Source of the DNA: a virus
Reading direction: 5' to 3' (one strand)
DNA length: 64,000 bases
Virus record (IMG/VR): IMGVR_UViG_3300050014_000792
Coordinates: 1-64,000 of that record
The notes under the pieces are model-generated. The model searched no databases. It saw nothing but the letters and a program-made list of their open reading frames with translations, and was not told the DNA's origin. Numbering within the stretch: the stretch's first letter is position 1; each line of letters begins with the position of its first letter. Shown one piece after another: positions 1 to 64,000 of the stretch. The position numbers and the translations under genes were made by a program.

Positions 1-630
1 TTCATAGGATGCTTGATAATTTATATTTGTATTTTTATATTTTCTGGACCAGCAGGAATTTTTTTGTTGTTTATCATGAACCTCTTTATTTTGAGATGCA
101 GATCCTACCCCATATACTTTTATACAAGTTTTCCTAATTTTTTCTTTTACCGAATCAACTTGAAAATAGTGTTTTACTCCATTCTGATTAAAACAGGTTT
201 CCTCTCTTTTCTTTTTAGCTTTATTAAATATCTCTTGATTATTAATAACATTTTCAACATTATATAATATTAAATTTGTCTTCTTAATTTGATCCATTAT
301 TTCTTTTCTTTGTGTATTATTTTTTACCCCATATCTTTCCATATTTGTCTGCTCCTTTTTCTGAGTAATTTGTTCCCCTATTAATTTAAACATTTCGGTA
401 TTATTTTTACCAATATCAATAATTTGGCATTCTTTGGAACAAAATATATGATAGCCTTTTCCTACTGAATCAAATTCAGTAGGCTTATTACAAATTTTGC
501 AAAAACCTTCTCCTTCTTTTTTCATATACTTATCATAATAGTCTTTCTTATTATGATTGAACTGAATATGAGTCGTTAAACCTTTAAATGAATTAAGAAC
601 TTTATTGCATTCTTTACATATAATTTTCAT
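1..630 (-). CDS. PD-(D/E)XK-type homing endonuclease, 3' part cut off by window edge
   Basis: The minus-strand frame is open from the ATG at 630-628 to the left edge, giving 210 codons with no stop. The N-terminus has a zinc-finger-like pair (ICKECNK with a downstream H..H) and a second C-x2-C pair (FCKICNK). This is the same order as the intact protein at 18599-19585, to which it aligns throughout. The last visible residues, NYQASYE, match WYQGSYELDF of that protein just before its nuclease core, so the catalytic part lies outside the window. The gene is divergent from the helicase gene, with only 27 bases between the two start codons. I infer a free-standing intergenic homing endonuclease; catalytic residues cannot be checked here. 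Confidence 0.75.
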   Translation of the reverse strand, partial: MKIICKECNKVLNSFKGLTTHIQFNHNKKDYYDKYMKKEGEGFCKICNKPTEFDSVGKGYHIFCSKECQIIDIGKNNTEMFKLIGEQITQKKEQTNMERYGVKNNTQRKEIMDQIKKTNLILYNVENVINNQEIFNKAKKKREETCFNQNGVKHYFQVDSVKEKIRKTCIKVYGVGSASQNKEVHDKQQKNSCWSRKYKNTNINYQASYE

Positions 631-637
631 AACAGCA

Positions 638-652
638 TTTATTATATATATC
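638..652 (-). promoter_or_regulatory. Late-promoter-like motif for the endonuclease at 1-630
   Basis: The minus-strand sequence GATATATATAATAAA ends 8 bases before the ATG. It is a slightly divergent member of the ATATATAAATAAA family seen before many genes here. It lies in the short gap between two divergent starts. Confidence 0.45.
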
Positions 653-657
653 TAAAC

Positions 658-2163
658 ATGGGGGTCAATTCTTACCAAGAATCCGTATTTTTTCACTACA
701 TCTTACAGAATCCAATCTTCCTTAATACAGCGAAGCCGGAATTCTTTTCGAACCCAACTCTTAAGGATCTCTTCAATATAGCAAGAGATCATACAATTAA
801 CTATAAAGAGCCCCCGGAAAAAGAACAACTCGCTGAACTGGCAAGAATCAAAGGACTTACTATTCAAGATGAAGTCATTGCTGCTTTATACAACTCCAAA
901 AAACAAATGGAGCAGTATGGGGAGAAATGGTTAGATGATAATGTGGGTCCTTGGATACGAATGAGAAACCTCGAATTTGTTATGAGGAAATCCATTGCAT
1001 TCATGAAGACTGCTAATGTTGGAGCAGAGAATGCAGCAGAAGTAGTTGAGCAGATTCGTCACATGTTTTCTACGGAAACTGCTATTGATTTTTCTTTCAA
1101 AATTGGTAATGACTTCTTTGATCCAATGTCTCATAAGCAGGATCGATTAGCTACAACACCAACAGGTTATCCATTTATAGACAAATGTCTTGATGGAGGA
1201 TGGTGGAAAGGAGCTTTATTTGTATTCTTATCTGGGCCAAAATGCGGTAAGTCAACCTGGCTTGGTAATTTAGCAGCTCATTCCGTTTATAATGGATTCA
1301 ATACTGCTTACATAACAGTTGAACTTCAAAAAGAAATTATAGCCATGCGTATTGGAAGTAATATGCTTTCAATTCCTATGGATGAATACAAAGCCGCAAG
1401 TAAGGACACGGACTTAATGAGAACAAAGCTTAACCAGCTTCAATCAACCGCTTTTAAACCACTTGGAAAATTCCACATCCAAGAATTCCCTTCTTCAACA
1501 ATGGGAACCACCGACCTTCGTGCCTATCTTGTAAAAGCTCAGGAAATATTAGGTTACAAATTTGAGAATGTTTTTGTTGATTACATTAACATTATGAAGA
1601 ACTGGCGTAACCCAAACACTGAGAATCTTTACATGAAGATTAAACAAATCAGTGAAGACTTACGTGCTATTGCTCAAGAAGAAAACTGGGCTATCATTAC
1701 AGCTACTCAGACAAACCGTGGTGGCTGGGATACATCGGATCTATCTATTGCAAACGTATCAGAATCTGCTGCTTTATTACACACCGTTGATGGTCTATTT
1801 GGTATCATAACCAATCCGGAAATGAAAGCTCAAGGATTAAATTACCTTAAATACTTAGCGGATAGGGTTTCCGGTTTGGAAAATACTCGAAAGTTATTTA
1901 CATTTGATCGTAAATTCTCTCGTATTGAAGAAGATCCTAACAGCCAAATTGAAGACATGGAATACATTATGGCTCATACTGTTAATAACAAATATCAAAA
2001 GAGAGGATCAACCAGCAACTTTAAAGGAAATGGACCAGATAATTTTCCATCTGGGGAAAGTGCAATTGCTGCCAAAATAAGTAATTATCCAAATCCAAAC
2101 CAAGAAGTAAGCTTAACTGGGGAGCCAGAAGATACTGTACAAACCGCGATGGGACTATTTTGA
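658..2163 (+). CDS. 41: Replicative DNA helicase, DnaB family (T4 gp41-like)
   Basis: This is the hexameric 5'-3' replicative helicase that unwinds DNA ahead of the phage replisome. The RecA-like core starts near residue 165. A Walker A loop GPKCGKST lies at about residues 193-200, followed by the DnaB-type AYITVELQKE segment. A Walker B-like FENVFVDYINIM lies near residue 305, and ITATQTNRGG is a DnaB motif-3-like segment near residue 345. About 150 N-terminal residues form the primase-interaction/oligomerisation region. The length of 501 residues is close to the 475 of T4 gp41. gp47 follows one gene downstream, so replication and recombination functions are clustered as in T4-like phages. 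The start at 658 is the first ATG and has no Shine-Dalgarno sequence. Confidence 0.9.
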   Translation: MGVNSYQESVFFHYILQNPIFLNTAKPEFFSNPTLKDLFNIARDHTINYKEPPEKEQLAELARIKGLTIQDEVIAALYNSKKQMEQYGEKWLDDNVGPWIRMRNLEFVMRKSIAFMKTANVGAENAAEVVEQIRHMFSTETAIDFSFKIGNDFFDPMSHKQDRLATTPTGYPFIDKCLDGGWWKGALFVFLSGPKCGKSTWLGNLAAHSVYNGFNTAYITVELQKEIIAMRIGSNMLSIPMDEYKAASKDTDLMRTKLNQLQSTAFKPLGKFHIQEFPSSTMGTTDLRAYLVKAQEILGYKFENVFVDYINIMKNWRNPNTENLYMKIKQISEDLRAIAQEENWAIITATQTNRGGWDTSDLSIANVSESAALLHTVDGLFGIITNPEMKAQGLNYLKYLADRVSGLENTRKLFTFDRKFSRIEEDPNSQIEDMEYIMAHTVNNKYQKRGSTSNFKGNGPDNFPSGESAIAAKISNYPNPNQEVSLTGEPEDTVQTAMGLF

Positions 2164-2190
2164 TAAATAGTACCAAAACGATATTTTTAT

Positions 2191-2673
2191 ATGAATGATT
2201 TTGAACTAGAAGAAGGGACACCAATGAAAGAAGATAAAATTCTTAATAACTCGTATAATACGGGTGAGATTGAGTATGAAGCATTTTCGGGACTGATGAA
2301 GATCGATGATCGAATCTTTTCCCAGTATGAAGATCAGTTGTCAGATAATTTAGTGGAGAAGAGGGTTGAGAAACGATTAGACGAAGATCTATATAAGTTC
2401 TTTCAGAATTCCCCCTTTTATGCTAAGTATAAAAATCCGCGTAGAGTGGATAAGGGAGATATGTCTAAGATGTATTATTACTTCAAAGAAGTTCTCTCTG
2501 AATGTAAAACTTATTCCAGTATGCAGATCTTTATAGGGTTTGCTGAGTTCTTTCAAATTAACTATGACCAACTCTATGCTGAGGTGGGAGTTTTGGACAA
2601 AGAATCATTACTTAAGGAATTAACTGACAAAGGTCAAATACAAAGTCGAATAAAGACGAAAAAACTTTTTTAA
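2191..2673 (+). CDS. Conserved-looking hypothetical protein between helicase and gp47
   Basis: I do not recognise this 160-residue protein. It is acidic at the N-terminus and becomes helical and basic towards the C-terminal KTKKLF. A second in-frame ATG at 2224 is an equally good start, because the first 11 residues look non-conserved in character. The gene sits 27 bases after the helicase and is closed by a strong terminator at 2679-2709, so it ends the helicase transcription unit. A small replication or late-transcription accessory protein, such as a gp33- or gp59-like role, would fit the position. I see no motif that proves it. Confidence 0.7.
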   Translation: MNDFELEEGTPMKEDKILNNSYNTGEIEYEAFSGLMKIDDRIFSQYEDQLSDNLVEKRVEKRLDEDLYKFFQNSPFYAKYKNPRRVDKGDMSKMYYYFKEVLSECKTYSSMQIFIGFAEFFQINYDQLYAEVGVLDKESLLKELTDKGQIQSRIKTKKLF

Positions 2674-2678
2674 ACATT

Positions 2679-2709
2679 AAAAGCCAAGACTTTAAAACTC
2701 TTGGCTTTT
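2679..2709 (+). terminator. Rho-independent terminator after the helicase unit
   Basis: A perfect 11-bp stem AAAAGCCAAGA / TCTTGGCTTTT encloses a 9-base loop and ends in a short T run. It begins 6 bases after the stop of the 160-residue gene and separates it from gp47. Confidence 0.85.
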
Positions 2710-2745
2710 CTATTGATATAACAATCACATGAAATTTCTATACAG

Positions 2746-3870
2746 ATGGATGTTGAACTCTTTGAGCACGAAGCTATTATAGAACAAATCAATTATCAAA
2801 GGATCTTTCTTATTTCTGACCTTCACTTTGGGGTTAGAGCTAATTCGCTGGAATGGTTAAAGAACCAGCTAGATTTCTTCTATAAAATTTACATACCTTA
2901 TCTAAAAGAAAACGTAAAGCAAGGCGATATTCTTTTTATTCTTGGCGACTGGTTTGACAATAGACAGTTGCTGGATATTAATGTTATGAACAAATCAATT
3001 GATACTATCTTTGATTTGGCGGATATTTTGCCTGTTTACTTTCTTACAGGAAACCACGACATTTATAAGAAAAACGATACCGATGTAAACTCATTGGCTG
3101 CGTTTCGTTTTATTCCAAACGTCAGGATTTATGAGAAACCCGTTTTAATAACAAACGGTAAAAACAAAATACTTGTTATTCCTTGGATTGGAAACAGTGA
3201 GAAGGAAGAGTTAGTTGCTAAAGCAAATCCAGCTGATTATATCTTTGCACACGCTGATATATCTGGACTACACTACGATAACGGTAGACAGATTCTAAAG
3301 GGTGCTAGGCTACGTGGGATCAAAGGAGTTAAAAGATTATTTAGCGGACACGTACATAAGCGCCAGGAGCACAAGGACGCTATGTACATAGGTTCACCGT
3401 ATTCTACAAAAAGAAGTGATATTGGAAACAAGAAAGGATTCTATATTTTTGATCCCCAAAATAACAAAACGGAGTTTATTACAAACAAAACGTCCCCTGT
3501 TTTTCAGAGAATATTGCTTGAAGATCTTATGGAATGGACCCTTGAAAGGGCTCATAAAATATTGGAGAACAACTATACCGACATCATTGTACCAGATAAA
3601 TACATCCATTTATTTAATTTAACGAGATTTACAGAACTTTTAGAAGGGTGTAACTATAAGAAGGTAGAAACCATAGGGGAAAAGAAGAAGCTTGACGAAA
3701 CTTTCGGAGAACTTCTCGATGGGGAAGAAATAAAAGATATTATGTCTTTACTTGAGAGTTCTATTGATAATTTAGGTCACATGATGGAAATGCTTGTTAG
3801 ACTAAAATTAATGAACAAAGAATATTATGAAAAAGCAGGTAAAGGAACTGATGAAGATATTTTAAATTAA
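2746..3870 (+). CDS. 47: Recombination nuclease subunit, Mre11/SbcD family (T4 gp47-like)
   Basis: This is a metallophosphoesterase that works with gp46 to resect DNA ends for recombination-dependent replication. All calcineurin-fold metal-ligand motifs are visible in order: ISDLHFG (about residue 24), ILGDWFDNR (about 65), TGNHD (about 102), FAHADISG (about 168) and SGHVHKR (about 200). The stretch IGSPYSTKRSD is the Mre11/SbcD-type segment that follows. The length of 374 residues is close to the 339 of T4 gp47. The partner subunit is encoded about 5.6 kb downstream at 9478, with a block of small genes between the two. In most phages the two genes are nearly adjacent. Confidence 0.9.
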   Translation: MDVELFEHEAIIEQINYQRIFLISDLHFGVRANSLEWLKNQLDFFYKIYIPYLKENVKQGDILFILGDWFDNRQLLDINVMNKSIDTIFDLADILPVYFLTGNHDIYKKNDTDVNSLAAFRFIPNVRIYEKPVLITNGKNKILVIPWIGNSEKEELVAKANPADYIFAHADISGLHYDNGRQILKGARLRGIKGVKRLFSGHVHKRQEHKDAMYIGSPYSTKRSDIGNKKGFYIFDPQNNKTEFITNKTSPVFQRILLEDLMEWTLERAHKILENNYTDIIVPDKYIHLFNLTRFTELLEGCNYKKVETIGEKKKLDETFGELLDGEEIKDIMSLLESSIDNLGHMMEMLVRLKLMNKEYYEKAGKGTDEDILN

Positions 3871-3874
3871 AATC

Positions 3875-4216
3875 ATGAAAGAACTTATTGATTTATTTGA
3901 ATTTATTGATACAATAAAACAGTTCAGTCCAGAATTTACTGAAGTATGTGCTTCAACCGAGTTCCCAAGACCCGGTATGGCAAAAGCTATAATGTATTGG
4001 GCTAATGAAGAGATTTCCGTTGATGAAGCTTGCCCCTATGAATATTGGGATCTACAGGAAGAACGAGGGGATGGGGACAAAATGGAACAATGGTATGTTT
4101 TTAAGAGAAAAGCAGACAAGAGATATTTTGTTTGTTGGATTTATAAAGGAAAAATTGAAGAAGACTTTCTTAGGGAAGTTAGAAAAACCGAAACACTTAA
4201 ATCAAAATGGGAGTAG
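3875..4216 (+). CDS. Hypothetical protein
   Basis: I do not recognise this 113-residue acidic protein. It has several aromatic-rich stretches (EYWDLQEE, QWYVFKR, YFVCWIY), which suggest a small beta-rich fold. It starts 4 bases after the gp47 stop and overlaps the next gene by 10 bases. That places it in the same tightly packed operon. Confidence 0.65.
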   Translation: MKELIDLFEFIDTIKQFSPEFTEVCASTEFPRPGMAKAIMYWANEEISVDEACPYEYWDLQEERGDGDKMEQWYVFKRKADKRYFVCWIYKGKIEEDFLREVRKTETLKSKWE

Positions 4217-4572
4217 TAGAATTAGTTAACGAAGTATTCCCGTCTGAATTTATGTCAGATGGCGATATGTATAAACTCTTTGGAGACAATGGGTTTATGA
4301 TGGGAAGAATGATTTCTGGTTCCAAAAGTGGATACATGGAAAATCATAAAGGTAATTTGGCAATATTCAATGCTAATATTGTTACAAAATCTCGAGGCAA
4401 AGTATGGTTTGGCGATCTGGACCTTACTCTTGATGAGGAAAAGTTGAAGATAGTTGCTGCGGCTTTGAAGGAACCCCTTTATATTTTACGTGAAATGGAT
4501 GCTCGTTTTGAAAACGAAGATCAGGACTTTAAATTCTATCAGGCAAAAGCTGTTAAGGTAATTGAACCATGA
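4207..4572 (+). CDS. Hypothetical protein
   Basis: This is a 121-residue protein of unknown function. The middle part (GNLAIFNANIVTKSRGKVWF and the following GDLDLT) looks like beta strands, and the C-terminal half is helical and acidic. It overlaps both neighbours by a few bases (ATG inside the previous gene, ATGA with the next). This indicates translational coupling within the gp47 operon. Confidence 0.65.
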   Translation: MGVVELVNEVFPSEFMSDGDMYKLFGDNGFMMGRMISGSKSGYMENHKGNLAIFNANIVTKSRGKVWFGDLDLTLDEEKLKIVAAALKEPLYILREMDARFENEDQDFKFYQAKAVKVIEP

Positions 4573-4799
4573 GAAGACACAAACATAAATTTGAATTAGA
4601 TGGGGGTCCTTGCATAAAATGTGGCAAAACTGTTGCCGATATAATGCAAGAAGACAAGGATACTAAATGGTTAAAAGCTATGGAAGAAGATGTCCCCACT
4701 TGTTATTCGCCATCAATTGGATCCATTGAAAGAGAATCAGGTCATGGATTCTGGGGAAATCCTCATTCTGGATATGTTTACGATAAAGACAGTAGATAA
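4569..4799 (+). CDS. Small protein with an N-terminal Cys pair
   Basis: This 76-residue protein carries a C-x2-C motif (PCIKCGK) preceded by HKHKFEL, giving a likely C2H2- or CCHH-type zinc site. The rest is acidic and has no recognisable domain. It overlaps the previous gene by ATGA and the next gene by one base. It is the first of several tiny Cys-rich proteins in this stretch. Confidence 0.6.
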   Translation: MRRHKHKFELDGGPCIKCGKTVADIMQEDKDTKWLKAMEEDVPTCYSPSIGSIERESGHGFWGNPHSGYVYDKDSR

Positions 4800-5149
4800 T
4801 GCACAGCACACACGACGTATATTGTAAAAAATGCGGAAAGAATTTAGCTTTCTGGTCTGGATTCGGGGATAACATGCAGTATAAAGATGAATATCAATGT
4901 ACTGGAAAAGTTTGGAAGAAAATAGAGCATTATCATTTTGGAAAAACTACCCAATATAATACAGAACCGCCTACACCCGAATATATTATCGAATGTTATG
5001 GCAAACTTTTAAAAGTTACCCGTCACTTAAGGGAATTATGGGATTGTTGGATGGTGAATGACACTCAGTTTTGTGAAGAATGTGCAAGAAAATTGGAATA
5101 CAAATGCCCGGTATGTGGCAAAGAAATAAAATTAAGTAGAAAAGCATAA
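4799..5149 (+). CDS. Small protein with two Cys-pair zinc-ribbon motifs
   Basis: This 116-residue protein has an N-terminal C-x2-C (YCKKCGKN) and a C-terminal cluster FCEECAR...YKCPVCGKE containing two more C-x2-C pairs. That is a treble-clef or zinc-ribbon arrangement. Such small zinc proteins often bind nucleic acid or a protein partner, but no specific role can be read from the sequence. The start overlaps the previous stop by one base. Confidence 0.65.
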   Translation: MHSTHDVYCKKCGKNLAFWSGFGDNMQYKDEYQCTGKVWKKIEHYHFGKTTQYNTEPPTPEYIIECYGKLLKVTRHLRELWDCWMVNDTQFCEECARKLEYKCPVCGKEIKLSRKA

Positions 5150-5463
5150 TGGAAAAAGTAAAATTATCAGACTACCATGAGAACTACTGTTCTCAAATTT
5201 TAATTGATGAACACTCATTAGGCGGTGGAATACGAGACGAAGCAGAATTTAATGCAATTCGTTATCACTGCTATAAAACTCTTATCTTCACAAAGAATTT
5301 TATTGAAGCTTTTGAAGGAACTGATGAAGAAAAATCAGAGTTTCTACAGAAAGTATTTGATGATCTTGGTAAATTCACCGTATCTGCACCAGATGCTAAG
5401 AAGATTGAAGAAATTGAAATGGAAGAAGCTAAAAACGTAGTTAAAGACATGGGGATAGAATAA
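5149..5463 (+). CDS. Hypothetical helical protein
   Basis: This 104-residue protein of unknown function is acidic and predicted mostly helical in the C-terminal half (KKIEEIEMEEAKNVVKDM). It overlaps the previous stop by one base, and the next gene follows after one base. It is clearly part of the same operon. Confidence 0.65.
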   Translation: MEKVKLSDYHENYCSQILIDEHSLGGGIRDEAEFNAIRYHCYKTLIFTKNFIEAFEGTDEEKSEFLQKVFDDLGKFTVSAPDAKKIEEIEMEEAKNVVKDMGIE

Positions 5464-5464
5464 T

Positions 5465-5935
5465 ATGGCACTAATTATTACAGCACCAGGCGAGATTTAT
5501 TCTCCAGAAAATCTTAATAACAAATCTATCTTCTTAGCCGGAGGAATTACTAATTGCCCAGATTGGCAAAGTGTGGTTATTGATGGATTAAAAGATATGT
5601 ATGGGGTTACAATTTATAATCCCCGAAGACCCTTTTATGATCCCAATAATGAAGAAGCCCAAATAACTTGGGAATTTATTCACCTTATGAATGCTGATGT
5701 GATTTTATTTTGGTTTAGCAGGGGATCCATAAATCCTATAGTTCTTTATGAACTTGGTATGTGGGGAAATTCAAGACCTGAAATTCCAATACTTATCGGA
5801 TGCGAAAAAGGTTATGAAAGAACTCAAGACGTAATTATTCAAACCAAATTGGCAAGACCCAATATCCAAATCTATAATGATCTGGATGATTTAATTTGTG
5901 ATGCTTCTGAAATTTTAAGACCCATAGAATGGTAA
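5465..5935 (+). CDS. Nucleoside 2-deoxyribosyltransferase-like protein
   Basis: The family moves deoxyribose between bases or hydrolyses the N-glycosidic bond of (deoxy)nucleotides. Visible family features in order are FLAGGITNCPDWQ near the N-terminus, the IYNPRRP strand-turn (about residue 49), and a W-E-F...NADVILFWF segment (about 75-90). The conserved ELGMW (about residue 98) contains the Glu that acts as nucleophile in characterised relatives. The length of 156 residues is normal for the family. In a phage it could serve nucleotide salvage or modified-base metabolism. NAD-consuming or DNA-modifying roles are possible but unsupported here. Confidence 0.75.
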   Translation: MALIITAPGEIYSPENLNNKSIFLAGGITNCPDWQSVVIDGLKDMYGVTIYNPRRPFYDPNNEEAQITWEFIHLMNADVILFWFSRGSINPIVLYELGMWGNSRPEIPILIGCEKGYERTQDVIIQTKLARPNIQIYNDLDDLICDASEILRPIEW

Positions 5936-6309
5936 AGAAAGCGGGGGATAAACTCCAAACAAGACAGTCCATATACATAAAATCTGCTATGGAAAAACTT
6001 AAAGAAAGTGGGGTTGTATCTAAACCAGTAGATATAGATCCCGATTGGTATGGCAAACATCTTCGTGCAAAAGCTGCAGCAGAGGAAGAAGCTCGCAAAG
6101 CAGAGGAAACTCGAATCAAAAAGATCAAATGTCCTTCTTGTAAATCCACGAGTAAAAATCATATTGTTAAGAGAAATGATAATGGGATAATTGGTCCTGG
6201 ATATTCTTCTTGGGTTATAGATGAATATTTTGTCTGCAATAAATGTGGAACTATGTTTAAAGATATGGAAAAAATTAAAAAGAACTTAAAAGAAGGTCGT
6301 ATAAGATGA
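5929..6309 (+). CDS. Small zinc-ribbon protein
   Basis: This 126-residue protein has a basic N-terminus, a charged helix rich in Ala/Glu (about residues 45-65), and a C-terminal zinc ribbon. The ribbon is made of C-x2-C pairs KCPSCKS and FVCNKCGTMF, spaced about 35 residues apart. This resembles nucleic-acid-binding zinc ribbons. It overlaps the deoxyribosyltransferase gene by 7 bases and the next tiny gene by ATGA. Confidence 0.65.
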   Translation: MVKKAGDKLQTRQSIYIKSAMEKLKESGVVSKPVDIDPDWYGKHLRAKAAAEEEARKAEETRIKKIKCPSCKSTSKNHIVKRNDNGIIGPGYSSWVIDEYFVCNKCGTMFKDMEKIKKNLKEGRIR

Positions 6310-6422
6310 AACTATCTACTAGAATATGCAAAAAAGAATGCATGGTATGTTGGAGCATCGTTCTTTGTATGGATTGTAAATTATGTGATTTGGATATAAT
6401 TGAGAAAAATGAGACAAATTGA
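6306..6422 (+). CDS. Tiny Cys-rich protein (38 aa)
   Basis: This short frame starts with an ATGA overlap on the previous stop and encodes 38 residues with six cysteines (KKECMVCWS... and CMDCKLCDL). The cysteine spacing C-x2-C...C-x2-C-x2-C and the operon-type overlap argue for a real small zinc protein. Its function is unknown. Confidence 0.5.
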   Translation: MKLSTRICKKECMVCWSIVLCMDCKLCDLDIIEKNETN

Positions 6423-6564
6423 TATTGATCTCTTAAAAGAACACGGATGGACAGTTGTCTGTGAACTCCCATTCGAAATTGAGAATGAAGAATGCGAAAG
6501 TAAAGCAGATGGTCTTGGTGCTGAAATAATTTTACGATACTACCAGGAACAAAAGTGGGTTTAG
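6409..6564 (+). CDS. Small hypothetical protein (51 aa)
   Basis: The ATG lies inside the end of the Cys-rich gene and opens a 51-residue acidic protein (MRQIDIDLLKEHGWTVVCEL...). The overlap arrangement matches the rest of the operon. No domain is recognised. It is the last gene before a 124-base gap. Confidence 0.5.
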   Translation: MRQIDIDLLKEHGWTVVCELPFEIENEECESKADGLGAEIILRYYQEQKWV

Positions 6565-6688
6565 CAAAACTTTTTTGCTTCTTTGATATATAAGATGAAT
6601 AACCTTGTGATTGAGGGTTTAGTGCTCACGTAGCATTTGAGTTGGGTCACTCCAACAAATAAACACTCATATAAAAATAACGTAAGGA
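6565..6688 (+). promoter_or_regulatory. Structured leader of the 295-aa gene with a late-promoter-like box
   Basis: This gap holds GATATATAAGATGAA (6585-6599), a variant of the late-type motif. Two small hairpins follow: TGCT/AGCA around 6623-6635 and GTTGG/CCAAC at 6641-6656. The next gene is preceded by AAGGA, one of the few Shine-Dalgarno-like sequences in the window. This suggests a leader of roughly 90 bases. Confidence 0.4.
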
Positions 6689-7576
6689 ATGACAATAAAT
6701 TTAAGTGCCCAAAGGGTAAACAGTACTGTACCCGCAGCATTTGTCACCAAAGGTAGACAACGAGTAAAACAGTTCGGTGATACAGTGTATCTCAATAACG
6801 GAGACGAGTTCGAACTCGAACTATTCAATCCAACAAACAACAAAGTTTTAGCCAAAATCAATTTGAACGGGAAATCTCTCGGTTCAGGTATCGTTTTGCG
6901 TCCAGGCGAACGAGTATTTCTTGAAAGATATTTGGAAGAAGCTCGTAAGTTTCTTTTCGAGACTTATGTCGTAGATGGTGCTGACAGTAATGTTAAAGAA
7001 GCCATCAGATTAAACGGAAGAGTCGATGTAGAATTCTTCGACGAAATGGTAACACACAATGTTTACCAGGGATCTTCAATAACTTGGAGCAATCCATCAT
7101 GGAACCCTTCGTGGACCAATTATAATGGTTCAGGTGGTTGGGGTGGATCCACATTAACTTCTGGCAATTCATCTCATGTTAAGGGAATGAACTTTGAAAG
7201 AAGTGCAAACGATGCTCTTTATGAAACTAAATCTTTTTCCGGACCAAAATCCCGGAGATCCCCAGTAATGGATAGCATGGAAACTAGTCAAATGTTTCTC
7301 TGTTCATGTTCATTACATTCAGATTTGGAAATGCCCGCAAGTCCTCAACCTCTGGAAACAGGTAGAGTAGAAAAGGGAAGCCAGTCTTATCAGGGATTTA
7401 CAACTGATTCAACTCAGTTCAATTCCTATTACTCATGGAAAACCACCTGGAATATCAAACCAGATTCTCAAAGACCAATTGTTATAGAAGATGTGAAAGT
7501 TTTCTGTACTGGTTGCGGTAAAAGAAGGAGAAAATCCAGCGATGCATTTTGTTCAAAATGCGGAACTAAATTTTAA
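6689..7576 (+). CDS. Probable virion-associated protein with C-terminal zinc ribbon
   Basis: This 295-residue protein has an N-terminal beta-rich domain (about residues 1-110, including VYLNNGDEFELELFNPTNNK and LRPGERVFLERYL). Next comes a low-complexity Ser/Gly/Asn/Trp linker (about 120-165). The C-terminus is a zinc ribbon FCTGCGKRR...FCSKCGTKF. The N-terminal region resembles small jelly-roll-like phage decoration modules, but I cannot name the family. It is preceded by a structured leader and ends in its own terminator, so it is a single-gene transcription unit. That points to high or separately timed expression. Confidence 0.6.
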   Translation: MTINLSAQRVNSTVPAAFVTKGRQRVKQFGDTVYLNNGDEFELELFNPTNNKVLAKINLNGKSLGSGIVLRPGERVFLERYLEEARKFLFETYVVDGADSNVKEAIRLNGRVDVEFFDEMVTHNVYQGSSITWSNPSWNPSWTNYNGSGGWGGSTLTSGNSSHVKGMNFERSANDALYETKSFSGPKSRRSPVMDSMETSQMFLCSCSLHSDLEMPASPQPLETGRVEKGSQSYQGFTTDSTQFNSYYSWKTTWNIKPDSQRPIVIEDVKVFCTGCGKRRRKSSDAFCSKCGTKF

Positions 7577-7605
7577 TTAAGTATTTAATCCACAAGGTTA
7601 TATCA

Positions 7606-7630
7606 GGGGGCGTTAAAGCGCCCTTTTTTT
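7606..7630 (+). terminator. Rho-independent terminator
   Basis: The stem GGGCG/CGCCC closes a short loop (TTAAAG) and is followed by seven T. It lies about 30 bases after the stop of the zinc-ribbon virion-type gene. Confidence 0.8.
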
Positions 7631-7680
7631 GAAACTTTTTTAAGAAACCCCCTATAAACTTAATAACTAAATTGACTAAT

Positions 7681-8139
7681 ATGAGCAAGATAAAACTATC
7701 AGAAGAAGCAAAAAGATTTAAAAATTCATATTTGATAAAAAGCGATTTAGCAAAAACTGTTGAAATTGTTAAAGTCGCTATGGAAAGTATTCGTAAACTT
7801 CAACCCCCTCCACCCCCTCTATTTCAAAAAATAGAAGGATTCAAGGTAGCACTAGTAGCTTTTAGCGAATTAACTCTTTTGACCCGTTTAAAAATGAGTC
7901 AGGCTTTTCAGGAAATAAATCAAATACTTAAAGTAATAGATTCATTCAATAAAGAAGATCAAGACAGAATTATACGAATTTTGGATGGAATGGAAACTAT
8001 AAAAGTTGGGGATCCTGATACAATAATGACCGGCGATATTTATGTTTATTTTGATCAGGATAAATCAAGAGCGGTTTTTCATCATCATAAATATGATGAT
8101 GAAAGATATGAATTAATAGCTAAAATAATTAAATTCTGA
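7681..8139 (+). CDS. Hypothetical protein
   Basis: This 152-residue protein is not recognised. I chose the ATG at 7681 rather than the in-frame TTG at 7672. It is helical, with a run of five prolines (about residues 41-45) and a C-terminal segment rich in His, Asp and Tyr (FHHHKYDDERYE). It stands alone between a terminator and a late-type promoter motif. Confidence 0.65.
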   Translation: MSKIKLSEEAKRFKNSYLIKSDLAKTVEIVKVAMESIRKLQPPPPPLFQKIEGFKVALVAFSELTLLTRLKMSQAFQEINQILKVIDSFNKEDQDRIIRILDGMETIKVGDPDTIMTGDIYVYFDQDKSRAVFHHHKYDDERYELIAKIIKF

Positions 8140-8159
8140 ATTTCATTATTTGTTTTTAA

Positions 8160-8175
8160 AATATATAAAGAAAAA
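8160..8175 (+). promoter_or_regulatory. Late-promoter-like motif
   Basis: AATATATAAAGAAAAA ends 6 bases before the ATG of the 188-aa gene. The core TATAAA matches the T4 late -10 element apart from G for T at one position. Confidence 0.5.
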
Positions 8176-8181
8176 CAAACA

Positions 8182-8748
8182 ATGAAATTAGTTTATGAAT
8201 CTTTAGATGAATTTAATTTTAATCTTAATGAAGATTGGAGAAGCAAGTTGGCTAAAGGAATTGTAGGTGCAGCTTTTGTTGGAGGAATGATGGGAACCCC
8301 AGCATATTCTCAATCCCAAAATTCGGATTCACAAAATACTGAGATAGGGATAACTAGAACTAAAAGAGAGACCATATCCCCGGGTTTAACTTCTTCTAGA
8401 GAAGGAGATAAGGAACCCATGCTTCACATGGCATGTACGGATGGCAGATGGTCTAGTTTGGAACAAATGATTACTTTATTTTATGGAAATCCCAAAGAAT
8501 GCTATAAATTTTTAACTCAAACCTTGAATTTTCTGGAAAAATATAAATCAGAATCAGATGATATTTCTGGAAAACTTAGTAATGGAAGTCAAATAGAAAA
8601 AAGAGGAAAATCCTTTATTATTTACGCTCAGGATGGCAAAGGAGGATACGAATCCCCCGCTCCAATAAAATATGGAATAATGGGTTTAAATAAGCATTTG
8701 GCAGCATTTAAAAAATGGGCTCAAATAAACAATATATCTTTAGAATAA
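8182..8748 (+). CDS. Hypothetical protein with MKxhxESL-type N-terminus and hydrophobic segment
   Basis: This is a 188-residue protein. The first residues MKLVYESLDEF resemble the short amphipathic N-termini seen on several other proteins here, for example MKLVKESL at 30703. A hydrophobic stretch KGIVGAAFVGGMMGTPAYSQ (about residues 26-45) follows and ends in a signal-peptidase-like AYS-Q. The C-terminal half has no recognised fold. If the N-terminus is a head-targeting sequence, the protein may be packaged in the capsid; if the hydrophobic part acts as a signal, it may be exported. The sequence does not decide. Its 3' end overlaps a convergent HNH gene by 28 bases. Confidence 0.6.
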   Translation: MKLVYESLDEFNFNLNEDWRSKLAKGIVGAAFVGGMMGTPAYSQSQNSDSQNTEIGITRTKRETISPGLTSSREGDKEPMLHMACTDGRWSSLEQMITLFYGNPKECYKFLTQTLNFLEKYKSESDDISGKLSNGSQIEKRGKSFIIYAQDGKGGYESPAPIKYGIMGLNKHLAAFKKWAQINNISLE

Positions 8749-9320
8749 CACTTTTCTTTTCTTAGCCCCTTATTCCAAGGAATTCTTCCCCTGAATTTTT
8801 CTTTTGTTTTTTCTGTATGCTGATACCCTAAACAAGATGCAGATATTAAATTTTTTGTTTCTTGCGATAAGGATTTTCCTTTTTTCCCTGAAGGCTTTCC
8901 TATTTTTGCATCACTCTGTTTTTTCCTTGTAACATCAGTAGGATGTTTTCCCATTTTTGCTTTAGATAGTTTTTCACAAGTTTCCTTACTAACAGGTATT
9001 AATGAAATAGCATTTTTTACAAATGCATAATCTTTAGAAGAAAATGTCATGCCGTTTTTTCTTGAATATAAGAATCTTCGCAAAGCTAGTGCTAAACCTC
9101 GGCTTTTAGGATAAATATAAATTAATAATTTATGACAAACAAAGTGTTCTTTTGCAGTTAATAATACTTTATTTTCTTTTTCTTCCCCTCCGCCCACACA
9201 CCTTGGAATTATATGGTGATTTTCATAATAAACATAATTTTCACTAGTTTTTGCTAATTTTTCACGATTTTCTAATTTAGCATTAGCAATAATGCTTTCA
9301 TAAATTCTCAGATGATTCAT
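8721..9320 (-). CDS. HNH homing endonuclease with NUMOD3-like repeats
   Basis: The N-terminal half carries an HNH core: ENHHIIPRCVGG (about residue 35), then N-K-V-L-L and KEHFVCHKLL, giving the H-N-H metal and catalytic ligands. The C-terminal half has short DNA-contacting repeats of the NUMOD3 type (KLSKAKMGKHP, TKNLISASCLG, IPWNKGL). It is a free-standing 199-residue gene on the strand opposite to its neighbours. It has a GGGGGAAATAATG start region and its own late-type promoter motif at 9409-9424, separated by a structured leader. Confidence 0.85.
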   Translation of the reverse strand: MNHLRIYESIIANAKLENREKLAKTSENYVYYENHHIIPRCVGGGEEKENKVLLTAKEHFVCHKLLIYIYPKSRGLALALRRFLYSRKNGMTFSSKDYAFVKNAISLIPVSKETCEKLSKAKMGKHPTDVTRKKQSDAKIGKPSGKKGKSLSQETKNLISASCLGYQHTEKTKEKFRGRIPWNKGLRKEKCYSKDILFI

Positions 9321-9352
9321 TATTTCCCCCTATTATTTTAGAATAAATATTA

Positions 9353-9412
9353 AAAGCAGGACAGCCGTTGATCCCTCTTCGGTGGCTTATTTCGCGATAA
9401 GCTTACTGCTTT
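9353..9412 (-). other. Structured RNA leader upstream of the HNH gene
   Basis: An outer stem AAAGCAG (9353-9359) pairs with CTGCTTT (9406-9412) and encloses a hairpin GCTTAT/ATAAGC (9385-9390 with 9397-9402). A possible further AGCC/GGCT pairing (9362-9365 with about 9384-9387) partly competes with that hairpin. The element lies between the minus-strand late-type promoter and the HNH start. I therefore read it as that gene's 5' leader. It does not match a riboswitch or tRNA that I recognise. Confidence 0.35.
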
Positions 9413-9424
9413 ATTTATATATTC
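9409..9424 (-). promoter_or_regulatory. Late-promoter-like motif for the HNH gene
   Basis: On the minus strand this reads GAATATATAAATAAAG, containing a perfect TATAAATA. It is identical over 15 bases to the motif before the GIY-YIG genes at 16519, 28058 and 43964. Confidence 0.55.
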
Positions 9425-9477
9425 TTAAAACTTTTAATCATTTTGTTATAAAATATATACATTTAAAATCATAAATA

Positions 9478-11181
9478 ATGCATATCAATTCCATTGAATT
9501 TAGAAATATAGGCCCGTTTGGAAATAAATTACAAAAGCTCGATTTTTCGACTAATGGCGGACTCTGGATGGTATTAGGTAGAAATGGTGCAGGTAAGAGT
9601 TTTCTAGTTAACTTACCAAAAATTCTCTTTTATGGAAGATTGGAAAAATTTAAAAAAGAAAATATAGCAAATAGGATGAATGCTCATGGTTGGATTCGTG
9701 GTGAGGTCGAAACTTCTCCCGGAACTCTTGTAACTATTGAGCGTAATGTTTCCCCATCCGAATTAAAAGTTTTCAAATATATGCCTGGTGAAGAACCAAA
9801 CGAGGATAATGATATTGGTAAAGCAGGCATAAAGAACTATCAGGACTACATCGATCTTGAAGTTACGGGACTCCCGTATCATATCTTTAGTAACATTATT
9901 TCCCTTTCGGTAAATGACTTCAAATCATTCATATCAATGTCTCCAAGTGATAAGCGTATCATTATTGATAAACTATTTGCGATGGAAGTTATTAACCGCA
10001 TGAATGATTTGGTTAAGAAGGATCTTCGGGATGCTAAAATTAATATTGATTTATTCAATAGAGAGATAGCTTCATTACAGGCTTCAATTCAAGGAGCTGA
10101 AAAAGAACTTGAAAAGCTTAAGAAGGAAGTTGCCGAGGATAATACAAAACGAATAGATGAAATTACAAAAATCCTTGTCGAACTCAAACCCAAGCTAGAT
10201 AATGCTTATGCCAAACAAAAACTATACTCCGATAAACAGGATGACATTCGAAGAGCTCAAAATGCTTTTAATGATCAAAAAACAGCCGTACAGACTTCAA
10301 TTAAACAGCTCAATAAGAAGATTGAGCTGTTTAATCAAGACAAATGCCCAACTTGCGAAACTCCGTTCAATGATAAAAGCTTTGAACTTCTCAAGGGAGA
10401 TTTAACTGAGAAACTTAGAGCTAAGAATGATGAACTAGCTACTTTATTAACTGGTGAAAACAAATATGGGGAATTATTGGCTAAAGTGGATGAAGCTCTT
10501 GGAAAAATAAACGACTATATTATCCAAGTAATATCTCTAGCAAACTCGCTTAAAAAAGAATACGGTAATCTTAAGAAGGATAAGCCTAAAGAATTTCAGA
10601 GTATTGAAAATATTATCTCTAAAAATACGGCATCTATCAAAACTAAGGAAGATGAAAAGGTAGAATTGGATGATAAATTCAAGTATATGGCTATTCTTTC
10701 TGATCTTTATTCGGATAGCGGAGTTAAGAAAAGAATTATGGAATCTTATCTTCCAACTTTGAACAAGGAGATTGAATTCACCTTACATGAACTTCACTTT
10801 CCTTATGACCTCAGATTTAATTCTGATTTTGAGCCAAAAATAGAGCAATTAGGCATCGATGTCAACGTGGAGACATTATCCACTGGAGAAAAGAAAAGAG
10901 TTGATCTAGCGGTCCTAATATCGATCATACGTATGCTTAAACGAAAGTATCCTTCCCTGAACATATTTATGCTTGATGAAGTTCTTTCTTCCATTGATGG
11001 CGATGGTATTTATGATATTATTGGAATGCTTCAAAAGACTGCAAAGGAGCTTTCGATGAACATCTTCATTATCAACCACTCTGCATTGCCTGTCGAATAC
11101 TTCTCTTATCGAATAGAGATACAGAAAAACGCAGGTTTCTCAGATTTGGTGCTAGAAAAGTTAGATGAAGGGGAATACTAG
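9478..11181 (+). CDS. 46: Recombination nuclease ATPase subunit, Rad50/SbcC family (T4 gp46-like)
   Basis: This SMC-type ATPase pairs with gp47 to resect DNA ends. Walker A GRNGAGKS lies at about residues 34-41 and is followed by an N-terminal nucleotide-binding lobe. A long charged coiled coil (about 175-430) is interrupted by a zinc-hook motif KCPTC near residue 290. The ABC signature LSTGEKKR is near residue 466, Walker B IFMLDEV near 495, and an H-loop INHS near 540. The length of 567 residues is close to the 560 of T4 gp46. The gene stands alone and ends inside its own terminator. The partner subunit is encoded at 2746. Confidence 0.92.
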   Translation: MHINSIEFRNIGPFGNKLQKLDFSTNGGLWMVLGRNGAGKSFLVNLPKILFYGRLEKFKKENIANRMNAHGWIRGEVETSPGTLVTIERNVSPSELKVFKYMPGEEPNEDNDIGKAGIKNYQDYIDLEVTGLPYHIFSNIISLSVNDFKSFISMSPSDKRIIIDKLFAMEVINRMNDLVKKDLRDAKINIDLFNREIASLQASIQGAEKELEKLKKEVAEDNTKRIDEITKILVELKPKLDNAYAKQKLYSDKQDDIRRAQNAFNDQKTAVQTSIKQLNKKIELFNQDKCPTCETPFNDKSFELLKGDLTEKLRAKNDELATLLTGENKYGELLAKVDEALGKINDYIIQVISLANSLKKEYGNLKKDKPKEFQSIENIISKNTASIKTKEDEKVELDDKFKYMAILSDLYSDSGVKKRIMESYLPTLNKEIEFTLHELHFPYDLRFNSDFEPKIEQLGIDVNVETLSTGEKKRVDLAVLISIIRMLKRKYPSLNIFMLDEVLSSIDGDGIYDIIGMLQKTAKELSMNIFIINHSALPVEYFSYRIEIQKNAGFSDLVLEKLDEGEY

Positions 11182-11197
11182 AATATTCCCCTTTTTT
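11170..11197 (+). terminator. Rho-independent terminator overlapping the gp46 stop codon
   Basis: The stem GGGGAATA/TATTCCCC surrounds a 6-base loop that contains most of the TAG stop, and six T follow. The last codons of gp46 form the 5' arm of the hairpin. Confidence 0.85.
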
Positions 11198-11204
11198 GTG
11201 CTTT

Positions 11205-11219
11205 AATATATAAAATAAA
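11205..11219 (+). promoter_or_regulatory. Late-promoter-like motif
   Basis: AATATATAAAATAAA directly abuts the first ATG (11220) of the acidic gene. If it acts as a -10 element, transcription would start at about 11222. That favours the second ATG at 11229. Confidence 0.5.
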
Positions 11220-12023
11220 ATGAATAATATGAATACCAAGAAACGTCTATTTGAAAAAGAGGAATCTCATCAGGCAATGATTCAACTAAAAAGTATCATC
11301 GCTAATGCTCAGTCACTTTTGGATCAGGTTGAAGTCTTTGAAGAAGGACTTGATGCATGGGTTCAAAGTTACTTAACTAAATCTGAGGATTATCTCGAGG
11401 CTATTAAGAAATATGTAACCTACGGAAGAGAGACAACTTTAACTCCTCAGGAACAAACTCCTGGTGGATCAGCTCCCCAGCTACCTGGCGGAATGGCTAA
11501 CGAACCACTTATGCCTTCGATTAATGACTTCCATCCTGAAATGATGGCAGAACCTAGTCAAGAACCTGCAACCGAATTAACTGCAGAACCTATGGGAGCT
11601 GAAGAAGGTCCCGGTCCAGAAGGTCCAGAAATGGTAGGTCCCGAAGTTGAAGAACCAGTTGAAGAGCCAGTTGAAGAACCTGAAGAAGGGGAAGAAGAAG
11701 TTGAAGAAGAACCAATGGAAGAACCCGAAGAAGGTGAAGAAGAGGTTGAAGAAGAACCAATGGAAGAACCTGAAGAAGGCCCAAGTACAAGAGCTCAATT
11801 AGTTGGTGGCGGCGATGCAGAAGTAGGTCCAGAAGACATGGGTCCAGAAGGTGATGAAGAAGAAATTCCTCCAATGGATCTTATGAATCAGAGAAAAGGT
11901 GAAGAAGATGAAATGACTGATGCTGATTTGGATCAGATGAATGCTGAAACCGAAACTCCTGACGAAGACGATGAAGATGAATTCGCTGGCATCGAAGGTG
12001 CTAACGAAGAAATGGAATACTAA
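11220..12023 (+). CDS. Acidic Pro/Glu-repeat protein, possible head core or scaffold protein
   Basis: This protein has 267 residues from 11220, or 264 from the in-frame ATG at 11229, which I consider the likelier start. The first 80 residues form a normal helical domain. The rest is extremely acidic and low-complexity, with tandem EEPEEGEEEVEEEPM-type repeats. Strongly acidic proteins of this kind are common as prohead core or internal scaffold proteins in T4-like phages (compare gp67, gp68 and gp22). That is an analogy, not homology that I can see. It heads a three-gene run of acidic proteins behind a late-type promoter. Confidence 0.65.
   Translation: MNNMNTKKRLFEKEESHQAMIQLKSIIANAQSLLDQVEVFEEGLDAWVQSYLTKSEDYLEAIKKYVTYGRETTLTPQEQTPGGSAPQLPGGMANEPLMPSINDFHPEMMAEPSQEPATELTAEPMGAEEGPGPEGPEMVGPEVEEPVEEPVEEPEEGEEEVEEEPMEEPEEGEEEVEEEPMEEPEEGPSTRAQLVGGGDAEVGPEDMGPEGDEEEIPPMDLMNQRKGEEDEMTDADLDQMNAETETPDEDDEDEFAGIEGANEEMEY
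11678..11780 (+). repeat. Tandem in-frame 45-bp repeat encoding EEPEEGEEEVEEEPM
   Basis: Two near-identical 45-base units and a partial third lie in the acidic gene. Differences are mostly synonymous (GGG/GGT, GAA/GAG). The pattern fits expansion by slippage or unequal exchange. Confidence 0.7.
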
Positions 12024-12035
12024 AAACGAAAAGCT

Positions 12036-12674
12036 ATGAAGCGACTTGTTTCTGAGGATTTTGGCGATTTTATAAAAGAAGAACTAGAACCTGAAATCGG
12101 AGATGAAGTAAATCCCGATGATGAAATCATGGACACATCTGGCATGCCCGATATGGAAGAGGATGAAGTGGATATTGAAGACAGGAAAGATAAGATTCGA
12201 ATTGTATTAAGAAACGAACTTCTAGTTCCCGAGTTTTCTCGTGAAACATTATTGTTCCTCATGAAAAATGGGGATAAATTCGAAGCCGTTCCTATGGCTG
12301 AATTTCCTTCTGGGAATACTTTTGTTGTAAAATATCAAAATAGCAATACCAAAGTTAAAATAGATGAGATTGCCGATGTTGAATTGCCGGAAGAAGAGGA
12401 AGATATAAATGAAGATGCTGATGCTAATGGGTATTCTTTCGACGATTATTTAAAAGACATTGATGCACTTATCAAATCAGAAATTCCTGATTGGGAAGTA
12501 TTACTTAGTCCGGAAGAAGGAAATGAGCCCGAACTTATAATCTGGCTTGAAAGAAATCAGGATCTTTGGGATTTAAAAGGTAAATTCCTTCAGGAAGTTC
12601 CTGCAGAAGATGTTTCTCATGATATTGTCAAGGAAATACTACTGATCGAGGAAGAAGACGAAGACGAAGAATAA
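12036..12674 (+). CDS. Acidic hypothetical protein with MKxhxxExF N-terminus
   Basis: This is a 212-residue, strongly acidic protein. It begins MKRLVSEDFGDFIKEEL, similar to the short head-targeting-like N-termini on other proteins here. A central segment (about residues 55-115) looks like a compact beta domain (RIVLRNELLVPEF...FVVKYQNSNTKVKIDEI). The C-terminus ends in an EEEDEDEE tail. It follows the acidic repeat protein after 12 bases, so the two are probably co-expressed. Structural or assembly function is inferred from composition and context only. Confidence 0.6.
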   Translation: MKRLVSEDFGDFIKEELEPEIGDEVNPDDEIMDTSGMPDMEEDEVDIEDRKDKIRIVLRNELLVPEFSRETLLFLMKNGDKFEAVPMAEFPSGNTFVVKYQNSNTKVKIDEIADVELPEEEEDINEDADANGYSFDDYLKDIDALIKSEIPDWEVLLSPEEGNEPELIIWLERNQDLWDLKGKFLQEVPAEDVSHDIVKEILLIEEEDEDEE

Positions 12675-12689
12675 AATAAGATATTTATA

Positions 12690-14573
12690 ATGTCATACGC
12701 ATCCACAACTTTAAAAAACTTCTTAAATGAGGATATGGGCACTCTTAAGCAGATTGCTGATATGCCTAAGGAATGGAAGACTAAACTTATCCAGAATTAT
12801 CGTGCTGGTGAAAATTCTGAAGTAAACACTATGGATGCTTCTGAAACTCCTGCAAAGTTAACTAAATTCTTAAAAGATGAAGGTAAGATTGCTACTATTC
12901 TAAAAGTGGATGGCAAAACCAAATACTATATAGAGAAAAAATCTCCACAAAAGTTTGAGGTAATGGATGCGGATGAAGAGCATTCTATAAGAGCTCCTCG
13001 TAGAAAAAGGGAACAAGAAGCAAGAGATGCTGAATGGAAAAGACAAGAAGATGAAAGAGCAGCTCGATATGCTGCTGCGAATCCAAAACCTACAACGGAA
13101 TCTATTTCAAATCCTCTAAAATCTAACGAAGTATTAAACGAGCGAAGAAGAGGGGAATGGCATGATCCTGCTTTAATTGGTGAATATAATACTGCGGGTC
13201 TTTTAGATTTCATTAAGAAATTAGTTGATGCCGGTAAAAAGGTTGAGCTTCTAAACATTTTTAAAGATGTTGCAAGAGAAAAGAAAGGTCAAATTAGAAG
13301 AAATGCTCCTGTTGACCCGCTTGAAAGAAAAGAAGGAAACAATTATGACAGAGGGGTTTCTCCAGCAGCTAGGAAAAGATTCGAAAAATTTGAAGAAAAG
13401 AAAAGAGCTCAAATCGATAAAAAAGTTGATATTGAAATAGAGAAATTCAAAGAACAGATTCTTGCCAACTTTGATAAGGCAATGGAAGATATTCTTCAGC
13501 AAATGAGAAAGGGATATGGCTCTATCGATGCCAAAAGTATTGGAGAAAAACTTTTAGGAGGGGTAGATTTAAATGGTCTTAAACGTTTCCAAGCCGGTTA
13601 TGAAATTATAAGCAATCAATATCGTGATATTAAGCCTAAAGAAATTCTTGATCAATTAAAGAAATTAGGCTTTGGTCCTAAAAAGACTAATGAAGCTTAT
13701 GAAAGCAATTCAGCCTGGAATCCAGAGAATGAAGATAAAGTTGCTGATTGGTTAAATGAAATAGTAGAAAAAATGGAAAACCTCTACAAAGTAGATGGTC
13801 TTCTTGCTCGTTATGCTATGATCGTTGCCGCTCCTAAACTAGATCAGTTCTGGAGAGCAGGTATGAGTCCTATTTCTATTGCCAATGAATTTGCGAATAA
13901 TAAAGCACTTCTTACAAAAGCTGCCGAAGAAATGGGCAAAGAGGAAAGTGCTAATACCGAATATGAAGAAATGGTAAATCGTAATGCGCCTCAGATGAGA
14001 CACAGAGAAGAAGAACCAGAAATTACAGTTAAGGACTATTCCAAAATGGATAAGTTCGAAATACAGAAAGAGATTGATCAAGCTCTCGATGCTGGAGATA
14101 TAGAAAAGTTGAAAAGGCTACAGAAATATCTTCCGGAATCGTTAAAAGAACCGGTAGCCGAATTACTCAGGGAGGCTAAGATGGAAACAAATGAAAGCGT
14201 ATTAATGCACCAGAATGTTGCATTATTAGATAATACAGATGAAAAAACCGACGAAGAAGATATTGATGAAGGAGTTAGCCCAGAAATAGTTCGTTTTTTC
14301 GAAGGAGTTTATTCTGAATTAGTTACGGAATTTGAAATGGATGAAGAGGAAGCTGGCGATTTTATTACTATTGTTCATGATGAATTAAAAGCTGCTTTTG
14401 AGGATGGATTAATGCCAGAAGAAGCTGCTGCATTGGTTTATACTAATGAAGAAGCTCTAGAAAAACTAGCTAAATTAGATCCTGCTTATCAATCTGACTT
14501 TGGAGATGAAAATGAACCAACAGGTACTTCAGCTCAACACATGCAAGAACCCGGTAAAGAATACGAATACTAA
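12690..14573 (+). CDS. Large helical, charged protein, probable head-interior or structural protein
   Basis: This 627-residue protein is rich in Lys, Glu and Ala, with long predicted helices: a coiled-coil-like RRKREQEARDAEWKRQEDER near residue 100 and FEKFEEKKRAQIDKKVDIEI near 235. It has an acidic C-terminal quarter. No enzymatic motif is visible. It is the last large gene of the acidic cluster, and a tiny frame overlaps its stop by TAATG. I cannot assign a family. The size, charge and cluster suggest a late structural or internal head protein. Confidence 0.6.
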   Translation: MSYASTTLKNFLNEDMGTLKQIADMPKEWKTKLIQNYRAGENSEVNTMDASETPAKLTKFLKDEGKIATILKVDGKTKYYIEKKSPQKFEVMDADEEHSIRAPRRKREQEARDAEWKRQEDERAARYAAANPKPTTESISNPLKSNEVLNERRRGEWHDPALIGEYNTAGLLDFIKKLVDAGKKVELLNIFKDVAREKKGQIRRNAPVDPLERKEGNNYDRGVSPAARKRFEKFEEKKRAQIDKKVDIEIEKFKEQILANFDKAMEDILQQMRKGYGSIDAKSIGEKLLGGVDLNGLKRFQAGYEIISNQYRDIKPKEILDQLKKLGFGPKKTNEAYESNSAWNPENEDKVADWLNEIVEKMENLYKVDGLLARYAMIVAAPKLDQFWRAGMSPISIANEFANNKALLTKAAEEMGKEESANTEYEEMVNRNAPQMRHREEEPEITVKDYSKMDKFEIQKEIDQALDAGDIEKLKRLQKYLPESLKEPVAELLREAKMETNESVLMHQNVALLDNTDEKTDEEDIDEGVSPEIVRFFEGVYSELVTEFEMDEEEAGDFITIVHDELKAAFEDGLMPEEAAALVYTNEEALEKLAKLDPAYQSDFGDENEPTGTSAQHMQEPGKEYEY

Positions 14574-14692
14574 TGATAACAACTTATTTAATAACGGTTC
14601 CTATTGGATGCCAATATAATTTTCCAGGTATGGAAGTTTGCAGCGGGGGATTTCTAGTCTATACAAAACCACCAACGTTATTATTCCAATAA
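14573..14692 (+). CDS. Tiny protein (39 aa) coupled to the preceding gene
   Basis: The start overlaps the previous stop as TAATG and the frame runs 39 residues (MITTYLITVPIGCQYNF...). The terminator begins 6 bases after the stop, so the frame fits the transcript exactly. It could still be chance. Confidence 0.4.
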   Translation: MITTYLITVPIGCQYNFPGMEVCSGGFLVYTKPPTLLFQ

Positions 14693-14697
14693 TATTC

Positions 14698-14726
14698 ATG
14701 GTGCTAAAGAACTTAGCACCATTTTT
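14698..14726 (+). terminator. Rho-independent terminator
   Basis: A perfect 10-bp stem ATGGTGCTAA/TTAGCACCAT has a 5-base loop (AGAAC) and is followed by a T run. It closes the acidic-protein operon. Confidence 0.88.
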
Positions 14727-14740
14727 GTCGTAGAAGATCC

Positions 14741-16471
14741 ATGAAACAATTCAAATTAGAACAATACTTCTCAACTTTTAAAGATACATTCCTTCCCAAA
14801 AAATTCGTTTGGAGAAAAGGACAAAAAGAAGCCATAGCTGGAATAGTTGATGCATATTTTGAAAAGAAATATGATACAGTTATTCTCGATGCTCCCGTCG
14901 GCAGTGGCAAATCCATCATAGCTATGTGTACCGCTTGGATTCTAAACCAAGAAGGAAAGAAAGGATATATTCTCGCTTCAGATATTGCATTACAAGAACA
15001 ATACGAAAAAGACTTTGCTATCTTTAATTTGAATTGGGGTAGCATTAAAGGAGTGGATAACTATATTTGCGTTGATAATATGGAAAAAAATTCCCTAGGA
15101 ACTTGTAGAATAAGGAATTTAAATGCTCGAGCAATGGATTGTTATGAGTCCTGCCCATATTATTCCGCCAGAGATTTTGCTTCGGCATCACAAACAAGCC
15201 TGCTTAATTATGCGTATTGGCTAATTCACCAGAATTATGTCAATGCAAATATGGAGAAAGAAAAACAGCTATTTCTACCAAGAGATTTCACAATATGTGA
15301 CGAAGGTCATAAGATACTTGACATAATCCAAAACAACTATTCGCCAAGGTTTGACGAAAAGACATTGGAGAAAGTGGAGAAACTTACACATTTCTTTAGC
15401 ACTTATCATGTAAATAACCATACAAAAGACTTTTATAAGCTAAAAGAACTTATTGGTAAACTTTGGCAAGAAGAGGATCAGGATAAGTTATGGACTATGC
15501 TCTGCGAAATACAAATCATCCTTAAATTCTATTTAGGAAGTGCAGGAAGATTAAAAGATCGAGTTAAAGAAGATTATCCGCATGATAAACCACCAAAAGA
15601 ATGGCGTGAAGCTTTGTATATTTCGGATTGGCTTACAGACTTAGAATATAAGATTGATGATTATATTAAGATTATCCAGCAAACTTCTACTCGTAATCTT
15701 GTAAAAAATCCGCAAGGAGAAGATACTTTGATATTCAATTGTCTAAAGGAATCCTATTTAATGCACAAATATTTCCACAGATGGACAGGATTCCGAGTAT
15801 TAATGTCTGCTACATTCGCAGATCCTTCTGACTATCTACAAAGTATTTCTTTATCAGGTGCTAAGTATATCAAAGTTGAAAGTGCTTTTGACTTTACCAA
15901 ATCACCAATCTATTATTATAGTGGACATAAAATGTCTTATAATAAGGTTGCTGAAAATATGCCCTGGCTATGTTCAACAATAAATGAAATACTTGATAAA
16001 CATCCCGGAGAAAGCGGAATTATTCATTCTGCTTCCTATGATTTAACTATGAAGATATTTCAAGGATTGAATCGCCGCAACCAAGGTAGAATATTAAAGT
16101 ATAACGGAACTGAAGAGAAACGAAATGTTCTCGAAACTTTGAAGACTTCAAAAGGAATGGTTCTTATTGGCCCATCACTGCTTGAAGGCCTTGATCTGAA
16201 AGATGAATGGAGCAGGTTCCAAATATTTGCCAAGGTTCCATATTTGTCGCTTGGCGATCGTTTCGTAAAAGCAAAATTAGGCATAAATCCCGCGTGGTAC
16301 CAATGGAAATGTATTATAGGAATTTTACAGGGGACAGGAAGAAGCGTAAGAAGTGAAACCGATTATGCTACGACTTATATTTTGGATGCTTGTCTTTCTG
16401 ATTTAATTCATCATTCCCGAAAATCCTTTCCAAAAGAATTTCTTTCCCGAATTAAAATTATTGATAAATAG
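14741..16471 (+). CDS. DinG/XPD-type superfamily 2 DNA helicase
   Basis: The enzyme class unwinds DNA 5'-3', commonly in repair or recombination. Motif I APVGSGKS lies at about residue 50 and a DEAH-type box CDEGHK at about 186. Motif III MSATFA is near residue 355, and motif VI QGTGRSVRS near 533. Between motifs I and II four cysteines (about residues 110, 121, 133 and 137; CVDN, TCRI, DCYESC) are placed like the Fe-S cluster ligands of XPD and DinG. The 576-residue length fits a compact phage version. It sits just after a terminator. A non-DinG helicase of the same superfamily is the only serious alternative. Confidence 0.85.
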   Translation: MKQFKLEQYFSTFKDTFLPKKFVWRKGQKEAIAGIVDAYFEKKYDTVILDAPVGSGKSIIAMCTAWILNQEGKKGYILASDIALQEQYEKDFAIFNLNWGSIKGVDNYICVDNMEKNSLGTCRIRNLNARAMDCYESCPYYSARDFASASQTSLLNYAYWLIHQNYVNANMEKEKQLFLPRDFTICDEGHKILDIIQNNYSPRFDEKTLEKVEKLTHFFSTYHVNNHTKDFYKLKELIGKLWQEEDQDKLWTMLCEIQIILKFYLGSAGRLKDRVKEDYPHDKPPKEWREALYISDWLTDLEYKIDDYIKIIQQTSTRNLVKNPQGEDTLIFNCLKESYLMHKYFHRWTGFRVLMSATFADPSDYLQSISLSGAKYIKVESAFDFTKSPIYYYSGHKMSYNKVAENMPWLCSTINEILDKHPGESGIIHSASYDLTMKIFQGLNRRNQGRILKYNGTEEKRNVLETLKTSKGMVLIGPSLLEGLDLKDEWSRFQIFAKVPYLSLGDRFVKAKLGINPAWYQWKCIIGILQGTGRSVRSETDYATTYILDACLSDLIHHSRKSFPKEFLSRIKIIDK

Positions 16472-16492
16472 GTATATTTGAAAAGCAATCAT

Positions 16493-16508
16493 GAATATAT
16501 AAATAAAA
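16493..16508 (+). promoter_or_regulatory. Late-promoter-like motif
   Basis: GAATATATAAATAAAA with a perfect TATAAATA (16498-16505) ends 10 bases before the GIY-YIG start. Flanking ATGAATAT and ATATTCAT form an inverted repeat around it. Confidence 0.55.
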
Positions 16509-16518
16509 AAGAATATTC

Positions 16519-17286
16519 ATGCAAATTTATCAGATTACAAATTTAATCAACGATAAAATTTATATCGGGAAGGATGAAAAAGACCAGCCTCAATATTTTG
16601 GTTCGGGGCTAATAATCAAACAAGCAATAAAAAAATATGGCAAACAGAATTTCAAAAAAGAAATTTTAGATTATTGCGAATCCCCCGTAGAACTATGCAA
16701 TAAAGAAAAATTCTGGATACGAAAGCAAGAATCATTATATCCAAAAGGATATAATATTTCACTAGGGGGTAATGGTGGAAATATTCTTGGAAACCATCCC
16801 AATAAAAAAGAAATTGTTGAAAAAATTCGACTTAAAAATAAAGGGCAGAAAAGAAGTATAGAATTTTGTCAAAATGCCCAACGAATTGCTCTTAATGTAG
16901 ATCCTAAAATAAGAAAGAAAGGTTGCGAAAAAGCTATAAAATCTAGAGTTAAAAGAATAAAAGAAATTGGGTTTTCTGAAAAAGAAATAGATGCTCATAA
17001 ATTAAATGCTAAAAGACTATCTGATTATAACAAATCCAAAGAAGGGAAAGAAACAATTTCTAAATTAATGAAAGGAAAGAAAAAACCTGCATTTACAGAA
17101 GACCATCGAAAAAATATAGGAAAAGCAAGCACTGGTAGAAAAATCCCAGGTAAAAATATCTCGATAGAAAATAAAGAATATGAAAGTTTACACGAAGCAT
17201 CAAGGATCTTAGAAATTCCTTTGATGACTATTCGAAATAGATTAATAAATAAAAAATTTTCTGATTGGATTTATTTGGATAAATAA
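16519..17286 (+). CDS. GIY-YIG homing endonuclease with NUMOD-type C-terminus
   Basis: The N-terminal nuclease domain has the family signature in variant form, YQITN...KIYIGK, with the downstream YFGSG and N-F-K-K-E-I-L. The catalytic-site Arg/Glu region is WIRKQE and the GYN strand is KGYNISLGGNGG. The rest contains charged NUMOD-like helices. The last 35 residues (YESLHEASRILEIPLMTIRN) look like a NUMOD1/helix-turn-helix DNA-binding module. It is a free-standing 255-residue gene between the DinG-type helicase and a tRNA-like remnant. Confidence 0.88.
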   Translation: MQIYQITNLINDKIYIGKDEKDQPQYFGSGLIIKQAIKKYGKQNFKKEILDYCESPVELCNKEKFWIRKQESLYPKGYNISLGGNGGNILGNHPNKKEIVEKIRLKNKGQKRSIEFCQNAQRIALNVDPKIRKKGCEKAIKSRVKRIKEIGFSEKEIDAHKLNAKRLSDYNKSKEGKETISKLMKGKKKPAFTEDHRKNIGKASTGRKIPGKNISIENKEYESLHEASRILEIPLMTIRNRLINKKFSDWIYLDK

Positions 17287-17311
17287 CATGAATGGCTAAC
17301 TGGTGCACGTG

Positions 17312-17343
17312 AAACTATTCGCTTGGAATCAGGTGAATAGTTT
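17312..17343 (+). other. Stable hairpin after the GIY-YIG gene
   Basis: An 11-bp stem AAACTATTCGC/GTGAATAGTTT (one G-T pair) has a 10-base loop. Its 3' arm overlaps the 5' end of the tRNA-like sequence at 17331, so the two folds compete. No T run follows, so it is not a typical terminator. Confidence 0.45.
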
Positions 17344-17395
17344 AATGACAGAACACTCGTAATGAGAAGTGCGGATTGAAGTTCCGCAACACCTC
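17331..17395 (+). pseudogene. Degenerate tRNA-like sequence
   Basis: A tRNA-like order can be drawn. AGGTGaa pairs over 5 bp with the 3' strand aaCACCT, and a D-arm-like GTTTAATGACAGAAC follows. The T-arm GCGGA-TTGAAGT-TCCGC has a perfect 5-bp stem and a 7-base loop. The anticodon arm is only CTC-GTAAT-GAG, about 6 bases too short. The T loop has G where the invariant C should be, and two acceptor pairs are lost. I read it as a decayed tRNA rather than a working one. It lies between a homing endonuclease and the next gene. Confidence 0.35.
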
Positions 17396-17422
17396 TTTCT
17401 ATTTTTAAAAATAACCGAAGCA

Positions 17423-17806
17423 ATGAAAGCTTACTTGGTCTCAGAAAAATTGCATAATTTCGAAAGGAGTCAAGAACCTTTGAAGTCATTAGGCATTGGG
17501 GTCAAGAATCGATTTTATGATTTGATGCCCAATTCACCTAATAATAAGAGTAGCGAATATTGGGAAAATTGGGACAAAATGAAGAAAATTCTAAACGATC
17601 CATCTTGTACAATTGAGTTCAAAGGATTTCCAAAGAACGATGCAATAGGGGATTCGCCTCTTGTTTCAATTACTTTACCCGAAAACCCTCTCAACTTTTT
17701 TATGTTTCAATCTCTTCGACAGATAATTAATAATCATAGTCCAAAAAATTTGCGTTGGAAAAGTACTCAACCAAATAAAATTACATTTTATATTTTAAGC
17801 TTATAA
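17423..17806 (+). CDS. Small protein with N-terminal FERxxxP..hGhG header
   Basis: This 127-residue protein starts at ATG 17423; an in-frame GTG at 17369 would run through the tRNA-like element. Residues 1-26 (MKAYLVSEKLHNFERSQEPL plus KSLGIG) carry the header shared by at least seven proteins in this window. The rest is a small alpha/beta domain of unknown function. It heads a run of two or three small genes. Confidence 0.65.
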   Translation: MKAYLVSEKLHNFERSQEPLKSLGIGVKNRFYDLMPNSPNNKSSEYWENWDKMKKILNDPSCTIEFKGFPKNDAIGDSPLVSITLPENPLNFFMFQSLRQIINNHSPKNLRWKSTQPNKITFYILSL

Positions 17807-17807
17807 T

Positions 17808-18176
17808 ATGCCTAAATTTATTAATGGGGAAGTTATTGATTTAACCCCCGAACAAATTGCCGCTATTGACTGGTTCATAGCTAACCCTCCAAAATCTTAT
17901 GCAACTTTTTACAAGCTGTACAAAAAGATATTAAGTCCTGCTATATTTCTATTAATCGTAGCAGCTATTGTTGTTGTAATTATTGTTGCTGCAACTGATG
18001 CAAATCTTTTTGATCTTGCCAAATATCTTTTCTTTGGTGCTTTTGGTCTTGGAATGGTATCTCTCGGATTTTATCTTTATAAACACTTTTACACAAAACA
18101 TTATGCCAAAACTAAACTGGGTTGGGATATGAAGATGTGGAATAAATGCACTATGGGTATCTCATGGAATATATAA
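17808..18176 (+). CDS. Small membrane protein, two transmembrane segments
   Basis: This 122-residue protein has two hydrophobic segments, SPAIFLLIVAAIVVVIIVAA (about residues 45-64) and YLFFGAFGLGMVSLGFYLY (about 72-90). The N-terminus is polar (IDLTPEQIAAIDWFIANPP) and the C-terminus basic and aromatic. It could be a holin-like or membrane-remodelling protein, but the sequence does not distinguish these. It begins one base after the previous stop. Confidence 0.6.
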   Translation: MPKFINGEVIDLTPEQIAAIDWFIANPPKSYATFYKLYKKILSPAIFLLIVAAIVVVIIVAATDANLFDLAKYLFFGAFGLGMVSLGFYLYKHFYTKHYAKTKLGWDMKMWNKCTMGISWNI

Positions 18177-18183
18177 AATAAAA
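18167..18183 (+). promoter_or_regulatory. Late-promoter-like motif overlapping the previous stop codon
   Basis: GAATATATAAAATAAAA ends 6 bases before the next ATG. The TAA stop of the membrane protein gene lies inside the motif. Confidence 0.55.
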
Positions 18184-18189
18184 GTCTCC

Positions 18190-18537
18190 ATGAAGGCCAA
18201 ACTCATCAAAGAAGAATTAAATCAGTTTACTCGTGAAGGAGATCCTTTTGATAAACTTCAGATTGGTTACGAAAGATTTAAGAAGAAATTGATTGATATA
18301 TTATCAAAAGAGGGAGATGAAGATGATAGAGAAGAACTTTTTAAAATTATAAAAGACCCCCTTGTTAAAGTTTTATTTGAGGAGAATTCATTTAAGATAA
18401 TTTTGAGAGATAATAATTTAAATTTATTTTTATATAAATTTATTTCAAATTTTTTTCAATTTAGCAAAATTTTTCAAATAACAGAGTGGGATGGAAAAAA
18501 TGAGATTTTATTATATTTTTATGAAACCAAAAATTAA
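18190..18537 (+). CDS. Small protein with N-terminal F.REGDP..LQIG header
   Basis: This 115-residue protein opens with MKAKLIKEELNQFTREGDPF then DKLQIG, the shared header module. The remainder is helical and charged, becomes very AT-rich at the end (FLYKFISNFFQFSKIF), and has no known domain. It is immediately followed by a hairpin and a homing endonuclease gene. Confidence 0.65.
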   Translation: MKAKLIKEELNQFTREGDPFDKLQIGYERFKKKLIDILSKEGDEDDREELFKIIKDPLVKVLFEENSFKIILRDNNLNLFLYKFISNFFQFSKIFQITEWDGKNEILLYFYETKN

Positions 18538-18568
18538 AATCAAAAATACAATAATGAAGATATTTTAT

Positions 18569-18598
18569 GAGATATATAGATAAATATATCTCATTTTT
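18569..18598 (+). terminator. Hairpin before the endonuclease gene, possible terminator
   Basis: The stem GAGATATAT/ATATATCTC (9 bp, 6-base loop) is followed by A-TTTTT and then directly by the ATG at 18599. It may end the upstream transcript. It also contains GATATATAGATAAA, which resembles the late-type motif, so it could be promoter-like instead. Confidence 0.45.
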
Positions 18599-19585
18599 AT
18601 GGAAGCTAAAATTATATGCAAAGAATGCCATCAAGAAATCCCGTCATTAAAAGGATTAAACAATCATATTTTGCATAAGCATCAATTGTGCATAAAAGAT
18701 TATTATGATAAATGGATAAAAAAGGAGGGGGAAGATATTTGTAAAATATGTGGAGGGAAAACTGAATTTTATAGTTTTCAAAGGGGATATAGGGATACAT
18801 GTAAAAAAGAATGTGCTAATATTTTCAGATTTGATAGAATTAAAGAAGTCTTTAAAGAAAAATACGGGGATGAAATAATTATCAATAGAGAAAGTATAAT
18901 TACTAAAAGTGAAGCTATTAGATTAAAAAAATATGGACATAAGAATTCCGCTCATGGCTTAAATAGTATTAAAGTTGAAAAAACATGTAAAGAAAGATAT
19001 GGGGCTTCTAGCTATATGGGGTCAGTAAATCATAAAAAGGACATGGTTCATTTATGGAAGGGTTTCTCCAAAGAAGAAAAAAATGAAATATCAAATAAAA
19101 AAAGAAATACAAATACGGAAAGATATGGATTTCCATGCAGTTTGCAAAATGATACCGTGCATGAAAAAGCTATAAAAACAATGCTAAAAAGATATGATGT
19201 TAAATATAGCATGCAAAGTAAGGAATTATCAGAAAAAATCTTTAAAACTCAAATAAAAATAAAACCATTTAGAGATTCAAACATCTGGTATCAGGGTTCT
19301 TATGAACTTGATTTTTTAGAAAAATATTATGATAAATTTCCAGATATTCAAAGAGGGTTATCATTTAAATATAATTATTTGGGTAAAGAAAGAATCTATC
19401 TTTCTGATTTTTTTATACCTTCTCTAAATTTAATTATTGAAATAAAAAGTTCTTACTATTTAAAACGAGATAAAAATATGATTTTAGAAAAAGAAAAAGC
19501 TGTTTTAAATAATGGATATAAATATACTATAATTATAGATAAAAATTATAATATTCTGCAAAATGGCATTGTATCAGAAGTATAA
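18599..19585 (+). CDS. PD-(D/E)XK-type homing endonuclease
   Basis: This 328-residue protein has an N-terminal C2H2-like finger (ICKECHQ...H..H), a C-x2-C pair (ICKICGG), and a central run of short repeats around KYG/RYG (KEKYGDE, KKYGHKN, KERYGAS, TERYGFP, KRYDVK). These are typical DNA-contacting repeats of large phage homing endonucleases. The C-terminal nuclease core shows YQGSYELDF, then SDFFIPSLNLIIEIKSSYY, fitting the D...E-x-K catalytic pattern. Its last 23 bases overlap the start of the gp15-like gene. It is a close relative of the partial gene at 1-630. Confidence 0.8.
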   Translation: MEAKIICKECHQEIPSLKGLNNHILHKHQLCIKDYYDKWIKKEGEDICKICGGKTEFYSFQRGYRDTCKKECANIFRFDRIKEVFKEKYGDEIIINRESIITKSEAIRLKKYGHKNSAHGLNSIKVEKTCKERYGASSYMGSVNHKKDMVHLWKGFSKEEKNEISNKKRNTNTERYGFPCSLQNDTVHEKAIKTMLKRYDVKYSMQSKELSEKIFKTQIKIKPFRDSNIWYQGSYELDFLEKYYDKFPDIQRGLSFKYNYLGKERIYLSDFFIPSLNLIIEIKSSYYLKRDKNMILEKEKAVLNNGYKYTIIIDKNYNILQNGIVSEV

Positions 19586-20900
19586 CTCAGAAGACATATT
19601 AATTCGTGGTGTGATCGCGGGTCTTCTTGACGTTCTTACTAATCATATTCAATATAACCAAGTTTGGTCAAATGATGATGTAGAACAAATAAATGTTCCA
19701 TGGTATTACAATCAATCTGGAGACGAACGTTTCATGCAGGATTTCTATACCCACTATGGAGATTGTCTTGCACCTCGACCAGTTGATGGTAATTTCGACA
19801 TGATTCCTAGAGGCATTGTAACTTATACAGGTTCCACCATTGATGCTCAACGTATTACTTCCCGTTATGTACAGGGACGATATGTAAAAGAAGTAGATGG
19901 TAAATTGGAAAGTTATGTTTCATTCTTGTATTCAATGCCACTTAAAGTTCGAATAGCATGTGAAATGTGGATCGATCGTCAAATAAGTGCTTTAAAAATC
20001 GAACAGGAAATTAGAGAAACATTCTACAAAACTCTTACCTACTATACTTATTACAAAGGAATGCGTGTTGGTTGTACTGTTGGATTTCCGGAAGATCTTG
20101 CTATTGAAAAGAATATTCAGTATTCATTTGAAGTAAACAACCCAATCAAACTTAATTTTGAACTTGAGATCGAAACTTATCAGCCAGTTTTTGACAAAAC
20201 AACTGAGATGAAAGCAACCACAAAGATCAAAGGTATAAATTATGATATTCAAAAAGGCGGAGTTCCAAAGGAGCCAGGCAATATTGTAATTACAACTCCG
20301 CTTGAAGGTGCAGTTATTCCTAAGGGAATTCCGCTTTGGGTTCAATGGGATTTTACAAGAGAGCTTTATGTTATTCCAAAAGTAGATATATTCTGGCTTT
20401 ATACAAATACCAACGAACGTTTTTCTATTGATAAACTTCAACCTAATCACGAATATTATATTTGGAATATTCCTGAGGACTTTACTACTTATCAAGAACC
20501 CACTATAATCTGGGAAAACAGAGAAAAACCCGAATTTAATGATAATGTGGCTGTTTCGAGACCTCCTTTTATTAAGATTATTCCCGACTTATCTACAAAT
20601 ATTATAAGCAGTTCTTCTTTTAAAGTATTGGATCCTGGCTATTTCTATTCGCAAATAAATGCTTCTATTAATTTGCAGCTGGAAATGAAGAATCGTTTAA
20701 CTGGTCAAATTACTTATACCGGAGATGGAAGTATATGGGCAACTATTACGAATAACTATTTGGATCCTTCTATTCATACCTCTGCGGGAATTGTATTCCC
20801 AGGCGGACCTATCGAATCCAAAATTATTGATATTCACGTTGCCAATAGTAATTTTCCAGAAAGAAACTTTGGAATTGTAAATCATCTAACTATTGTCTAA
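19563..20900 (+). CDS. Tail completion/sheath-terminator protein, T4 gp15-like
   Basis: The first 210 residues follow the T4 gp15 pattern. There is an N-terminal helix with a short strand, then INVPWYYNQSGDERFMQDF (compare VPITYASKEHFM in gp15). A proline-rich middle (MIPRGIVTYTG) precedes SFLYSMPLKVRIACEMWIDR, and then TVGFPEDLAIEKNIQYSFEV and LNFELEIETYQPVF. gp15 caps the contractile tail at the head-proximal end. The C-terminal half (about 230-445) contains an added Ig-like beta domain (IVITTPLEGAVIPKGIPLWV) that T4 gp15 lacks. The match is to pattern only, so another tail protein is possible. Confidence 0.5.
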   Translation: MALYQKYNSEDILIRGVIAGLLDVLTNHIQYNQVWSNDDVEQINVPWYYNQSGDERFMQDFYTHYGDCLAPRPVDGNFDMIPRGIVTYTGSTIDAQRITSRYVQGRYVKEVDGKLESYVSFLYSMPLKVRIACEMWIDRQISALKIEQEIRETFYKTLTYYTYYKGMRVGCTVGFPEDLAIEKNIQYSFEVNNPIKLNFELEIETYQPVFDKTTEMKATTKIKGINYDIQKGGVPKEPGNIVITTPLEGAVIPKGIPLWVQWDFTRELYVIPKVDIFWLYTNTNERFSIDKLQPNHEYYIWNIPEDFTTYQEPTIIWENREKPEFNDNVAVSRPPFIKIIPDLSTNIISSSSFKVLDPGYFYSQINASINLQLEMKNRLTGQITYTGDGSIWATITNNYLDPSIHTSAGIVFPGGPIESKIIDIHVANSNFPERNFGIVNHLTIV

Positions 20901-21469
20901 TGATTGTTCGAGAATCCATAGCAGTAAATTTTGAAAGAGGCGGAGACCCTAAAAAGACCCTGGGGGTTGGAATGAGAGTAAAAATTCGAGAATGGTTGAT
21001 GGAATATTGGTTCAATATTTCAAATGCTACAAAATCTAGTCTCTTTAGAATTAATGATGATCTTACTATTGATATTCTTGAGGGATTTTTTACTACAGAT
21101 TGGCCGGGAAATTTTCCAGATTATATTCAATTTAATGAAGCTAACTGTAACTTCAATATTATGGGAGATGTTAGAAGGAATACCGGTGATAAAAACCAAA
21201 TGACTTCATTAAGAGGATGCCCCAGAATAGTTAATGGTGAATTTGGCTGTTCCCGAAACAATTTAAAGAATTTGGTAGGAGGTCCTGAATTTGTTAAGAG
21301 CCATTATGCTTGCAGTTTAAATCCTCATATTGAATCTTTTGACGGCATAGCCAAATTTATTGGAGGGGATTTTGCTTGTAATAATAAATCGGGTCTTACA
21401 GAAAAAGATATACCAGCAGGAGTTGAAATATTAGGTTCCCCGAATGTTCATTACTGGGCTGATTGGTAG
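20900..21469 (+). CDS. FERGGDP-header protein with leucine-rich-repeat-like region
   Basis: This 189-residue protein starts in a TAATG overlap with the gp15-like gene. The header is MIVRESIAVNFERGGDPKKT then LGVGM. The C-terminal 90 residues repeat an LRR-like unit with paired Cys or Asn positions (TSLRGCPRIVNGEFGCSRNN, LKNLVGGPEFVKSHYAC, ESFDGIAKFIGGDFACNN). Similar short LRR modules occur in many phage proteins of unknown role and suggest protein binding. Confidence 0.65.
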   Translation: MIVRESIAVNFERGGDPKKTLGVGMRVKIREWLMEYWFNISNATKSSLFRINDDLTIDILEGFFTTDWPGNFPDYIQFNEANCNFNIMGDVRRNTGDKNQMTSLRGCPRIVNGEFGCSRNNLKNLVGGPEFVKSHYACSLNPHIESFDGIAKFIGGDFACNNKSGLTEKDIPAGVEILGSPNVHYWADW

Positions 21470-21504
21470 CCTTGAAAAATAGAAAAAATTTTAAGATTTC
21501 GTTA

Positions 21505-21520
21505 AATATATAAAGAAAAA
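21505..21520 (+). promoter_or_regulatory. Late-promoter-like motif
   Basis: AATATATAAAGAAAAA lies 28 bases before the ATG of the 681-aa gene. It is one of the longer spacings seen for this motif here. Confidence 0.5.
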
Positions 21521-21548
21521 CATAGTTTTTATCAAATAACTAAACGCA

Positions 21549-23594
21549 ATGATAGAAAAAATCAACCAATTAAAAGCTAAGTCCAAATCAGCGGCAGTAG
21601 TAGCCCTTTGCGAAAATGCAATATCTGGCTTAAGTTCAGCTATGTATAATTCTGTACCCGCAGAAGCACAGCATGAAATTGAAAAAGTACAGGTTAAAAA
21701 CCTATTCGAAGGATTAGCTAAAATAAATGACCCAGAAGTTCAGACATGGCTTTCTAACCAAAAGAGAGCATGGGCTGTTAAATATCTTGGAGTAAGAGAA
21801 TCGATTCAGAATCTTATGAGAGAAGAAGCCAATGAGAACGAAGGTCTAAAGCAAACTCTTCTATATTATAGGGATCATCTTGAACATGGGGTACCAGAAG
21901 TAACGATATATGAATCTTACTTGACTGCTATGCAAGCATTTAACTATTTCCCAAGAATAGGAAATGCAATCAAAGATATTCAGGACAATGTAGCCAGCTA
22001 TAAAAGTGATGTTGATCTCAAGAAAATTGTTGAGACAATGAAAGAAACAAAGAGCCGCTATCTTGTTGAGTATATCGAAGACGTTCTTAATAATTATCTT
22101 GAGAACAAAAACGAGCAGACAAAACATATCCTTAAAGAATCTCTTATGAAATGGTCATACGATCCTTTCATCCGTGATATTATCAATTTGGTAACCTTAG
22201 ACGCTACCGAACTTCAGCTTGAACATGCAAATGCTACTTGCGATATTGAGAAAATATATTCTCCAATCATATACTTAGGCGAAAACGAAGCCGTATTCGG
22301 AGTTCGTGGAATGTTCTATGTTAAGAAAGGTAATATTGTGGCTCGTATTGGCGAAAAAGAAGTTGCAAGACTCGATAGAGACTTCGTTCAGCTTTGTGAA
22401 GCTATTAACAATCCAAACGTTATTATCAACGGTAAGAATATTACCATTTATGAAGGAAACGACAAAGCTATTATCACAGCTGATAAAGTTATCCTTAATG
22501 AAAAGGAATTGGATTCAAAAGCATTCGCTGAAAGTGCATCAATAGCACAGTGGACTGGTAAAGGTAAATTGCTTGGTTTAGTTGAAATGTTCAAAAAGAA
22601 CTTCGACGAAATCGCAGAAATTGACTTTGCAAAACGGGTATTCCTAAAAGAGGATTTAAATCACGCTGCTGATGTGTTTAAACTCCGTGGCAACATTTTC
22701 ATTGCCACCCATAATGCTACAGATGGCAAGAGTACTTTCTATCGTAACGTTAACCCTATTCAAGCTAAGGGCATCATGATGGAACACCTAAGATATGACG
22801 TTTCTCGTCTATTCGAAGGTTTACTTCCAGAACAGGAAAAAATCCTTGAAGAAATAGCTGATACTAAAAAAGAATATACTGACTATATTGCAGCTCTTGA
22901 AACTAAAATATCTCAGTTCAAAGGCGAATATGCAACCCCAACCGTTGTTAAAGTTCTTGAAGCTTTGGATGAAGAACTTACCGAAGTTAGAAATGATTAC
23001 AAAGACTATCTAAACGTTGCTGAAAAATACGTTCGTCCACTTGGCGAATCTATTACAATCACTGTAGATGTTGATGGAAAGAAATTTACTGTACCTATTC
23101 CAGCCGATGGTGGTCAGGGCAGTGCAGAAGGCGAAGCCGGATCAGAAGTTGGTAAAGAAGATATGGAAAAAGAGCCTGCTTCAGCAGTAACTTTTGACGA
23201 TGACAAAACCGAAATGTTAGGTGATACCCCAACAATTTCTACTGATAGTGTATCTATGGGTTCAGATGAAGTTGGTGCAGAAGCAGACAAAGCAGAAGCC
23301 GATAAAGAGGCAGAAGCAGAAGCTGGAACTGAAGATGGAGAAGAAGAAAACGGTGATGGTACCGAATCTCCAGACCTTGCAGGTGGTGAAGAAGACAAGA
23401 TCGAAACTAACACCGAAGCCGATGTTGATGAACCAACTGACGATGTTAACGTTGAAGAAAAACCCGAAAAGAAACCAGAGGAAGAAGACGAAGAAAAACC
23501 AAAGGATGAAGCTACTGATGCTCAAACAGAATTAGAACCAGAAGCTCCTAAGAAACGTAGGGTATTTCTAAAGAAAAAGAAAACCATTGCATAA
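21549..23594 (+). CDS. Large structural-type protein with acidic low-complexity tail
   Basis: This 681-residue protein has a folded N-terminal region of about 490 residues. It begins with helices (including TWLSNQKRAWAVKYLGVRES), followed by a small beta barrel-like stretch (about 245-330: YVKKGNIVARIGEKEVARLD). After that comes an acidic low-complexity segment rich in Glu, Ala and Asp (about 520-665), and it ends in a short basic tail KKRRVFLKKKKTIA. Acidic linker plus basic tail would suit a head-interior or scaffold-type protein that contacts DNA or a shell protein. No family is recognised. The next gene starts in TAATG overlap. Confidence 0.65.
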   Translation: MIEKINQLKAKSKSAAVVALCENAISGLSSAMYNSVPAEAQHEIEKVQVKNLFEGLAKINDPEVQTWLSNQKRAWAVKYLGVRESIQNLMREEANENEGLKQTLLYYRDHLEHGVPEVTIYESYLTAMQAFNYFPRIGNAIKDIQDNVASYKSDVDLKKIVETMKETKSRYLVEYIEDVLNNYLENKNEQTKHILKESLMKWSYDPFIRDIINLVTLDATELQLEHANATCDIEKIYSPIIYLGENEAVFGVRGMFYVKKGNIVARIGEKEVARLDRDFVQLCEAINNPNVIINGKNITIYEGNDKAIITADKVILNEKELDSKAFAESASIAQWTGKGKLLGLVEMFKKNFDEIAEIDFAKRVFLKEDLNHAADVFKLRGNIFIATHNATDGKSTFYRNVNPIQAKGIMMEHLRYDVSRLFEGLLPEQEKILEEIADTKKEYTDYIAALETKISQFKGEYATPTVVKVLEALDEELTEVRNDYKDYLNVAEKYVRPLGESITITVDVDGKKFTVPIPADGGQGSAEGEAGSEVGKEDMEKEPASAVTFDDDKTEMLGDTPTISTDSVSMGSDEVGAEADKAEADKEAEAEAGTEDGEEENGDGTESPDLAGGEEDKIETNTEADVDEPTDDVNVEEKPEKKPEEEDEEKPKDEATDAQTELEPEAPKKRRVFLKKKKTIA

Positions 23595-24400
23595 TGACTT
23601 CAATTAAAAGTCTCAAGCTTCCAGTCCAAGTTATAAGCGGACAAATATGTGATAACAATGGAAACGTTCTGATCAAAGCTAATCGCGAGATCGGAACAAC
23701 TCCGTTGAATCCTTCAGAGAGGGACACTCTCATGTATTTAGTTGCAGATTTAATTAATAAAGAATTTCCGGTTATGAAAGAATCAAAAAAAGAATCAGAA
23801 TTAAAACCTCTAAATGAAGCTCAAATAGGGGACAAGGTAGCTTTTGGAAAAGAGCAAGGATATGTTATTGGCCAAATGTCAGATGGTTCTTGGATTGTTC
23901 AGATTCAATATTCCACTAAAGTAGCTAAAGACAGCCAATTAAAAGTTCTTAAAGGACTTGCTCAAAAAGGTGCAATGAAACCTCCTATGAAGTTTGATGA
24001 TAAAACTCAGAAACTTCTTTTTGAACAATATGTTCATTGCGGAATATTCTATAACACTGTACCTATAAAAACTACTCATTGCTACGTCAAATATTCAGAT
24101 ATGCTTGCCGATTCTCCAACTGTAAATGTTTTAGTTGAAGGAGATATGCAGATTCTTCCAAAAGAACAGATTAGGTTATTTGAAAATCCTAATGACTTTG
24201 CTAATCCGCAAGATTATGTTCCTGGAGTTACAGTTGACGAAGAAACAGAAGAAGCCACAGGTAATTGCCTTGTACATGCAGGAGATTATTCACAGGCCGT
24301 AGGAGATGCTGATTCATGCAGATGTATTTTTGGATCGGAGAATCAGGAACCAAGAATGGAAACACTACCAAGAAGCAGAGTGAGAACTCTCTCAGTTTAA
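23594..24400 (+). CDS. Hypothetical protein, probably virion-related
   Basis: This 268-residue protein is coupled by TAATG to the acidic-tail protein. The N-terminal part looks beta-rich (VQVISGQICDNNGNVLI). A central SH3-like stretch (IGDKVAFGKEQGYVIGQMSD...WIVQIQYS) is plausible. The C-terminus is Cys-containing (NCLVHAGDYS, DSCRCIFGS) and basic at the very end. Function is unknown. Strict co-expression with its neighbour suggests they act together. Confidence 0.6.
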   Translation: MTSIKSLKLPVQVISGQICDNNGNVLIKANREIGTTPLNPSERDTLMYLVADLINKEFPVMKESKKESELKPLNEAQIGDKVAFGKEQGYVIGQMSDGSWIVQIQYSTKVAKDSQLKVLKGLAQKGAMKPPMKFDDKTQKLLFEQYVHCGIFYNTVPIKTTHCYVKYSDMLADSPTVNVLVEGDMQILPKEQIRLFENPNDFANPQDYVPGVTVDEETEEATGNCLVHAGDYSQAVGDADSCRCIFGSENQEPRMETLPRSRVRTLSV

Positions 24401-24415
24401 CATAAAACAAATTTT

Positions 24416-24922
24416 ATGCCAGCAGTTCAGACAAAACCTGTAGATATTAATAAGTTTTGGGAAAAAACGCCAACCGCTCTTAAATATGTTCTTGTCTTTG
24501 TAATATTCTTAACAGTCTCTTATTTCTTAGTGTCTAAAAATGCAAAGGATAACAGTATTAGGGAAATTGCTACAATGAAAAAGGGCATCGATGCTACTTA
24601 TACTCTTATTGGTAATTTTGAAGATTTTAGAAGGGAACAGGATGCTTATAATAAAGAAATTCTTACTTATTTAAATAACTTACATTCTCTAGTTCAGGAA
24701 TTAAATGTCAACACAAATCGAAAATTAGACATGATTCTTAGTGCAGGAGGTAAAAATGCAAATCAAGTTATCGAAAAGATAATGCTTTTAAATGAATCTT
24801 TTGAAAAATTACAGAAAGCATACAAGACAGACATTGAAGCACCAAATTTAAATGGTGATAAAATGAGAGACCCTATCCCCCGTATCGTAGTTAAAAGGGT
24901 AAACGATACAACGCAACATTAA
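24416..24922 (+). CDS. Single-pass membrane protein with coiled coil
   Basis: This 168-residue protein has one transmembrane helix (YVLVFVIFLTVSYFLV, about residues 25-40). A long helical region of coiled-coil character follows (DNSIREIATMKKGIDATYTL to about residue 140). The short N-terminus would be cytoplasmic by the positive-inside tendency. The gene precedes another small membrane-anchored coiled-coil gene, and the pair resembles envelope-spanning lysis accessory proteins. No lipobox or endolysin is adjacent to support that. Confidence 0.55.
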   Translation: MPAVQTKPVDINKFWEKTPTALKYVLVFVIFLTVSYFLVSKNAKDNSIREIATMKKGIDATYTLIGNFEDFRREQDAYNKEILTYLNNLHSLVQELNVNTNRKLDMILSAGGKNANQVIEKIMLLNESFEKLQKAYKTDIEAPNLNGDKMRDPIPRIVVKRVNDTTQH

Positions 24923-24932
24923 AAGTAGCAAA

Positions 24933-25220
24933 ATGGAAAATAAAAAGAAGTGGAGAAATCCGCAAGCATTGCTCATTATGGCGATTATCTTTGTTCTATT
25001 TCTTTATATGGGAATAGATTCGTTCAAAACTAATCCCGAAATTAAAGTTCAGGTGGATAGTGTAAAGACCGAATATAGACAATTATCTAAATTCCTAGAT
25101 AGGAAAATTCCAGAGATCGATTCGACCCTAAAGATACAAGCCAATCAGATAAACAATCAAACTCAGGATATTGATAGTTTGAAAGTTTCTCTATCAAAAG
25201 CTACTACAATTCCCAAGTAA
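24933..25220 (+). CDS. Small membrane-anchored coiled-coil protein
   Basis: This 95-residue protein has a basic start (MENKKKWRNP), one transmembrane helix (QALLIMAIIFVLFLYMGI), and an outward helical segment with heptad-like spacing (IPEIDSTLKIQANQINNQTQ). It sits 10 bases after the other membrane protein and is closed by a terminator. The two are probably an expressed pair. The function is unknown. Confidence 0.55.
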   Translation: MENKKKWRNPQALLIMAIIFVLFLYMGIDSFKTNPEIKVQVDSVKTEYRQLSKFLDRKIPEIDSTLKIQANQINNQTQDIDSLKVSLSKATTIPK

Positions 25221-25241
25221 TTTCCTCTCTATATCTCCATA

Positions 25242-25272
25242 GGTACAACGAAAACTTGTTGTGCCTTTTTTT
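25242..25272 (+). terminator. Rho-independent terminator
   Basis: The stem GGTACAAC/GTTGTGCC (one T-G pair) has an 8-base loop and seven T follow. It closes the membrane-protein pair before the gp55-like gene. Confidence 0.82.
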
Positions 25273-25297
25273 GTATAATAGAAGTTAATAACCCGTT

Positions 25298-25337
25298 AAA
25301 TTTGAGGGTGTGGGGGCTTGTGGTTCACCCCAAATTT
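25298..25337 (+). promoter_or_regulatory. Long hairpin in the leader of the gp55-like sigma gene
   Basis: AAATTTG-A-GGGTG pairs with CACCC-CAAATTT (12 bp with one bulged A) around a 15-base G/T-rich loop, 41 bases upstream of the start. GTTAA-type repeats flank it on both sides. It could regulate the sigma gene, or be a second terminator given the T run 10 bases after the stem. No late-type motif is present here, consistent with earlier expression of a late sigma factor. Confidence 0.4.
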
Positions 25338-25378
25338 AATAAAAATTTTTTAATCTAAACGTTAAATAACTGTTAATT

Positions 25379-25726
25379 ATGGCCATCCACGTTAAAAATA
25401 AAGATCTTAGAGAAGAACTAATCAAATCTAAAGCACAGGATAAACTCACCAAAGAATGTTTGGACATGTTTATTTTAATGGCTAATAAGTTCTCAACGAA
25501 GTTTAAATACGTCTATAATGAGGACCGAGAGGATTGTATTTCGTTTGCAATAATGGACTGTTTCCAATATTGGAGAGGATATAACCCAGAAAAGAGTGCA
25601 AATGCATTCGCTTATGTTACCCAGATAATAAAGAATGGCTTTGCAAAAGGATGGCGTAAACTTTATGGTAACATGCCCAAGAGTAAAAAGATTTCAATTA
25701 GTCAGAATAAAATATATTCAATCTAA
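25379..25726 (+). CDS. 55: Late-transcription sigma factor, T4 gp55-like
   Basis: This 115-residue protein aligns by pattern with T4 gp55. MFILMANKFSTKFKYVYNED corresponds to the gp55 helix around LIAEGLSKRFNF. REDCISFAIMDCFQYWRGYN followed by ANAFAYVTQIIKNGFAKGWR corresponds to the region-2-like GIEASIKGLHNF and [20 protein letters not shown]. gp55 directs host RNA polymerase to the T4 late promoter TATAAATA, a sequence found before many genes in this window. The protein is shorter than the 185 residues of T4 gp55. The next gene starts on the A of its TAA stop. Confidence 0.75.
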   Translation: MAIHVKNKDLREELIKSKAQDKLTKECLDMFILMANKFSTKFKYVYNEDREDCISFAIMDCFQYWRGYNPEKSANAFAYVTQIIKNGFAKGWRKLYGNMPKSKKISISQNKIYSI

Positions 25727-26343
25727 TGGCTAATAATGAAAAGTATAAGATTTGGCATAAACCTCAAAAAGAGGTACTTACTGCTGAAGGGAACTTGAAG
25801 AAAGGGACAACTCGCCAGGGTTATCTTCATGAAAAATATACTTTAAATGCTCCGCAGAAATATATTGGCAATCCAAAATTAATCATCTACCGTAGTGGAT
25901 GGGAATTATCGTTCTGCAAATGGTGCGATTGTTCTCCTTCCATAGTTCGATGGAGTTCCGAACCTATTCGAGTTCCTTATTATGATAGGGTTTCTAAACT
26001 TGACGCCAATAAGAAACTAGGATTGGATCCTAACAACCCAAAGAACTGGATTACTAAATTCTATAATGTAGACTTCTGGGTTGAAGTTAAGAAAGCTGAT
26101 GGAGTTATTGAAAAATGGTTCATCGAAATTAAGCCATCCCATAAATTAGGAAAGCCTAAAATGCTTCCTCCCGATGCACCCCTAAAAGATATAAAAAGAT
26201 ATAATATCCAGGTCAAGGAATATCTTATTAATGAAGCAAAGTTTGCTGCCATGAATGAATGGGCAGTACGTCACAATAGCAAATTCTATATCTTCACCGA
26301 AGACCAAATGAGAAAATTTGGCATAATTGGTGGAAGATTTTAA
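25726..26343 (+). CDS. 4: Head completion nuclease-fold protein, T4 gp4-like
   Basis: This 205-residue protein matches T4 gp4. It has NPKLIIYRSGWELSFCKWCD (compare NITFRSSWELRCFEYFDNNP), VRWSSEPIRVPYYD (compare VLEWSSEEIVIPY) and FYNVDFWVEVKKADG. These are followed by EKWFIEIKPSHKLGKPK (compare YLIEVKPYAQTQKPK) and a C-terminal KFAAMNEWAVRHNSKFYIFT with TED. gp4 (gp50) acts after DNA packaging to make heads competent for tail joining. The D...E-x-K arrangement suggests a restriction-endonuclease-like fold, as in T4. It overlaps the gp55 stop by one base. Confidence 0.9.
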   Translation: MANNEKYKIWHKPQKEVLTAEGNLKKGTTRQGYLHEKYTLNAPQKYIGNPKLIIYRSGWELSFCKWCDCSPSIVRWSSEPIRVPYYDRVSKLDANKKLGLDPNNPKNWITKFYNVDFWVEVKKADGVIEKWFIEIKPSHKLGKPKMLPPDAPLKDIKRYNIQVKEYLINEAKFAAMNEWAVRHNSKFYIFTEDQMRKFGIIGGRF

Positions 26344-26353
26344 ACTCAATATC

Positions 26354-26728
26354 ATGGAAAAAATAAATTCGTATCAAACAGTTATCGAATTAGATAACAC
26401 CCAGATTGTTAAGTATAATAAGAACTGGGTTCCTTCTGCTGAAGATGGCTCAAATACTTTTAGAGAATTCAATCATCGTTTTAAAATTGAAGAGTGTTTT
26501 CGTTATGAAACATTCACTAAAAGATTTCAGATTCGATTTGTTCAGCATCCAAATGTTCCAAAGGATTCGGTAAGAGTATTTACACACGGATTCTGGAAAC
26601 CTTGGGTATTTTGGAAGTGGACAAGAATCCCATTTATGGGTAATCAGTTAGCTCCCAAAGAACTTTTCTCTAGCGAGACAGTATTAAGTATAGCAAATGT
26701 TGAAAAGATATATGGATTAAAACTCTAG
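26354..26728 (+). CDS. Hypothetical protein next to gp4
   Basis: This 124-residue protein takes ATG 26354 as its start; an upstream TTG frame overlaps gp4. It is rich in aromatic residues (HGFWKPWVFWKWTRIPFMGN) and looks beta-structured. In T4 the neighbours of gene 4 are genes 2, 53 and 5. This protein does not visibly match any of them, but a small neck or baseplate role would fit the position. Confidence 0.55.
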   Translation: MEKINSYQTVIELDNTQIVKYNKNWVPSAEDGSNTFREFNHRFKIEECFRYETFTKRFQIRFVQHPNVPKDSVRVFTHGFWKPWVFWKWTRIPFMGNQLAPKELFSSETVLSIANVEKIYGLKL

Positions 26729-27310
26729 ATGGAAAAAGAGTTCAATTATGTTTATTTGACGACAAATTTAATCAATGGCAAAAAATATGTCGGAGATCAC
26801 TCAACCAATAATTTGGATGATCATTATATTGGTAGTGGACGCCCTTATTTTAATAATGCTAAAAAGAAATACGGAAAGGAGAATTTCAAAAAGGAAATTC
26901 TAAAGTTTTTTCCATCTAAACAATCTTCCTTTGATGCTCAAGAAAAATATATTAAAGAGCATAATACATTAAAACCAAATGGATATAATTTAAGTCCAAA
27001 AGGAGGGGTTGGAGTTGTTGAATGTTTTTCTGAAGAAAGTAAAGAAAAAATTAAAAATAGTTTATTGGGTATAAAAAGATCCGAAATAACTAAACAAAAA
27101 ATGAGTAAGCCCAAACATACCGCTGAAAGTAAAAAAGCAATTTGGGACACAAGGAGAAATAATGGAAATGGGGATTTTTCGGAAGAGCATAAAAAGAATA
27201 TGCAGGAAGCCGCCAAAAATAGGCCTCCGATGTCTGAACAAACTAAGCGAAATATGAGCAAATCTAGAATGGGAAATAATAATCGAACAAAAAATTTAGT
27301 AAAATGTTAG
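26729..27310 (+). CDS. GIY-YIG homing endonuclease with NUMOD3 repeats
   Basis: The 193-residue nuclease has signature YVYLTTN...KKYVGD, DHYIGSG, the segment YFNNAKKKYGKENFKKEILK, the catalytic-region EKYIKEH and KPNGYNLSPKGG. The C-terminal half has NUMOD3-like helices (SEESKEKIKNSLLGIKRSE). It starts directly after the previous stop, with no late-type motif, and its end overlaps the next gene by 7 bases. It is a close paralogue of the minus-strand gene at 43314-43964, sharing the EKYI and TLKPNGYNL segments. Confidence 0.88.
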   Translation: MEKEFNYVYLTTNLINGKKYVGDHSTNNLDDHYIGSGRPYFNNAKKKYGKENFKKEILKFFPSKQSSFDAQEKYIKEHNTLKPNGYNLSPKGGVGVVECFSEESKEKIKNSLLGIKRSEITKQKMSKPKHTAESKKAIWDTRRNNGNGDFSEEHKKNMQEAAKNRPPMSEQTKRNMSKSRMGNNNRTKNLVKC

Positions 27311-28008
27311 CTCCTGCCGATGAATATAAGATTATGCAAAGGGTCAATGGAATCTCTGACCAGGCATACTCAATCTTATTCGAAAAATATATTGTCCAAA
27401 ATCTAAAAGGGGATGCTAAACTCACTGAAATCGATTCAACGGATCAGGAAAGTGTTATTGGTTCTAAGAATGGCGGGTATCCTATTCCCGGATTTGTTTA
27501 TACTTTCATTTACCAAGGCCCAAATGTTCTAATTGAATTACAAAAAGGAAACAAGGAATATACAGACTTTGTTCCCTTAACTTTTTGTATGAATCAGGAC
27601 AGAGGAACATTTTCCGGTATCAATCTAAATTTACTTCCTCCAGATGTTCGTCTTAAATTTTTGGATTCATTCTTTCTTACTTTTAAAGACTTTTTTGACA
27701 AGGTAGAAAATCTTACAGAGAATAATAAGGAAGCCATAAATAAACGATTTGTAGATTACATGAAGAGCGGCGGGGGTCAGACAATGATCAAATTATTCAA
27801 TAGTAAGAATGCCGCCAATTTTAATTTCGCTTATAGAAAATATTCTTTCCCAAAAGTAACCAAATTCAGAATGGTGGAATATTCAGAATGGAAATTTATA
27901 CCATTTTATGAACCTAAAAATGCATTCCGAAAGATGAATCAGGCTCAATTATATAAGATTTATGACCTGGGTTCAAAAGGAATCGTATCAATAGGAGACA
28001 AAACTTAA
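27304..28008 (+). CDS. Virion or packaging protein with GINLNLLPPDVR motif
   Basis: This is a 234-residue protein. A central beta-rich part (VYTFIYQGPNVLIELQKGNK to PLTFCMNQDRGTFSGINLN) is followed by LLPPDVRLKFLDSF. That GxNLxxLPPxxR pattern recurs in uncharacterised T4-like phage proteins encoded among head and neck genes. The C-terminus is helical. The position between gp4 and portal suggests a head-neck or DNA-end role, but I cannot assign a T4 equivalent. The GIY-YIG gene overlaps its start by 7 bases. Confidence 0.55.
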   Translation: MLAPADEYKIMQRVNGISDQAYSILFEKYIVQNLKGDAKLTEIDSTDQESVIGSKNGGYPIPGFVYTFIYQGPNVLIELQKGNKEYTDFVPLTFCMNQDRGTFSGINLNLLPPDVRLKFLDSFFLTFKDFFDKVENLTENNKEAINKRFVDYMKSGGGQTMIKLFNSKNAANFNFAYRKYSFPKVTKFRMVEYSEWKFIPFYEPKNAFRKMNQAQLYKIYDLGSKGIVSIGDKT

Positions 28009-28034
28009 ATAAGCAATTAAGTGGGATAAATTCC

Positions 28035-28050
28035 GAATATATAAATAAAA
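28035..28050 (+). promoter_or_regulatory. Late-promoter-like motif, left copy flanking a GIY-YIG gene
   Basis: GAATATATAAATAAAA is identical over 16 bases to the copy at 28846-28861 on the other side of the gene. It ends 7 bases before the ATG. Confidence 0.6.
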
Positions 28051-28057
28051 GGGATTT

Positions 28058-28855
28058 ATGGGAAATATTCACTATGTTTATTTAACAACTAATATCGTCA
28101 ATGGAAAACAATATGTCGGAGCTCATACTACCAATAATATAGACGATGGATATTTAGGCAGTGGTAATTTAATTAGAAGATCCATAAAGAAATATGGTAA
28201 GGAATCTTTTAAAAAGGAAATATTACAGAAATGCGAAACCTTACATGAAGCTAGAAAACTCGAAGAACCCAATATAATAAAATATAAAACACTTATTCCG
28301 ATTGGGTATAACATTCATCCAAATGGGGGAAATGGAGAAATACCAGGAAGAAGGACAAAAGCATCCATCGATAAATTTCGAGAATCATTCAGTAAAGTTC
28401 CTCGAACAGCAGAATGGAAAACGAACATTAGTAAAGGATTAAGTGGAAGGAAATTTACAAATGAGCATTGTCAAAATATAAGCAAATCTCATATTGGGCA
28501 GAATTGTTGGTGTAAAGGGAAAACCGGAATATTTTCTAAAGAGACCATTGAAAAAATGAGTAAACGTGCTAGTGAAAGAGTTGGAGAAGAAAATCCAATG
28601 TTTCAAAAAACTGTTTTTGAGATATGGGAAGAAAAATTTGGTAAAGAAGAAGCTGATAAAAAACTTTCATTAATGAAAGATAAAATGAGCAAAACTCGAG
28701 TCGGCAAAAAAGCTAGCGAAACCACATGCAAAAATATCAGCAAAGGCAGAATGGGTCAAATATATGACAAAAAAGAATGTCCCCATTGTCATAAAATGAT
28801 GGATCCTGGGAATTATAATAGATGGCATGGGGATAAATGTAAAGAGAATATATAA
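28058..28855 (+). CDS. GIY-YIG homing endonuclease with NUMOD3 repeats and zinc knuckle
   Basis: This 265-residue protein carries YVYLTTN...KQYVGA, GYLGSG, SIKKYGKESFKKEILQ, the catalytic-region EEPNIIKYKT and IGYNIHPNGGNG. NUMOD3-like helices follow in the middle, ending TCKNISKGRMG. The end is ECPHCHKMMDPGNYNRWHGD then KC, a C-x2-C...H-x3-C zinc knuckle shared with the genes at 43314 and 57851. The TAA stop lies inside the next gene's late-type motif, so the reading frame ends in the portal promoter region. Confidence 0.88.
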   Translation: MGNIHYVYLTTNIVNGKQYVGAHTTNNIDDGYLGSGNLIRRSIKKYGKESFKKEILQKCETLHEARKLEEPNIIKYKTLIPIGYNIHPNGGNGEIPGRRTKASIDKFRESFSKVPRTAEWKTNISKGLSGRKFTNEHCQNISKSHIGQNCWCKGKTGIFSKETIEKMSKRASERVGEENPMFQKTVFEIWEEKFGKEEADKKLSLMKDKMSKTRVGKKASETTCKNISKGRMGQIYDKKECPHCHKMMDPGNYNRWHGDKCKENI

Positions 28856-28861
28856 ATAAAA
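28846..28861 (+). promoter_or_regulatory. Late-promoter-like motif before the portal gene
   Basis: GAATATATAAATAAAA contains the stop codon of the GIY-YIG gene and ends 10 bases before the portal ATG. It is an exact repeat of 28035-28050. Confidence 0.6.
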
Positions 28862-28871
28862 GAAAACAACT

Positions 28872-30698
28872 ATGGCTGGATTCACAATGAAAAATGTGGA
28901 CGGCAGACGAATGGGTCTTGTCGGACAACTTCAGAGAAATATACGCAATTTGAGTTCCCTGGGCATGAAATGGGACGAAAAAGTTATAAAACAGTCTAAG
29001 TCCGTTGGTATAGCTGAAGCTCAGTTAGATTCCATGTATGGACTCTACTACCAGGGAAACTATGCTGGCACTGACTATGGTCAAAAAGAATTTATCGCAT
29101 TCTATGATAAGGAATATCCTACACGTAGAGACTTCCTTCGTAAGTTTGCAATGAATGGTGAAATAGAAAACGTTATTGAAATTATTGCAGACGAAACGAT
29201 CATCTATGACGATCAGAACTATTTTGCTTACCCAGCAACAAAGAACCTTAAATCTGTCTTAAAACAAGATAAAGCAAAAGAAATTGTAGAAGATTTAAAT
29301 GAATGCTTCAGAAAAATCTATTTTGCTTTCAAATTCAATCAGGGTCACGATGGCTGGCATTATTTAAAGAAATTCCTTATTGATGGATTCCTCGCATTTG
29401 AAATCATTTATGATGGTGAAGGCGAAGAGAATGCTAAGAACATTATTGCTCTAAAGGAACTTGACCCAATATCACTTGAACCAGAAGTTCGTATTAATAA
29501 TGATGGCGAGGAATATCGTGTTTGGATTCAGTATCGTGGTGATGCAAGAAAACAAAGAGAATTAGTTGACTCTAACCTTATTTACATATCCTGGGCACGA
29601 GGTAACTTTATTGGAAGACTTTCATACGTTGAGAGATTAGTTCGTTCATTTAACATGATGAGAACACTTGAAAACTCACGTATTATTTGGAACGTTTGGA
29701 ACGCTCAGATGAGGGTTAAAATCTTAGTTCCGATTGGATCCCAATCAGATGCTAAAGCTCGTACAAGACTATCAGAATTACGTGGTATGTACAAGGAAGA
29801 GTTAAACATCTCGGATGAATCCGGAGAAGTAACCTACAATGGTTCCGCTCAGTTCAATTTCGCCAAGACATTCGTTATTCCTACCCGTGATGGAGCTCAG
29901 ACAGAAATCGATGGATTCCAACCACAAGGATACGACTTATCTAATACAGAATCTCTTAAATATTTCTGGCAGAGATTCATTATCGAAACCAAAGTACCTA
30001 GTTCCCGATTTAATAATTCCGCTGAATCTTCAGAAGGCGGTAATGGCGGAAGTTGGGGTGATGGCGGTGAAGGTGTTGCTAGAGAGGAAATGAGATTTTC
30101 TAATTTCATTATTAGAATTCGTTCTACTTTCCAGGAAATCCTTCTTAAACCTCTTTGGATTCAATTCCTTTTAAAACATCCAGAATTTAAAGAAGACAGA
30201 GTACTTCAGGGATCTGTTGGTCTTGATTTCATTGAAGAAAACTTATTCAAGAAAATGAAAGAAAGATCTCTTGCAGAAAAGGGATCCGCTACAATTACAA
30301 GTATTGCTGGAATTAAAGAACCTACTGTTAATCCAGATGGAACTCCAGGAGAAAAGAACTATTTTGACCCTAAATTTTTGGTTGAGAAGTTCATGGAATT
30401 TACAGAAGCAGATATTAAGCTCAACGCTAAATATAAGAAAGAAAGAGAAGAAGAAGTTCGTAAACTTGCTCAAGCTTATGCACGTCTCAACGCAGCAACA
30501 GGTCAACAGCCTGGTGGTGAAGGTGGCGGTGGAGAACTTGGCGGCGGAGGTGGTTTCGGCGGTGAAGGTGGCGGCGGCTTAGGCGGCGGTGGAGAACTTG
30601 GTGGGGGACTTGGAGACTTAGGCGGTGGTGGAGAACTTGGTGGTGAAGGCGGAGCAGAAGAACCAGCAGCAGGGGGTGAAGAAGAATTAGGAGTATAA
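28872..30698 (+). CDS. 20: Portal protein, T4 gp20-like
   Basis: This 608-residue protein forms the dodecameric DNA entry gate at one capsid vertex. T4-type portal features are visible. IENVIEIIADETIIYDDQNY is near residue 96, and HYLKKFLIDGFLAFEIIYDG (about 162-181) is the strand-helix region. ELDPISLEPEVRI follows near residue 200, then SNLIYISWARGN and LSYVERLVRSFNMMRTLENS. The segment IIETKVPSSRFN is near residue 373. The last 70 residues are a Gly-rich low-complexity tail (GGGGELGGGG-type repeats) that T4 gp20 lacks. It has a late-type promoter at 28846 and is preceded by an inserted endonuclease gene. Confidence 0.93.
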   Translation: MAGFTMKNVDGRRMGLVGQLQRNIRNLSSLGMKWDEKVIKQSKSVGIAEAQLDSMYGLYYQGNYAGTDYGQKEFIAFYDKEYPTRRDFLRKFAMNGEIENVIEIIADETIIYDDQNYFAYPATKNLKSVLKQDKAKEIVEDLNECFRKIYFAFKFNQGHDGWHYLKKFLIDGFLAFEIIYDGEGEENAKNIIALKELDPISLEPEVRINNDGEEYRVWIQYRGDARKQRELVDSNLIYISWARGNFIGRLSYVERLVRSFNMMRTLENSRIIWNVWNAQMRVKILVPIGSQSDAKARTRLSELRGMYKEELNISDESGEVTYNGSAQFNFAKTFVIPTRDGAQTEIDGFQPQGYDLSNTESLKYFWQRFIIETKVPSSRFNNSAESSEGGNGGSWGDGGEGVAREEMRFSNFIIRIRSTFQEILLKPLWIQFLLKHPEFKEDRVLQGSVGLDFIEENLFKKMKERSLAEKGSATITSIAGIKEPTVNPDGTPGEKNYFDPKFLVEKFMEFTEADIKLNAKYKKEREEEVRKLAQAYARLNAATGQQPGGEGGGGELGGGGGFGGEGGGGLGGGGELGGGLGDLGGGGELGGEGGAEEPAAGGEEELGV

Positions 30699-30702
30699 CA
30701 AT

Positions 30703-30978
30703 ATGAAATTAGTGAAAGAAAGTTTAGAAGGAAACGGTTTTGGATATTATACCATGGCCAATGGTTTGGATATGCTTCAAACTATTATTCCCGAATTAAG
30801 AAAGAATAAAATTCATTTTAAATTTGATGCTTATTCTAATTTTATGGTTATACAAGCCGATGACGAAGAACAAGCTGAATTAATCGGACAAATAATTGAA
30901 GAGATTGGAGAAGGGGATAGATGGGACGGAGAACCTCTTACAGATGATGGAATATTAGTTACACAAGAGATACTTTAA
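30703..30978 (+). CDS. Small acidic protein with MKLVKESL N-terminus
   Basis: This 91-residue protein starts 4 bases after the portal stop. The N-terminus MKLVKESLEGN is of the type seen at 8182 and recalls T4 head-targeting sequences (MKTYQEFI...). The rest looks like a small alpha/beta domain (IHFKFDAYSNFMVIQADDEE). Its placement after the portal matches where T4 keeps its small prohead core genes 67 and 68. No sequence homology to those is evident. Confidence 0.6.
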   Translation: MKLVKESLEGNGFGYYTMANGLDMLQTIIPELRKNKIHFKFDAYSNFMVIQADDEEQAELIGQIIEEIGEGDRWDGEPLTDDGILVTQEIL

Positions 30979-30993
30979 TTAAAAATCAATACT

Positions 30994-31107
30994 ATGGAAC
31001 TTTTAAAACAGTTGGGAGAAGTTGCACAGCAAATATGGCCAATATTATTGATCATAGGTGCTATTATCGTTACCCTGGCATTACCAGAGAAAAAATTAAA
31101 TAAATAA
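30994..31107 (+). CDS. Tiny membrane protein (37 aa)
   Basis: This 37-residue frame has a single hydrophobic helix (IWPILLIIGAIIVTLAL) framed by a polar N-terminus and a basic KKLNK end. The ATG follows the previous stop by 15 bases, and the next membrane gene starts 5 bases later. That makes it a believable member of a small membrane-protein pair. Confidence 0.5.
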   Translation: MELLKQLGEVAQQIWPILLIIGAIIVTLALPEKKLNK

Positions 31108-31112
31108 AAATT

Positions 31113-31367
31113 ATGTGGAAAAAATTGATTGAAAAAATTAAGGCATGGGCTGTAAAAACTGCTCTACCTTGGCTCAAAAAGAGTTGGATGCAGATTGTGA
31201 ATATACTTGTTGTATTCATTGGTTATAATGCTTTGGATGCAAAGCCATTTGTTCAGACTATCGTAGGTCTTTGGTTATTTTGTCTTCTAGTTTACTACAT
31301 TTTTTGGAAACTATTTGGTTTGGAAAAACTATTCCCTCAAAAAACCATAACCCCTCCGATTGCCTAA
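31113..31367 (+). CDS. Small membrane protein (84 aa)
   Basis: A basic amphipathic N-terminus (MWKKLIEKIKAWAVK) precedes two hydrophobic helices (QIVNILVVFIGYNAL and FVQTIVGLWLFCLLVYYIFW). Holin-like topology is possible. It ends 18 bases before a terminator, so the 30994 and 31113 pair closes the portal transcription unit. Confidence 0.55.
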   Translation: MWKKLIEKIKAWAVKTALPWLKKSWMQIVNILVVFIGYNALDAKPFVQTIVGLWLFCLLVYYIFWKLFGLEKLFPQKTITPPIA

Positions 31368-31385
31368 ATTAAAAAATACCTTGAA

Positions 31386-31424
31386 AAAAATTCCTGAATA
31401 GATATTCTATATCAGGAATTTTTT
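31386..31424 (+). terminator. Rho-independent terminator
   Basis: The 12-bp stem AAAAATTCCTGA/TCAGGAATTTTT has an inner TAGA/TCTA helix in its loop and ends in T. It is symmetric enough to work in both directions. Confidence 0.85.
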
Positions 31425-31436
31425 GTATATTTGCGG

Positions 31437-32279
31437 ATGAAAGCACTTTTAATTAGAGAAGCGATACAACAACATTTTGAACGTGGAGGAAAACCTTTAC
31501 GTAGAATGGATGTTGGTATGCGTGGCTTTGATGATCTTAAAAGGGGTGATGTTCTTAGGTGTATTAAAGAAGCTTGGGTAAGTGAAAAAGAAGACCTAAT
31601 TTTTTATACTCCCGAAAATAGGAGCTTTGGGTATTATTGGAGAGTTGGAGATTTTGGAATACTCAAGAGAGATGCGATTCTTCAAGATAACAAATTGTCT
31701 ATTGAATTAATAGGAATGGAAAATTTGGATAAAGATATTGAAGAAACAGCAGAAAAGATTCAAAAAAATCCCGATTTTGGAAAAATATTTGCTACAGTAA
31801 CTGGAATAAAAAGTCCTAGTGTATGGATGGAATTTTTTAAAGTAGTTAGTCCTAAAAATTTGAGAGAATCATTAGCTTTTGATCGCGGTGGAAGTCCACT
31901 TAAGAAATTGGACATCGGTATTACTACTTGGGAGAAATTAAAACCCGGAGATATAATAAGAAATATAAAAAGAGTTTATAGAGCTTCCTCAACAGATCAG
32001 AGATTATATTTTTCAGATAATGAAGATATGACCGATGATGACAATCCAGGAAGATATTTTATAGTTAAAGAATCCTCAAAAATAGATGACGATTGGTCCA
32101 TTACTTTGTATCAAAGCGGCTCTGTATTTAGACGTGCCTGGAATATTTCAAATGAAGTAAAAGAAGGAATTCTCCCAAATATAAGAACTTGTTGGTCTGT
32201 TAAACCTATTGAAGCATGGAATGAATGGTTTAAGATCATTCAGCCAAGTGAATATGATGAAGAATATGAAACTACATAA
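31437..32279 (+). CDS. Protein made of two FERGGxP-header domains in tandem
   Basis: This 280-residue protein takes ATG 31437 as its start; a TTG 6 bases upstream is unlikely. It contains the same domain twice. Copy one begins IREAIQQHFERGGKPLRRMD then VGMRGFDDLKRGDVLRCIKE. Copy two, from about residue 142, begins LRESLAFDRGGSPLKKLDIG and continues TTWEKLKPGDIIRNIKRVY. Each copy runs about 140 residues and ends W-M/N-E-F/W-F-K-V/I-V/I-x-P. The hLKxGDhhR segment looks like a small beta-barrel start. An internal gene duplication is clear; the function is unknown. TATATTTG just before the ATG resembles a Bacteroidota -7 box but would give almost no leader. Confidence 0.7.
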   Translation: MKALLIREAIQQHFERGGKPLRRMDVGMRGFDDLKRGDVLRCIKEAWVSEKEDLIFYTPENRSFGYYWRVGDFGILKRDAILQDNKLSIELIGMENLDKDIEETAEKIQKNPDFGKIFATVTGIKSPSVWMEFFKVVSPKNLRESLAFDRGGSPLKKLDIGITTWEKLKPGDIIRNIKRVYRASSTDQRLYFSDNEDMTDDDNPGRYFIVKESSKIDDDWSITLYQSGSVFRRAWNISNEVKEGILPNIRTCWSVKPIEAWNEWFKIIQPSEYDEEYETT

Positions 32280-32281
32280 GC

Positions 32282-32686
32282 ATGAAAGCTGAATTTGTAA
32301 ACGAAAAAATATTTAAACAACATCAGGAACCCTATAAAGCTCTAGATATTGGCTTAAAAACCATGGCTAGTGTTAAGTCTGGGGATATAATTAAGTCTAA
32401 AATAGATTTTAGTGTTAAAAAGATTAATGGAGAAATAGGACCCGATTATGTTCTTGGAGATCATTATCCAGCAGATACTTACTTCTGGGCTTATAATGTT
32501 ATTATGTCGAATCCTATAGGAATGCATTTAGAAAGAGCGGGGAGTTTAGAACATGCAAAAGAGCTGCAAAATGGAACAGCTATTGTTCAATTGAGTAATG
32601 GAAAATCACCTTCTAATTTTCATACTTGGGGAACTTTAGATAAATGGGAATGGTATTTTGAACCACTGCAAAGAAGCCAGTATTAA
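32282..32686 (+). CDS. Single-domain relative of the tandem header protein
   Basis: This 134-residue protein begins MKAEFVNEKIFKQHQEPYKA then LDIGLKTMASVKSGDIIKSK. That is the same header-plus-beta architecture as each half of the preceding protein. It also ends with a W-E-W-Y-F-E-P segment in the corresponding place. It follows that gene after 2 bases, so the three domain copies lie side by side. The function is unknown. Confidence 0.65.
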   Translation: MKAEFVNEKIFKQHQEPYKALDIGLKTMASVKSGDIIKSKIDFSVKKINGEIGPDYVLGDHYPADTYFWAYNVIMSNPIGMHLERAGSLEHAKELQNGTAIVQLSNGKSPSNFHTWGTLDKWEWYFEPLQRSQY

Positions 32687-32695
32687 AACTTTAAC

Positions 32696-32722
32696 GGTAG
32701 AGTTCGAAACTTACCAGCTCCA
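32696..32722 (+). pseudogene. ssrA: Damaged tmRNA T-arm and acceptor end (relic)
   Basis: GGTA-g-AG-TTCGAAA-CTTACC forms a T-arm with the canonical TTCGAAA loop but a single extra G in the 5' stem strand. It is followed directly by CAGCTCC-A, the same acceptor 3' strand as in the intact tmRNA at 33532-33539. No upstream sequence matches the P2 partner of the tmRNA. I read it as a displaced or decayed copy of the tmRNA 3' end, lying on the far side of the endonuclease gene. Confidence 0.5.
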
Positions 32723-32725
32723 TAC

Positions 32726-32741
32726 GGATATATAGAATAAA
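32726..32741 (+). promoter_or_regulatory. Late-promoter-like motif
   Basis: GGATATATAGAATAAA ends 3 bases before the endonuclease ATG. It is identical over 16 bases to the motif before the GIY-YIG gene at 39489, which suggests the leader moves with endonuclease genes. Confidence 0.55.
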
Positions 32742-32744
32742 ACT

Positions 32745-33503
32745 ATGTATGTCTGCGGAGAATGTAAAGAAGAATTTGGAACCTTTCAAGCGAAGGCAAA
32801 TCATGTAAGATGGCAGCATAGAGATAATTCAAAATTAGGTGAAAAACTTTCAAAAGAAGCCTTAAAAACGAACGAAAAAAGATTCGGAAAATATATAGAA
32901 GAGGATATTAAATGTGAAGCAGAATTATGCAATAATATAATTCACATCAAATATCGAAAAGGAGGTATTAAAAGGAGATTTTGTTGTAAATCCTGTGCTA
33001 ATACAAAAATAATTCATACAGAAGAAGGAAAAATTCGAAGCAGCAATGCTATAAAAGAAGCCTGGAAAAATGGAATATATTATACCGAAACTTATCAACA
33101 AAAACAGAGTACAAATATAAAATTTTCTTCATCAAAAGAAAGGGAAATTGTTAAATATTTTAAAGCTCATTATCCTCAATATAATTGGAAATCAGGAGGG
33201 AATTTAAGATATAAGGAAACGGGGATAGGAAGGGATTTATATTCGGATATTTTAAAAATTTGTTTTGAATATGATGGTATTTGGCATTTTAAGGATATAC
33301 ATCATCAATTAGAAACAAAACGATTCAAAGATAAATTGCTTGAAGAGTGGTGTATCGAGAATGGATACAGATTAATTAGAATAGATGAAAGGGAATTTAT
33401 TGATTTTAATCAAATTGAAAAATTATTTTTTGAAGATACAAGTCCTATTATTAAAATAGGAAAAAGATATTGGGAGTGCTCGAAAGAGCTAATTATAGAG
33501 TAG
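32745..33503 (+). CDS. VSR/EDxHD-like homing endonuclease inserted at the tmRNA gene
   Basis: This 252-residue protein has an N-terminal C2H2 finger (YVCGECKEEF...NHVRWQH) and a second Cys cluster (KCEAELCNN, RFCCKSCAN). The C-terminal nuclease domain contains SDILKICFEYDGIWHFKDIH, LEEWCIENGYRLIRID and E. The E-x-D-G-x2-H-F motif with a downstream Asp/Glu resembles very-short-patch-repair (VSR)-type and EDxHD homing nucleases. Its TAG stop touches the tmRNA acceptor half, and its last 8 codons encode a GCTC-GAAA-GAGC hairpin. A broken tmRNA end lies upstream. The location points to insertion into the tmRNA gene; target specificity is inferred. Confidence 0.8.
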   Translation: MYVCGECKEEFGTFQAKANHVRWQHRDNSKLGEKLSKEALKTNEKRFGKYIEEDIKCEAELCNNIIHIKYRKGGIKRRFCCKSCANTKIIHTEEGKIRSSNAIKEAWKNGIYYTETYQQKQSTNIKFSSSKEREIVKYFKAHYPQYNWKSGGNLRYKETGIGRDLYSDILKICFEYDGIWHFKDIHHQLETKRFKDKLLEEWCIENGYRLIRIDEREFIDFNQIEKLFFEDTSPIIKIGKRYWECSKELIIE

Positions 33504-33567
33504 ATATGCAACACCCGCGTTCGATTCGCGGCAGCTCCACAATCGATTGCCGATTATCTTAAACTAA

Positions 33568-33605
33568 GTGCGGTGAGTTTAGACAAACTTATTTTCGATC
33601 CGCAC
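33568..33605 (+). other. Intervening-segment hairpin between the tmRNA halves
   Basis: Nested stems GTGCGG (33568-33573) with CCGCAC (33600-33605) and AGTTT with AAACT (33576-33580, 33585-33589) fold the spacer, bringing the two mature ends together. In known permuted tmRNAs this segment is removed during maturation. GGGGCTG begins 5 bases after the stem. Confidence 0.6.
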
Positions 33606-33675
33606 AAATCGGGGCTGACCTGGCTTTGACTGCATATTGAGGGAGATAACGATTATTCCAGTAACGCAAGTAAAC

Positions 33676-33711
33676 GGCGAAACTGTTAACGAAATGAGAA
33701 TGGCAGCTTAA
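33676..33711 (+). other. tmRNA tag reading frame
   Basis: From the GGC codon at 33676 the frame reads GETVNEMRMAA and stops at TAA (33709-33711). The start is inferred: known Bacteroidota tags often begin with Gly-Glu. Two codons (Val-Asn) upstream are also in frame. The end MAA replaces the usual LAA recognised by ClpXP. Confidence 0.6.
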
Positions 33712-33735
33712 GAAGCACCATTTTTCACGAGACTT

Positions 33736-33762
33736 ACCCACAGCGAAAGTGTGGGTTTTTTT
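33736..33762 (+). terminator. Rho-independent terminator of the tmRNA precursor
   Basis: The stem ACCCACA/TGTGGGT has a GCGAAAG loop and six T follow. It begins right after the tag-coding half, so the transcript ends there. This confirms that no 3' acceptor half lies downstream. Confidence 0.88.
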
Positions 33763-33779
33763 GTGGGATAAATAAAGAA

Positions 33780-35018
33780 ATGGATAAGAAGATTACTTAT
33801 ACAAATGAAGTTGTCGATTCATACTCAGGCCAAACTAATTGTGAAGCGGGGGTTTATGCTAATGATGAGATTGTCGGCCTAGTTCAATATGTTTTATTTG
33901 AAGATGAACTCTCCATAAGTCATATCTTTGTTCGTCCTGAATTTAGAAGATTGGGATATGGATCCAAACTAATGAAGTATATCAAAGAACAAAATCCTGA
34001 TTATCACTATGTTCCTTCCCTTAAAACAGATCTTGGAGCAGCATTTAAACATAAAGATGTTTCCTTAACGGAAAAACAGCATTTCGAACGAGAGGGAACC
34101 CCACTAGATAAATTGGGTATTGGGGAAAATAGATTTAAACCCCTTGTAATTGATTTTTTAAAAGTTATTGAGAATTCAAACTTACTAATAGATCCCGGAT
34201 TTATGAATGTTGGACAAGATATTATCACAAGTGATAGACTTTTTGATGGATTCCATGAATTAGTTACAACTTGGCCTAAATATAAACCTCTGGTAAATTC
34301 GATGGGGCTAGAAATTCAAAATGATGGGGTTCCAGATTTAGATGAAACTATTTTTGTTTCTTTAAAAGAAAAACCTGTTTCTAAATCTTTATCATCGGAT
34401 CAAGTTATTATGAAACAACTTAGGAAAATAACAGATCCTATAGATAATAAAATTAATCCTGTTCCAATGGTTCCCTTTCGTTCGGTTGTAAAAGAGGTTA
34501 CCCGAAATAATTTTCATATTTCAACTCAGGCAGATTATAAAGAAATTCATCTCACAAGTCATTTTGAAAACATACATCATCTATGGAGCACTTTATCTGA
34601 CAAAGGAACTAATTTTAAGAGCCGCGGCGGAAGCCAATACTGGATTTCAGATAAAGCTATTTACAGATTAGCTGATCATTGGGGCGGTGTTGCTTCGTGT
34701 TTCTGGACTATAGATGGAGAAGGGGATCCTAATTTTCAAACTAAAAAGGAGGGTCCTTTTAGAATTGGATGGGCATTCATGAAAGACTTTAGCCCTTATA
34801 CAGTTAATTTTAAAAGAGATAATTTAATTGATCCAAAATGGTGTGATAAAATTCGTAAACCTTTAAAGGAAGCTTTAGAGGATTTGGAAGAAATTAAAAA
34901 GGAAATTTGGGAGGAAGAAGGGGTTTCTGGTGAAGTAAAAGGATTCATCGGAAAACATATTTACAGATATAAAAATATCGTGAATGATATTGAAAGAAAT
35001 GATAGAAGAATAAAATGA
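33780..35018 (+). CDS. GNAT acetyltransferase fused to an FEREGTP-header domain
   Basis: Residues 1-80 form a GNAT-type N-acetyltransferase: IVGLVQYVLFEDELSISHIF, VRPEFRR, then LGYGSKLMKYIKEQ, which is the acetyl-CoA pyrophosphate loop (R-x-x-G-x-G/S). At about residue 94 the shared header appears inside the chain (LTEKQHFEREGTPLDKLGIG), followed by about 300 residues of unknown fold. The arrangement looks like a fusion of an acetyltransferase to a complete header-family protein. Its substrate is unknown. It lies just after the tmRNA terminator and overlaps the next header gene by ATGA. Confidence 0.65.
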   Translation: MDKKITYTNEVVDSYSGQTNCEAGVYANDEIVGLVQYVLFEDELSISHIFVRPEFRRLGYGSKLMKYIKEQNPDYHYVPSLKTDLGAAFKHKDVSLTEKQHFEREGTPLDKLGIGENRFKPLVIDFLKVIENSNLLIDPGFMNVGQDIITSDRLFDGFHELVTTWPKYKPLVNSMGLEIQNDGVPDLDETIFVSLKEKPVSKSLSSDQVIMKQLRKITDPIDNKINPVPMVPFRSVVKEVTRNNFHISTQADYKEIHLTSHFENIHHLWSTLSDKGTNFKSRGGSQYWISDKAIYRLADHWGGVASCFWTIDGEGDPNFQTKKEGPFRIGWAFMKDFSPYTVNFKRDNLIDPKWCDKIRKPLKEALEDLEEIKKEIWEEEGVSGEVKGFIGKHIYRYKNIVNDIERNDRRIK

Positions 35019-35287
35019 TAGTATCCGAAAAAATAAATTTCGAAAGAAGCGGAGATCCTATTAGAACAATGGGCGTTGGTCGACAGATTTTAGACAACAA
35101 AATATTGCAGGATACTTACTATTCCAATAATTTTGAACATGTTTCCGAAATTGTATGGGAACCCAAAGATTCCGATGAAGAACTTGGAAATAACATTGCA
35201 AGGAATAACGATGTTGAATCATATCATTGGGATAATCCTGATTGGAACGAAATGCAGATTTGGATAAATAGAGAGATGAACAATTAA
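35015..35287 (+). CDS. Small FERSGDP-header protein
   Basis: This 90-residue protein is coupled by ATGA to the GNAT fusion. The header is MIVSEKINFERSGDPIRTMG then VGRQIL. The rest is acidic and short, with WDNPDWNEMQIWINREMNN at the end. It shows that the header can sit on very small proteins. Confidence 0.65.
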   Translation: MIVSEKINFERSGDPIRTMGVGRQILDNKILQDTYYSNNFEHVSEIVWEPKDSDEELGNNIARNNDVESYHWDNPDWNEMQIWINREMNN

Positions 35288-35296
35288 TTTTAACGC

Positions 35297-35313
35297 GGAT
35301 ATATAAAATAAAA
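35297..35313 (+). promoter_or_regulatory. Late-promoter-like motif
   Basis: GGATATATAAAATAAAA ends 9 bases before the ATG of the Lys/Glu-rich gene. Confidence 0.55.
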
Positions 35314-35322
35314 CCATAACAT

Positions 35323-35982
35323 ATGAAAGCTGGATCTTTTAACTTTAATGACTATATCGAAAGACTTACCGAAGCTGCAGAAGCAAAAGAACAAGAAACT
35401 TCTGAAAAAGGTGCTAAGGAAAAAGGCGGTAAAGGTGCTCCTGTAACAAAAGCTGCAGGTGGACCAGGCGAAGGTCTTATTATACCAGAAGAGAATAAAA
35501 AAGTATTCGGATGGCTCAAGAAAGAGTACGTCAAAGGTAAGACTGAAGTAAAAGTCGAAATGAAAATGGGGGGATCCAAATTCACCCCAGGATATGATCT
35601 TCAGACCGATCTTAAATCTGTTAAAGATTTCAAACCAGGTATGTTTGGCGATGTTAAAACCGGTGACAATGAAGGCAAAGGTTCTAAAGTAGAACCCGGA
35701 ACTGATGGTGGCTCTGTTGCTCAAGGATCTGCAGCAAAGCCAGGAAAAGGACCAATTGATACAGCACCAGATAAAAATGGCGAATCAGAAGCTCCAAAAA
35801 AGAAATTTGGAAAGAAAGAGCCTGCTGTTGTAACTGATGTTGAGGTTAATGAAAAAGGAGACGAAGACGAAGAAGAAGATAAGATGGAAGCAAAAGCTAA
35901 AAAAGGATTTAAACCTGCTGCCGGAAAAGGAAATGACTTCAAAAAGGAAGACAAATTCAAAAAAAACTTAAAGAGTCTGTAA
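35323..35982 (+). CDS. Lys/Glu/Gly-rich disordered protein, possible internal head protein
   Basis: This 219-residue protein starts with an amphipathic MKAGSFNFNDYIERLTEAAE. It continues with mostly disordered Lys-, Gly- and Glu-rich sequence and an acidic patch (KGDEDEEEDKMEAKAKK), and ends basic (KKEDKFKKNLKSL). The N-terminus is similar in kind to the T4 capsid-targeting sequence MKTYQEFI...EA, and the basic body would suit DNA-bound internal proteins. This is inference from composition. It has its own late-type promoter. Confidence 0.6.
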   Translation: MKAGSFNFNDYIERLTEAAEAKEQETSEKGAKEKGGKGAPVTKAAGGPGEGLIIPEENKKVFGWLKKEYVKGKTEVKVEMKMGGSKFTPGYDLQTDLKSVKDFKPGMFGDVKTGDNEGKGSKVEPGTDGGSVAQGSAAKPGKGPIDTAPDKNGESEAPKKKFGKKEPAVVTDVEVNEKGDEDEEEDKMEAKAKKGFKPAAGKGNDFKKEDKFKKNLKSL

Positions 35983-36002
35983 ATGAAAGTGCTACTTTAA
36001 AT

Positions 36003-36290
36003 ATGGATGGTATTAAATACCTTTCAAATCTTCCTATGAGTAGCAAACCTGCATTGAACGAACTCAATTATATCAAGCATATCGAGGTTAACCCAATGCT
36101 TGAATCCATTTTAAACTTATTACCAGTTGTTACTTTCCCACTTTACGAGGATATGTTGAGCGATTGGGGAAATGATTTTTCTCTTAGCAAAACCTTTTTC
36201 GTTGGTAAAGTAGAAGAAGATGAGACGGCTACTTTCTTAGTAAGACCCGATGGACATAATGATGCACACTACATTGCTGAATTAATTTAA
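36003..36290 (+). CDS. Hypothetical protein
   Basis: This 95-residue protein is not recognised. It has a helical N-terminal half and a beta C-terminal half (FFVGKVEEDETATFLVRPDG). It abuts the next gene with no spacer, so the two are probably translated together. Confidence 0.6.
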   Translation: MDGIKYLSNLPMSSKPALNELNYIKHIEVNPMLESILNLLPVVTFPLYEDMLSDWGNDFSLSKTFFVGKVEEDETATFLVRPDGHNDAHYIAELI

Positions 36291-36632
36291 ATGGATAAAA
36301 TGATCAAGGACGACGCATTAGCAAATAGACTCAATGCGGTTAAGGAGGGGGCGGCAATTCCTACACCACCCATTGAGGAGGTATATTTTAAAAAAGAGGA
36401 ACCAAAGATTGACGAAACTTTAACTCAAGAAATTGAGTATCAACCTCGTCCGGGCATGGTTTTTGTTGGTAGTCTATTGAATACAATCGAAACTCTAGGA
36501 ATGTCTATGCTATTCGGCGTAGGCTTAAAAGCTATATTTTCTACACAATGGAAATTCTGGGGAATCCTCGGAGTTGGCGTTATGGTATATGAAGTTCTTA
36601 ATCTTATTAAGAACTCAAAACTTTTCAATTGA
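36291..36632 (+). CDS. Small membrane protein
   Basis: This 113-residue protein has a polar, Pro- and Glu-containing N-terminal half. Two hydrophobic segments follow (VGSLLNTIETLGMSMLFGVG and FWGILGVGVMVYEVLNLI). It is immediately followed by a hairpin and a homing endonuclease gene. Confidence 0.55.
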   Translation: MDKMIKDDALANRLNAVKEGAAIPTPPIEEVYFKKEEPKIDETLTQEIEYQPRPGMVFVGSLLNTIETLGMSMLFGVGLKAIFSTQWKFWGILGVGVMVYEVLNLIKNSKLFN

Positions 36633-36655
36633 TCCCTGTTTTTGAAGGAACCGAC

Positions 36656-36680
36656 ATATCCGGAATTATTTTCCGGATAT
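36656..36680 (+). other. Perfect hairpin before the endonuclease gene
   Basis: The 10-bp stem ATATCCGGAA/TTCCGGATAT has a TTATT loop and begins 24 bases after the previous stop. No T run follows. Its 3' arm runs into GGATATATAG, the start of a late-type motif. It may end the upstream message or shield the endonuclease start. Confidence 0.5.
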
Positions 36681-36688
36681 ATAGTTAT

Positions 36689-37582
36689 ATGATATTATCT
36701 ACTATTAAATTGAACAAAACGGGATTTCCAATTATTCGTCAAAAAGTAATTATTAATTGTGATCAATGTCATTTAGATCATATTTTTCCTAGATATTATA
36801 CTTATGCAGAAGGTAAAGAAAAATATGGTATAGATTTATGTTTGTCCTGCCGACGTCAAAAACAATACATTAATGCGGGGAAATCATCCATAAAAAGAAC
36901 TCAAGGAAAAACATATGAAGAAATATTTGGGAATGAGAAGGGAAATAAAATACGAAATAATATATCCGTTTCTTTATCTGGTTCGGACAACCCTATGTAT
37001 GGAAGAAACAATCAATGCTCTGGAATAATTCAATATGCTATTGATGGGAAAGGTTTATCTTTTGATAAAAGATATGGAAAAGAAAAATCCCAAAAAATAA
37101 AAGACAAAATATCCATTCATTCTTCAGGAGAAAATAATCCAATGTATGGAAAACCATCACCAATAGGTTCGGGTAATGGATGGTCCGGATGGTATAAAGG
37201 ATGGTATTTTCGAAGTTTACACGAACTTTCATATATGATAAATGCTATTGAAAGATTTGGGTTTAAATGGGAAAGTGCTGAAAAAAAGGAACTAAAAATT
37301 CCATATATTGGATTTAATAAAGAAAAGCGTACTTATGTTGCGGATTTTATTATAAATGAAAAATATCTAGTTGAAATAAAACCAAAAAAATTACACAAAT
37401 CCAAAATCGTTCAATTAAAAAAAGAAGCTGCTATGGAATTTTGTAAGAAAAATGGATTCATTTATAAATTAACCTATTCCTCAAAACTTTTGTCATATTT
37501 AGACATAAAAAGATTAGTTGATAATAAATGTCTTCAATTCACAGAAAGATATAAAGAAAAATTCAATATATGGGTAAATTAA
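36689..37582 (+). CDS. PD-(D/E)XK-type homing endonuclease with NUMOD3 motifs
   Basis: This 297-residue protein takes ATG 36689 as its start; the longer TTG-started frame would overlap the previous stop and read through the hairpin. An N-terminal Cys cluster INCDQCHLDH...CLSC is followed by two NUMOD3-type repeats (SGSDNPMYGRNN and SGENNPMYGKPS). The nuclease core is YKGWYFRSLHELSYMI, then YVADFIINEKYLVEIKPKK, giving D...E-x-K. Its end overlaps thymidylate kinase by 13 bases, so it is inserted directly before that gene. Confidence 0.82.
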   Translation: MILSTIKLNKTGFPIIRQKVIINCDQCHLDHIFPRYYTYAEGKEKYGIDLCLSCRRQKQYINAGKSSIKRTQGKTYEEIFGNEKGNKIRNNISVSLSGSDNPMYGRNNQCSGIIQYAIDGKGLSFDKRYGKEKSQKIKDKISIHSSGENNPMYGKPSPIGSGNGWSGWYKGWYFRSLHELSYMINAIERFGFKWESAEKKELKIPYIGFNKEKRTYVADFIINEKYLVEIKPKKLHKSKIVQLKKEAAMEFCKKNGFIYKLTYSSKLLSYLDIKRLVDNKCLQFTERYKEKFNIWVN

Positions 37583-38304
37583 TTTGTATAGAGGGCGCAG
37601 ATGGTGCAGGTAAAAGTACGCAAGTAAAACTTATAAAAAAATATTTCGAAGACAAAGGTCTCAAGTTTGCCTTCTTTCACTTTCCAATGTATGAACACAA
37701 TGAATTTAGTAATGTAATTGCTAAATTTCTTCGTGGAGAATTCGGTGGCATTGATGAGGTTTCACCTTATTTTGTAGCCAATATCTATGGAATGGACAGA
37801 TTTATGTTTAAGCCGGAACTTCAGGAAGCATTAGATGAAAATGATGTTGTTCTTTTGGATCGATATGTTTATTCTAATGTAGCTTATCAAGCAGCTAAAT
37901 ATCCTACCGGATCTGTAGAGTCCTTTAATATAAAAAAATGGATATTAGATTTTGAATTTGATTTCTTAAATCTACCGTATCCCGATTTAAATATATTTTT
38001 TGATGTCCCTTCGGAAGTTTCTCAAAAGAGAATTACAGCTAATCGAGAAGGCGAAGACAGAAGTTATCTTCAAGGTAAACAAGATATTCATGAAGCTGAT
38101 TTTGAATTTCAAAAAAGAGTAAACTTTAACTATATTGATTCAATGTCGGAAGCTCTCAATTGCAAAATTATTAAATGTGCAATTCCTGTTGGCCCAACTA
38201 ATGAATGGATAGTTTTTACCCCTGAAGAGCTTTTTGACTCATATCAGCCTCTTATTGATTATATTTTATTTGACAGACCTCTTTTACTTAATAAACCTGA
38301 ATAA
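37570..38304 (+). CDS. tmk: Thymidylate kinase
   Basis: The enzyme phosphorylates dTMP to dTDP for DNA synthesis. The P-loop IEGADGAGKSTQ is at residues 6-17, and LLDRYVYSNVAYQAAKYP (about 95-112) is the DR(Y/W) substrate motif. A lid-like segment with basic residues (ITANREGEDRSYLQGKQDIHE, positions about 156-176) and the DxFDVP-type strand (NIFFDVPSEVS) complete the fold. The length of 244 residues is slightly longer than the usual 205-215. The first codons overlap the endonuclease gene. The next gene starts on the final A of its stop. Confidence 0.9.
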   Translation: MGKLICIEGADGAGKSTQVKLIKKYFEDKGLKFAFFHFPMYEHNEFSNVIAKFLRGEFGGIDEVSPYFVANIYGMDRFMFKPELQEALDENDVVLLDRYVYSNVAYQAAKYPTGSVESFNIKKWILDFEFDFLNLPYPDLNIFFDVPSEVSQKRITANREGEDRSYLQGKQDIHEADFEFQKRVNFNYIDSMSEALNCKIIKCAIPVGPTNEWIVFTPEELFDSYQPLIDYILFDRPLLLNKPE

Positions 38305-38717
38305 TGAATGCTAATTTTATGAGAATCCTATCCCCCGAAGAAGTAACTCAATCTCAGAAAAAAGTAGATAGTTTTTTACTATCTCTCGATTACAATACAA
38401 AATATCGTATTCGTGATATGCTCGAACCTTTGCTTCAACAAGCAAATTGTGAACATGAATGGATTGATCCAAACACTTATGTCAATGAATTGGATAAGAG
38501 CGAAGAATTTTGCAGACATTGTCATCTAACAAGACCCATAGATCCCTTAGCTATAACTCCAAAAAATGAAGATGTAGTTTTAGAGTGGATGGAATCTCAG
38601 GCAAAAGTTATTAATCAAATTGCAGATAAAGTAGATGAACACGACATAGATGTCCCTAGAGAATCCACTAAGGATTTTATAGCTCGATACGCTAAATATC
38701 ACGCAGTAAAAGAATAA
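38304..38717 (+). CDS. Hypothetical protein with a C/H zinc-site candidate
   Basis: This 137-residue acidic helical protein contains CEHEW...FCRHCHL in the middle, a candidate C-x-H...C-x2-C-x-H metal site. It is coupled to thymidylate kinase by a one-base overlap. The function is unknown. Confidence 0.6.
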   Translation: MNANFMRILSPEEVTQSQKKVDSFLLSLDYNTKYRIRDMLEPLLQQANCEHEWIDPNTYVNELDKSEEFCRHCHLTRPIDPLAITPKNEDVVLEWMESQAKVINQIADKVDEHDIDVPRESTKDFIARYAKYHAVKE

Positions 38718-38719
38718 AA

Positions 38720-38983
38720 ATGGCATATAAACCTTACGTTCCCGCAAAAAAAGCTCCAGAGAATATTTCTCTATTCAAAAATAGAGAATGCATGCTGGTA
38801 ATGAGTAAACCAAAATCCCCGTTGACAGTAGCATTTTATCCTGAACCGCCGGATGGCTATCTTATTACTCTAGTTCAGTATAAGACCAAATCGGGAGAGA
38901 TTGTTCATGAATCAATGGTCATTGAACCCGATCTAAAAAGATTCATTGAAATCTATACTAATGATGGATATGTAAAAAATTAA
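38720..38983 (+). CDS. Hypothetical protein
   Basis: This 87-residue protein is not recognised. It is beta-rich in the middle (MLVMSKPKSPLTVAFYPEPP and YLITLVQYKTK). It follows the previous stop after 2 bases and ends the thymidylate kinase operon. The 110-base gap that follows contains a weak TCTGA/TCAGA hairpin and a late-type motif. Confidence 0.6.
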   Translation: MAYKPYVPAKKAPENISLFKNRECMLVMSKPKSPLTVAFYPEPPDGYLITLVQYKTKSGEIVHESMVIEPDLKRFIEIYTNDGYVKN

Positions 38984-39055
38984 CCGAAATCTGACAATTT
39001 TGACAAATCAGAACGCAATTTTTACATTATATTGATAAGAATCTTACAAACCAGT

Positions 39056-39070
39056 GAATATATAAAAAAA
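39056..39070 (+). promoter_or_regulatory. Late-promoter-like motif
   Basis: GAATATATAAAAAAA lies 23 bases before the ATG of the 112-aa gene. An upstream weak inverted repeat (TCTGA/TCAGA, about 38990-39010) shares the same gap. Confidence 0.5.
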
Positions 39071-39093
39071 TAATTATTTAAACCAATTAAGTC

Positions 39094-39432
39094 ATGGAAG
39101 AAAACACACAACCAACTGAAGCTCAGTTAATACCAGAAGCAAAAACAGCAGAAGCACCAAAAGCAGCTGTAGATCCAAATCAGAAAATCGAGACTGCACC
39201 GTATGTGCCCACTTATCGTCTCAAACCTGAATTTAAAGCCGCTATTCTTAAAGCTATTGGTCAGTACCCATTTAACCAGATTGCAGGTATCATGAATGCA
39301 ATTCAGGTAGATGTTGTTGACCACAACACATTCCAGCAGATTGTAAACGTCCTTGGGAATTTCCCATATCAGGTCGTTGCCGGAATCCTTCAGAACATCA
39401 ATCAGTATGTTGAGCAGATAGTTGAGGAATAA
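39094..39432 (+). CDS. Hypothetical protein with an internal repeat
   Basis: This is a 112-residue protein. The disordered Pro/Ala/Glu N-terminus (about 45 residues) is followed by two copies of a short helical repeat: ILKAIGQYPFNQIAGIMNAI and VNVLGNFPYQVVAGILQNIN. The repeated A/VxGxYP/FP-x2-V/I-A-G-I pattern suggests a small symmetric helical fold. It has its own late-type promoter, implying abundant late expression. Its role is unknown. Confidence 0.6.
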   Translation: MEENTQPTEAQLIPEAKTAEAPKAAVDPNQKIETAPYVPTYRLKPEFKAAILKAIGQYPFNQIAGIMNAIQVDVVDHNTFQQIVNVLGNFPYQVVAGILQNINQYVEQIVEE

Positions 39433-39468
39433 GATTCCTCACTATCGCAAAAAAAAGAGATTTCAATT

Positions 39469-39484
39469 GGATATATAGAATAAA
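39469..39484 (+). promoter_or_regulatory. Late-promoter-like motif
   Basis: GGATATATAGAATAAA ends 4 bases before the GIY-YIG ATG. It is identical to the copy at 32726-32741. Confidence 0.55.
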
Positions 39485-39488
39485 CTAT

Positions 39489-40184
39489 ATGTCTTTAAGA
39501 ACTCCTCGATTTTACTATGTTTATTTAATAACCAATTTGGTTTTGAATAAACAATATGTAGGTAGTCGAATATGTTATAAAGAAGACCCCAATACAGATG
39601 GGTATATGGGGTCTTCTAAATATCTTGATCTAGATTATGAAATATATGGTATTGAAAATTTCAAAAAACAGATACTTCAAGATAATTATAAAAATGTAGA
39701 GGATCTGTTAGATGGGGAAACCCATTACATTTTAAAATACAATACCCTATCCCCAAATGGATATAATCGATTTCTGCCAAATAAAAACAGAGGATTTCAT
39801 ACAGGCGGATGTCATTATACCCGATCAGAAAAAACAAAAGAAAAAATAGCTTATTCAAAAAAAGGAGAAAAAAATCCTAGCTGGGGAAAGCACCCATCGG
39901 AAAAAACAAGGCAGCAAATGAGCAATGCTCACATGGGTGAAAAAAATCATCGATGGGGAAAAGAATTAACAGAGGAACATAAGTTAGCATTATTTAATTC
40001 TCGTAATGGGGTTTCTTTATCAGAAGAAACCAAAGAATTAATGAGAAAACCAAAAACTGAAGAACATAAAAAACATATGAGAAAGCCGAAGTCAAAGGAG
40101 GCTAAAACTCATATGAGTGAATCCAAAAGGGGAACAACCCCATGGAATAAAGGTAAAAAATTTATTAATGGACACTATACTTAA
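39489..40184 (+). CDS. GIY-YIG homing endonuclease with NUMOD3 repeats
   Basis: This 231-residue protein carries YYVYLITN...KQYVGSR, GYMGSS, IYGIENFKKQILQ, the catalytic-region GETHYILKYNT and PNGYNRFL. Four or more NUMOD3-like repeats follow (SEKTRQQMSNAHMGEKNHRW, TEEHKLALFNSRNG). It is a paralogue of the gene at 57851-58486, with the same YMGSS and YGIENF blocks. Its stop lies one base before the sigma-factor start, so it is inserted right against that gene. Confidence 0.88.
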   Translation: MSLRTPRFYYVYLITNLVLNKQYVGSRICYKEDPNTDGYMGSSKYLDLDYEIYGIENFKKQILQDNYKNVEDLLDGETHYILKYNTLSPNGYNRFLPNKNRGFHTGGCHYTRSEKTKEKIAYSKKGEKNPSWGKHPSEKTRQQMSNAHMGEKNHRWGKELTEEHKLALFNSRNGVSLSEETKELMRKPKTEEHKKHMRKPKSKEAKTHMSESKRGTTPWNKGKKFINGHYT

Positions 40185-40185
40185 T

Positions 40186-40818
40186 ATGGACAAAGAAATC
40201 TCAATTCAAAATCTAGCAATAGATTTTTTGGAACAAAAAGACAACAAAACATTCACATATCTTATTAACAGGATAAAACCCGGACTAAACTCTTTCGTAT
40301 ATCGTTACGTAAAGGATTCTGATTTAGCAAAAGAAGTCGTTTCCAAGACTTTTATAGCTGTATGGGAGAAAATGGACCAGTATAACAGAGATTTTAACTT
40401 CTCAACTTGGGTTTATGCGATAGCAAAAAATGAAGCCCTCGGACAACTTAGATCTCGTTCAAAAACTGTCTCCAGAGAAAGACTTGATGAGAATCATTCA
40501 AAAGTTCTTAAATTTTATACTCCGATGGTTTCAATTAACCTCGAAGTAATAGGACCTAGCGGTGAAGAACTCAAGACTAACTTGTATAATAAAGTTATTG
40601 AAGCAATTGATAACTTAGAAGAACCTTATAGAACTGTTATCTTCGAAAGAGAGATTAACAATAAAAGACTGCAAGATATTGCAGCCGATCTTAACTGGAA
40701 CCTTAATACCGTTAAAACCAGATTAAGAAAAGCCAGAAAGGATGTCGCTGACACATTAAAAGAAAGGCATCCAGACCTTATCGAAGCATATTATGATGAA
40801 GAATCAGAGAATGACTAA
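40186..40818 (+). CDS. ECF-type (group 4) sigma-70 factor
   Basis: This is a 210-residue RNA polymerase sigma factor; ATG 40186 was chosen over an in-frame GTG inside the endonuclease gene. Region 2 shows FVYRYVKDSDLAKEVVSKTF, then VWEKMDQYNRDFNFSTWVYA and IAKNEALGQLRSRSK. Region 4 has NLEEPYRTVIFEREINNKRL and a helix-turn-helix QDIAADLNWNLNTVKTRLRK with AR. There is no region 1 or region 3, as in ECF factors. It probably redirects host RNA polymerase to a phage promoter class distinct from that of the gp55-like factor. No anti-sigma gene is visible. Confidence 0.88.
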   Translation: MDKEISIQNLAIDFLEQKDNKTFTYLINRIKPGLNSFVYRYVKDSDLAKEVVSKTFIAVWEKMDQYNRDFNFSTWVYAIAKNEALGQLRSRSKTVSRERLDENHSKVLKFYTPMVSINLEVIGPSGEELKTNLYNKVIEAIDNLEEPYRTVIFEREINNKRLQDIAADLNWNLNTVKTRLRKARKDVADTLKERHPDLIEAYYDEESEND

Positions 40819-41311
40819 AAAGAAGGCTAGACATCAGCCTTTATGGACCAAAATCCCCTTTGTTAGGGTTTGGAGGGACATTGAGAATTATCGTAGCTGG
40901 ATTCGTACAATTAAAGCGGAAGCAGCTAATCCTCAGTCTAAATTGAACAAGTATAAAATAGACTATAATTATTTTTATGTTCTTTATACTCCTGTATCTC
41001 TTCCTGAATCCGATTATAATTTGCCCGAGAATATTAAGCGACTTCGACTTATGGAGCTTCTTGCTCCTGTTCACCAGTATCTTGATGAAGAATTAGGATT
41101 TGCTGGTAACATAATTCCCGAATTTAATCAGTTCTTTGATGACGAAGACGAACCAACTTTAACTTATGGAGCAATCTATAGATTTGCCTTTGATAGACTG
41201 AATCTTCAGTATGTTATTACCAGAGGAATTTTAGTTGCTGGTCTTTCTTGGATAGTGTTGAAATATGATATTATTCAGCATTTATTCGCAGCCATCAAGG
41301 GCCTATTTTAA
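40811..41311 (+). CDS. Hypothetical protein after the sigma factor
   Basis: This protein has 166 residues from ATG 40811, which overlaps the sigma stop region; an in-frame ATG at 40793 is the alternative. The N-terminus is basic (MTKKKARHQ) and the middle aromatic (DYNYFYVLYTPVSLPESDYN). A hydrophobic C-terminus (ITRGILVAGLSWIVLKY) could insert in a membrane. If it were membrane-bound it might act as an anti-sigma partner, but no anti-sigma motif is seen. Confidence 0.6.
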   Translation: MTKKKARHQPLWTKIPFVRVWRDIENYRSWIRTIKAEAANPQSKLNKYKIDYNYFYVLYTPVSLPESDYNLPENIKRLRLMELLAPVHQYLDEELGFAGNIIPEFNQFFDDEDEPTLTYGAIYRFAFDRLNLQYVITRGILVAGLSWIVLKYDIIQHLFAAIKGLF

Positions 41312-41426
41312 CTTCACGCTAGGCCGCGTTAGGAGCTCGCTGCTCAATTTTTATTTAAAAGCTTAGTGTAACTATTAAAGGGAAATACAAATGCCCTAGC
41401 ATATGTTTGGACCAACCTCCAGCAAA

Positions 41427-41454
41427 AACCTTCTAAGAAATTAGAAGGTTTTTT
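41427..41454. terminator. Bidirectional terminator between converging gene blocks
   Basis: The perfect 10-bp stem AACCTTCTAA/TTAGAAGGTT has a GAAA tetraloop, with A and T runs on the two sides. It can end transcripts from both directions. Confidence 0.9.
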
Positions 41455-41461
41455 GTGAAAG

Positions 41462-41494
41462 TTAACGTCGTACTTGAAGATTAACGTCGTACTT
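41462..41494. repeat. Direct repeat TTAACGTCGTACTT x2
   Basis: Two perfect 14-base copies (41462-41475, 41481-41494) are separated by 5 bases, giving a 19-base period. They lie 13 bases from the 3' end of the leftward block. The role is unknown. Confidence 0.7.
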
Positions 41495-41507
41495 TAAGTC
41501 TTTATGC

Positions 41508-43301
41508 CTACTTAGCTTTGAGAGCTGTATTTTGATCAGTTAAGGTTTTAACTTGTTCTTGTAATGAAGCTATTTGGGTATTTAGAGCAGATACATTCAC
41601 CAGATTATTAAATTGAGTGATTACCTGATCCATATTACTATAGCTAAAGAATACTCCTTCATAGAAAGTGTATTGGGATCCATCCGGATTTTTAACTACA
41701 ATCGAGTAAGCGTTATTTGTTTGCTGTAAAAGTTTCGAAACTTGTCCTTCCATAATTTTGAATTCAAGTTGTCCAAGTACAGTATTCATATTGGTGCTGT
41801 AGGTTGGGGATATTTCCAACTTTGACTGATCATCCATGATAAACAAAAGACCGTAATTATAAGCTCCCGAAAGATCCACATTATTAACTTGATCCCCATT
41901 TGCTGTATCGATTTTTTGAAAATGGAATAGATAAGCGCCATCTCCTCTTTTTAAGAATAAAGGACCTGTTCCCTGGGGAAGAATTTCATTATTCATATTC
42001 ATACCTACAGTCGTTGTATCGTAAAATACTTTGACAAATTTGGATTGTTGGGTTCCCGATGTAATGTTTTGAACAAAAGCTTCCCCTTCAATTCTATTAA
42101 AAACTTTGTAAGGAATATAATTGTCAACATTTAAACGATCAAACTGCAAACCATATTTTTTAGGATCTGTTGAAGCGAAAGAAGCTTTTCTGATAACCTG
42201 GGTTCCGTCCATTCGGTTAACTAATCGGCAAGTATAATCTATTTGATAAGCTGAATCAATATCGGCATTCCTAAGAACCGGACGGAAGAAGTTAGCATTC
42301 ATAAAGTTATCTTCCTGAGTAAATACATACTTCTGAGTTAGAAGTGTTGTTCCTCCTGGAATTAATTCGTAAACTTCTAATTCATGCATAATTACCCATT
42401 TCACTGCTCCGGCACCATAAGTATCGGCAAAATCCATTGCATTATCATTGGGGTTGTTAGAAGTGAATAAACGGATTTTTCCGCTTTCAATGTCTCCCAT
42501 GTACTCCCCAATAATTATTTGGTTCCAAGTAGCATAGAATTCGATATAGTCCCCACCAGTTGATTCAGCAATAAAGCAATTGAAATTATCTGCAACACTT
42601 GTTACAGGAAGTTGAACTGAAATTTGCTCCTGAATAAGATACGTGTCAACATTAATATTAGGAATAGTACTATATGTGATGAAAACATCAGATAGCTGTT
42701 TAATATTTAAAGCTAGACCAAGCGGAGTAACAGTATCCCCTCCAAGAACTTGAATAGAAGGAATCCTAAACTGAACATATTTGTCATAAAATCTATTTGC
42801 TAAATATAAAGCATTTGTAGAAAAATTAATAACATTACTTCCAGCTTCAAGAATCTGATTGATCCAGGTAAAGTTTGCAAGGTCAACAAAGTTTCCTCCT
42901 GTGTTTTTTGCTCTAATTTGAAGTAAGAACCCAGCAACATCATCAAAGTTATACCCTGAAATAATATGAACCTTAATGGTATCCAAAGCATAAGAAGGAA
43001 CGTTAACCAAAGTCGAACTATCGCAATGGGCAAAGTAATTGGAATAATTTGTAGAAATATCCGGAGGATAACAATACCAAGTAGTTCTTGATGGATTTTC
43101 GGGAAGAGAGTTTAAACCAAAGTCGTTATTTGTTACAGCTCTATCAGCACCCGTATTAATATATTGGAAGCTTCCAATGTTTGTCGAAATGCAAAGAGAA
43201 CCAATGTTAGTTAATGGGGTAACATTAAACTGATCCTTATTAAATTCATACTCTAATAAGAGGAAGTCATTAAGTTGAACGTATTTACTGATATTTGTCA
43301 T
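41508..43301 (-). CDS. Large virion structural protein
   Basis: This 597-residue, beta-rich protein has many Asn, Ser, Thr and aromatic residues, as in tail or baseplate proteins. No enzyme motif is visible. The C-terminus is a short coiled coil (LNTQIASLQEQVKTLTDQNT), suggesting trimer or dimer formation. It is the last gene of the leftward block and has a late-type promoter motif at 43308-43323. A tail-fibre or fibre-attachment role is plausible from the neighbouring adhesin genes. Confidence 0.6.
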   Translation of the reverse strand: MTNISKYVQLNDFLLLEYEFNKDQFNVTPLTNIGSLCISTNIGSFQYINTGADRAVTNNDFGLNSLPENPSRTTWYCYPPDISTNYSNYFAHCDSSTLVNVPSYALDTIKVHIISGYNFDDVAGFLLQIRAKNTGGNFVDLANFTWINQILEAGSNVINFSTNALYLANRFYDKYVQFRIPSIQVLGGDTVTPLGLALNIKQLSDVFITYSTIPNINVDTYLIQEQISVQLPVTSVADNFNCFIAESTGGDYIEFYATWNQIIIGEYMGDIESGKIRLFTSNNPNDNAMDFADTYGAGAVKWVIMHELEVYELIPGGTTLLTQKYVFTQEDNFMNANFFRPVLRNADIDSAYQIDYTCRLVNRMDGTQVIRKASFASTDPKKYGLQFDRLNVDNYIPYKVFNRIEGEAFVQNITSGTQQSKFVKVFYDTTTVGMNMNNEILPQGTGPLFLKRGDGAYLFHFQKIDTANGDQVNNVDLSGAYNYGLLFIMDDQSKLEISPTYSTNMNTVLGQLEFKIMEGQVSKLLQQTNNAYSIVVKNPDGSQYTFYEGVFFSYSNMDQVITQFNNLVNVSALNTQIASLQEQVKTLTDQNTALKAK

Positions 43302-43307
43302 ATTCGA

Positions 43308-43323
43308 TTTATTTTATATATTC
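43308..43323 (-). promoter_or_regulatory. Late-promoter-like motif overlapping the GIY-YIG stop
   Basis: On the minus strand this reads GAATATATAAAATAAA and ends 6 bases before the ATG of the 597-aa gene. The TAA stop of the upstream GIY-YIG gene lies inside it. Confidence 0.6.
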
Positions 43324-43964
43324 TTCTTTTTACATTTTTCTCCATGATAAAGAGTATACATATAATTGGCGTAATCTCTTTGACAATATTTACAAAATAT
43401 TTTTGGAACTGTTTTTCCTAATCTAGCTATTCTGCATTTTTTCGCATGATCTTCCGATTTAGGTTTCCCCTCGGATGCTAATGACATTAATAATTTTGTC
43501 TGATCCGAAATCTCTTTACCCATTTCTGATAAACTTATTAAATTTTTTGTTTCTTTTGATTGATGGCATCCCTTACTCCATGTATTTTTTCCGATAAGGG
43601 ATTTAGAAATATTTTCTTTATGCTTTTCGGATAAATTCTTATTTAACCATGGCCCTGTATTTTTACATTGATTGCCCCCCTTTGGATTTAAATTATATCC
43701 ATTGGGTTTTAAAGTATCGAATTGAATAATGTATTTTTCTTGAGCATTAAAAGCTTCTTGTTTTGTAGGAAAAGATTCTAATATTTCCCTATAAAAATTA
43801 TTTCTACCATAAAATTTAAGAGCATTTTTAAAATATGGTCTTCCACTCCCTAGATAAGTCCTGGATTCATATGAATTTATATCGTTGGTAGAATATTCGC
43901 CAACATACTTCATTCCATTTATTAAATTAGTTGTAACATAAACAAAATTAAAAAGTTTTTCCAT
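43314..43964 (-). CDS. GIY-YIG homing endonuclease with NUMOD3 repeats and zinc knuckle
   Basis: This 216-residue protein carries FVYVTTN...MKYVGE, RTYLGSG, FYGRNNFYREILE, the catalytic-region EKYIIQFDT and KPNGYNLNPKGG. NUMOD3-like helices follow (SEKHKENISKSLIGKNTWSK). The end is FCKYCQRDYANYMYTLYHGE then KC, the same C-x2-C...H-x3-C knuckle as the gene at 28058. It is a paralogue of 26729-27310. It lies between two structural genes, with a late-type motif on each side. Confidence 0.88.
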   Translation of the reverse strand: MEKLFNFVYVTTNLINGMKYVGEYSTNDINSYESRTYLGSGRPYFKNALKFYGRNNFYREILESFPTKQEAFNAQEKYIIQFDTLKPNGYNLNPKGGNQCKNTGPWLNKNLSEKHKENISKSLIGKNTWSKGCHQSKETKNLISLSEMGKEISDQTKLLMSLASEGKPKSEDHAKKCRIARLGKTVPKIFCKYCQRDYANYMYTLYHGEKCKKKNI

Positions 43965-43970
43965 GAATTT

Positions 43971-43985
43971 TTTATTTATATATTC
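43971..43985 (-). promoter_or_regulatory. Late-promoter-like motif
   Basis: On the minus strand GAATATATAAATAAA ends 6 bases before the GIY-YIG start. ATGAAT and ATTCAT flank it, as at 16493. Confidence 0.6.
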
Positions 43986-44023
43986 ATAGAAAAACTTTAC
44001 TTGCTCATATTTTGAAATCTATC

Positions 44024-44854
44024 TTACCACTGGTAAATTGACCATCCAATTGAAGGTCCAACTACGATAATCGGTTTTTTATTAACAAAATCCCAGGTGG
44101 GGGTTATTCCAAGCTGAACATTCCATCCGGTAAACCAATGTTTCTTTGGAGGATCAGGGACAGTAAATCCTTCCATGTTTACAACGTGAAATCCGGGGTA
44201 TTTACTATTGGCGAATACAACCAATTTTCCTTTGACATATTTCTGACCATAAACTAATTCCATCTGGGTCATTCTCGTTAGAAGTTCGCTTCCTTCGTTC
44301 AAAACATTTACATTTGAAAAATCAAATTTTGCAAGGGATTTATCTCTTACGGTTAATCCAATTTTAGTTCTCCCCTTGAATAAATCATAATTTAGGGAAT
44401 CATAACTATATGCTAATGTCCAAGGAACTGAATAAGTTGTATCGTTTACTTTTGTTGGTTTTTCTTTTGCAGATTTTATCTCGTTAATATATTTCCTTAA
44501 GTCAGTTGTATCCTGCATTAAAAGAACTACCACTTTATTCAAGTTAACTACGGTTCCTTTTTGTTTATCAACTTCGTCGGCAAGATCTTTATTGATATTT
44601 TTAAGATCTTTTACACTGGCAATATATCCATCAATTGTAAATTGGAGTTCGCCTGTTTTAAGCTTCTGCTGATGAAGCGTATCATTTTTTGCTGCCATAT
44701 TTTGTTCTTGCTGAGCTTTTTCTTTTTTCAGATCAGAATTCTTTTTGCAGGTTTGAGCTAGCATAAGTACTAAGACTATTGCTACAGCATATCCGAGGAA
44801 TTTGCTATTAACAAATCCCCAGATAGCCTTTAAAATTTTAGTTAAAGTTGTCAT
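44024..44854 (-). CDS. Membrane-anchored coiled-coil protein
   Basis: This is a 276-residue protein. One N-terminal transmembrane helix (FLGYAVAIVLVLMLAQTC) ends in a Cys. A long coiled coil follows (about residues 38-135: DLKKEKAQQEQNMAAKNDTL and onward), then a beta-rich C-terminal domain of about 130 residues that ends in aromatic strands. The build resembles periplasm-spanning or envelope-associated phage proteins of Bacteroidota phages, possibly a spanin-like lysis factor. The sequence does not prove this. It sits 15 bases downstream of the adhesin gene. Confidence 0.6.
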   Translation of the reverse strand: MTTLTKILKAIWGFVNSKFLGYAVAIVLVLMLAQTCKKNSDLKKEKAQQEQNMAAKNDTLHQQKLKTGELQFTIDGYIASVKDLKNINKDLADEVDKQKGTVVNLNKVVVLLMQDTTDLRKYINEIKSAKEKPTKVNDTTYSVPWTLAYSYDSLNYDLFKGRTKIGLTVRDKSLAKFDFSNVNVLNEGSELLTRMTQMELVYGQKYVKGKLVVFANSKYPGFHVVNMEGFTVPDPPKKHWFTGWNVQLGITPTWDFVNKKPIIVVGPSIGWSIYQW

Positions 44855-44869
44855 ATTTTTTATTTAGTA

Positions 44870-47869
44870 TTAAGCATTTCCTTTTTGGGTTACTATTCCG
44901 GAACAGTTACTATAAGCCTGAAATTGATTATAGTTGATAGCGACTCCGCCACCTCCGTTAGTTACAAAAGCACTCATAGTAGCCGTACAATCTCCGCCTA
45001 CATCATATTCATATCCGCATTCGATATTACTTATATCGTAAACGATAGAAATAACGGATCCGCTGGTTACTCCGGGAATGATAACATGATCTGTTTGAAC
45101 ATCCTGACAATCTGTAGAGGTCGAGCAACTTGCGGTAGCCGATCCTGCGCCGCAACCAATTGAAGCATAACAGCTTCTTCCACTTCCGCCAGAAATCATT
45201 GATACGTATGCGTGAGCATTTAAACTAATATCAAGTGTAATTGTTTTACCGCCTAGATTAGTAACATTAATATTTCCTAAGTCGTCAAATCCAATTACTG
45301 GGGTGAATGTCTGAACTGCTAAAACAGAGTGAATACTATAGCATCCTGTTCCAGGAACAGTTCCCTTGATGTAATAAGTTCCCGCTGCTGCATGTACTGG
45401 GTCTGCAACAGGACTTGTTGCTCCGGAATCATGCCAGTAAGTAAATGTTAATCCTGGAGTTGAACCTGCAGTTACGGCTGGAGCTGTTAAATTAACAGTT
45501 GCTGGTAATTCTACAGGAGCTGGGTTAGTTATGTTCACAGTTGGTACTGAATTTATAGTTGCCACAACAGCTGATCTTGGAGAAGTACATCCATTATTAG
45601 TTGTATCCACATAGTAAGTTGTTGTAGATGATAAAATTGGAGTTGTAAAGGATGTTCCCGTTCCAAGAGAACTTCCGCCAGTAGGAGCATTATACCAATT
45701 AATCGTACCTGCTGAAGCAGTTGCTCCTAGAGTTACTGTCCCCATTCCACATTTTGAAGAATCCATAGTACTTATAATAGATGGTATAGAATTAACTACA
45801 GGAGTTGTGGTTGCTATATTGGAGCATCCATGTATATCTGAAGCTGTAAGAGTATAAACTCCTGCCATTCCTAAAGTAGCTGCTGCAGATACTAGAGGAT
45901 TTTGTGTTGAAGCTACAAATCCTAAAGGTCCAGTCCATGAATAAGTAACCATTCCTGCGGGTCCGGTTAAGGATAATGGGGAACCTACGCATACAGGTCC
46001 ATTATTTCCTACACTAAATACTGGAAGAGCATTCTGAACTGCAACAACAGGTTGAATTCTGAAACATCCTGTTCCGGTATCTCCCTTGATATAGTAAGTA
46101 CCAGAAGTAACGGCAGTTGGATTTGGTATTCCGCTGGTTGCTAAAGCATCGTACCAATATGAATATGATAATCCGGCAGTTGAGCCTGCTGTTACGGCTG
46201 GAGCAGTTAAATCAACGGTATTTGGATAGCAAACAGGTGTTGGGTTCGTAATGACTACAGTTGGAGATGGGCTAACGGTATTTATAATTCCTGCTGAAGT
46301 TGCAGAACATCCTGTGATCGCATCAGTAACTACAACATCTACAACTTGACCACTTGTAAGTGTTGTGGTTGTATAAGTTGAGGAAGCTCCATTTTGAACA
46401 CTAATATTATCGACTCGGAAATTATAGTTAGTTCCTCCGGTTCCTGTAAATGTAACAGAAGTTCCCGAACAGAAAGGTCCAACAGGCAATACACTAATGC
46501 CAGCAGTAACGAAATGAACGATTACTAATACTGTTGAAGCATCAATAGAAATTCCATCGGTAGCTTGAATTGTATAAGTGCTACTGTTTATTCCCACAGC
46601 TGTAGGATTCAATAATGGAGTAGTTGGAGGATAATCTGACCAATAGGAAAGAGTTATTCCGCCGGGAGTTGAACCTGCGGTTATAGCAGGATTAGTTAAA
46701 TCCACAGTATTTGGAAAACATATAGGTGCTGGGTTGTGAATCATTAAATGTACGGGATCTGTTCCTGGATTAATACTTAATATTTTTGAGCATCTTTCCC
46801 ATCCTTTATCATCGAATGCAATATGTGCTCCGAATTTAAATCCGGACGGAAGACCTGAAATTCTAATAATACCAGAAACATCAATATTTGGAAAAGAAAA
46901 TTCCCTCATTGAAGAATCATCTAAAAAATTAAAATCTTTTCCATTATAAGAAGCATTTGTTTTTTGATAAAAATATAAAGTTGCTGGAATACTATTTACA
47001 ATTCCTAAATCATTAGTATTTAAAAAGTCTCTTTTATCCCAATAAATATGAGCATAAGTTGAAAGAGGGGAATCATAAGTGAAAGAGGCGGGGTCATATT
47101 TGAATAACGGCCATATTAAATTTTTTGTATCTATTTCTGTATTTGAAAGTATGGTTCCATCTACAGAATTTCTTGTAAAGGGTAATTTATTAACTTTTAA
47201 AGACTTAACATCAAAATTTAAAGCAACATCTCTTAGATCATTTGCATCATCTAAATTGCCAAATCTAAATGTATTACTTGCTATATCTCTGATAAGACCC
47301 AAAGCATAATTATCACTTGCATCTGCAGCAGCCCCTATATAAAGAGAAAATACGTTTCTTCCACCTGCTTCTGTTTTATTAGAATATTCTATTCTAGCAA
47401 ATTGTTTGGAATCAATTCCATAAATTGAATCCGGGTAATCAGTATAATATGAAGATGTTAATGTGTTTGCGTTTACGGTATCAATGATATTAAACGGATA
47501 CTGATTTGACCATCTTTCCTCCGCGCCAAGCATCCCAGGAATATTTGCATTTACAAATAAATTTTTGGAACTTAAAATATATCCGGTATAAGAATATCTT
47601 GAAGGAAGAGAGAGATCTATTTGAAAAACCTTTCCTCCAATATCAACAAATACATCCCCCGTTTGATAAGGTCTATTTAAGTATTGAGGGAAGTGAGATC
47701 CTACTAGTAGAGGAACATTCAGATCAATTAAATCCACAAGAGTGGTAGTATCTATATCCCCATTATAAGATGTAAAATAAATTGAGAACCCAAGAAGACC
47801 GGTGGAGCCATTTGCCCCACCGAATCCATATCCGGGTAAAGATTGTGCATATTTTAATTTATCTCCCAT
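44870..47869 (-). CDS. Giant phage adhesin with Ig-like and PKD-like domains
   Basis: This 999-residue protein shares its first roughly 380 residues with the next gene. Both open GYG..G..GS.GL.G, then continue VYFT.Y.GD, IIDTVNA, FARIEYSN and ALxLxRDIASNTFRxGNLDD. This is probably the virion-anchoring part. Behind it come Ig-like units (NPTPVCYPNTVDLTAPAVTA and YWYDALATS-type) and a CHU_C-associated Ig_7-like unit (INWYNAPTGGSSLGTGTSFT then TPILSSTTTYYVD). The C-terminus is Cys-rich (SCYASIGCGAGSATASCSTS). Domains of this kind belong to secreted Bacteroidota surface proteins, so this is probably a host-contacting tail fibre. Confidence 0.75.
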   Translation of the reverse strand: MGDKLKYAQSLPGYGFGGANGSTGLLGFSIYFTSYNGDIDTTTLVDLIDLNVPLLVGSHFPQYLNRPYQTGDVFVDIGGKVFQIDLSLPSRYSYTGYILSSKNLFVNANIPGMLGAEERWSNQYPFNIIDTVNANTLTSSYYTDYPDSIYGIDSKQFARIEYSNKTEAGGRNVFSLYIGAAADASDNYALGLIRDIASNTFRFGNLDDANDLRDVALNFDVKSLKVNKLPFTRNSVDGTILSNTEIDTKNLIWPLFKYDPASFTYDSPLSTYAHIYWDKRDFLNTNDLGIVNSIPATLYFYQKTNASYNGKDFNFLDDSSMREFSFPNIDVSGIIRISGLPSGFKFGAHIAFDDKGWERCSKILSINPGTDPVHLMIHNPAPICFPNTVDLTNPAITAGSTPGGITLSYWSDYPPTTPLLNPTAVGINSSTYTIQATDGISIDASTVLVIVHFVTAGISVLPVGPFCSGTSVTFTGTGGTNYNFRVDNISVQNGASSTYTTTTLTSGQVVDVVVTDAITGCSATSAGIINTVSPSPTVVITNPTPVCYPNTVDLTAPAVTAGSTAGLSYSYWYDALATSGIPNPTAVTSGTYYIKGDTGTGCFRIQPVVAVQNALPVFSVGNNGPVCVGSPLSLTGPAGMVTYSWTGPLGFVASTQNPLVSAAATLGMAGVYTLTASDIHGCSNIATTTPVVNSIPSIISTMDSSKCGMGTVTLGATASAGTINWYNAPTGGSSLGTGTSFTTPILSSTTTYYVDTTNNGCTSPRSAVVATINSVPTVNITNPAPVELPATVNLTAPAVTAGSTPGLTFTYWHDSGATSPVADPVHAAAGTYYIKGTVPGTGCYSIHSVLAVQTFTPVIGFDDLGNINVTNLGGKTITLDISLNAHAYVSMISGGSGRSCYASIGCGAGSATASCSTSTDCQDVQTDHVIIPGVTSGSVISIVYDISNIECGYEYDVGGDCTATMSAFVTNGGGGVAINYNQFQAYSNCSGIVTQKGNA

Positions 47870-50811
47870 TAGCTTGTCTGGTTAACTTGACATGTTTTAG
47901 TTGGAGCTAATGATGTAACGGTAATAGAGGAGCTTCTAGGAGATCCGGTAGCGCCGACAGAAACCTGGAATGATCCTGGTCCACCAGTTGTCGAAACAAC
48001 AGTTCCACCAGTACCCGATGTACAATTACTAAATGGCAATAAAACCATCCAGTTGGCATTAGGTGTTGCGGTCCAGAAGTTTCCAGGAGGGGTAACATTA
48101 GTAATATTTACAACATTGCTTGTTGTTGGAGGATTGTGTATTGCTCCCCCTAATGTAAATACTATGAATGATTGTACGTCCAAAGTTGCAGGTACTCCGC
48201 TCACTGAAACTCCATATGAAGCTGAGTTTCCAGTACATCCAGAAGCACTTGTAGCACTAACTGAAAGTGATTGAGCACCAAGACTAGTCCAAGTTACTGA
48301 AACCGAATTTGTTCCTTGACCACTATCGATGGTTCCTCCTACAATTGACCAAGCGTAACTATATTGACCCGGTGCTGTAAGATAAACATGTCCCGCAGTA
48401 TTAATTATTGCTGTAGTATCTCCAGAAACTACTGGAACTGGTATAGCATTAATAGTAACTCCTAGAGAAGTTGCACTAGATGCAGTACATCCGTTTCCAT
48501 TAGTATAGTTAACTGATATAGATCCAGCTCCTGCAGCATTCCAAGTAACGGTAGCTGTATTACTTCCTGAAATACCTCCGGCAGTAATAACACCTCCAGA
48601 TATAGCCCAAGTATAATTACTCATACCTGCATCAGTTGTATAAACGTTTCCGGTTGAACCTGCGCATACTGAAGTTGTTCCTGTAAGTGCTACAACTGGA
48701 AGAGCATTAACGGTAAGATTGTAAATTGATGGAGTTGCTGCTGTACATCCGCCTGGGCTAGTATAGTTAACAGTAACGTTCTTAGCTCCGGTAGTAGTCC
48801 AGGTAACAGATATTGAATTAGTTCCAGAACCCGAATTGATAGTTCCACCAGCAGAAACTGCCCATGTATAACCTGATTGTCCAGCTTCCGTTGTGTAAAC
48901 CTGTCCGGCAACACCTACGCAAGGAGCTGCTGGCCCACTAATTGTTGGAACCGGTAAAGCTACAACTGATACTGGGTAAGAAGTTGGGCTTACAGCGGAA
49001 CATCCGCTTCCATTTGTATAATTAACTGAAACAGTCTTAGCTCCAATAGAACCCCAAGTAACTGTAACTGTATTATCGCTTGTACTTCCACCACTTGTAA
49101 TTGTTCCACCAGTTACGTTCCAAACATAATTAGATTGACCTCCCTGAGTGCTGTAAACATTTCCTGTTGAATTAACACATGCTGTAGCAGGTCCGGTCAT
49201 CGAAACTGTTGGAATAGCATTAACTGAAACTGTATAAGAACCTGTTGCAAGAGCTGAACATCCTGCTGAATTGGTTACTAAACAAGTAACTATTTGACCG
49301 TTTGTAAGAGAAGAAGTCTGGAATAATGCGGAAGCACTAGTTTGAACAGGGTTTCCATTTACTCTAAATTGATAAGTTGCACCTGCACCACCTCCGGTAA
49401 CTGAGAAGTGAACAAGAGTTCCTAGACAGAATGTAGTAGGATCAAGAGCGTTTAATGCAGTAATAGGTAAAGCAACCACAGTAGCTGTTACAGGCCCCTG
49501 ATTCGTAGCACCGCCAGAAGTTCCTCTAATATAATAAGTTCCGTTTGGAACTGCGGCTGGATTAGCAACCGGGCTTGTATCGCCTGCGTCATTCCAGTAA
49601 GTATAAACTAATCCTGGTGTAGATCCAGCTGTAATAGCAGGGTTTGTTAAATCTATTGTTGCAGGATAACATACAGGTGCTGGATTATGAATAATTAGAT
49701 TTATTCCTGTTGAAAGACCTAATTTTATAGAATTTCTTTGCCATCCTCTATCGAAAAATGAAATATATGCTTCGTATAACATATTATGTACAAGTCCGCT
49801 AACATCGATACTTCCAACAAGATCAATATCGGGAAAAACCATTGGACGAGTAGAAGGATCTAAATAATTAAAAAGGAATTCTTGTCCTGTATAAGATGCT
49901 TGTTTTTGAGTAAAATATAAATTAGCTGTAGGTAAACTTCCAGCAGGAACTGTTGGAAAAAAATCTTGTTTATTCCAAGATAAGTTTAGCATAAATCCGG
50001 TACTTGAAGAAGATATAAAAGAAGGCGGGTTATAAATAAAAACCGGACTTAATAAAAGATTTGTATCCACTTCATGATTTGTAATGATCGTTCCATCAGA
50101 TTCTGTTCTAGAAAAATCATTATTGTGTTTATTTTGAGTAAGATATTGTACGTCAAATATCAAATTAGTTTGTCTTAAAGCTCCAAGATCATCAAGGTTT
50201 CCTAAACGGAAAGTATTGCTAGCTATATCTCTAACAAGAGCTAAAGCTTTATTATCTCCAGGAGTTGTATCTGCGCCAATGAATAGGGTAAATGGGTTTC
50301 TGCCTGCGCTATCTGGGTCAGTATTGGAATATTCGATTCTCGCGAATTTTTTTGAACTAATACCATAAATGATAGATGGATAGTCAGTATAAAAATCTGA
50401 AGATAATACTGCAGCATTTACGGTATCTATAATTTTGTTAGGATAAGCATTGGAATACCTATCAGTTGTAGATCCGGGGATAGCCGAAGGAATGAATAAA
50501 CTTGTTCCACTTAAATTGTAACCGGTATAAGCAAATCTATTTGGATTTGATAAATCAATTTCATAGGCTTTTCCATTAATGTCTATAAATATGTCACCAT
50601 TTTGGTAAACCCTTGTTGGGTAACCAGGAATTTTTTGAACAGCAGGGGAAAGAATAAGGTTATTGTCGATCTTATTTTTTATCGTAGTTGTGTCTGTTCC
50701 ATCGCCGTCATAAGTAGTAAAATAAACAGCAAGTCCAGATAGACCAGAAGATCCATCAACGCCTGTAGTTCCATATCCCGATTGACCGGGTGCGTATTTA
50801 AAATTGTCCAT
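47869..50811 (-). CDS. Giant phage adhesin with four PKD-like repeats and a BACON-like end
   Basis: This 980-residue paralogue is fused back-to-back with the 44870 gene (TAATG-type overlap). The N-terminal roughly 380 residues match that protein. One YYIRGT-type Ig unit follows, then four PKD-like repeats of about 86 residues (about residues 527-870; each GNVYTT..GxSNYTWxxSGG.I..G...N...VTW). The C-terminal 105 residues (FWTATPNANWMVLLP...GSPRSSSITVTS...CQVNQTS) fit the BACON pattern of Bacteroidota carbohydrate- or mucin-associated domains. It is probably a receptor- or glycan-binding fibre. The late-type motif at 50821 lies just upstream. Confidence 0.75.
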   Translation of the reverse strand: MDNFKYAPGQSGYGTTGVDGSSGLSGLAVYFTTYDGDGTDTTTIKNKIDNNLILSPAVQKIPGYPTRVYQNGDIFIDINGKAYEIDLSNPNRFAYTGYNLSGTSLFIPSAIPGSTTDRYSNAYPNKIIDTVNAAVLSSDFYTDYPSIIYGISSKKFARIEYSNTDPDSAGRNPFTLFIGADTTPGDNKALALVRDIASNTFRLGNLDDLGALRQTNLIFDVQYLTQNKHNNDFSRTESDGTIITNHEVDTNLLLSPVFIYNPPSFISSSSTGFMLNLSWNKQDFFPTVPAGSLPTANLYFTQKQASYTGQEFLFNYLDPSTRPMVFPDIDLVGSIDVSGLVHNMLYEAYISFFDRGWQRNSIKLGLSTGINLIIHNPAPVCYPATIDLTNPAITAGSTPGLVYTYWNDAGDTSPVANPAAVPNGTYYIRGTSGGATNQGPVTATVVALPITALNALDPTTFCLGTLVHFSVTGGGAGATYQFRVNGNPVQTSASALFQTSSLTNGQIVTCLVTNSAGCSALATGSYTVSVNAIPTVSMTGPATACVNSTGNVYSTQGGQSNYVWNVTGGTITSGGSTSDNTVTVTWGSIGAKTVSVNYTNGSGCSAVSPTSYPVSVVALPVPTISGPAAPCVGVAGQVYTTEAGQSGYTWAVSAGGTINSGSGTNSISVTWTTTGAKNVTVNYTSPGGCTAATPSIYNLTVNALPVVALTGTTSVCAGSTGNVYTTDAGMSNYTWAISGGVITAGGISGSNTATVTWNAAGAGSISVNYTNGNGCTASSATSLGVTINAIPVPVVSGDTTAIINTAGHVYLTAPGQYSYAWSIVGGTIDSGQGTNSVSVTWTSLGAQSLSVSATSASGCTGNSASYGVSVSGVPATLDVQSFIVFTLGGAIHNPPTTSNVVNITNVTPPGNFWTATPNANWMVLLPFSNCTSGTGGTVVSTTGGPGSFQVSVGATGSPRSSSITVTSLAPTKTCQVNQTS
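48200..49235 (-). repeat. Four tandem PKD-like domain repeats in the 980-aa adhesin
   Basis: Each unit of about 258 bases encodes P-x-SGxxxxCxxxxGxVYxT, then YxWxxxGGxI, then NSxxVTWxxxGxxxxSVxYT, then GCT. The units are diverged at DNA level, so this is an old array rather than a recent slip expansion. The fourth unit has lost the conserved Cys near its start. Confidence 0.7.
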
Positions 50812-50820
50812 ATAACCGTG

Positions 50821-50834
50821 TTTCTTTATATATT
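50821..50834 (-). promoter_or_regulatory. Late-promoter-like motif before the adhesin pair
   Basis: On the minus strand AATATATAAAGAAA ends 9 bases before the ATG at 50811. It lies in the 24-base gap after the 1564-aa gene. Confidence 0.55.
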
Positions 50835-50835
50835 A

Positions 50836-53800
50836 TTACTTTTCCGTAAGGATAAATTTTGCATAGTAGGAAAGATTTCCCGTTTTCTTAACTGTAATGT
50901 TATAAATGTATTCATTATTCTCTACTGACATGACAGCATCTACATTTATAGCTTCATCAGGAGTAAAATCTCCGTTGTTAGTATAGTGTAAAAGTGTTCC
51001 ATCAAATGGTTTGGAATACAAAGTTGTATCAAGTTTTCCAATTCCAATATTGTAATACTGCAAGATAATATTTTTCACATAAGAATTGATAGCATCATCT
51101 GCATTTGAAAATGCACTCCAATTCTGAATGAAATCATAATTAACTTTGAACATATTCTGAAGAGCTACAGTTAGATTAAATGAAAAATTTATTTCTGTAT
51201 CTGTTTCTGTATATGAAGCTACCGTTGGATCCCAACTATCGATTGGAAATTCATTCGGAAGTTTAATTAGCTTCGATCCAAAGAATGAAGGAAGTTCTGT
51301 TCCTGAATTATAACCATCAATAGGGGTTGAATCGCCTAGAGTATAATATCCTGCGTCCCAAAGAGATTCAAAAGTATTGAATGATGGCTTAAACTGAATA
51401 GCATTTCCGTTGACAACATCTGCGTCGGTAACCGAAGTAACTACTTTATTATACCATAGTTGATCAATATTATTAGAAACCCTAAGATTTGTGTTACACA
51501 TCATGAAGTCTGTCTTAACAATATCCATAAGATCCTTGTGTTCATCAACTGTAAATCCAAGAATATTATCAAATTTTGGTTTAAACCAACCATTGAAAGT
51601 TTTAAGACCCTTATAATTTCTAGGATCATTGATTAAAACGGTAAATGGAGGAACTCTAAAGTCATAATTGTTCAGAACTGTATCCCCAGAAATAATATAG
51701 TAGAATACCTTATCGTGATTTGCCGATAAGAAATAAACTAAATCCTCGTATGTACAAGTTCCGTTTCTGTAGAAATTTTCATTTGTGTTATATTTATAGC
51801 CATAATTCATAACATGTTCACCATAAGTTAAAGCATTTCTGGCATAATCATAGCTAACTACTTGATTAAAAGTATTGTAGGATCTTGGAACTGACATTAC
51901 ATCAAATAAAATCGTATTTCCATCTGTAAATGCATTCCAAACAGTACTAAATATTGTTGGGCTATAATTAAACTGAGAATACGGATTAGCCATGCTAGCA
52001 GGATAATCACCTACTGGATGCTGATTGTATAAGTTTAAGATAGCTAAACTAGTAGCAGCATTATTAACAATAAAAGGGGTTTTTACAAATGAATAGGTGG
52101 AAACATCTTTACCCGTCATAAATGCTTTCATATCGATATTTGCAGAAGAATCATTTAAAAGAGCTTTTCCGGGAAGAATAGAGGAATTTCTATACGAGTA
52201 ATTCAATATGTCGTTTCCCTGGTACCAAATCATTAAAATGGTTTGGGTATTTTCATTAATGATAACTTCTACTGGGCGACTGTTATCTCTGTTTTTAGAA
52301 GCAGTAGAGATAAATGAAAACCTGTATTTATCATAGTTCTTGATATTAAGAGAGTTTCTTGCGGTATCTCTAACCTTAAGCGAAAGATTTAATCCTAAGA
52401 AAATAGTATCAACGCTATTCTTGTATTGGTTGTAATAAAGAATGGTCGAACGAACTTTTGTATCGTCCACATTATCATTTGAATAAACCAACTTGGAAAA
52501 TACATCTAAGTAGGGTTCATTAAACATCAATTGCTTAACGGTGATATATGTTGACCCGTCTTGAGATAACACAGCATCATTAATATCATAGAATACATAA
52601 TCCTGCCAGTTTCTAGTTCCTGGGGTTAAATATTTATAAACAGGATATGAGATTTCATCTATGTAGTTATTAACTGTTGGGAGAAAATTAGATACTCCGG
52701 ATGGATCCGGTGCAAATATGGAAGCGTCCAGAATAAATCTAAGTAAATTATTTCTGCAATCTGTTCCCAATCCTACCCAAGATGAAATTATTGGGGTGGT
52801 AAGTGGATATTTGAGTAATTTATTATTGACGTAGTAGTCTTCCAAGTTTTCTTCTTTGACAGATGGATCATATGAAGTAAATACTGTCGAACCGTCAAGA
52901 ACAGTTGTGAAGCCAAGGACTGTTGGATTGTTTGCAATAATCGTTCTATCATTATTGAAAGTATTAAATTTAGTTGAAGCATTATAAGGAATGAAAAGTC
53001 CATTAGTTAAAATGGATCCATCCCCGCTGAGAACTTCAAAGGATCCTCTAAAGTCGATTGTATGTGTCTCTTTAGGAGCAAGATTTACAAACCATGTGCT
53101 TGCATCTCCTTCTCTTTTATAAACATATTCACTTACTGCTCCAAGACTTGAATCATAAACGGTGTAATCAATATCTTTTACAGGATTTATACCCATAAGT
53201 GAAAAATACATTGGGAAAGCTGCATAGGCGTTCCAATTTCCATGAAATAAAGCTATGTCGCTCGGAGTCATTATTAAAACTCTATCATCGGGGGTAAGAG
53301 GATCTCTGACTAGATTAAACTCATGAGAATTTATATCGAATTTTTTTATTAATCGGTATCTTCCATTAGTTTCTTGATAAAGCATATAATTTTGAAATTT
53401 TTGTAAGATTTTATCATCACTTACAAAAGACCAAAGAATATTATCGCTTGAGTTGACAAAATTTACTTCAATTGATCTACGATCTCCATAAAGTTCAAAT
53501 GTAATGGGGCCATATGAAGCATCATAAGAAATAGTTAAAAAATCGCTTGCATCTGGAGTAAAAAATCTAAAGAAATTTACATCTGATGGAGATGCGGAAG
53601 TATTAAATACTGAGTTCTCATCATTTGGCTGCTGTCTAGTCTGAGATGTAATTCTCTGTATTTTCCAATCATCTCCAAAACTTGCATCATCATTTAAAAT
53701 AATTGAAAACCAATCTGAACCTCTGGTTTCTACATGGAATGGGCAATCTGGATAACTTGAGAACAAATCAAATGCATCGTATAATGAATGAATCTGACCT

Positions 53801-55530
53801 TCTATATCCAAAGCTGTATTAAAACTAGTTTGATAAAGTATTGGGTATTCGGGAGTTGTATGTTTTGCAACATATTTATAAGGATCTGTTGGAGCTCCAT
53901 AAGCTTCCCATATTTTTCCAGTAGTTTTATTGAGAACTCTTATGTGATCCCCACCGTGTAGTTGGGTATTAAGTTTAATTGTAGCAAAAGGATTTATCTT
54001 TTCTTTTTTAACAGCCACGTCGAATAAATTGACTCCTGGCTTATTAATAAAATCCTGAATAGTTTCATCATCAGTTATAAAAGGATTTATATTCTTAATT
54101 CTGATAAGACTATCTCCTCCATTTAAGGTGAAAATTCTATTGCTGAATTCGGCAGTCACATTTCCTGATGCATCCCAAAGAATGCTAGAATCTATAAATA
54201 AGCTGCTATCTTTTCCATCTAATGAAAGAAACATAAGATCAGACGTAGATGTATCCATGTAATAAGCAAACTTGTATAATGGGTTCTCTGTTAAGTAGAA
54301 TCCAAAATATCGGCTCATTGAATATAAACTAACATCATTGTCATCAAAAATGTATTGAAGATTTATAAGATTAGAACATACTAAATTATTTCTTTCAAAT
54401 CCACTGGATATGAATTGGTTAAGCTGTGCAAAATTTTGCTGGTTTTGTTCAAAGAAATATTGGGTTTCGGATCTTCCTGTAACAATGCCCTTATCAATAG
54501 CAACACCATACCATGTATTTGGGTCGCTATCTCCGAATAAAATTGAAGTATCTGGTAGAGATAGGAATACAGGGGCCGGATTACTCGTTATATCGCTTAA
54601 GTGATGATCCAAATAAGTTCCTAAAGTAGAACCCTTCTTTAAAGACCAGCTTTTAATTAATTCCGACTCTTCTAAATATTTGAAAGCAAGATTAGTTAAA
54701 TCGGGGGTAACTGCATAAGTTTCAGGGTTAAAAGTTCCCGGCAATCTAAATAAAGCAAAGAAATCTGGTAGAGTTTGATTTATCCAAAGGGGAGCAAGTA
54801 CCCCATTATCTTCGGTATAAAGATCATCCATAAGAAGTCTAGCACCATAATTGTATGTTGTATCATACTGATTGAATAAATCTGTTTTTGGTACAGCTAT
54901 ATTTAAAGCATCATTGACAGATACTCTATAAAGTTCTCCTTTGGGAAGACTGCTAAATACATTACGAACATCCCCTGAGTAAACGCTATTTCCGGATACT
55001 TGCTGTTTCCTGTATTTCTTATTATTTAGAATATCTGAAATTTGGAATGTATCAAGGAAAAGATTCTCACTAACATCAACTATAAGCTTGATGTTTCCTG
55101 AAAATTTTGGGTTAGTTCTTAAAACAAGATAGGATGCTTCGTCATCAATTAAAATATTCTGGTTAACCAAGGAATTAATTTGGTCAGAAGTAATTTGAAA
55201 TTGACGGTTGTAAATATTTACTGATTTAACGTCAACTAATGTGGTACAAGCGGCATTGTTATAAATTCTGAAATGCAAGCTTGAATCAAAGTCTTCAAGA
55301 TGAGAAGTGTAGATCAGAAAAGATGCTCTAAAATCTTGGTCACTTAAGTGAAGAGCATATCCAACACTTGCACTTTGTACATCAATCCCATTTACGAGAT
55401 ATTTTCCTAATCCCGTAACAACTTCTGGAACAATCCATAAACTTGGATCTGGTGCTTCATAAGCAAAATTTAAAAAGCATTCGGGGTTCTGGGTTGTTAG
55501 TATCGCGTTTTCAGTAAACTGTTTTATCAT
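50836..55530 (-). CDS. Very large virion protein (1564 aa), probable tail or baseplate component
   Basis: This is the longest gene of the window. It is mostly beta-structured, rich in Asn, Asp, Ser, Tyr and Phe, with no visible enzyme motif, signal peptide or membrane segment. Repeated strands of the type xxYDxSxGPITFELYGDRRSI and many DASxF phrases suggest a multi-domain fibre or baseplate-wedge protein. It starts 5 bases after the 771-aa gene, so the two are probably co-translated. A long baseplate-to-fibre connector is the best guess by position between structural genes and adhesins. Confidence 0.6.
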   Translation of the reverse strand: MIKQFTENAILTTQNPECFLNFAYEAPDPSLWIVPEVVTGLGKYLVNGIDVQSASVGYALHLSDQDFRASFLIYTSHLEDFDSSLHFRIYNNAACTTLVDVKSVNIYNRQFQITSDQINSLVNQNILIDDEASYLVLRTNPKFSGNIKLIVDVSENLFLDTFQISDILNNKKYRKQQVSGNSVYSGDVRNVFSSLPKGELYRVSVNDALNIAVPKTDLFNQYDTTYNYGARLLMDDLYTEDNGVLAPLWINQTLPDFFALFRLPGTFNPETYAVTPDLTNLAFKYLEESELIKSWSLKKGSTLGTYLDHHLSDITSNPAPVFLSLPDTSILFGDSDPNTWYGVAIDKGIVTGRSETQYFFEQNQQNFAQLNQFISSGFERNNLVCSNLINLQYIFDDNDVSLYSMSRYFGFYLTENPLYKFAYYMDTSTSDLMFLSLDGKDSSLFIDSSILWDASGNVTAEFSNRIFTLNGGDSLIRIKNINPFITDDETIQDFINKPGVNLFDVAVKKEKINPFATIKLNTQLHGGDHIRVLNKTTGKIWEAYGAPTDPYKYVAKHTTPEYPILYQTSFNTALDIEGQIHSLYDAFDLFSSYPDCPFHVETRGSDWFSIILNDDASFGDDWKIQRITSQTRQQPNDENSVFNTSASPSDVNFFRFFTPDASDFLTISYDASYGPITFELYGDRRSIEVNFVNSSDNILWSFVSDDKILQKFQNYMLYQETNGRYRLIKKFDINSHEFNLVRDPLTPDDRVLIMTPSDIALFHGNWNAYAAFPMYFSLMGINPVKDIDYTVYDSSLGAVSEYVYKREGDASTWFVNLAPKETHTIDFRGSFEVLSGDGSILTNGLFIPYNASTKFNTFNNDRTIIANNPTVLGFTTVLDGSTVFTSYDPSVKEENLEDYYVNNKLLKYPLTTPIISSWVGLGTDCRNNLLRFILDASIFAPDPSGVSNFLPTVNNYIDEISYPVYKYLTPGTRNWQDYVFYDINDAVLSQDGSTYITVKQLMFNEPYLDVFSKLVYSNDNVDDTKVRSTILYYNQYKNSVDTIFLGLNLSLKVRDTARNSLNIKNYDKYRFSFISTASKNRDNSRPVEVIINENTQTILMIWYQGNDILNYSYRNSSILPGKALLNDSSANIDMKAFMTGKDVSTYSFVKTPFIVNNAATSLAILNLYNQHPVGDYPASMANPYSQFNYSPTIFSTVWNAFTDGNTILFDVMSVPRSYNTFNQVVSYDYARNALTYGEHVMNYGYKYNTNENFYRNGTCTYEDLVYFLSANHDKVFYYIISGDTVLNNYDFRVPPFTVLINDPRNYKGLKTFNGWFKPKFDNILGFTVDEHKDLMDIVKTDFMMCNTNLRVSNNIDQLWYNKVVTSVTDADVVNGNAIQFKPSFNTFESLWDAGYYTLGDSTPIDGYNSGTELPSFFGSKLIKLPNEFPIDSWDPTVASYTETDTEINFSFNLTVALQNMFKVNYDFIQNWSAFSNADDAINSYVKNIILQYYNIGIGKLDTTLYSKPFDGTLLHYTNNGDFTPDEAINVDAVMSVENNEYIYNITVKKTGNLSYYAKFILTEK

Positions 55531-55535
55531 CTTAA

Positions 55536-57851
55536 TTATACGATTAATGTATCAAATTCATCATAAATGGATGGATCCATATTTACAATTGCCTGGAAAA
55601 ATAATTGTAAAGTCCCCGTAATATTAGGTTGCGGGGAAGTAGCTCCGGTGGGTTTTGTAAGAGTAACATAAGCATTATTTGGTAGATTATCTATTGTACT
55701 CTGAATATCTACAGAATTTTGTTTAGTAATTTTTCCTGTTTGATCTTTTGTTGAAACAGTATACTCTAAAAATTGTGCTTGGTGTTTAAAATAAGATCCA
55801 CTGCCAGAAGCTGGGTTAGGAATGCTGTCGTCCATGTGGGTATAAATACCTGCAGAACTTAAAGTCTGATCCAATTGAATTGCAGCTTCTTCAGAAGCAG
55901 CTTCAGTAAGAATATTAGCTACCTGATCCGTTCCTGAAAGATTTGCTGGGAAAGTAACAGTAACTGGCTGAGACCAATCGGATTTAAGCGGGTTCAAAGG
56001 CCATCCTGCTTCAGAGATAGAACGGATTTTAATTTGAACGTTTTCTCCCTTTTGAATTGGAACATCTAGCTGGTTAATATTTACTACATCACCATTAGCA
56101 ATTGTCTCCGGTTTCCAGATGTATTTGTTTGTACTAGTGTCAAATGTTTTCTGAAGAACTGGTCCAAGATTAAGTGTCCAATCTGAAAATACTCCTGAAA
56201 TATTCTGACCAGTTGAAGGATCAGCATAAGTAATAGTATTTAGAGGATTTCCTGTATTATCCAGTCTTAAATATCTATAAGCAGTTTCAAATTGTATAAT
56301 TTGCTGAGTCTGCGGACTATTTCCTAACTCGATTGGTTTTGGGGAAGGAATATCAAAGAATCCGCGAATTCTATATTTAGGGCTAACTGCAACAGAATTA
56401 TTTTCATAAGCTATAGTTGCTAAAGATCTTACTAATGACTGATATTGAACCGTATTATTAGAAAGAGATATAATGTTGCTATTGATCTTTGATTGTAAGT
56501 CAGCACGTTCGGAAGAAGAGGTTAATTGAACCAATTCTGATTTCTGGTTGCTGATTGTATTCTTTAAACTATTGATAATGGTTTTTAAAGATTCAATCTG
56601 AGCTTGTGTCTGCTTAACTGATGCAACATCTATCGCTGCATTAAGTTGAGTATTGATCTGAGTTACATTGAAGTTTGTAGCTGCAAAAACAGGAGCGTCT
56701 GGATTAACTCCAAAGAATGCTGGAATAAATCCTTCTCTAGCTTGTCCTTCAAGCTGTCTTCCAAAGTCCTGAACAAATGAATTATAGTATTGCTGGAATG
56801 TAACTGTGCTGTCAACCAGGACTAAATCATTTGTATAGAAGTTTACCGAATTTCCCCAATCATCGGCGATAATATTAAAGTCATCATTAACTCCTTTGAA
56901 GAAAATAATATCGCATTCATCGTATCCAACTGGAATATCAACTAGCTTAGTTGCAAATGGAGTTGAGTAAATATTGAAAGAACCATTGATAGAAGGCTTT
57001 CCAAAACCAACTGTGGCTGTAAGCTGAACCCTTTTTTCTGTAACATCAATAGAATTAACTACATATAAACTATCAGCGTAACGAAGCTGATCGTTAATTT
57101 TTAATTGGATATTCTTTACAACGGTACCATCTGAGGTTAAACCATAGTTAAGTGTATCAAGATAAAACCATTCAACGTTATTTATAACTTGTCTATTTGT
57201 AATTAAGAAGCTACCGGTATACTGTGTTGGATTTAGAGGAAGATTTAAGACTTCATCATCAATAAAATAGGTTTTTGCATTTACGTTTAAGAAATCTATT
57301 GTTTCCTGATAATCGCGAGTAACCCCAAGAAAATTATCTTTAAACCATTGGGTAGCTTCGGCATCCGGGTTATCAAAAAGAACCCTTCTAACTGTAACTC
57401 TATCTGACCTATCATCGATTAATCCTTTAAGATCAAATTCAACAATAAGTTCGGGAAACATCATATTCTCAAAAAACCAGTTTGTACGAGTTTGGAATGT
57501 TGTTGGAGCAGCCAATGTTGTAATAGCTACAGGAGATTTTGCTACGGGTATTGTAGTTACCTGGCGATAAGTTCCATCCTTTAATAAAACGACTCCATTA
57601 CCAGATACAAAAGTGTCCACCGTATTAACTACTCTATTCATTTGAGTGAGTAGAGAATTGAAAGATGGAATATGATAGGTAAAAGTGGATGCGTCGCCAG
57701 TTATCGGGTCGGTTCCCACCACTGATATAACTACAAAATCCGATTGCGTAGTCATTGAATTATTCATCTGAACCATGGATTGTAAAGCAACGTTTACATT
57801 TTGGGTAAGCGTTTTTACAGTTTCGGTGAATGAATTTACGTTTTGAGCCAT
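55536..57851 (-). CDS. Large virion structural protein with coiled coil and FN3-like domain
   Basis: This is a 771-residue protein. The N-terminus is helical (NSFTETVKTLTQNVNVALQS). A coiled coil occupies about residues 410-475 (KQTQAQIESLKTIINSLKNT and onward). A fibronectin-type-III-like stretch (about 600-640: VQIKIRSISEAGWPLNPLKS then DWSQPVTVTFP) comes later. No catalytic motif is seen. Its ATG overlaps the stop of the upstream GIY-YIG gene by one base. The composition suggests a tail or baseplate protein that forms elongated oligomers. Confidence 0.6.
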   Translation of the reverse strand: MAQNVNSFTETVKTLTQNVNVALQSMVQMNNSMTTQSDFVVISVVGTDPITGDASTFTYHIPSFNSLLTQMNRVVNTVDTFVSGNGVVLLKDGTYRQVTTIPVAKSPVAITTLAAPTTFQTRTNWFFENMMFPELIVEFDLKGLIDDRSDRVTVRRVLFDNPDAEATQWFKDNFLGVTRDYQETIDFLNVNAKTYFIDDEVLNLPLNPTQYTGSFLITNRQVINNVEWFYLDTLNYGLTSDGTVVKNIQLKINDQLRYADSLYVVNSIDVTEKRVQLTATVGFGKPSINGSFNIYSTPFATKLVDIPVGYDECDIIFFKGVNDDFNIIADDWGNSVNFYTNDLVLVDSTVTFQQYYNSFVQDFGRQLEGQAREGFIPAFFGVNPDAPVFAATNFNVTQINTQLNAAIDVASVKQTQAQIESLKTIINSLKNTISNQKSELVQLTSSSERADLQSKINSNIISLSNNTVQYQSLVRSLATIAYENNSVAVSPKYRIRGFFDIPSPKPIELGNSPQTQQIIQFETAYRYLRLDNTGNPLNTITYADPSTGQNISGVFSDWTLNLGPVLQKTFDTSTNKYIWKPETIANGDVVNINQLDVPIQKGENVQIKIRSISEAGWPLNPLKSDWSQPVTVTFPANLSGTDQVANILTEAASEEAAIQLDQTLSSAGIYTHMDDSIPNPASGSGSYFKHQAQFLEYTVSTKDQTGKITKQNSVDIQSTIDNLPNNAYVTLTKPTGATSPQPNITGTLQLFFQAIVNMDPSIYDEFDTLIV

Positions 57852-58486
57852 TATATTGCGATTTTTTTAGATTTACATTTGTCTCCGTGACATAAAGAAT
57901 ATATATTTGTTGGAATTTCTTTTTTACAATATTCACAGATTACTCGTTTTCTTTTTGTTCCAAAACAAGGATGATTTTCACCAGTTTTTCCAAACATCGG
58001 ATTTTTCTCTGGTGCAAAAGTTTTTCCAAAATTGTGATTATTTTCTCCTTTAGTATTAGTAGATATTTGTTCTTTAGTTTTTTCGGAATGATGTTGCAAA
58101 CCTTTTTTTCCTTTGTTCCATGGAGAATTTCCTGCGGAGGATTTGCTTTGTTTTTCCTTTGATTGTTCGCTTTTTTTACATCCACCCACATGAAATCCTA
58201 TTCTGTCGGCTGGATCGTATCTATTATATCCATTTGGTTCAAAAGTATTATATTGTCTCATATAAAAGGATTCGCCTTTTATCATCTCAATTTTATCTGT
58301 ATAGTTTGACTGTAAGATTTCTTTTGAGAAATTTTCAATACCATATACTTTGTAGTCTTCATTTAAATGTTTAGAAGACCCCATATACTTATCATTTAAA
58401 GGATCTTCCCCTTTATATGCCATTCTACTACCAATATATTTTTTCTTGGTAATGTTATTTTGAATTAAATAAACGTAGAAATTCAT
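57851..58486 (-). CDS. GIY-YIG homing endonuclease with NUMOD3 motifs and zinc knuckle
   Basis: This 211-residue protein carries FYVYLIQN...KKYIGSR, KYMGSS, VYGIENFSKEILQ, the catalytic-region GESFYMRQYNT and PNGYNRYDP. NUMOD3 repeats with NPMFGKTGENHPCFGTK follow. The end is ICEYCKKEIPTNIYSLCHGD then KC, the same zinc knuckle as at 28058 and 43314. It is a paralogue of 39489-40184. It sits between two structural genes with 5 bases on one side and a 1-base overlap on the other, and it has no clear late-type motif of its own. Confidence 0.88.
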   Translation of the reverse strand: MNFYVYLIQNNITKKKYIGSRMAYKGEDPLNDKYMGSSKHLNEDYKVYGIENFSKEILQSNYTDKIEMIKGESFYMRQYNTFEPNGYNRYDPADRIGFHVGGCKKSEQSKEKQSKSSAGNSPWNKGKKGLQHHSEKTKEQISTNTKGENNHNFGKTFAPEKNPMFGKTGENHPCFGTKRKRVICEYCKKEIPTNIYSLCHGDKCKSKKIAI

Positions 58487-58491
58487 ATTAT

Positions 58492-60390
58492 TTAAATTAT
58501 GCTGCCATCAGTAGTGAATGTAAATGTAGTTGTTCCAAATTTAAGCATCAGATTGTTTCCGGATGGTTCAAAAACCCAACCACCCATTTGGAATGGCGAT
58601 CCTTGTCCAATTAAAATATTTCCGGAAACATCTCTAACTGAATTTTCAACATAGATGTCTTTGGTTTTAAGACTTGCATCAATTTGAACTGGCCAGGTTG
58701 GATTCGTTGTAAACATCCCAATATTTCCATTTATCTGGAATATTGAGGAATCCCCAATTGGATCCGCTCCGTCAGTATACATGGCTATTGCACCTGTAGT
58801 TCCGATTATATCTCTACTAATGGTATTTACTTGTTGCTGCAAAGCTGTTAAGCTATTACCCATTTGAGTCTGAGCATTTGCTAGTTCATTGTATTGATTT
58901 GAAATATAATTAATTGTACTGTTATTTTGTGTAAGGATATTTACTGCTTGTCCTAGCTGGAAGAAAGCTTCATTCCAATCTTCTGCATATAGTTGGCTCG
59001 AAGTTGACTCATCATAAATAATCGCTTGAGTATCATCGGTCATATTATCGGTCCTGATGTTTAAACGTAATGAATATGAAGTTCCAAATCCGGCCGCATT
59101 ACTCTGAATCTTCTCAAGAGATGGAATAATTATTCCTGCACCAAGACCAATATTTGCGCTATTTCCTGAAGGAGCATCTAAAAATAAAATTCCTAATAGG
59201 TTAACAGCTAAAACTGTATCCTGAACTGAGTTATAAATTGTGTAATAAATTAAAGCTGCATTAAATTCAAAAGCATCATTAATGCTATATCCGCTTGGAC
59301 CTTGCTGAGCTAATTTATCAAAGGTTAAAGTTGGATCATTATAGATGATTTTTAGTTTGTTTAAATCCCAGATAAGCTGTATACAATCCACGTTTGAACG
59401 TTGAAATTCAATTGGATCTAATCCTGAAGGAGCTTCAGAATATCTTAACTGTGTTTTATATTTTCCATTTGTAATGTAAGCAGAAGTATCGATCAAGTAA
59501 GCGTTTTTAGCTGACATAGGAGTTGTTCCTTCGGCTGTGAACCATGATCCTGGATACCATGCTGATGATGGGTCATTAATATTATACTTATATGTAAGAT
59601 TATAAACAGGATAGGGAGAAGCATAATTGTTTTGAACAATTGTGGAAGGATCTTCTATAAAGTCATAATATCCTAAATAAGAAAGTCCATCGGGATGAGG
59701 CTTCGTATATCCCTCTCTTCCAAGAATATTTTCGGTTAAGTTACCGATTTCCATTCCATGAGCATAGTTTGTATCCTCAACTTGTTCAAAGTGTGCCTCG
59801 ACTTCGCCATGAGACGTAGGAACTAGGATATAAGTTTCATTGTAAGTTCCAAAGGAATCTGATCTAACGTTACCTGCAGTAACTTGACCAACATATTTTA
59901 CAACTGATTGATACCCTACAGAACTATCTACTTGAGTTTCGGTTTCTTCGATCCAGTTACCTGAACCATCTGGGGACCAACGAATAGCTCCAGTTTCTTT
60001 TAACCATTTCCAAAATACCCTTTCAGCAACGGTTTTCTGAAGTGACTGATCATAAGTTGATGAATCCAGAAGATTAGCTTCTAAGTTTAAAGCATAGTTC
60101 TGAAAACTTTCTGCAATAAGAACTCGGCCATCTTTTATACCTGGGTAGTTCCAATATTCAAGAGACCCTGGAATAGCTTTAAGATTGAATCTATTCTCGA
60201 GAATTCCATTTTGATCCTGGATTTCCGGATAGTCAATTCGAGGAATATTTAAGAGCGCAAAATTGGAAATTTTTACAACGTTATTTCTCTCATTAATGTT
60301 AAGACCAATGTCTTCAACAGCAGAGTTAAAAGTATAAATAGTTCCCCCATTGGTTCGCATTCTTTTGACAAAGGGTGTTACTCTTGACAT
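58492..60390 (-). CDS. Virion structural protein, tail-fibre or baseplate type
   Basis: This is a 632-residue protein. Most of it is mixed alpha/beta, rich in Asn, Ser and Tyr. A helical coiled-coil-like segment (about 495-545: NYISNQYNELANAQTQMGNS then LTALQQQVNTISRD) precedes a C-terminal beta part (IYVENSVRDVSGNILIGQGS). That part resembles the shaft or tip of trimeric fibres and shares VSGNIL-type phrases with the gene at the right edge. A late-type motif lies 10 bases upstream of its start. Confidence 0.6.
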   Translation of the reverse strand: MSRVTPFVKRMRTNGGTIYTFNSAVEDIGLNINERNNVVKISNFALLNIPRIDYPEIQDQNGILENRFNLKAIPGSLEYWNYPGIKDGRVLIAESFQNYALNLEANLLDSSTYDQSLQKTVAERVFWKWLKETGAIRWSPDGSGNWIEETETQVDSSVGYQSVVKYVGQVTAGNVRSDSFGTYNETYILVPTSHGEVEAHFEQVEDTNYAHGMEIGNLTENILGREGYTKPHPDGLSYLGYYDFIEDPSTIVQNNYASPYPVYNLTYKYNINDPSSAWYPGSWFTAEGTTPMSAKNAYLIDTSAYITNGKYKTQLRYSEAPSGLDPIEFQRSNVDCIQLIWDLNKLKIIYNDPTLTFDKLAQQGPSGYSINDAFEFNAALIYYTIYNSVQDTVLAVNLLGILFLDAPSGNSANIGLGAGIIIPSLEKIQSNAAGFGTSYSLRLNIRTDNMTDDTQAIIYDESTSSQLYAEDWNEAFFQLGQAVNILTQNNSTINYISNQYNELANAQTQMGNSLTALQQQVNTISRDIIGTTGAIAMYTDGADPIGDSSIFQINGNIGMFTTNPTWPVQIDASLKTKDIYVENSVRDVSGNILIGQGSPFQMGGWVFEPSGNNLMLKFGTTTFTFTTDGSII

Positions 60391-60400
60391 ATTTTTATAG

Positions 60401-60418
60401 TTTTATTTTATATATTCC
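60401..60418 (-). promoter_or_regulatory. Late-promoter-like motif
   Basis: On the minus strand GGAATATATAAAATAAAA ends 10 bases before the 632-aa start. It is one of the best matches to the consensus. Confidence 0.6.
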
Positions 60419-60439
60419 AAATTAATTAGAGTGTTGATT

Positions 60440-61984
60440 TTAATAAGCAATTTCATATAAGCTCTTATCTGATAGATCCGTATTTCCCCCTGCACTAAAT
60501 ACCATTTTCTTATTTATAGTATCCAAACTCATTGGAGCTGTATTTGCAATTAAGTCTACACTATTTCCATTACTTATATGAGACGCATCGATTTGGGTTA
60601 TTGTCCATTCATCAAGATTAAACATATAGAAGCTTCTCCAAGAAGAATCCGTAGTAAGGAATAATTTGTGATTTATTACGTCATATTCGAAATCATTTAA
60701 AACCCCTACAATTGGATCCCCAGAAAAATTATGAGCTATGCTGGCTTCATTTACAATTTCTCCTATTGTTATTTTCTCAATAAATTTATTGTTTGAAACG
60801 TCATATTTCCAAATTTCATTACCAATTGCGCTTCCGAAAATAAGATATTGGTCATGACTTCTTAATAAATTCGAAGATAAAAAATTAGGAATTAAAGAAC
60901 TAGAATCATAATTAATAGTTGAAGTACCATCGAATAAACCTGTTTCACTCATAAAATATCCAGTACTTGAAGATATGTTATACATCCAGATACTCGAGTT
61001 AAAAGTTAAAAATAGTCTTCCTCCGTGTGTTTCATTTAAGATGGTTTCTGGAGTTCCTGCTGGTAATGGGATACCATTTATCTGAACTGGAACACCAGTA
61101 CTAGCATTTCTGAATCCAAGTTCATCGAATCGATACATTGTACTTGAATCATAATGGTATTGAAGTAAAGCTGTTTCTGAAGGATAATCATTAAAGAATG
61201 ATAAAACATACATAGTATTTCCACCTTCATGATACCATCCTTGTTCCAAAGTTACCCCATCAGGATAAGGAGCATAGTCATCTCCAATTGGGTAACCTAT
61301 ATAAGGATAGGATTTGTTGAAATTTTGTCCAGTATTAGTGCTAATATCATATTTCCAGAAAGATCTTAAACTTCCAATACTGCAGATTGAAGAGAAGAAT
61401 CCATGATCGGAAATATTCATTGACATACAGTTGATATTTGCATCATAGTAATCCCCATTGATAACTTTGTATCCATTAGCTAAAAATTCAGCATTGTGGG
61501 TTGATAGATCAATGATCATAGTTCCAGTTGGACTTGCATAAATTCCGCCGTCCCAGGACCAATAAGATTTGCCATTATAAACCGGAGTAGATCTTGCTGT
61601 TCCCGGCCAGAATCCCCAAGTTAAATCAGCTGGAGTAAATGCTCCTGTATAAGCAATAGAGGAATCCCCTAAATTAACCCACATTGAAGTATCAATAATA
61701 ATATTAAATTTAACAGGTTGAAGATTAATAATTATGGATACATCTTGTCCTGCTAATCCAAATGTAACATAAAGATTTTGAATATTTGGATTATAATATC
61801 CGCTGGTTGGCCATGAATTATTTAATCCTTGCAAATGTATAGATAAGTTTCCTACCGGAGCAGAAGAACTATACCACGTATCAAATTTACTTAAAATATC
61901 GTCAATACGAGGAATAGAAAATTGAACTGGAAAATGATTATAGGTAATTGGTATATTATTCCAAGATAGTATCTTTGAAGGCAT
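60440..61984 (-). CDS. Beta-propeller-like fibre or structural protein
   Basis: This 514-residue protein repeats units with SFWKYDISTNTG, TMYRFDEL, IWMYNISSSTGYF, EIWKYDVSNNKFIEKI and SFYMFNLDEWTITQIDASH. This W/MY+(aromatic)-D/N-S/V pattern, recurring about every 50-60 residues, resembles Kelch or other beta-propeller blades. Propeller domains in phages often sit in fibres or baseplates and bind surface molecules. The first 130 residues are a separate beta domain. It lies between two fibre-type genes; the identification is from repeat pattern only. Confidence 0.55.
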   Translation of the reverse strand: MPSKILSWNNIPITYNHFPVQFSIPRIDDILSKFDTWYSSSAPVGNLSIHLQGLNNSWPTSGYYNPNIQNLYVTFGLAGQDVSIIINLQPVKFNIIIDTSMWVNLGDSSIAYTGAFTPADLTWGFWPGTARSTPVYNGKSYWSWDGGIYASPTGTMIIDLSTHNAEFLANGYKVINGDYYDANINCMSMNISDHGFFSSICSIGSLRSFWKYDISTNTGQNFNKSYPYIGYPIGDDYAPYPDGVTLEQGWYHEGGNTMYVLSFFNDYPSETALLQYHYDSSTMYRFDELGFRNASTGVPVQINGIPLPAGTPETILNETHGGRLFLTFNSSIWMYNISSSTGYFMSETGLFDGTSTINYDSSSLIPNFLSSNLLRSHDQYLIFGSAIGNEIWKYDVSNNKFIEKITIGEIVNEASIAHNFSGDPIVGVLNDFEYDVINHKLFLTTDSSWRSFYMFNLDEWTITQIDASHISNGNSVDLIANTAPMSLDTINKKMVFSAGGNTDLSDKSLYEIAY

Positions 61985-62001
61985 ATCTTATATTTTATTT
62001 T

Positions 62002-64000
62002 TTAAAATGCGTAATCTAGTAATACTCTTCCCCATTTATTTGTACTCGTACATACGTATAAGTATGAAGAATCATAAACCACGTCTCCGGCCGATCCTGT
62101 AGTAACACTTCCAGGAATAGAATTATAAACTACTTTTTTCTGGAAATAAGCTGATGCATCAAGAGGTGCAATATTTTTCCATTTTCCAGAAGCAACATCA
62201 TATTGTAATAAATTTTGATCTGCTAAACCTGAGATCGAAACATCGGTTAAAGCGGAAAGAGTAGTTACCGCCAATGGAGCATTTCCAAAGGTAACATGAT
62301 AAGTAGAAGAATCGTAATATAAAATTTTGTTTGCAGAAACTTCTGCAATTGAAGGAAAATCTAATCCACCATAGAGTTTAGTTCTTCCGGCACCCGCAGG
62401 CTGAATATTGAAATTTACATCAGATAAAGTCCCTCCAGCGGTAAGTCGAATATCAGCGGTTGTTTGACTTTGTCCTATCATGATATATCCATTTCGGGGA
62501 TCAAGAATAAAGTCGGAATATCCGTTATTAGTAGTTTTTAAGATTAAATTTCCCTGGCTAGCTCCTGAAGTTATTACTAAATTACTTACATTATCGGCAA
62601 CTGTGAATTGATTTGAACTTTGTTTAAAGAATGAATTCTGGATGTTGTTTCCTGTTCCATCAAATATGGTAAAAGCCCCTATTGATCCATTTACAGTAAT
62701 TCCCGGAGTTCCAAATCCAACGGTACTGGTATCAGGATTAAAAGTTAAAATCTTAGTTCTAGCTGAAGAATCCAGTCCATACATATAGATTTTTCCATAA
62801 TTTACTGCTAAAGTATTGGCTAGGTAAACATTTGGGGAGTCTAATAAAACTGGGCCTGCTGCATTTCCAAGAGTTAATTGAGAAACCCCTTTCTGCCAAA
62901 TTCTTAATTCGATATTAGGATTAGATGAACGAGCTTGTAAATCAATGGCATAAGAGCTAAATGTATCATCCCCCATATAAATCTGACCATCAAAGCTTGG
63001 GTTACCAGCATTAGATGGTAAAAGGATAACATTGCCGGCGGAATCCATTCTTGTAGATTTCAAAACAATATCCCCAGATGATGAAAGAGTAAAAGTTCCT
63101 CCAATATTCGAAAGAGTACTCCCAACAGCATATAAACTGGAATTTATGATATTGTTTCCAGATACATTAAATTTGGGAATAAAGTTTGTACTTCCAGAAA
63201 CATTTGTTAAAACAATTGAAACATCTAAATAATGAGTTGGACCCCAAACTAATCCTGCCCCAATTGAAGCATTTGGAAAAAATATGGAATATCCGTCAAC
63301 AGTATCATTAAGGGAAGCATCAATTCTTACTATTGAAGAATTTAATTGAAGTACTTGAGAATTTAATTTATTTATGGAAGCATTTATAATAACTGTAGAA
63401 GCATTTAATTGAAGTATTTGAGAATTTAAATACCCCAAAGATGCATCCAGAGAACCATCTTTGGCTCTAAGAGCTACTATTGAAGCATCTTGAGAAAGAT
63501 CCCAATTATAAAGAAATCCGATTGAAGCATCCAATGAAGAATCCTCTGCTCTTAACAAAACTATCGAAGCATTAATTGGAACTATAATAGCATCCACTTC
63601 AGGTTTGCTATAATAATTTGTTGATGTTTCAAATGCCATAGTACTTAAATCTCTTGAACCTACAGTAGTTCCATTCCACATAAGAGCTTTAAATTCTAGT
63701 GGCTGATTGTTAGCCATCGGCAAAAGTAATCCTCCCCCGTTTGTAAATGCTAATCCTGCTGAAGTATCGAATCTAAAAGCATTGGGATTCCAAAAAGGAA
63801 TTGCCCATGAAAATGGGGAATCCTCCCTTGTTGATACAGCTTGGGTAGATGTATCCGAATAATGGAAAGAAGTATCTAAATGAGATATTCCTATTCTAAA
63901 ATTCTGTTCATCCTCATCATATACAAATACATAGGGATCTGATGACCCTCTTTCTACAACTATGCCTGATTGTAGAGTTCCCGAAGGAGGACCAACTAAA
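62002..64000 (-). CDS. Trimeric tail-fibre-type protein, 5' end beyond the window
   Basis: The frame is open from the stop at 62002 to the right edge, at least 666 codons. The in-frame TTG (63723) and ATG (63717) are internal, because the upstream codons read as normal protein (for example DPYVFVYDEDEQNFRIGISH). A heptad-like array of NASI/DASI/DASL units (INASIVLLRAEDSSLDASIG and so on, about 63280-63610) is a coiled-coil fibre shaft. Later parts are short beta repeats (GNVILLPSNAGNPSFDGQIY), and the C-terminus is a head-like domain ending LYVCTSTNKWGRVLLD. It probably forms a trimeric side or tail fibre. Confidence 0.7.
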   Translation of the reverse strand, partial: LVGPPSGTLQSGIVVERGSSDPYVFVYDEDEQNFRIGISHLDTSFHYSDTSTQAVSTREDSPFSWAIPFWNPNAFRFDTSAGLAFTNGGGLLLPMANNQPLEFKALMWNGTTVGSRDLSTMAFETSTNYYSKPEVDAIIVPINASIVLLRAEDSSLDASIGFLYNWDLSQDASIVALRAKDGSLDASLGYLNSQILQLNASTVIINASINKLNSQVLQLNSSIVRIDASLNDTVDGYSIFFPNASIGAGLVWGPTHYLDVSIVLTNVSGSTNFIPKFNVSGNNIINSSLYAVGSTLSNIGGTFTLSSSGDIVLKSTRMDSAGNVILLPSNAGNPSFDGQIYMGDDTFSSYAIDLQARSSNPNIELRIWQKGVSQLTLGNAAGPVLLDSPNVYLANTLAVNYGKIYMYGLDSSARTKILTFNPDTSTVGFGTPGITVNGSIGAFTIFDGTGNNIQNSFFKQSSNQFTVADNVSNLVITSGASQGNLILKTTNNGYSDFILDPRNGYIMIGQSQTTADIRLTAGGTLSDVNFNIQPAGAGRTKLYGGLDFPSIAEVSANKILYYDSSTYHVTFGNAPLAVTTLSALTDVSISGLADQNLLQYDVASGKWKNIAPLDASAYFQKKVVYNSIPGSVTTGSAGDVVYDSSYLYVCTSTNKWGRVLLDYAF

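Follow-up and report, generated by a model that had tools for sequence, protein, structure and literature searches.

The literature assigns permuted tmRNA to three principal lineages of bacteria (PMC11915505). The locus described here, in a virus that resembles phages of Bacteroidota, raises two questions: whether it encodes a genuine circularly permuted tmRNA and, if so, where the permutation arose. The stretch of DNA that was analyzed (64,000 nucleotides, hereafter the window) comes from an IMG/VR virus record of 74,273 bp.

The phage and its tmRNA locus

The portal protein encoded in the window is nearest to those of the huge phage LR756500 and of the Prevotella Lak phages (39%–40%). The helicase (14741–16471) is nearest to that of LR756500 (42%), followed by Chryseobacterium MA9V-2, Sphingomonas PAU, Tenacibaculum PTm1, and Lak, and the ORF at 55536–57851 has matches in 31 phage records only, of which nearly all are uncultured or have Bacteroidota hosts (15 Prevotella, 6 uncultured, 5 Tenacibaculum, 2 Chryseobacterium, 2 Sphingomonas PAU, and 1 Flavobacterium). 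Judged by these similarities, the phage is a relative of the Lak/“Mahaphage” jumbo phages, whose hosts are Bacteroidota. Because all three genes resemble those of Bacteroidota phages, a Bacteroidota host is very likely, and the homologs in Lak, Tenacibaculum, Chryseobacterium, and Flavobacterium phages support the Bacteroidota assignment. A sigma-70-like gene with regions 2 and 4 (40117–40818) is also present in the window, as is a second ORF that matches region 2 weakly (25379–25726); both are conserved in relatives.

Across the 64 kb, the only gene called by ARAGORN is a permuted tmRNA (tmRNA*) with the tag GETVNEMRMAA. Likewise, RF04321 (tmRNA_permuted) was the only Rfam family over its cut-off in the window (33482–33711; E = 8.7e-7 in 64 kb), with a score of 49.8 bits that is barely above the gathering score of 47. 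The standard one-piece model, RF00023, reached 16.1 bits against a cut-off of 47, and no full-length colinear match above the cut-off was found. The permuted gene lies within 33478–33762 on the plus strand. The 3′ half of the tRNA is encoded upstream of the 5′ half, the two being separated by a short intervening sequence, and the 7-bp acceptor stem carries G3·U70. CAA follows the discriminator A33539, so that CCA is not encoded. The features of the locus are as follows.

28872–30698, +: portal gene, on which synteny and phylogeny were based (phrog_213, E = 1.9e-51)
32745–33503, +: ORF of a probable homing endonuclease, assigned to the HNH type by PHROG (phrog_559, E = 1.6e-7); a neighbor, not part of the RNA
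33478–33489, +: 5′ hairpin of the acceptor piece, GCTC-GAAA-GAGC; predicted near here in most relatives, with differing sequences (GCTCCTCGGAGC, GTCATGAACATGAC, CAAGTTGACAAG)
33504–33510, +: 3′ strand of the P2 helix, ATATGCA, 8 bp counting the preceding G (sequence; swap test)
33515–33531, +: T arm, CCGCG/TTCGATT/CGCGG (sequence; RF04321)
33532–33539, +: 3′ strand of the acceptor stem, CAGCTCC (33532–33538), and discriminator A (33539) (sequence)
33540–33610, +: intervening sequence, 71 nt (roughly 15–186 nt in relatives); its removal is presumed from known permuted tmRNAs
33611–33617, +: 5′ strand of the acceptor stem, GGGGCTG, which holds the alanine identity pair G3·U70
33618–33637, +: D-loop region, ACCTGGCTTTGAC, and 5′ strand of P2, TGCATAT (33631–33637) (ARAGORN, RF04321, alignment)
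33676–33711, +: tag reading frame GETVNEMRMAA*, with resume codon GGC and TAA stop (ARAGORN)
33696–33725, +: P5 hairpin, the loop of which contains the tag stop codon (predicted in 24 of 25 genomes)
33736–33762, +: terminator hairpin ACCCACA-GCGAAAG-TGTGGGT and T-run, the 3′ end of the gene (sequence)

An earlier note on this DNA had read the locus as a circularly permuted, phage-encoded tmRNA, and each of its elements (acceptor strands, T arm, P2, D-loop, tag, P5, and terminator) was found in place. The reading is borne out by the permuted call of ARAGORN, by the RF04321 score over the cut-off, and by the recurrence of the gene in 24 relatives. In addition to what had been noted, a 5′ hairpin of the acceptor piece (33478–33489) lies upstream of 33504; no such hairpin was predicted in the relative L006.

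The last 26 nt of the endonuclease ORF overlap the acceptor piece. A homolog occupies the same spot in L079 (12307–13044) and is broken in L014 (12790–13504), and all that L002 retains of the endonuclease is the 17-residue end that overlaps the acceptor piece (14541–14591, 94% identical). GIY-YIG-type genes lie directly downstream of the tmRNA in L009 and L002. Homing endonucleases seem to use the tmRNA locus as a landing site. Further endonuclease-like genes occur in the window at 18599–19585, 26729–27310, 28058–28855, 36629–37582, and 39489–40184; the types represented include GIY-YIG/SegE with NUMOD3, TnsA-like with NUMOD3, and a DUF7487 protein that matches a PHROG homing endonuclease. The phage genome is rich in mobile endonucleases.

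Conservation and compensatory change in relatives

Portal-based searches collected 20 and then 80 viral loci, together with 4 loci in metagenome-assembled genomes. Within the clade defined by at least 60% portal identity, a permuted tmRNA was found in 25 records, including the window. In every carrier, it sits downstream of the portal gene and is followed by the same conserved genes (homologs of 35323–35982 and 36291–36632, dTMP kinase, and the sigma factor). Four members of the clade (L076, L077, L082, and L018) have no permuted tmRNA within 2.9–10 kb downstream of the portal gene; the records of the other members that gave no call end too early. Near more distant portals (≤48% identity), the search for a permuted gene yielded nothing beyond a few isolated pattern matches that had no further support. 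A scan of the relatives with all of Rfam placed 13 of them above the RF04321 cut-off as well (47.9–81.1 bits), with L006 falling under it (37.4 bits). A search with positions 33400–33780 gave no DNA match to GenBank phages.

The tags of the clade vary, and the first residue is Gly or Asp in most. The tag frame is open and ends in Ala-Ala and a stop codon in 24 of 25 genomes (Val-Ala in L008), mostly as -MAA. The D-loop is mostly TTTGA and not TTCGA, and CCA is encoded in just one of the 25 genes, that of L072. In four relatives, the T loop departs from the usual TTCRA motif (GGCAGAA in L002, AGGCATA in L006, ATCATA in L010, and GGCGGAA in L079); the stems, the tag, and mostly P5 are retained.

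For the analysis of covariation, the 25 sequences were compared with the intervening sequence excised. Acceptor pair 5–68 is A-T in nine genomes, G-C in nine, C-G in six, and T-G in one, and at pairs 4, 6, and 7 both sides are altered in single genomes; the scan for relatives had demanded a 7-bp acceptor pairing, so it is the variety of pairs that counts and not their completeness. G3·U70 is present in all 25, U70 having been a condition when the relatives were collected. All 125 T-stem pairs over the 25 genomes are paired, compared with 81 expected when the strands are redealt among genomes, with a loop length of 6–8 nt picked for each sequence. P2 forms on average 7.0 bp with its own partner and 5.5 bp with partners swapped between genomes; none of 1000 swaps reached as high a value. 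In P5, 24 of the 25 genomes have the stop codon inside the loop, and changes of third codon bases are matched on the opposite strand (GCTT/AAGC, GCGT/ACGC, GCAT/ATGC, GCCT/AGGC). A conserved H-type pseudoknot at the 3′ end (ACTT/AAGT with the terminator stem) was also considered and is not supported (3.12 pairs with the own partner and 2.96 with swapped ones; 254 of 2000 swaps as high).

As the earlier note would lead one to expect, then, the permuted model is matched in the window and in relatives, compensatory changes occur in the acceptor, T, and P5 stems, and the surroundings of the gene are those of a phage. The permuted tmRNA gene is real and conserved.

Origin of the permutation

The tmRNAs of the nearest phages and of nearly all sampled Bacteroidota are of the one-piece type. 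Matches above the RF00023 cut-off were obtained for Lak-A2, Lak-B4, LR756500, LR756504, and the IMG/VR records L102, L105, L106, and L130; weak RF04321 matches in one-piece phages (16.5–33.8 bits) were not taken as permuted tmRNAs. The Lak and LR756500 tmRNAs differ from that of the window in not being permuted, although the phages are related by their portal proteins and the tags likewise end in RMAA. In Lak-A2 (142603–142997) and Lak-B4 (416686–417095), with tags DDEIDFRMAA and DDEIEFRMAA, the gene lies directly upstream of the portal gene; in the remaining one-piece phages it is far from it. Because a one-piece gene adjoins the portal gene only in Lak, and there upstream of it, the location of the tmRNA is no proof of permutation in place. 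Over its final 21 nt, the tag sequence of LR756500 is identical to that of the window, which as a sign of kinship is suggestive, not decisive, codon bias weakening it. In other huge phages (L157, L155, and L062), the tags of the one-piece tmRNAs are ∼24–35 residues long by eye, for example GKTNVWEAINSFGAPVSQVEFAVAA in L157; tmRNA tags mostly have ∼10 residues.

The view that Bacteroidota tmRNAs are one-piece held in 60 of 61 sampled genomes. These RNAs (RF00023) are like those of the clade in that many tags start with G-E/N, several end in MAA, and CCA is often absent from the gene; they are unlike them in not being permuted. A permuted match was found in one of 396 Bacteroidota genomes (L189), in a search with strict filters that scored few candidates per genome. 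It is surrounded by tRNA-like stretches and tiny ORFs and has a prophage-like look.

Permuted tmRNAs without an encoded CCA also occur outside the clade. Two are in the unrelated phage contigs L226 (1364–1656) and L230 (60–150), one is in a metagenome-assembled genome labeled Clostridia (L143, 773–1089), and one is at the L189 locus (1410–1807). The tags are GEQVEMAMAA in L226, GNNFTNNTQKVMYAAA in L143, and GKVIQMNNAPVRLAA in L189. L226 is a contig of 170.8 kb with neighboring genes nearest to Flavobacterium immuto phages, and L230 is 69 kb long; searching the cultured immuto, PTm1, MA9V-2, and PAU phages with RF04321 turned up no match. The presence of the permuted type in these four records indicates that it moves between replicons.

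The permuted tmRNAs of Alpha- and Betaproteobacteria and Cyanobacteria (RF04321; RF01849, RF01850, and RF01851) share with the window the order of the pieces, the tRNA-like domain, G3·U70, a tag, and an RF04321 score over the cut-off. A horizontal transfer of such a gene, directly or via another phage, followed by divergence would require no new permutation; the identical piece order would fit, as would the occurrence of permuted tmRNAs in other phages (PMC9004378). The lineage-specific models argue against it. The best score of the window was 29.9 bits with beta_tmRNA against a cut-off of 84, and clade relatives also remained under the cut-offs (49.6 bits for L012 and 44.1 for L078 with the beta model; 41.4 bits for L005 with the cyanobacterial model, cut-off 70), whereas proteobacterial-type phage tmRNAs used as positive controls (L023, L026, L039, and L178) reached 128–162 bits with beta_tmRNA. 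Further traits differ. In the proteobacterial-type phage tmRNAs that were examined, CCA is part of the gene, having been included in one of the search patterns used to find them and not in another, and nearly all tags start with AND. The clade has no AND tag, its tags being mostly G/D...MAA as opposed to AND...ALAA, it almost never encodes CCA, and its D-loop is mostly TTTGA rather than TTCGA. The coding piece of the window is, moreover, compact and has its own terminator.

The alignment was examined by AU tests with constrained tree searches under three treatments (∼68–88 aligned columns), superseding a quick tree of 85 columns that gave no resolution. The permuted tmRNAs used for comparison were for the most part proteobacterial-type and included no cyanobacterial sequence. 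Grouping of the clade with the proteobacterial type was rejected (p = 0.026, 0.028, and 0.039); its grouping with one-piece Lak-type and other Bacteroidota-type permuted tmRNAs was never rejected (p = 0.53, 0.47, and 0.46). Placement of all permuted tmRNAs in one clade was rejected only borderline (p = 0.044, 0.056, and 0.21), which leaves some room for transfer, and the clade on its own was also disfavored (p = 0.034, 0.052, and 0.19). Given the short alignment and the borderline values, the order of events is not resolved by the alignment, and AT-rich phage sequences could be drawn together by composition. The portal tree unites all 25 permuted members within a single clade (34 rows, aLRT 97), the sister of which includes Lak and L088; the Lak branch is long. 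On the whole, transfer from a proteobacterial or cyanobacterial source appears rather unlikely.

The permutation might instead have arisen in an unsampled bacterium of the Bacteroidota or a related group and been captured by phages, perhaps repeatedly. The similar genes in L226, L230, L143, and L189 would be expected under such a history; the scarcity of the permuted form in Bacteroidota, where the one match sits in a prophage-like stretch and 60 of 61 genomes are one-piece, makes it improbable, the count of one in 396 coming from a search that scored few candidates per genome.

The lineage models, the CCA, tag, and D-loop traits, and, with respect to the proteobacterial type, the AU tests set the clade apart from the known permuted lineages, and its lineage appears new. 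From these comparisons we infer an origin separate from the alphaproteobacterial, betaproteobacterial, and cyanobacterial permutations. The reading that we prefer, with a probability of roughly 0.6, is that the locus encodes the permuted tmRNA of a Lak-related jumbo phage, acting in ribosome rescue, and that a one-piece tmRNA of the Lak/Bacteroidota type probably gave rise to it by a separate permutation in a lineage of phages with Bacteroidota hosts. The more specific history, in which a fourth independent permutation took place inside a virus, Lak retaining the one-piece form and the clade carrying the permuted form by the same portal gene, with later spread to other Bacteroidota phages, has about an even chance of being correct.

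Proposed function and significance

By analogy to two-piece tmRNAs, which are made as one transcript, matured by tRNA-processing enzymes and CCA addition, held together by pairing, and active in trans-translation (PMC11915505, PMC9004378), the precursor would run from the acceptor piece through the intervening sequence and the coding piece to the terminator. Processing of the tRNA 3′ end would cut at 33539/33540 and RNase P at 33610/33611, as in known permuted tmRNAs; the host would add CCA, and the two pieces would stay joined by the 7-bp acceptor stem and P2. The RNA could then be charged with alanine via G3·U70. Its partner SmpB is probably that of the host, because none was found in seven records of the permuted clade, each possibly incomplete; SmpB is encoded in Lak and in most of the huge phages tested. 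Stalled ribosomes would be freed and GETVNEMRMAA added to the nascent product, and since the -MAA end resembles several Bacteroidota tags, host proteases should degrade what has been tagged. The likeliest benefit to the phage may be that ribosomes are kept circulating during infection. For Melnitz, the degradation of host proteins for amino acids has been proposed as an alternative benefit (PMC9004378).

From its conserved features, the RNA probably functions as a tmRNA, with cleavage into two pieces and tagging expected from the known systems. A tmRNA-like decoy that inhibits host trans-translation has a proposed precedent in the tRNA-domain-only RNA of mycobacteriophage DS6A (PMC4131195, PMC11915505); a gain to the phage from blocking host rescue is conceivable, and the odd T loops of L002, L006, and L079 might be read in the same way. 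All or nearly all of the 25 diverged copies, however, keep the open tag frame, the stop codon, P5, and the Ala-Ala end, which a decoy would not need. Because the tag, stop, and P5 are conserved, tagging is favored, and a decoy is very improbable. A non-functional remnant or a chance pattern, which the modest RF04321 score of the window (49.8 versus 47 bits) might suggest, has negligible likelihood in view of the synteny and compensatory changes across 25 genomes, the covariation ruling out chance or a pseudogene for the clade.

Carriage of a permuted tmRNA by a phage is not new per se, because it has already been published: of 133 unique tmRNA structures from phages, 53 received a two-piece call (PMC9004378). 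The two-piece tmRNAs of Melnitz, Mosig, and others described there have in common with the window a phage-borne, permuted ssrA. Those phages are mostly marine or aquatic, with tmRNA lineages common to Alpha- and Gammaproteobacteria and Cyanobacteria, whereas in the present case the tmRNA is one-piece both in the likely hosts and in the sister phages. A tmRNA has also been noted in huge phages (PMC7162821) and in the marine megaphage Mar_Mega_1 (PMC9723777); a word search of these two papers gave no mention of permuted tmRNA. In the main texts of the open-access literature, no permuted tmRNA was found to be reported in Lak-related or other Bacteroidota phages. What appears new is therefore the lineage of permuted tmRNA and not its carriage by a phage.

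If the preferred reading is true, this would be a fourth, phage-borne lineage and would show that rearrangement of tmRNA can arise in viruses. One-piece Lak and its permuted sister clade, both with the gene near the portal gene, would offer a tight comparison for asking how an RNA gene comes to be permuted, for what reason, and whether a phage needs ribosome rescue of its own.
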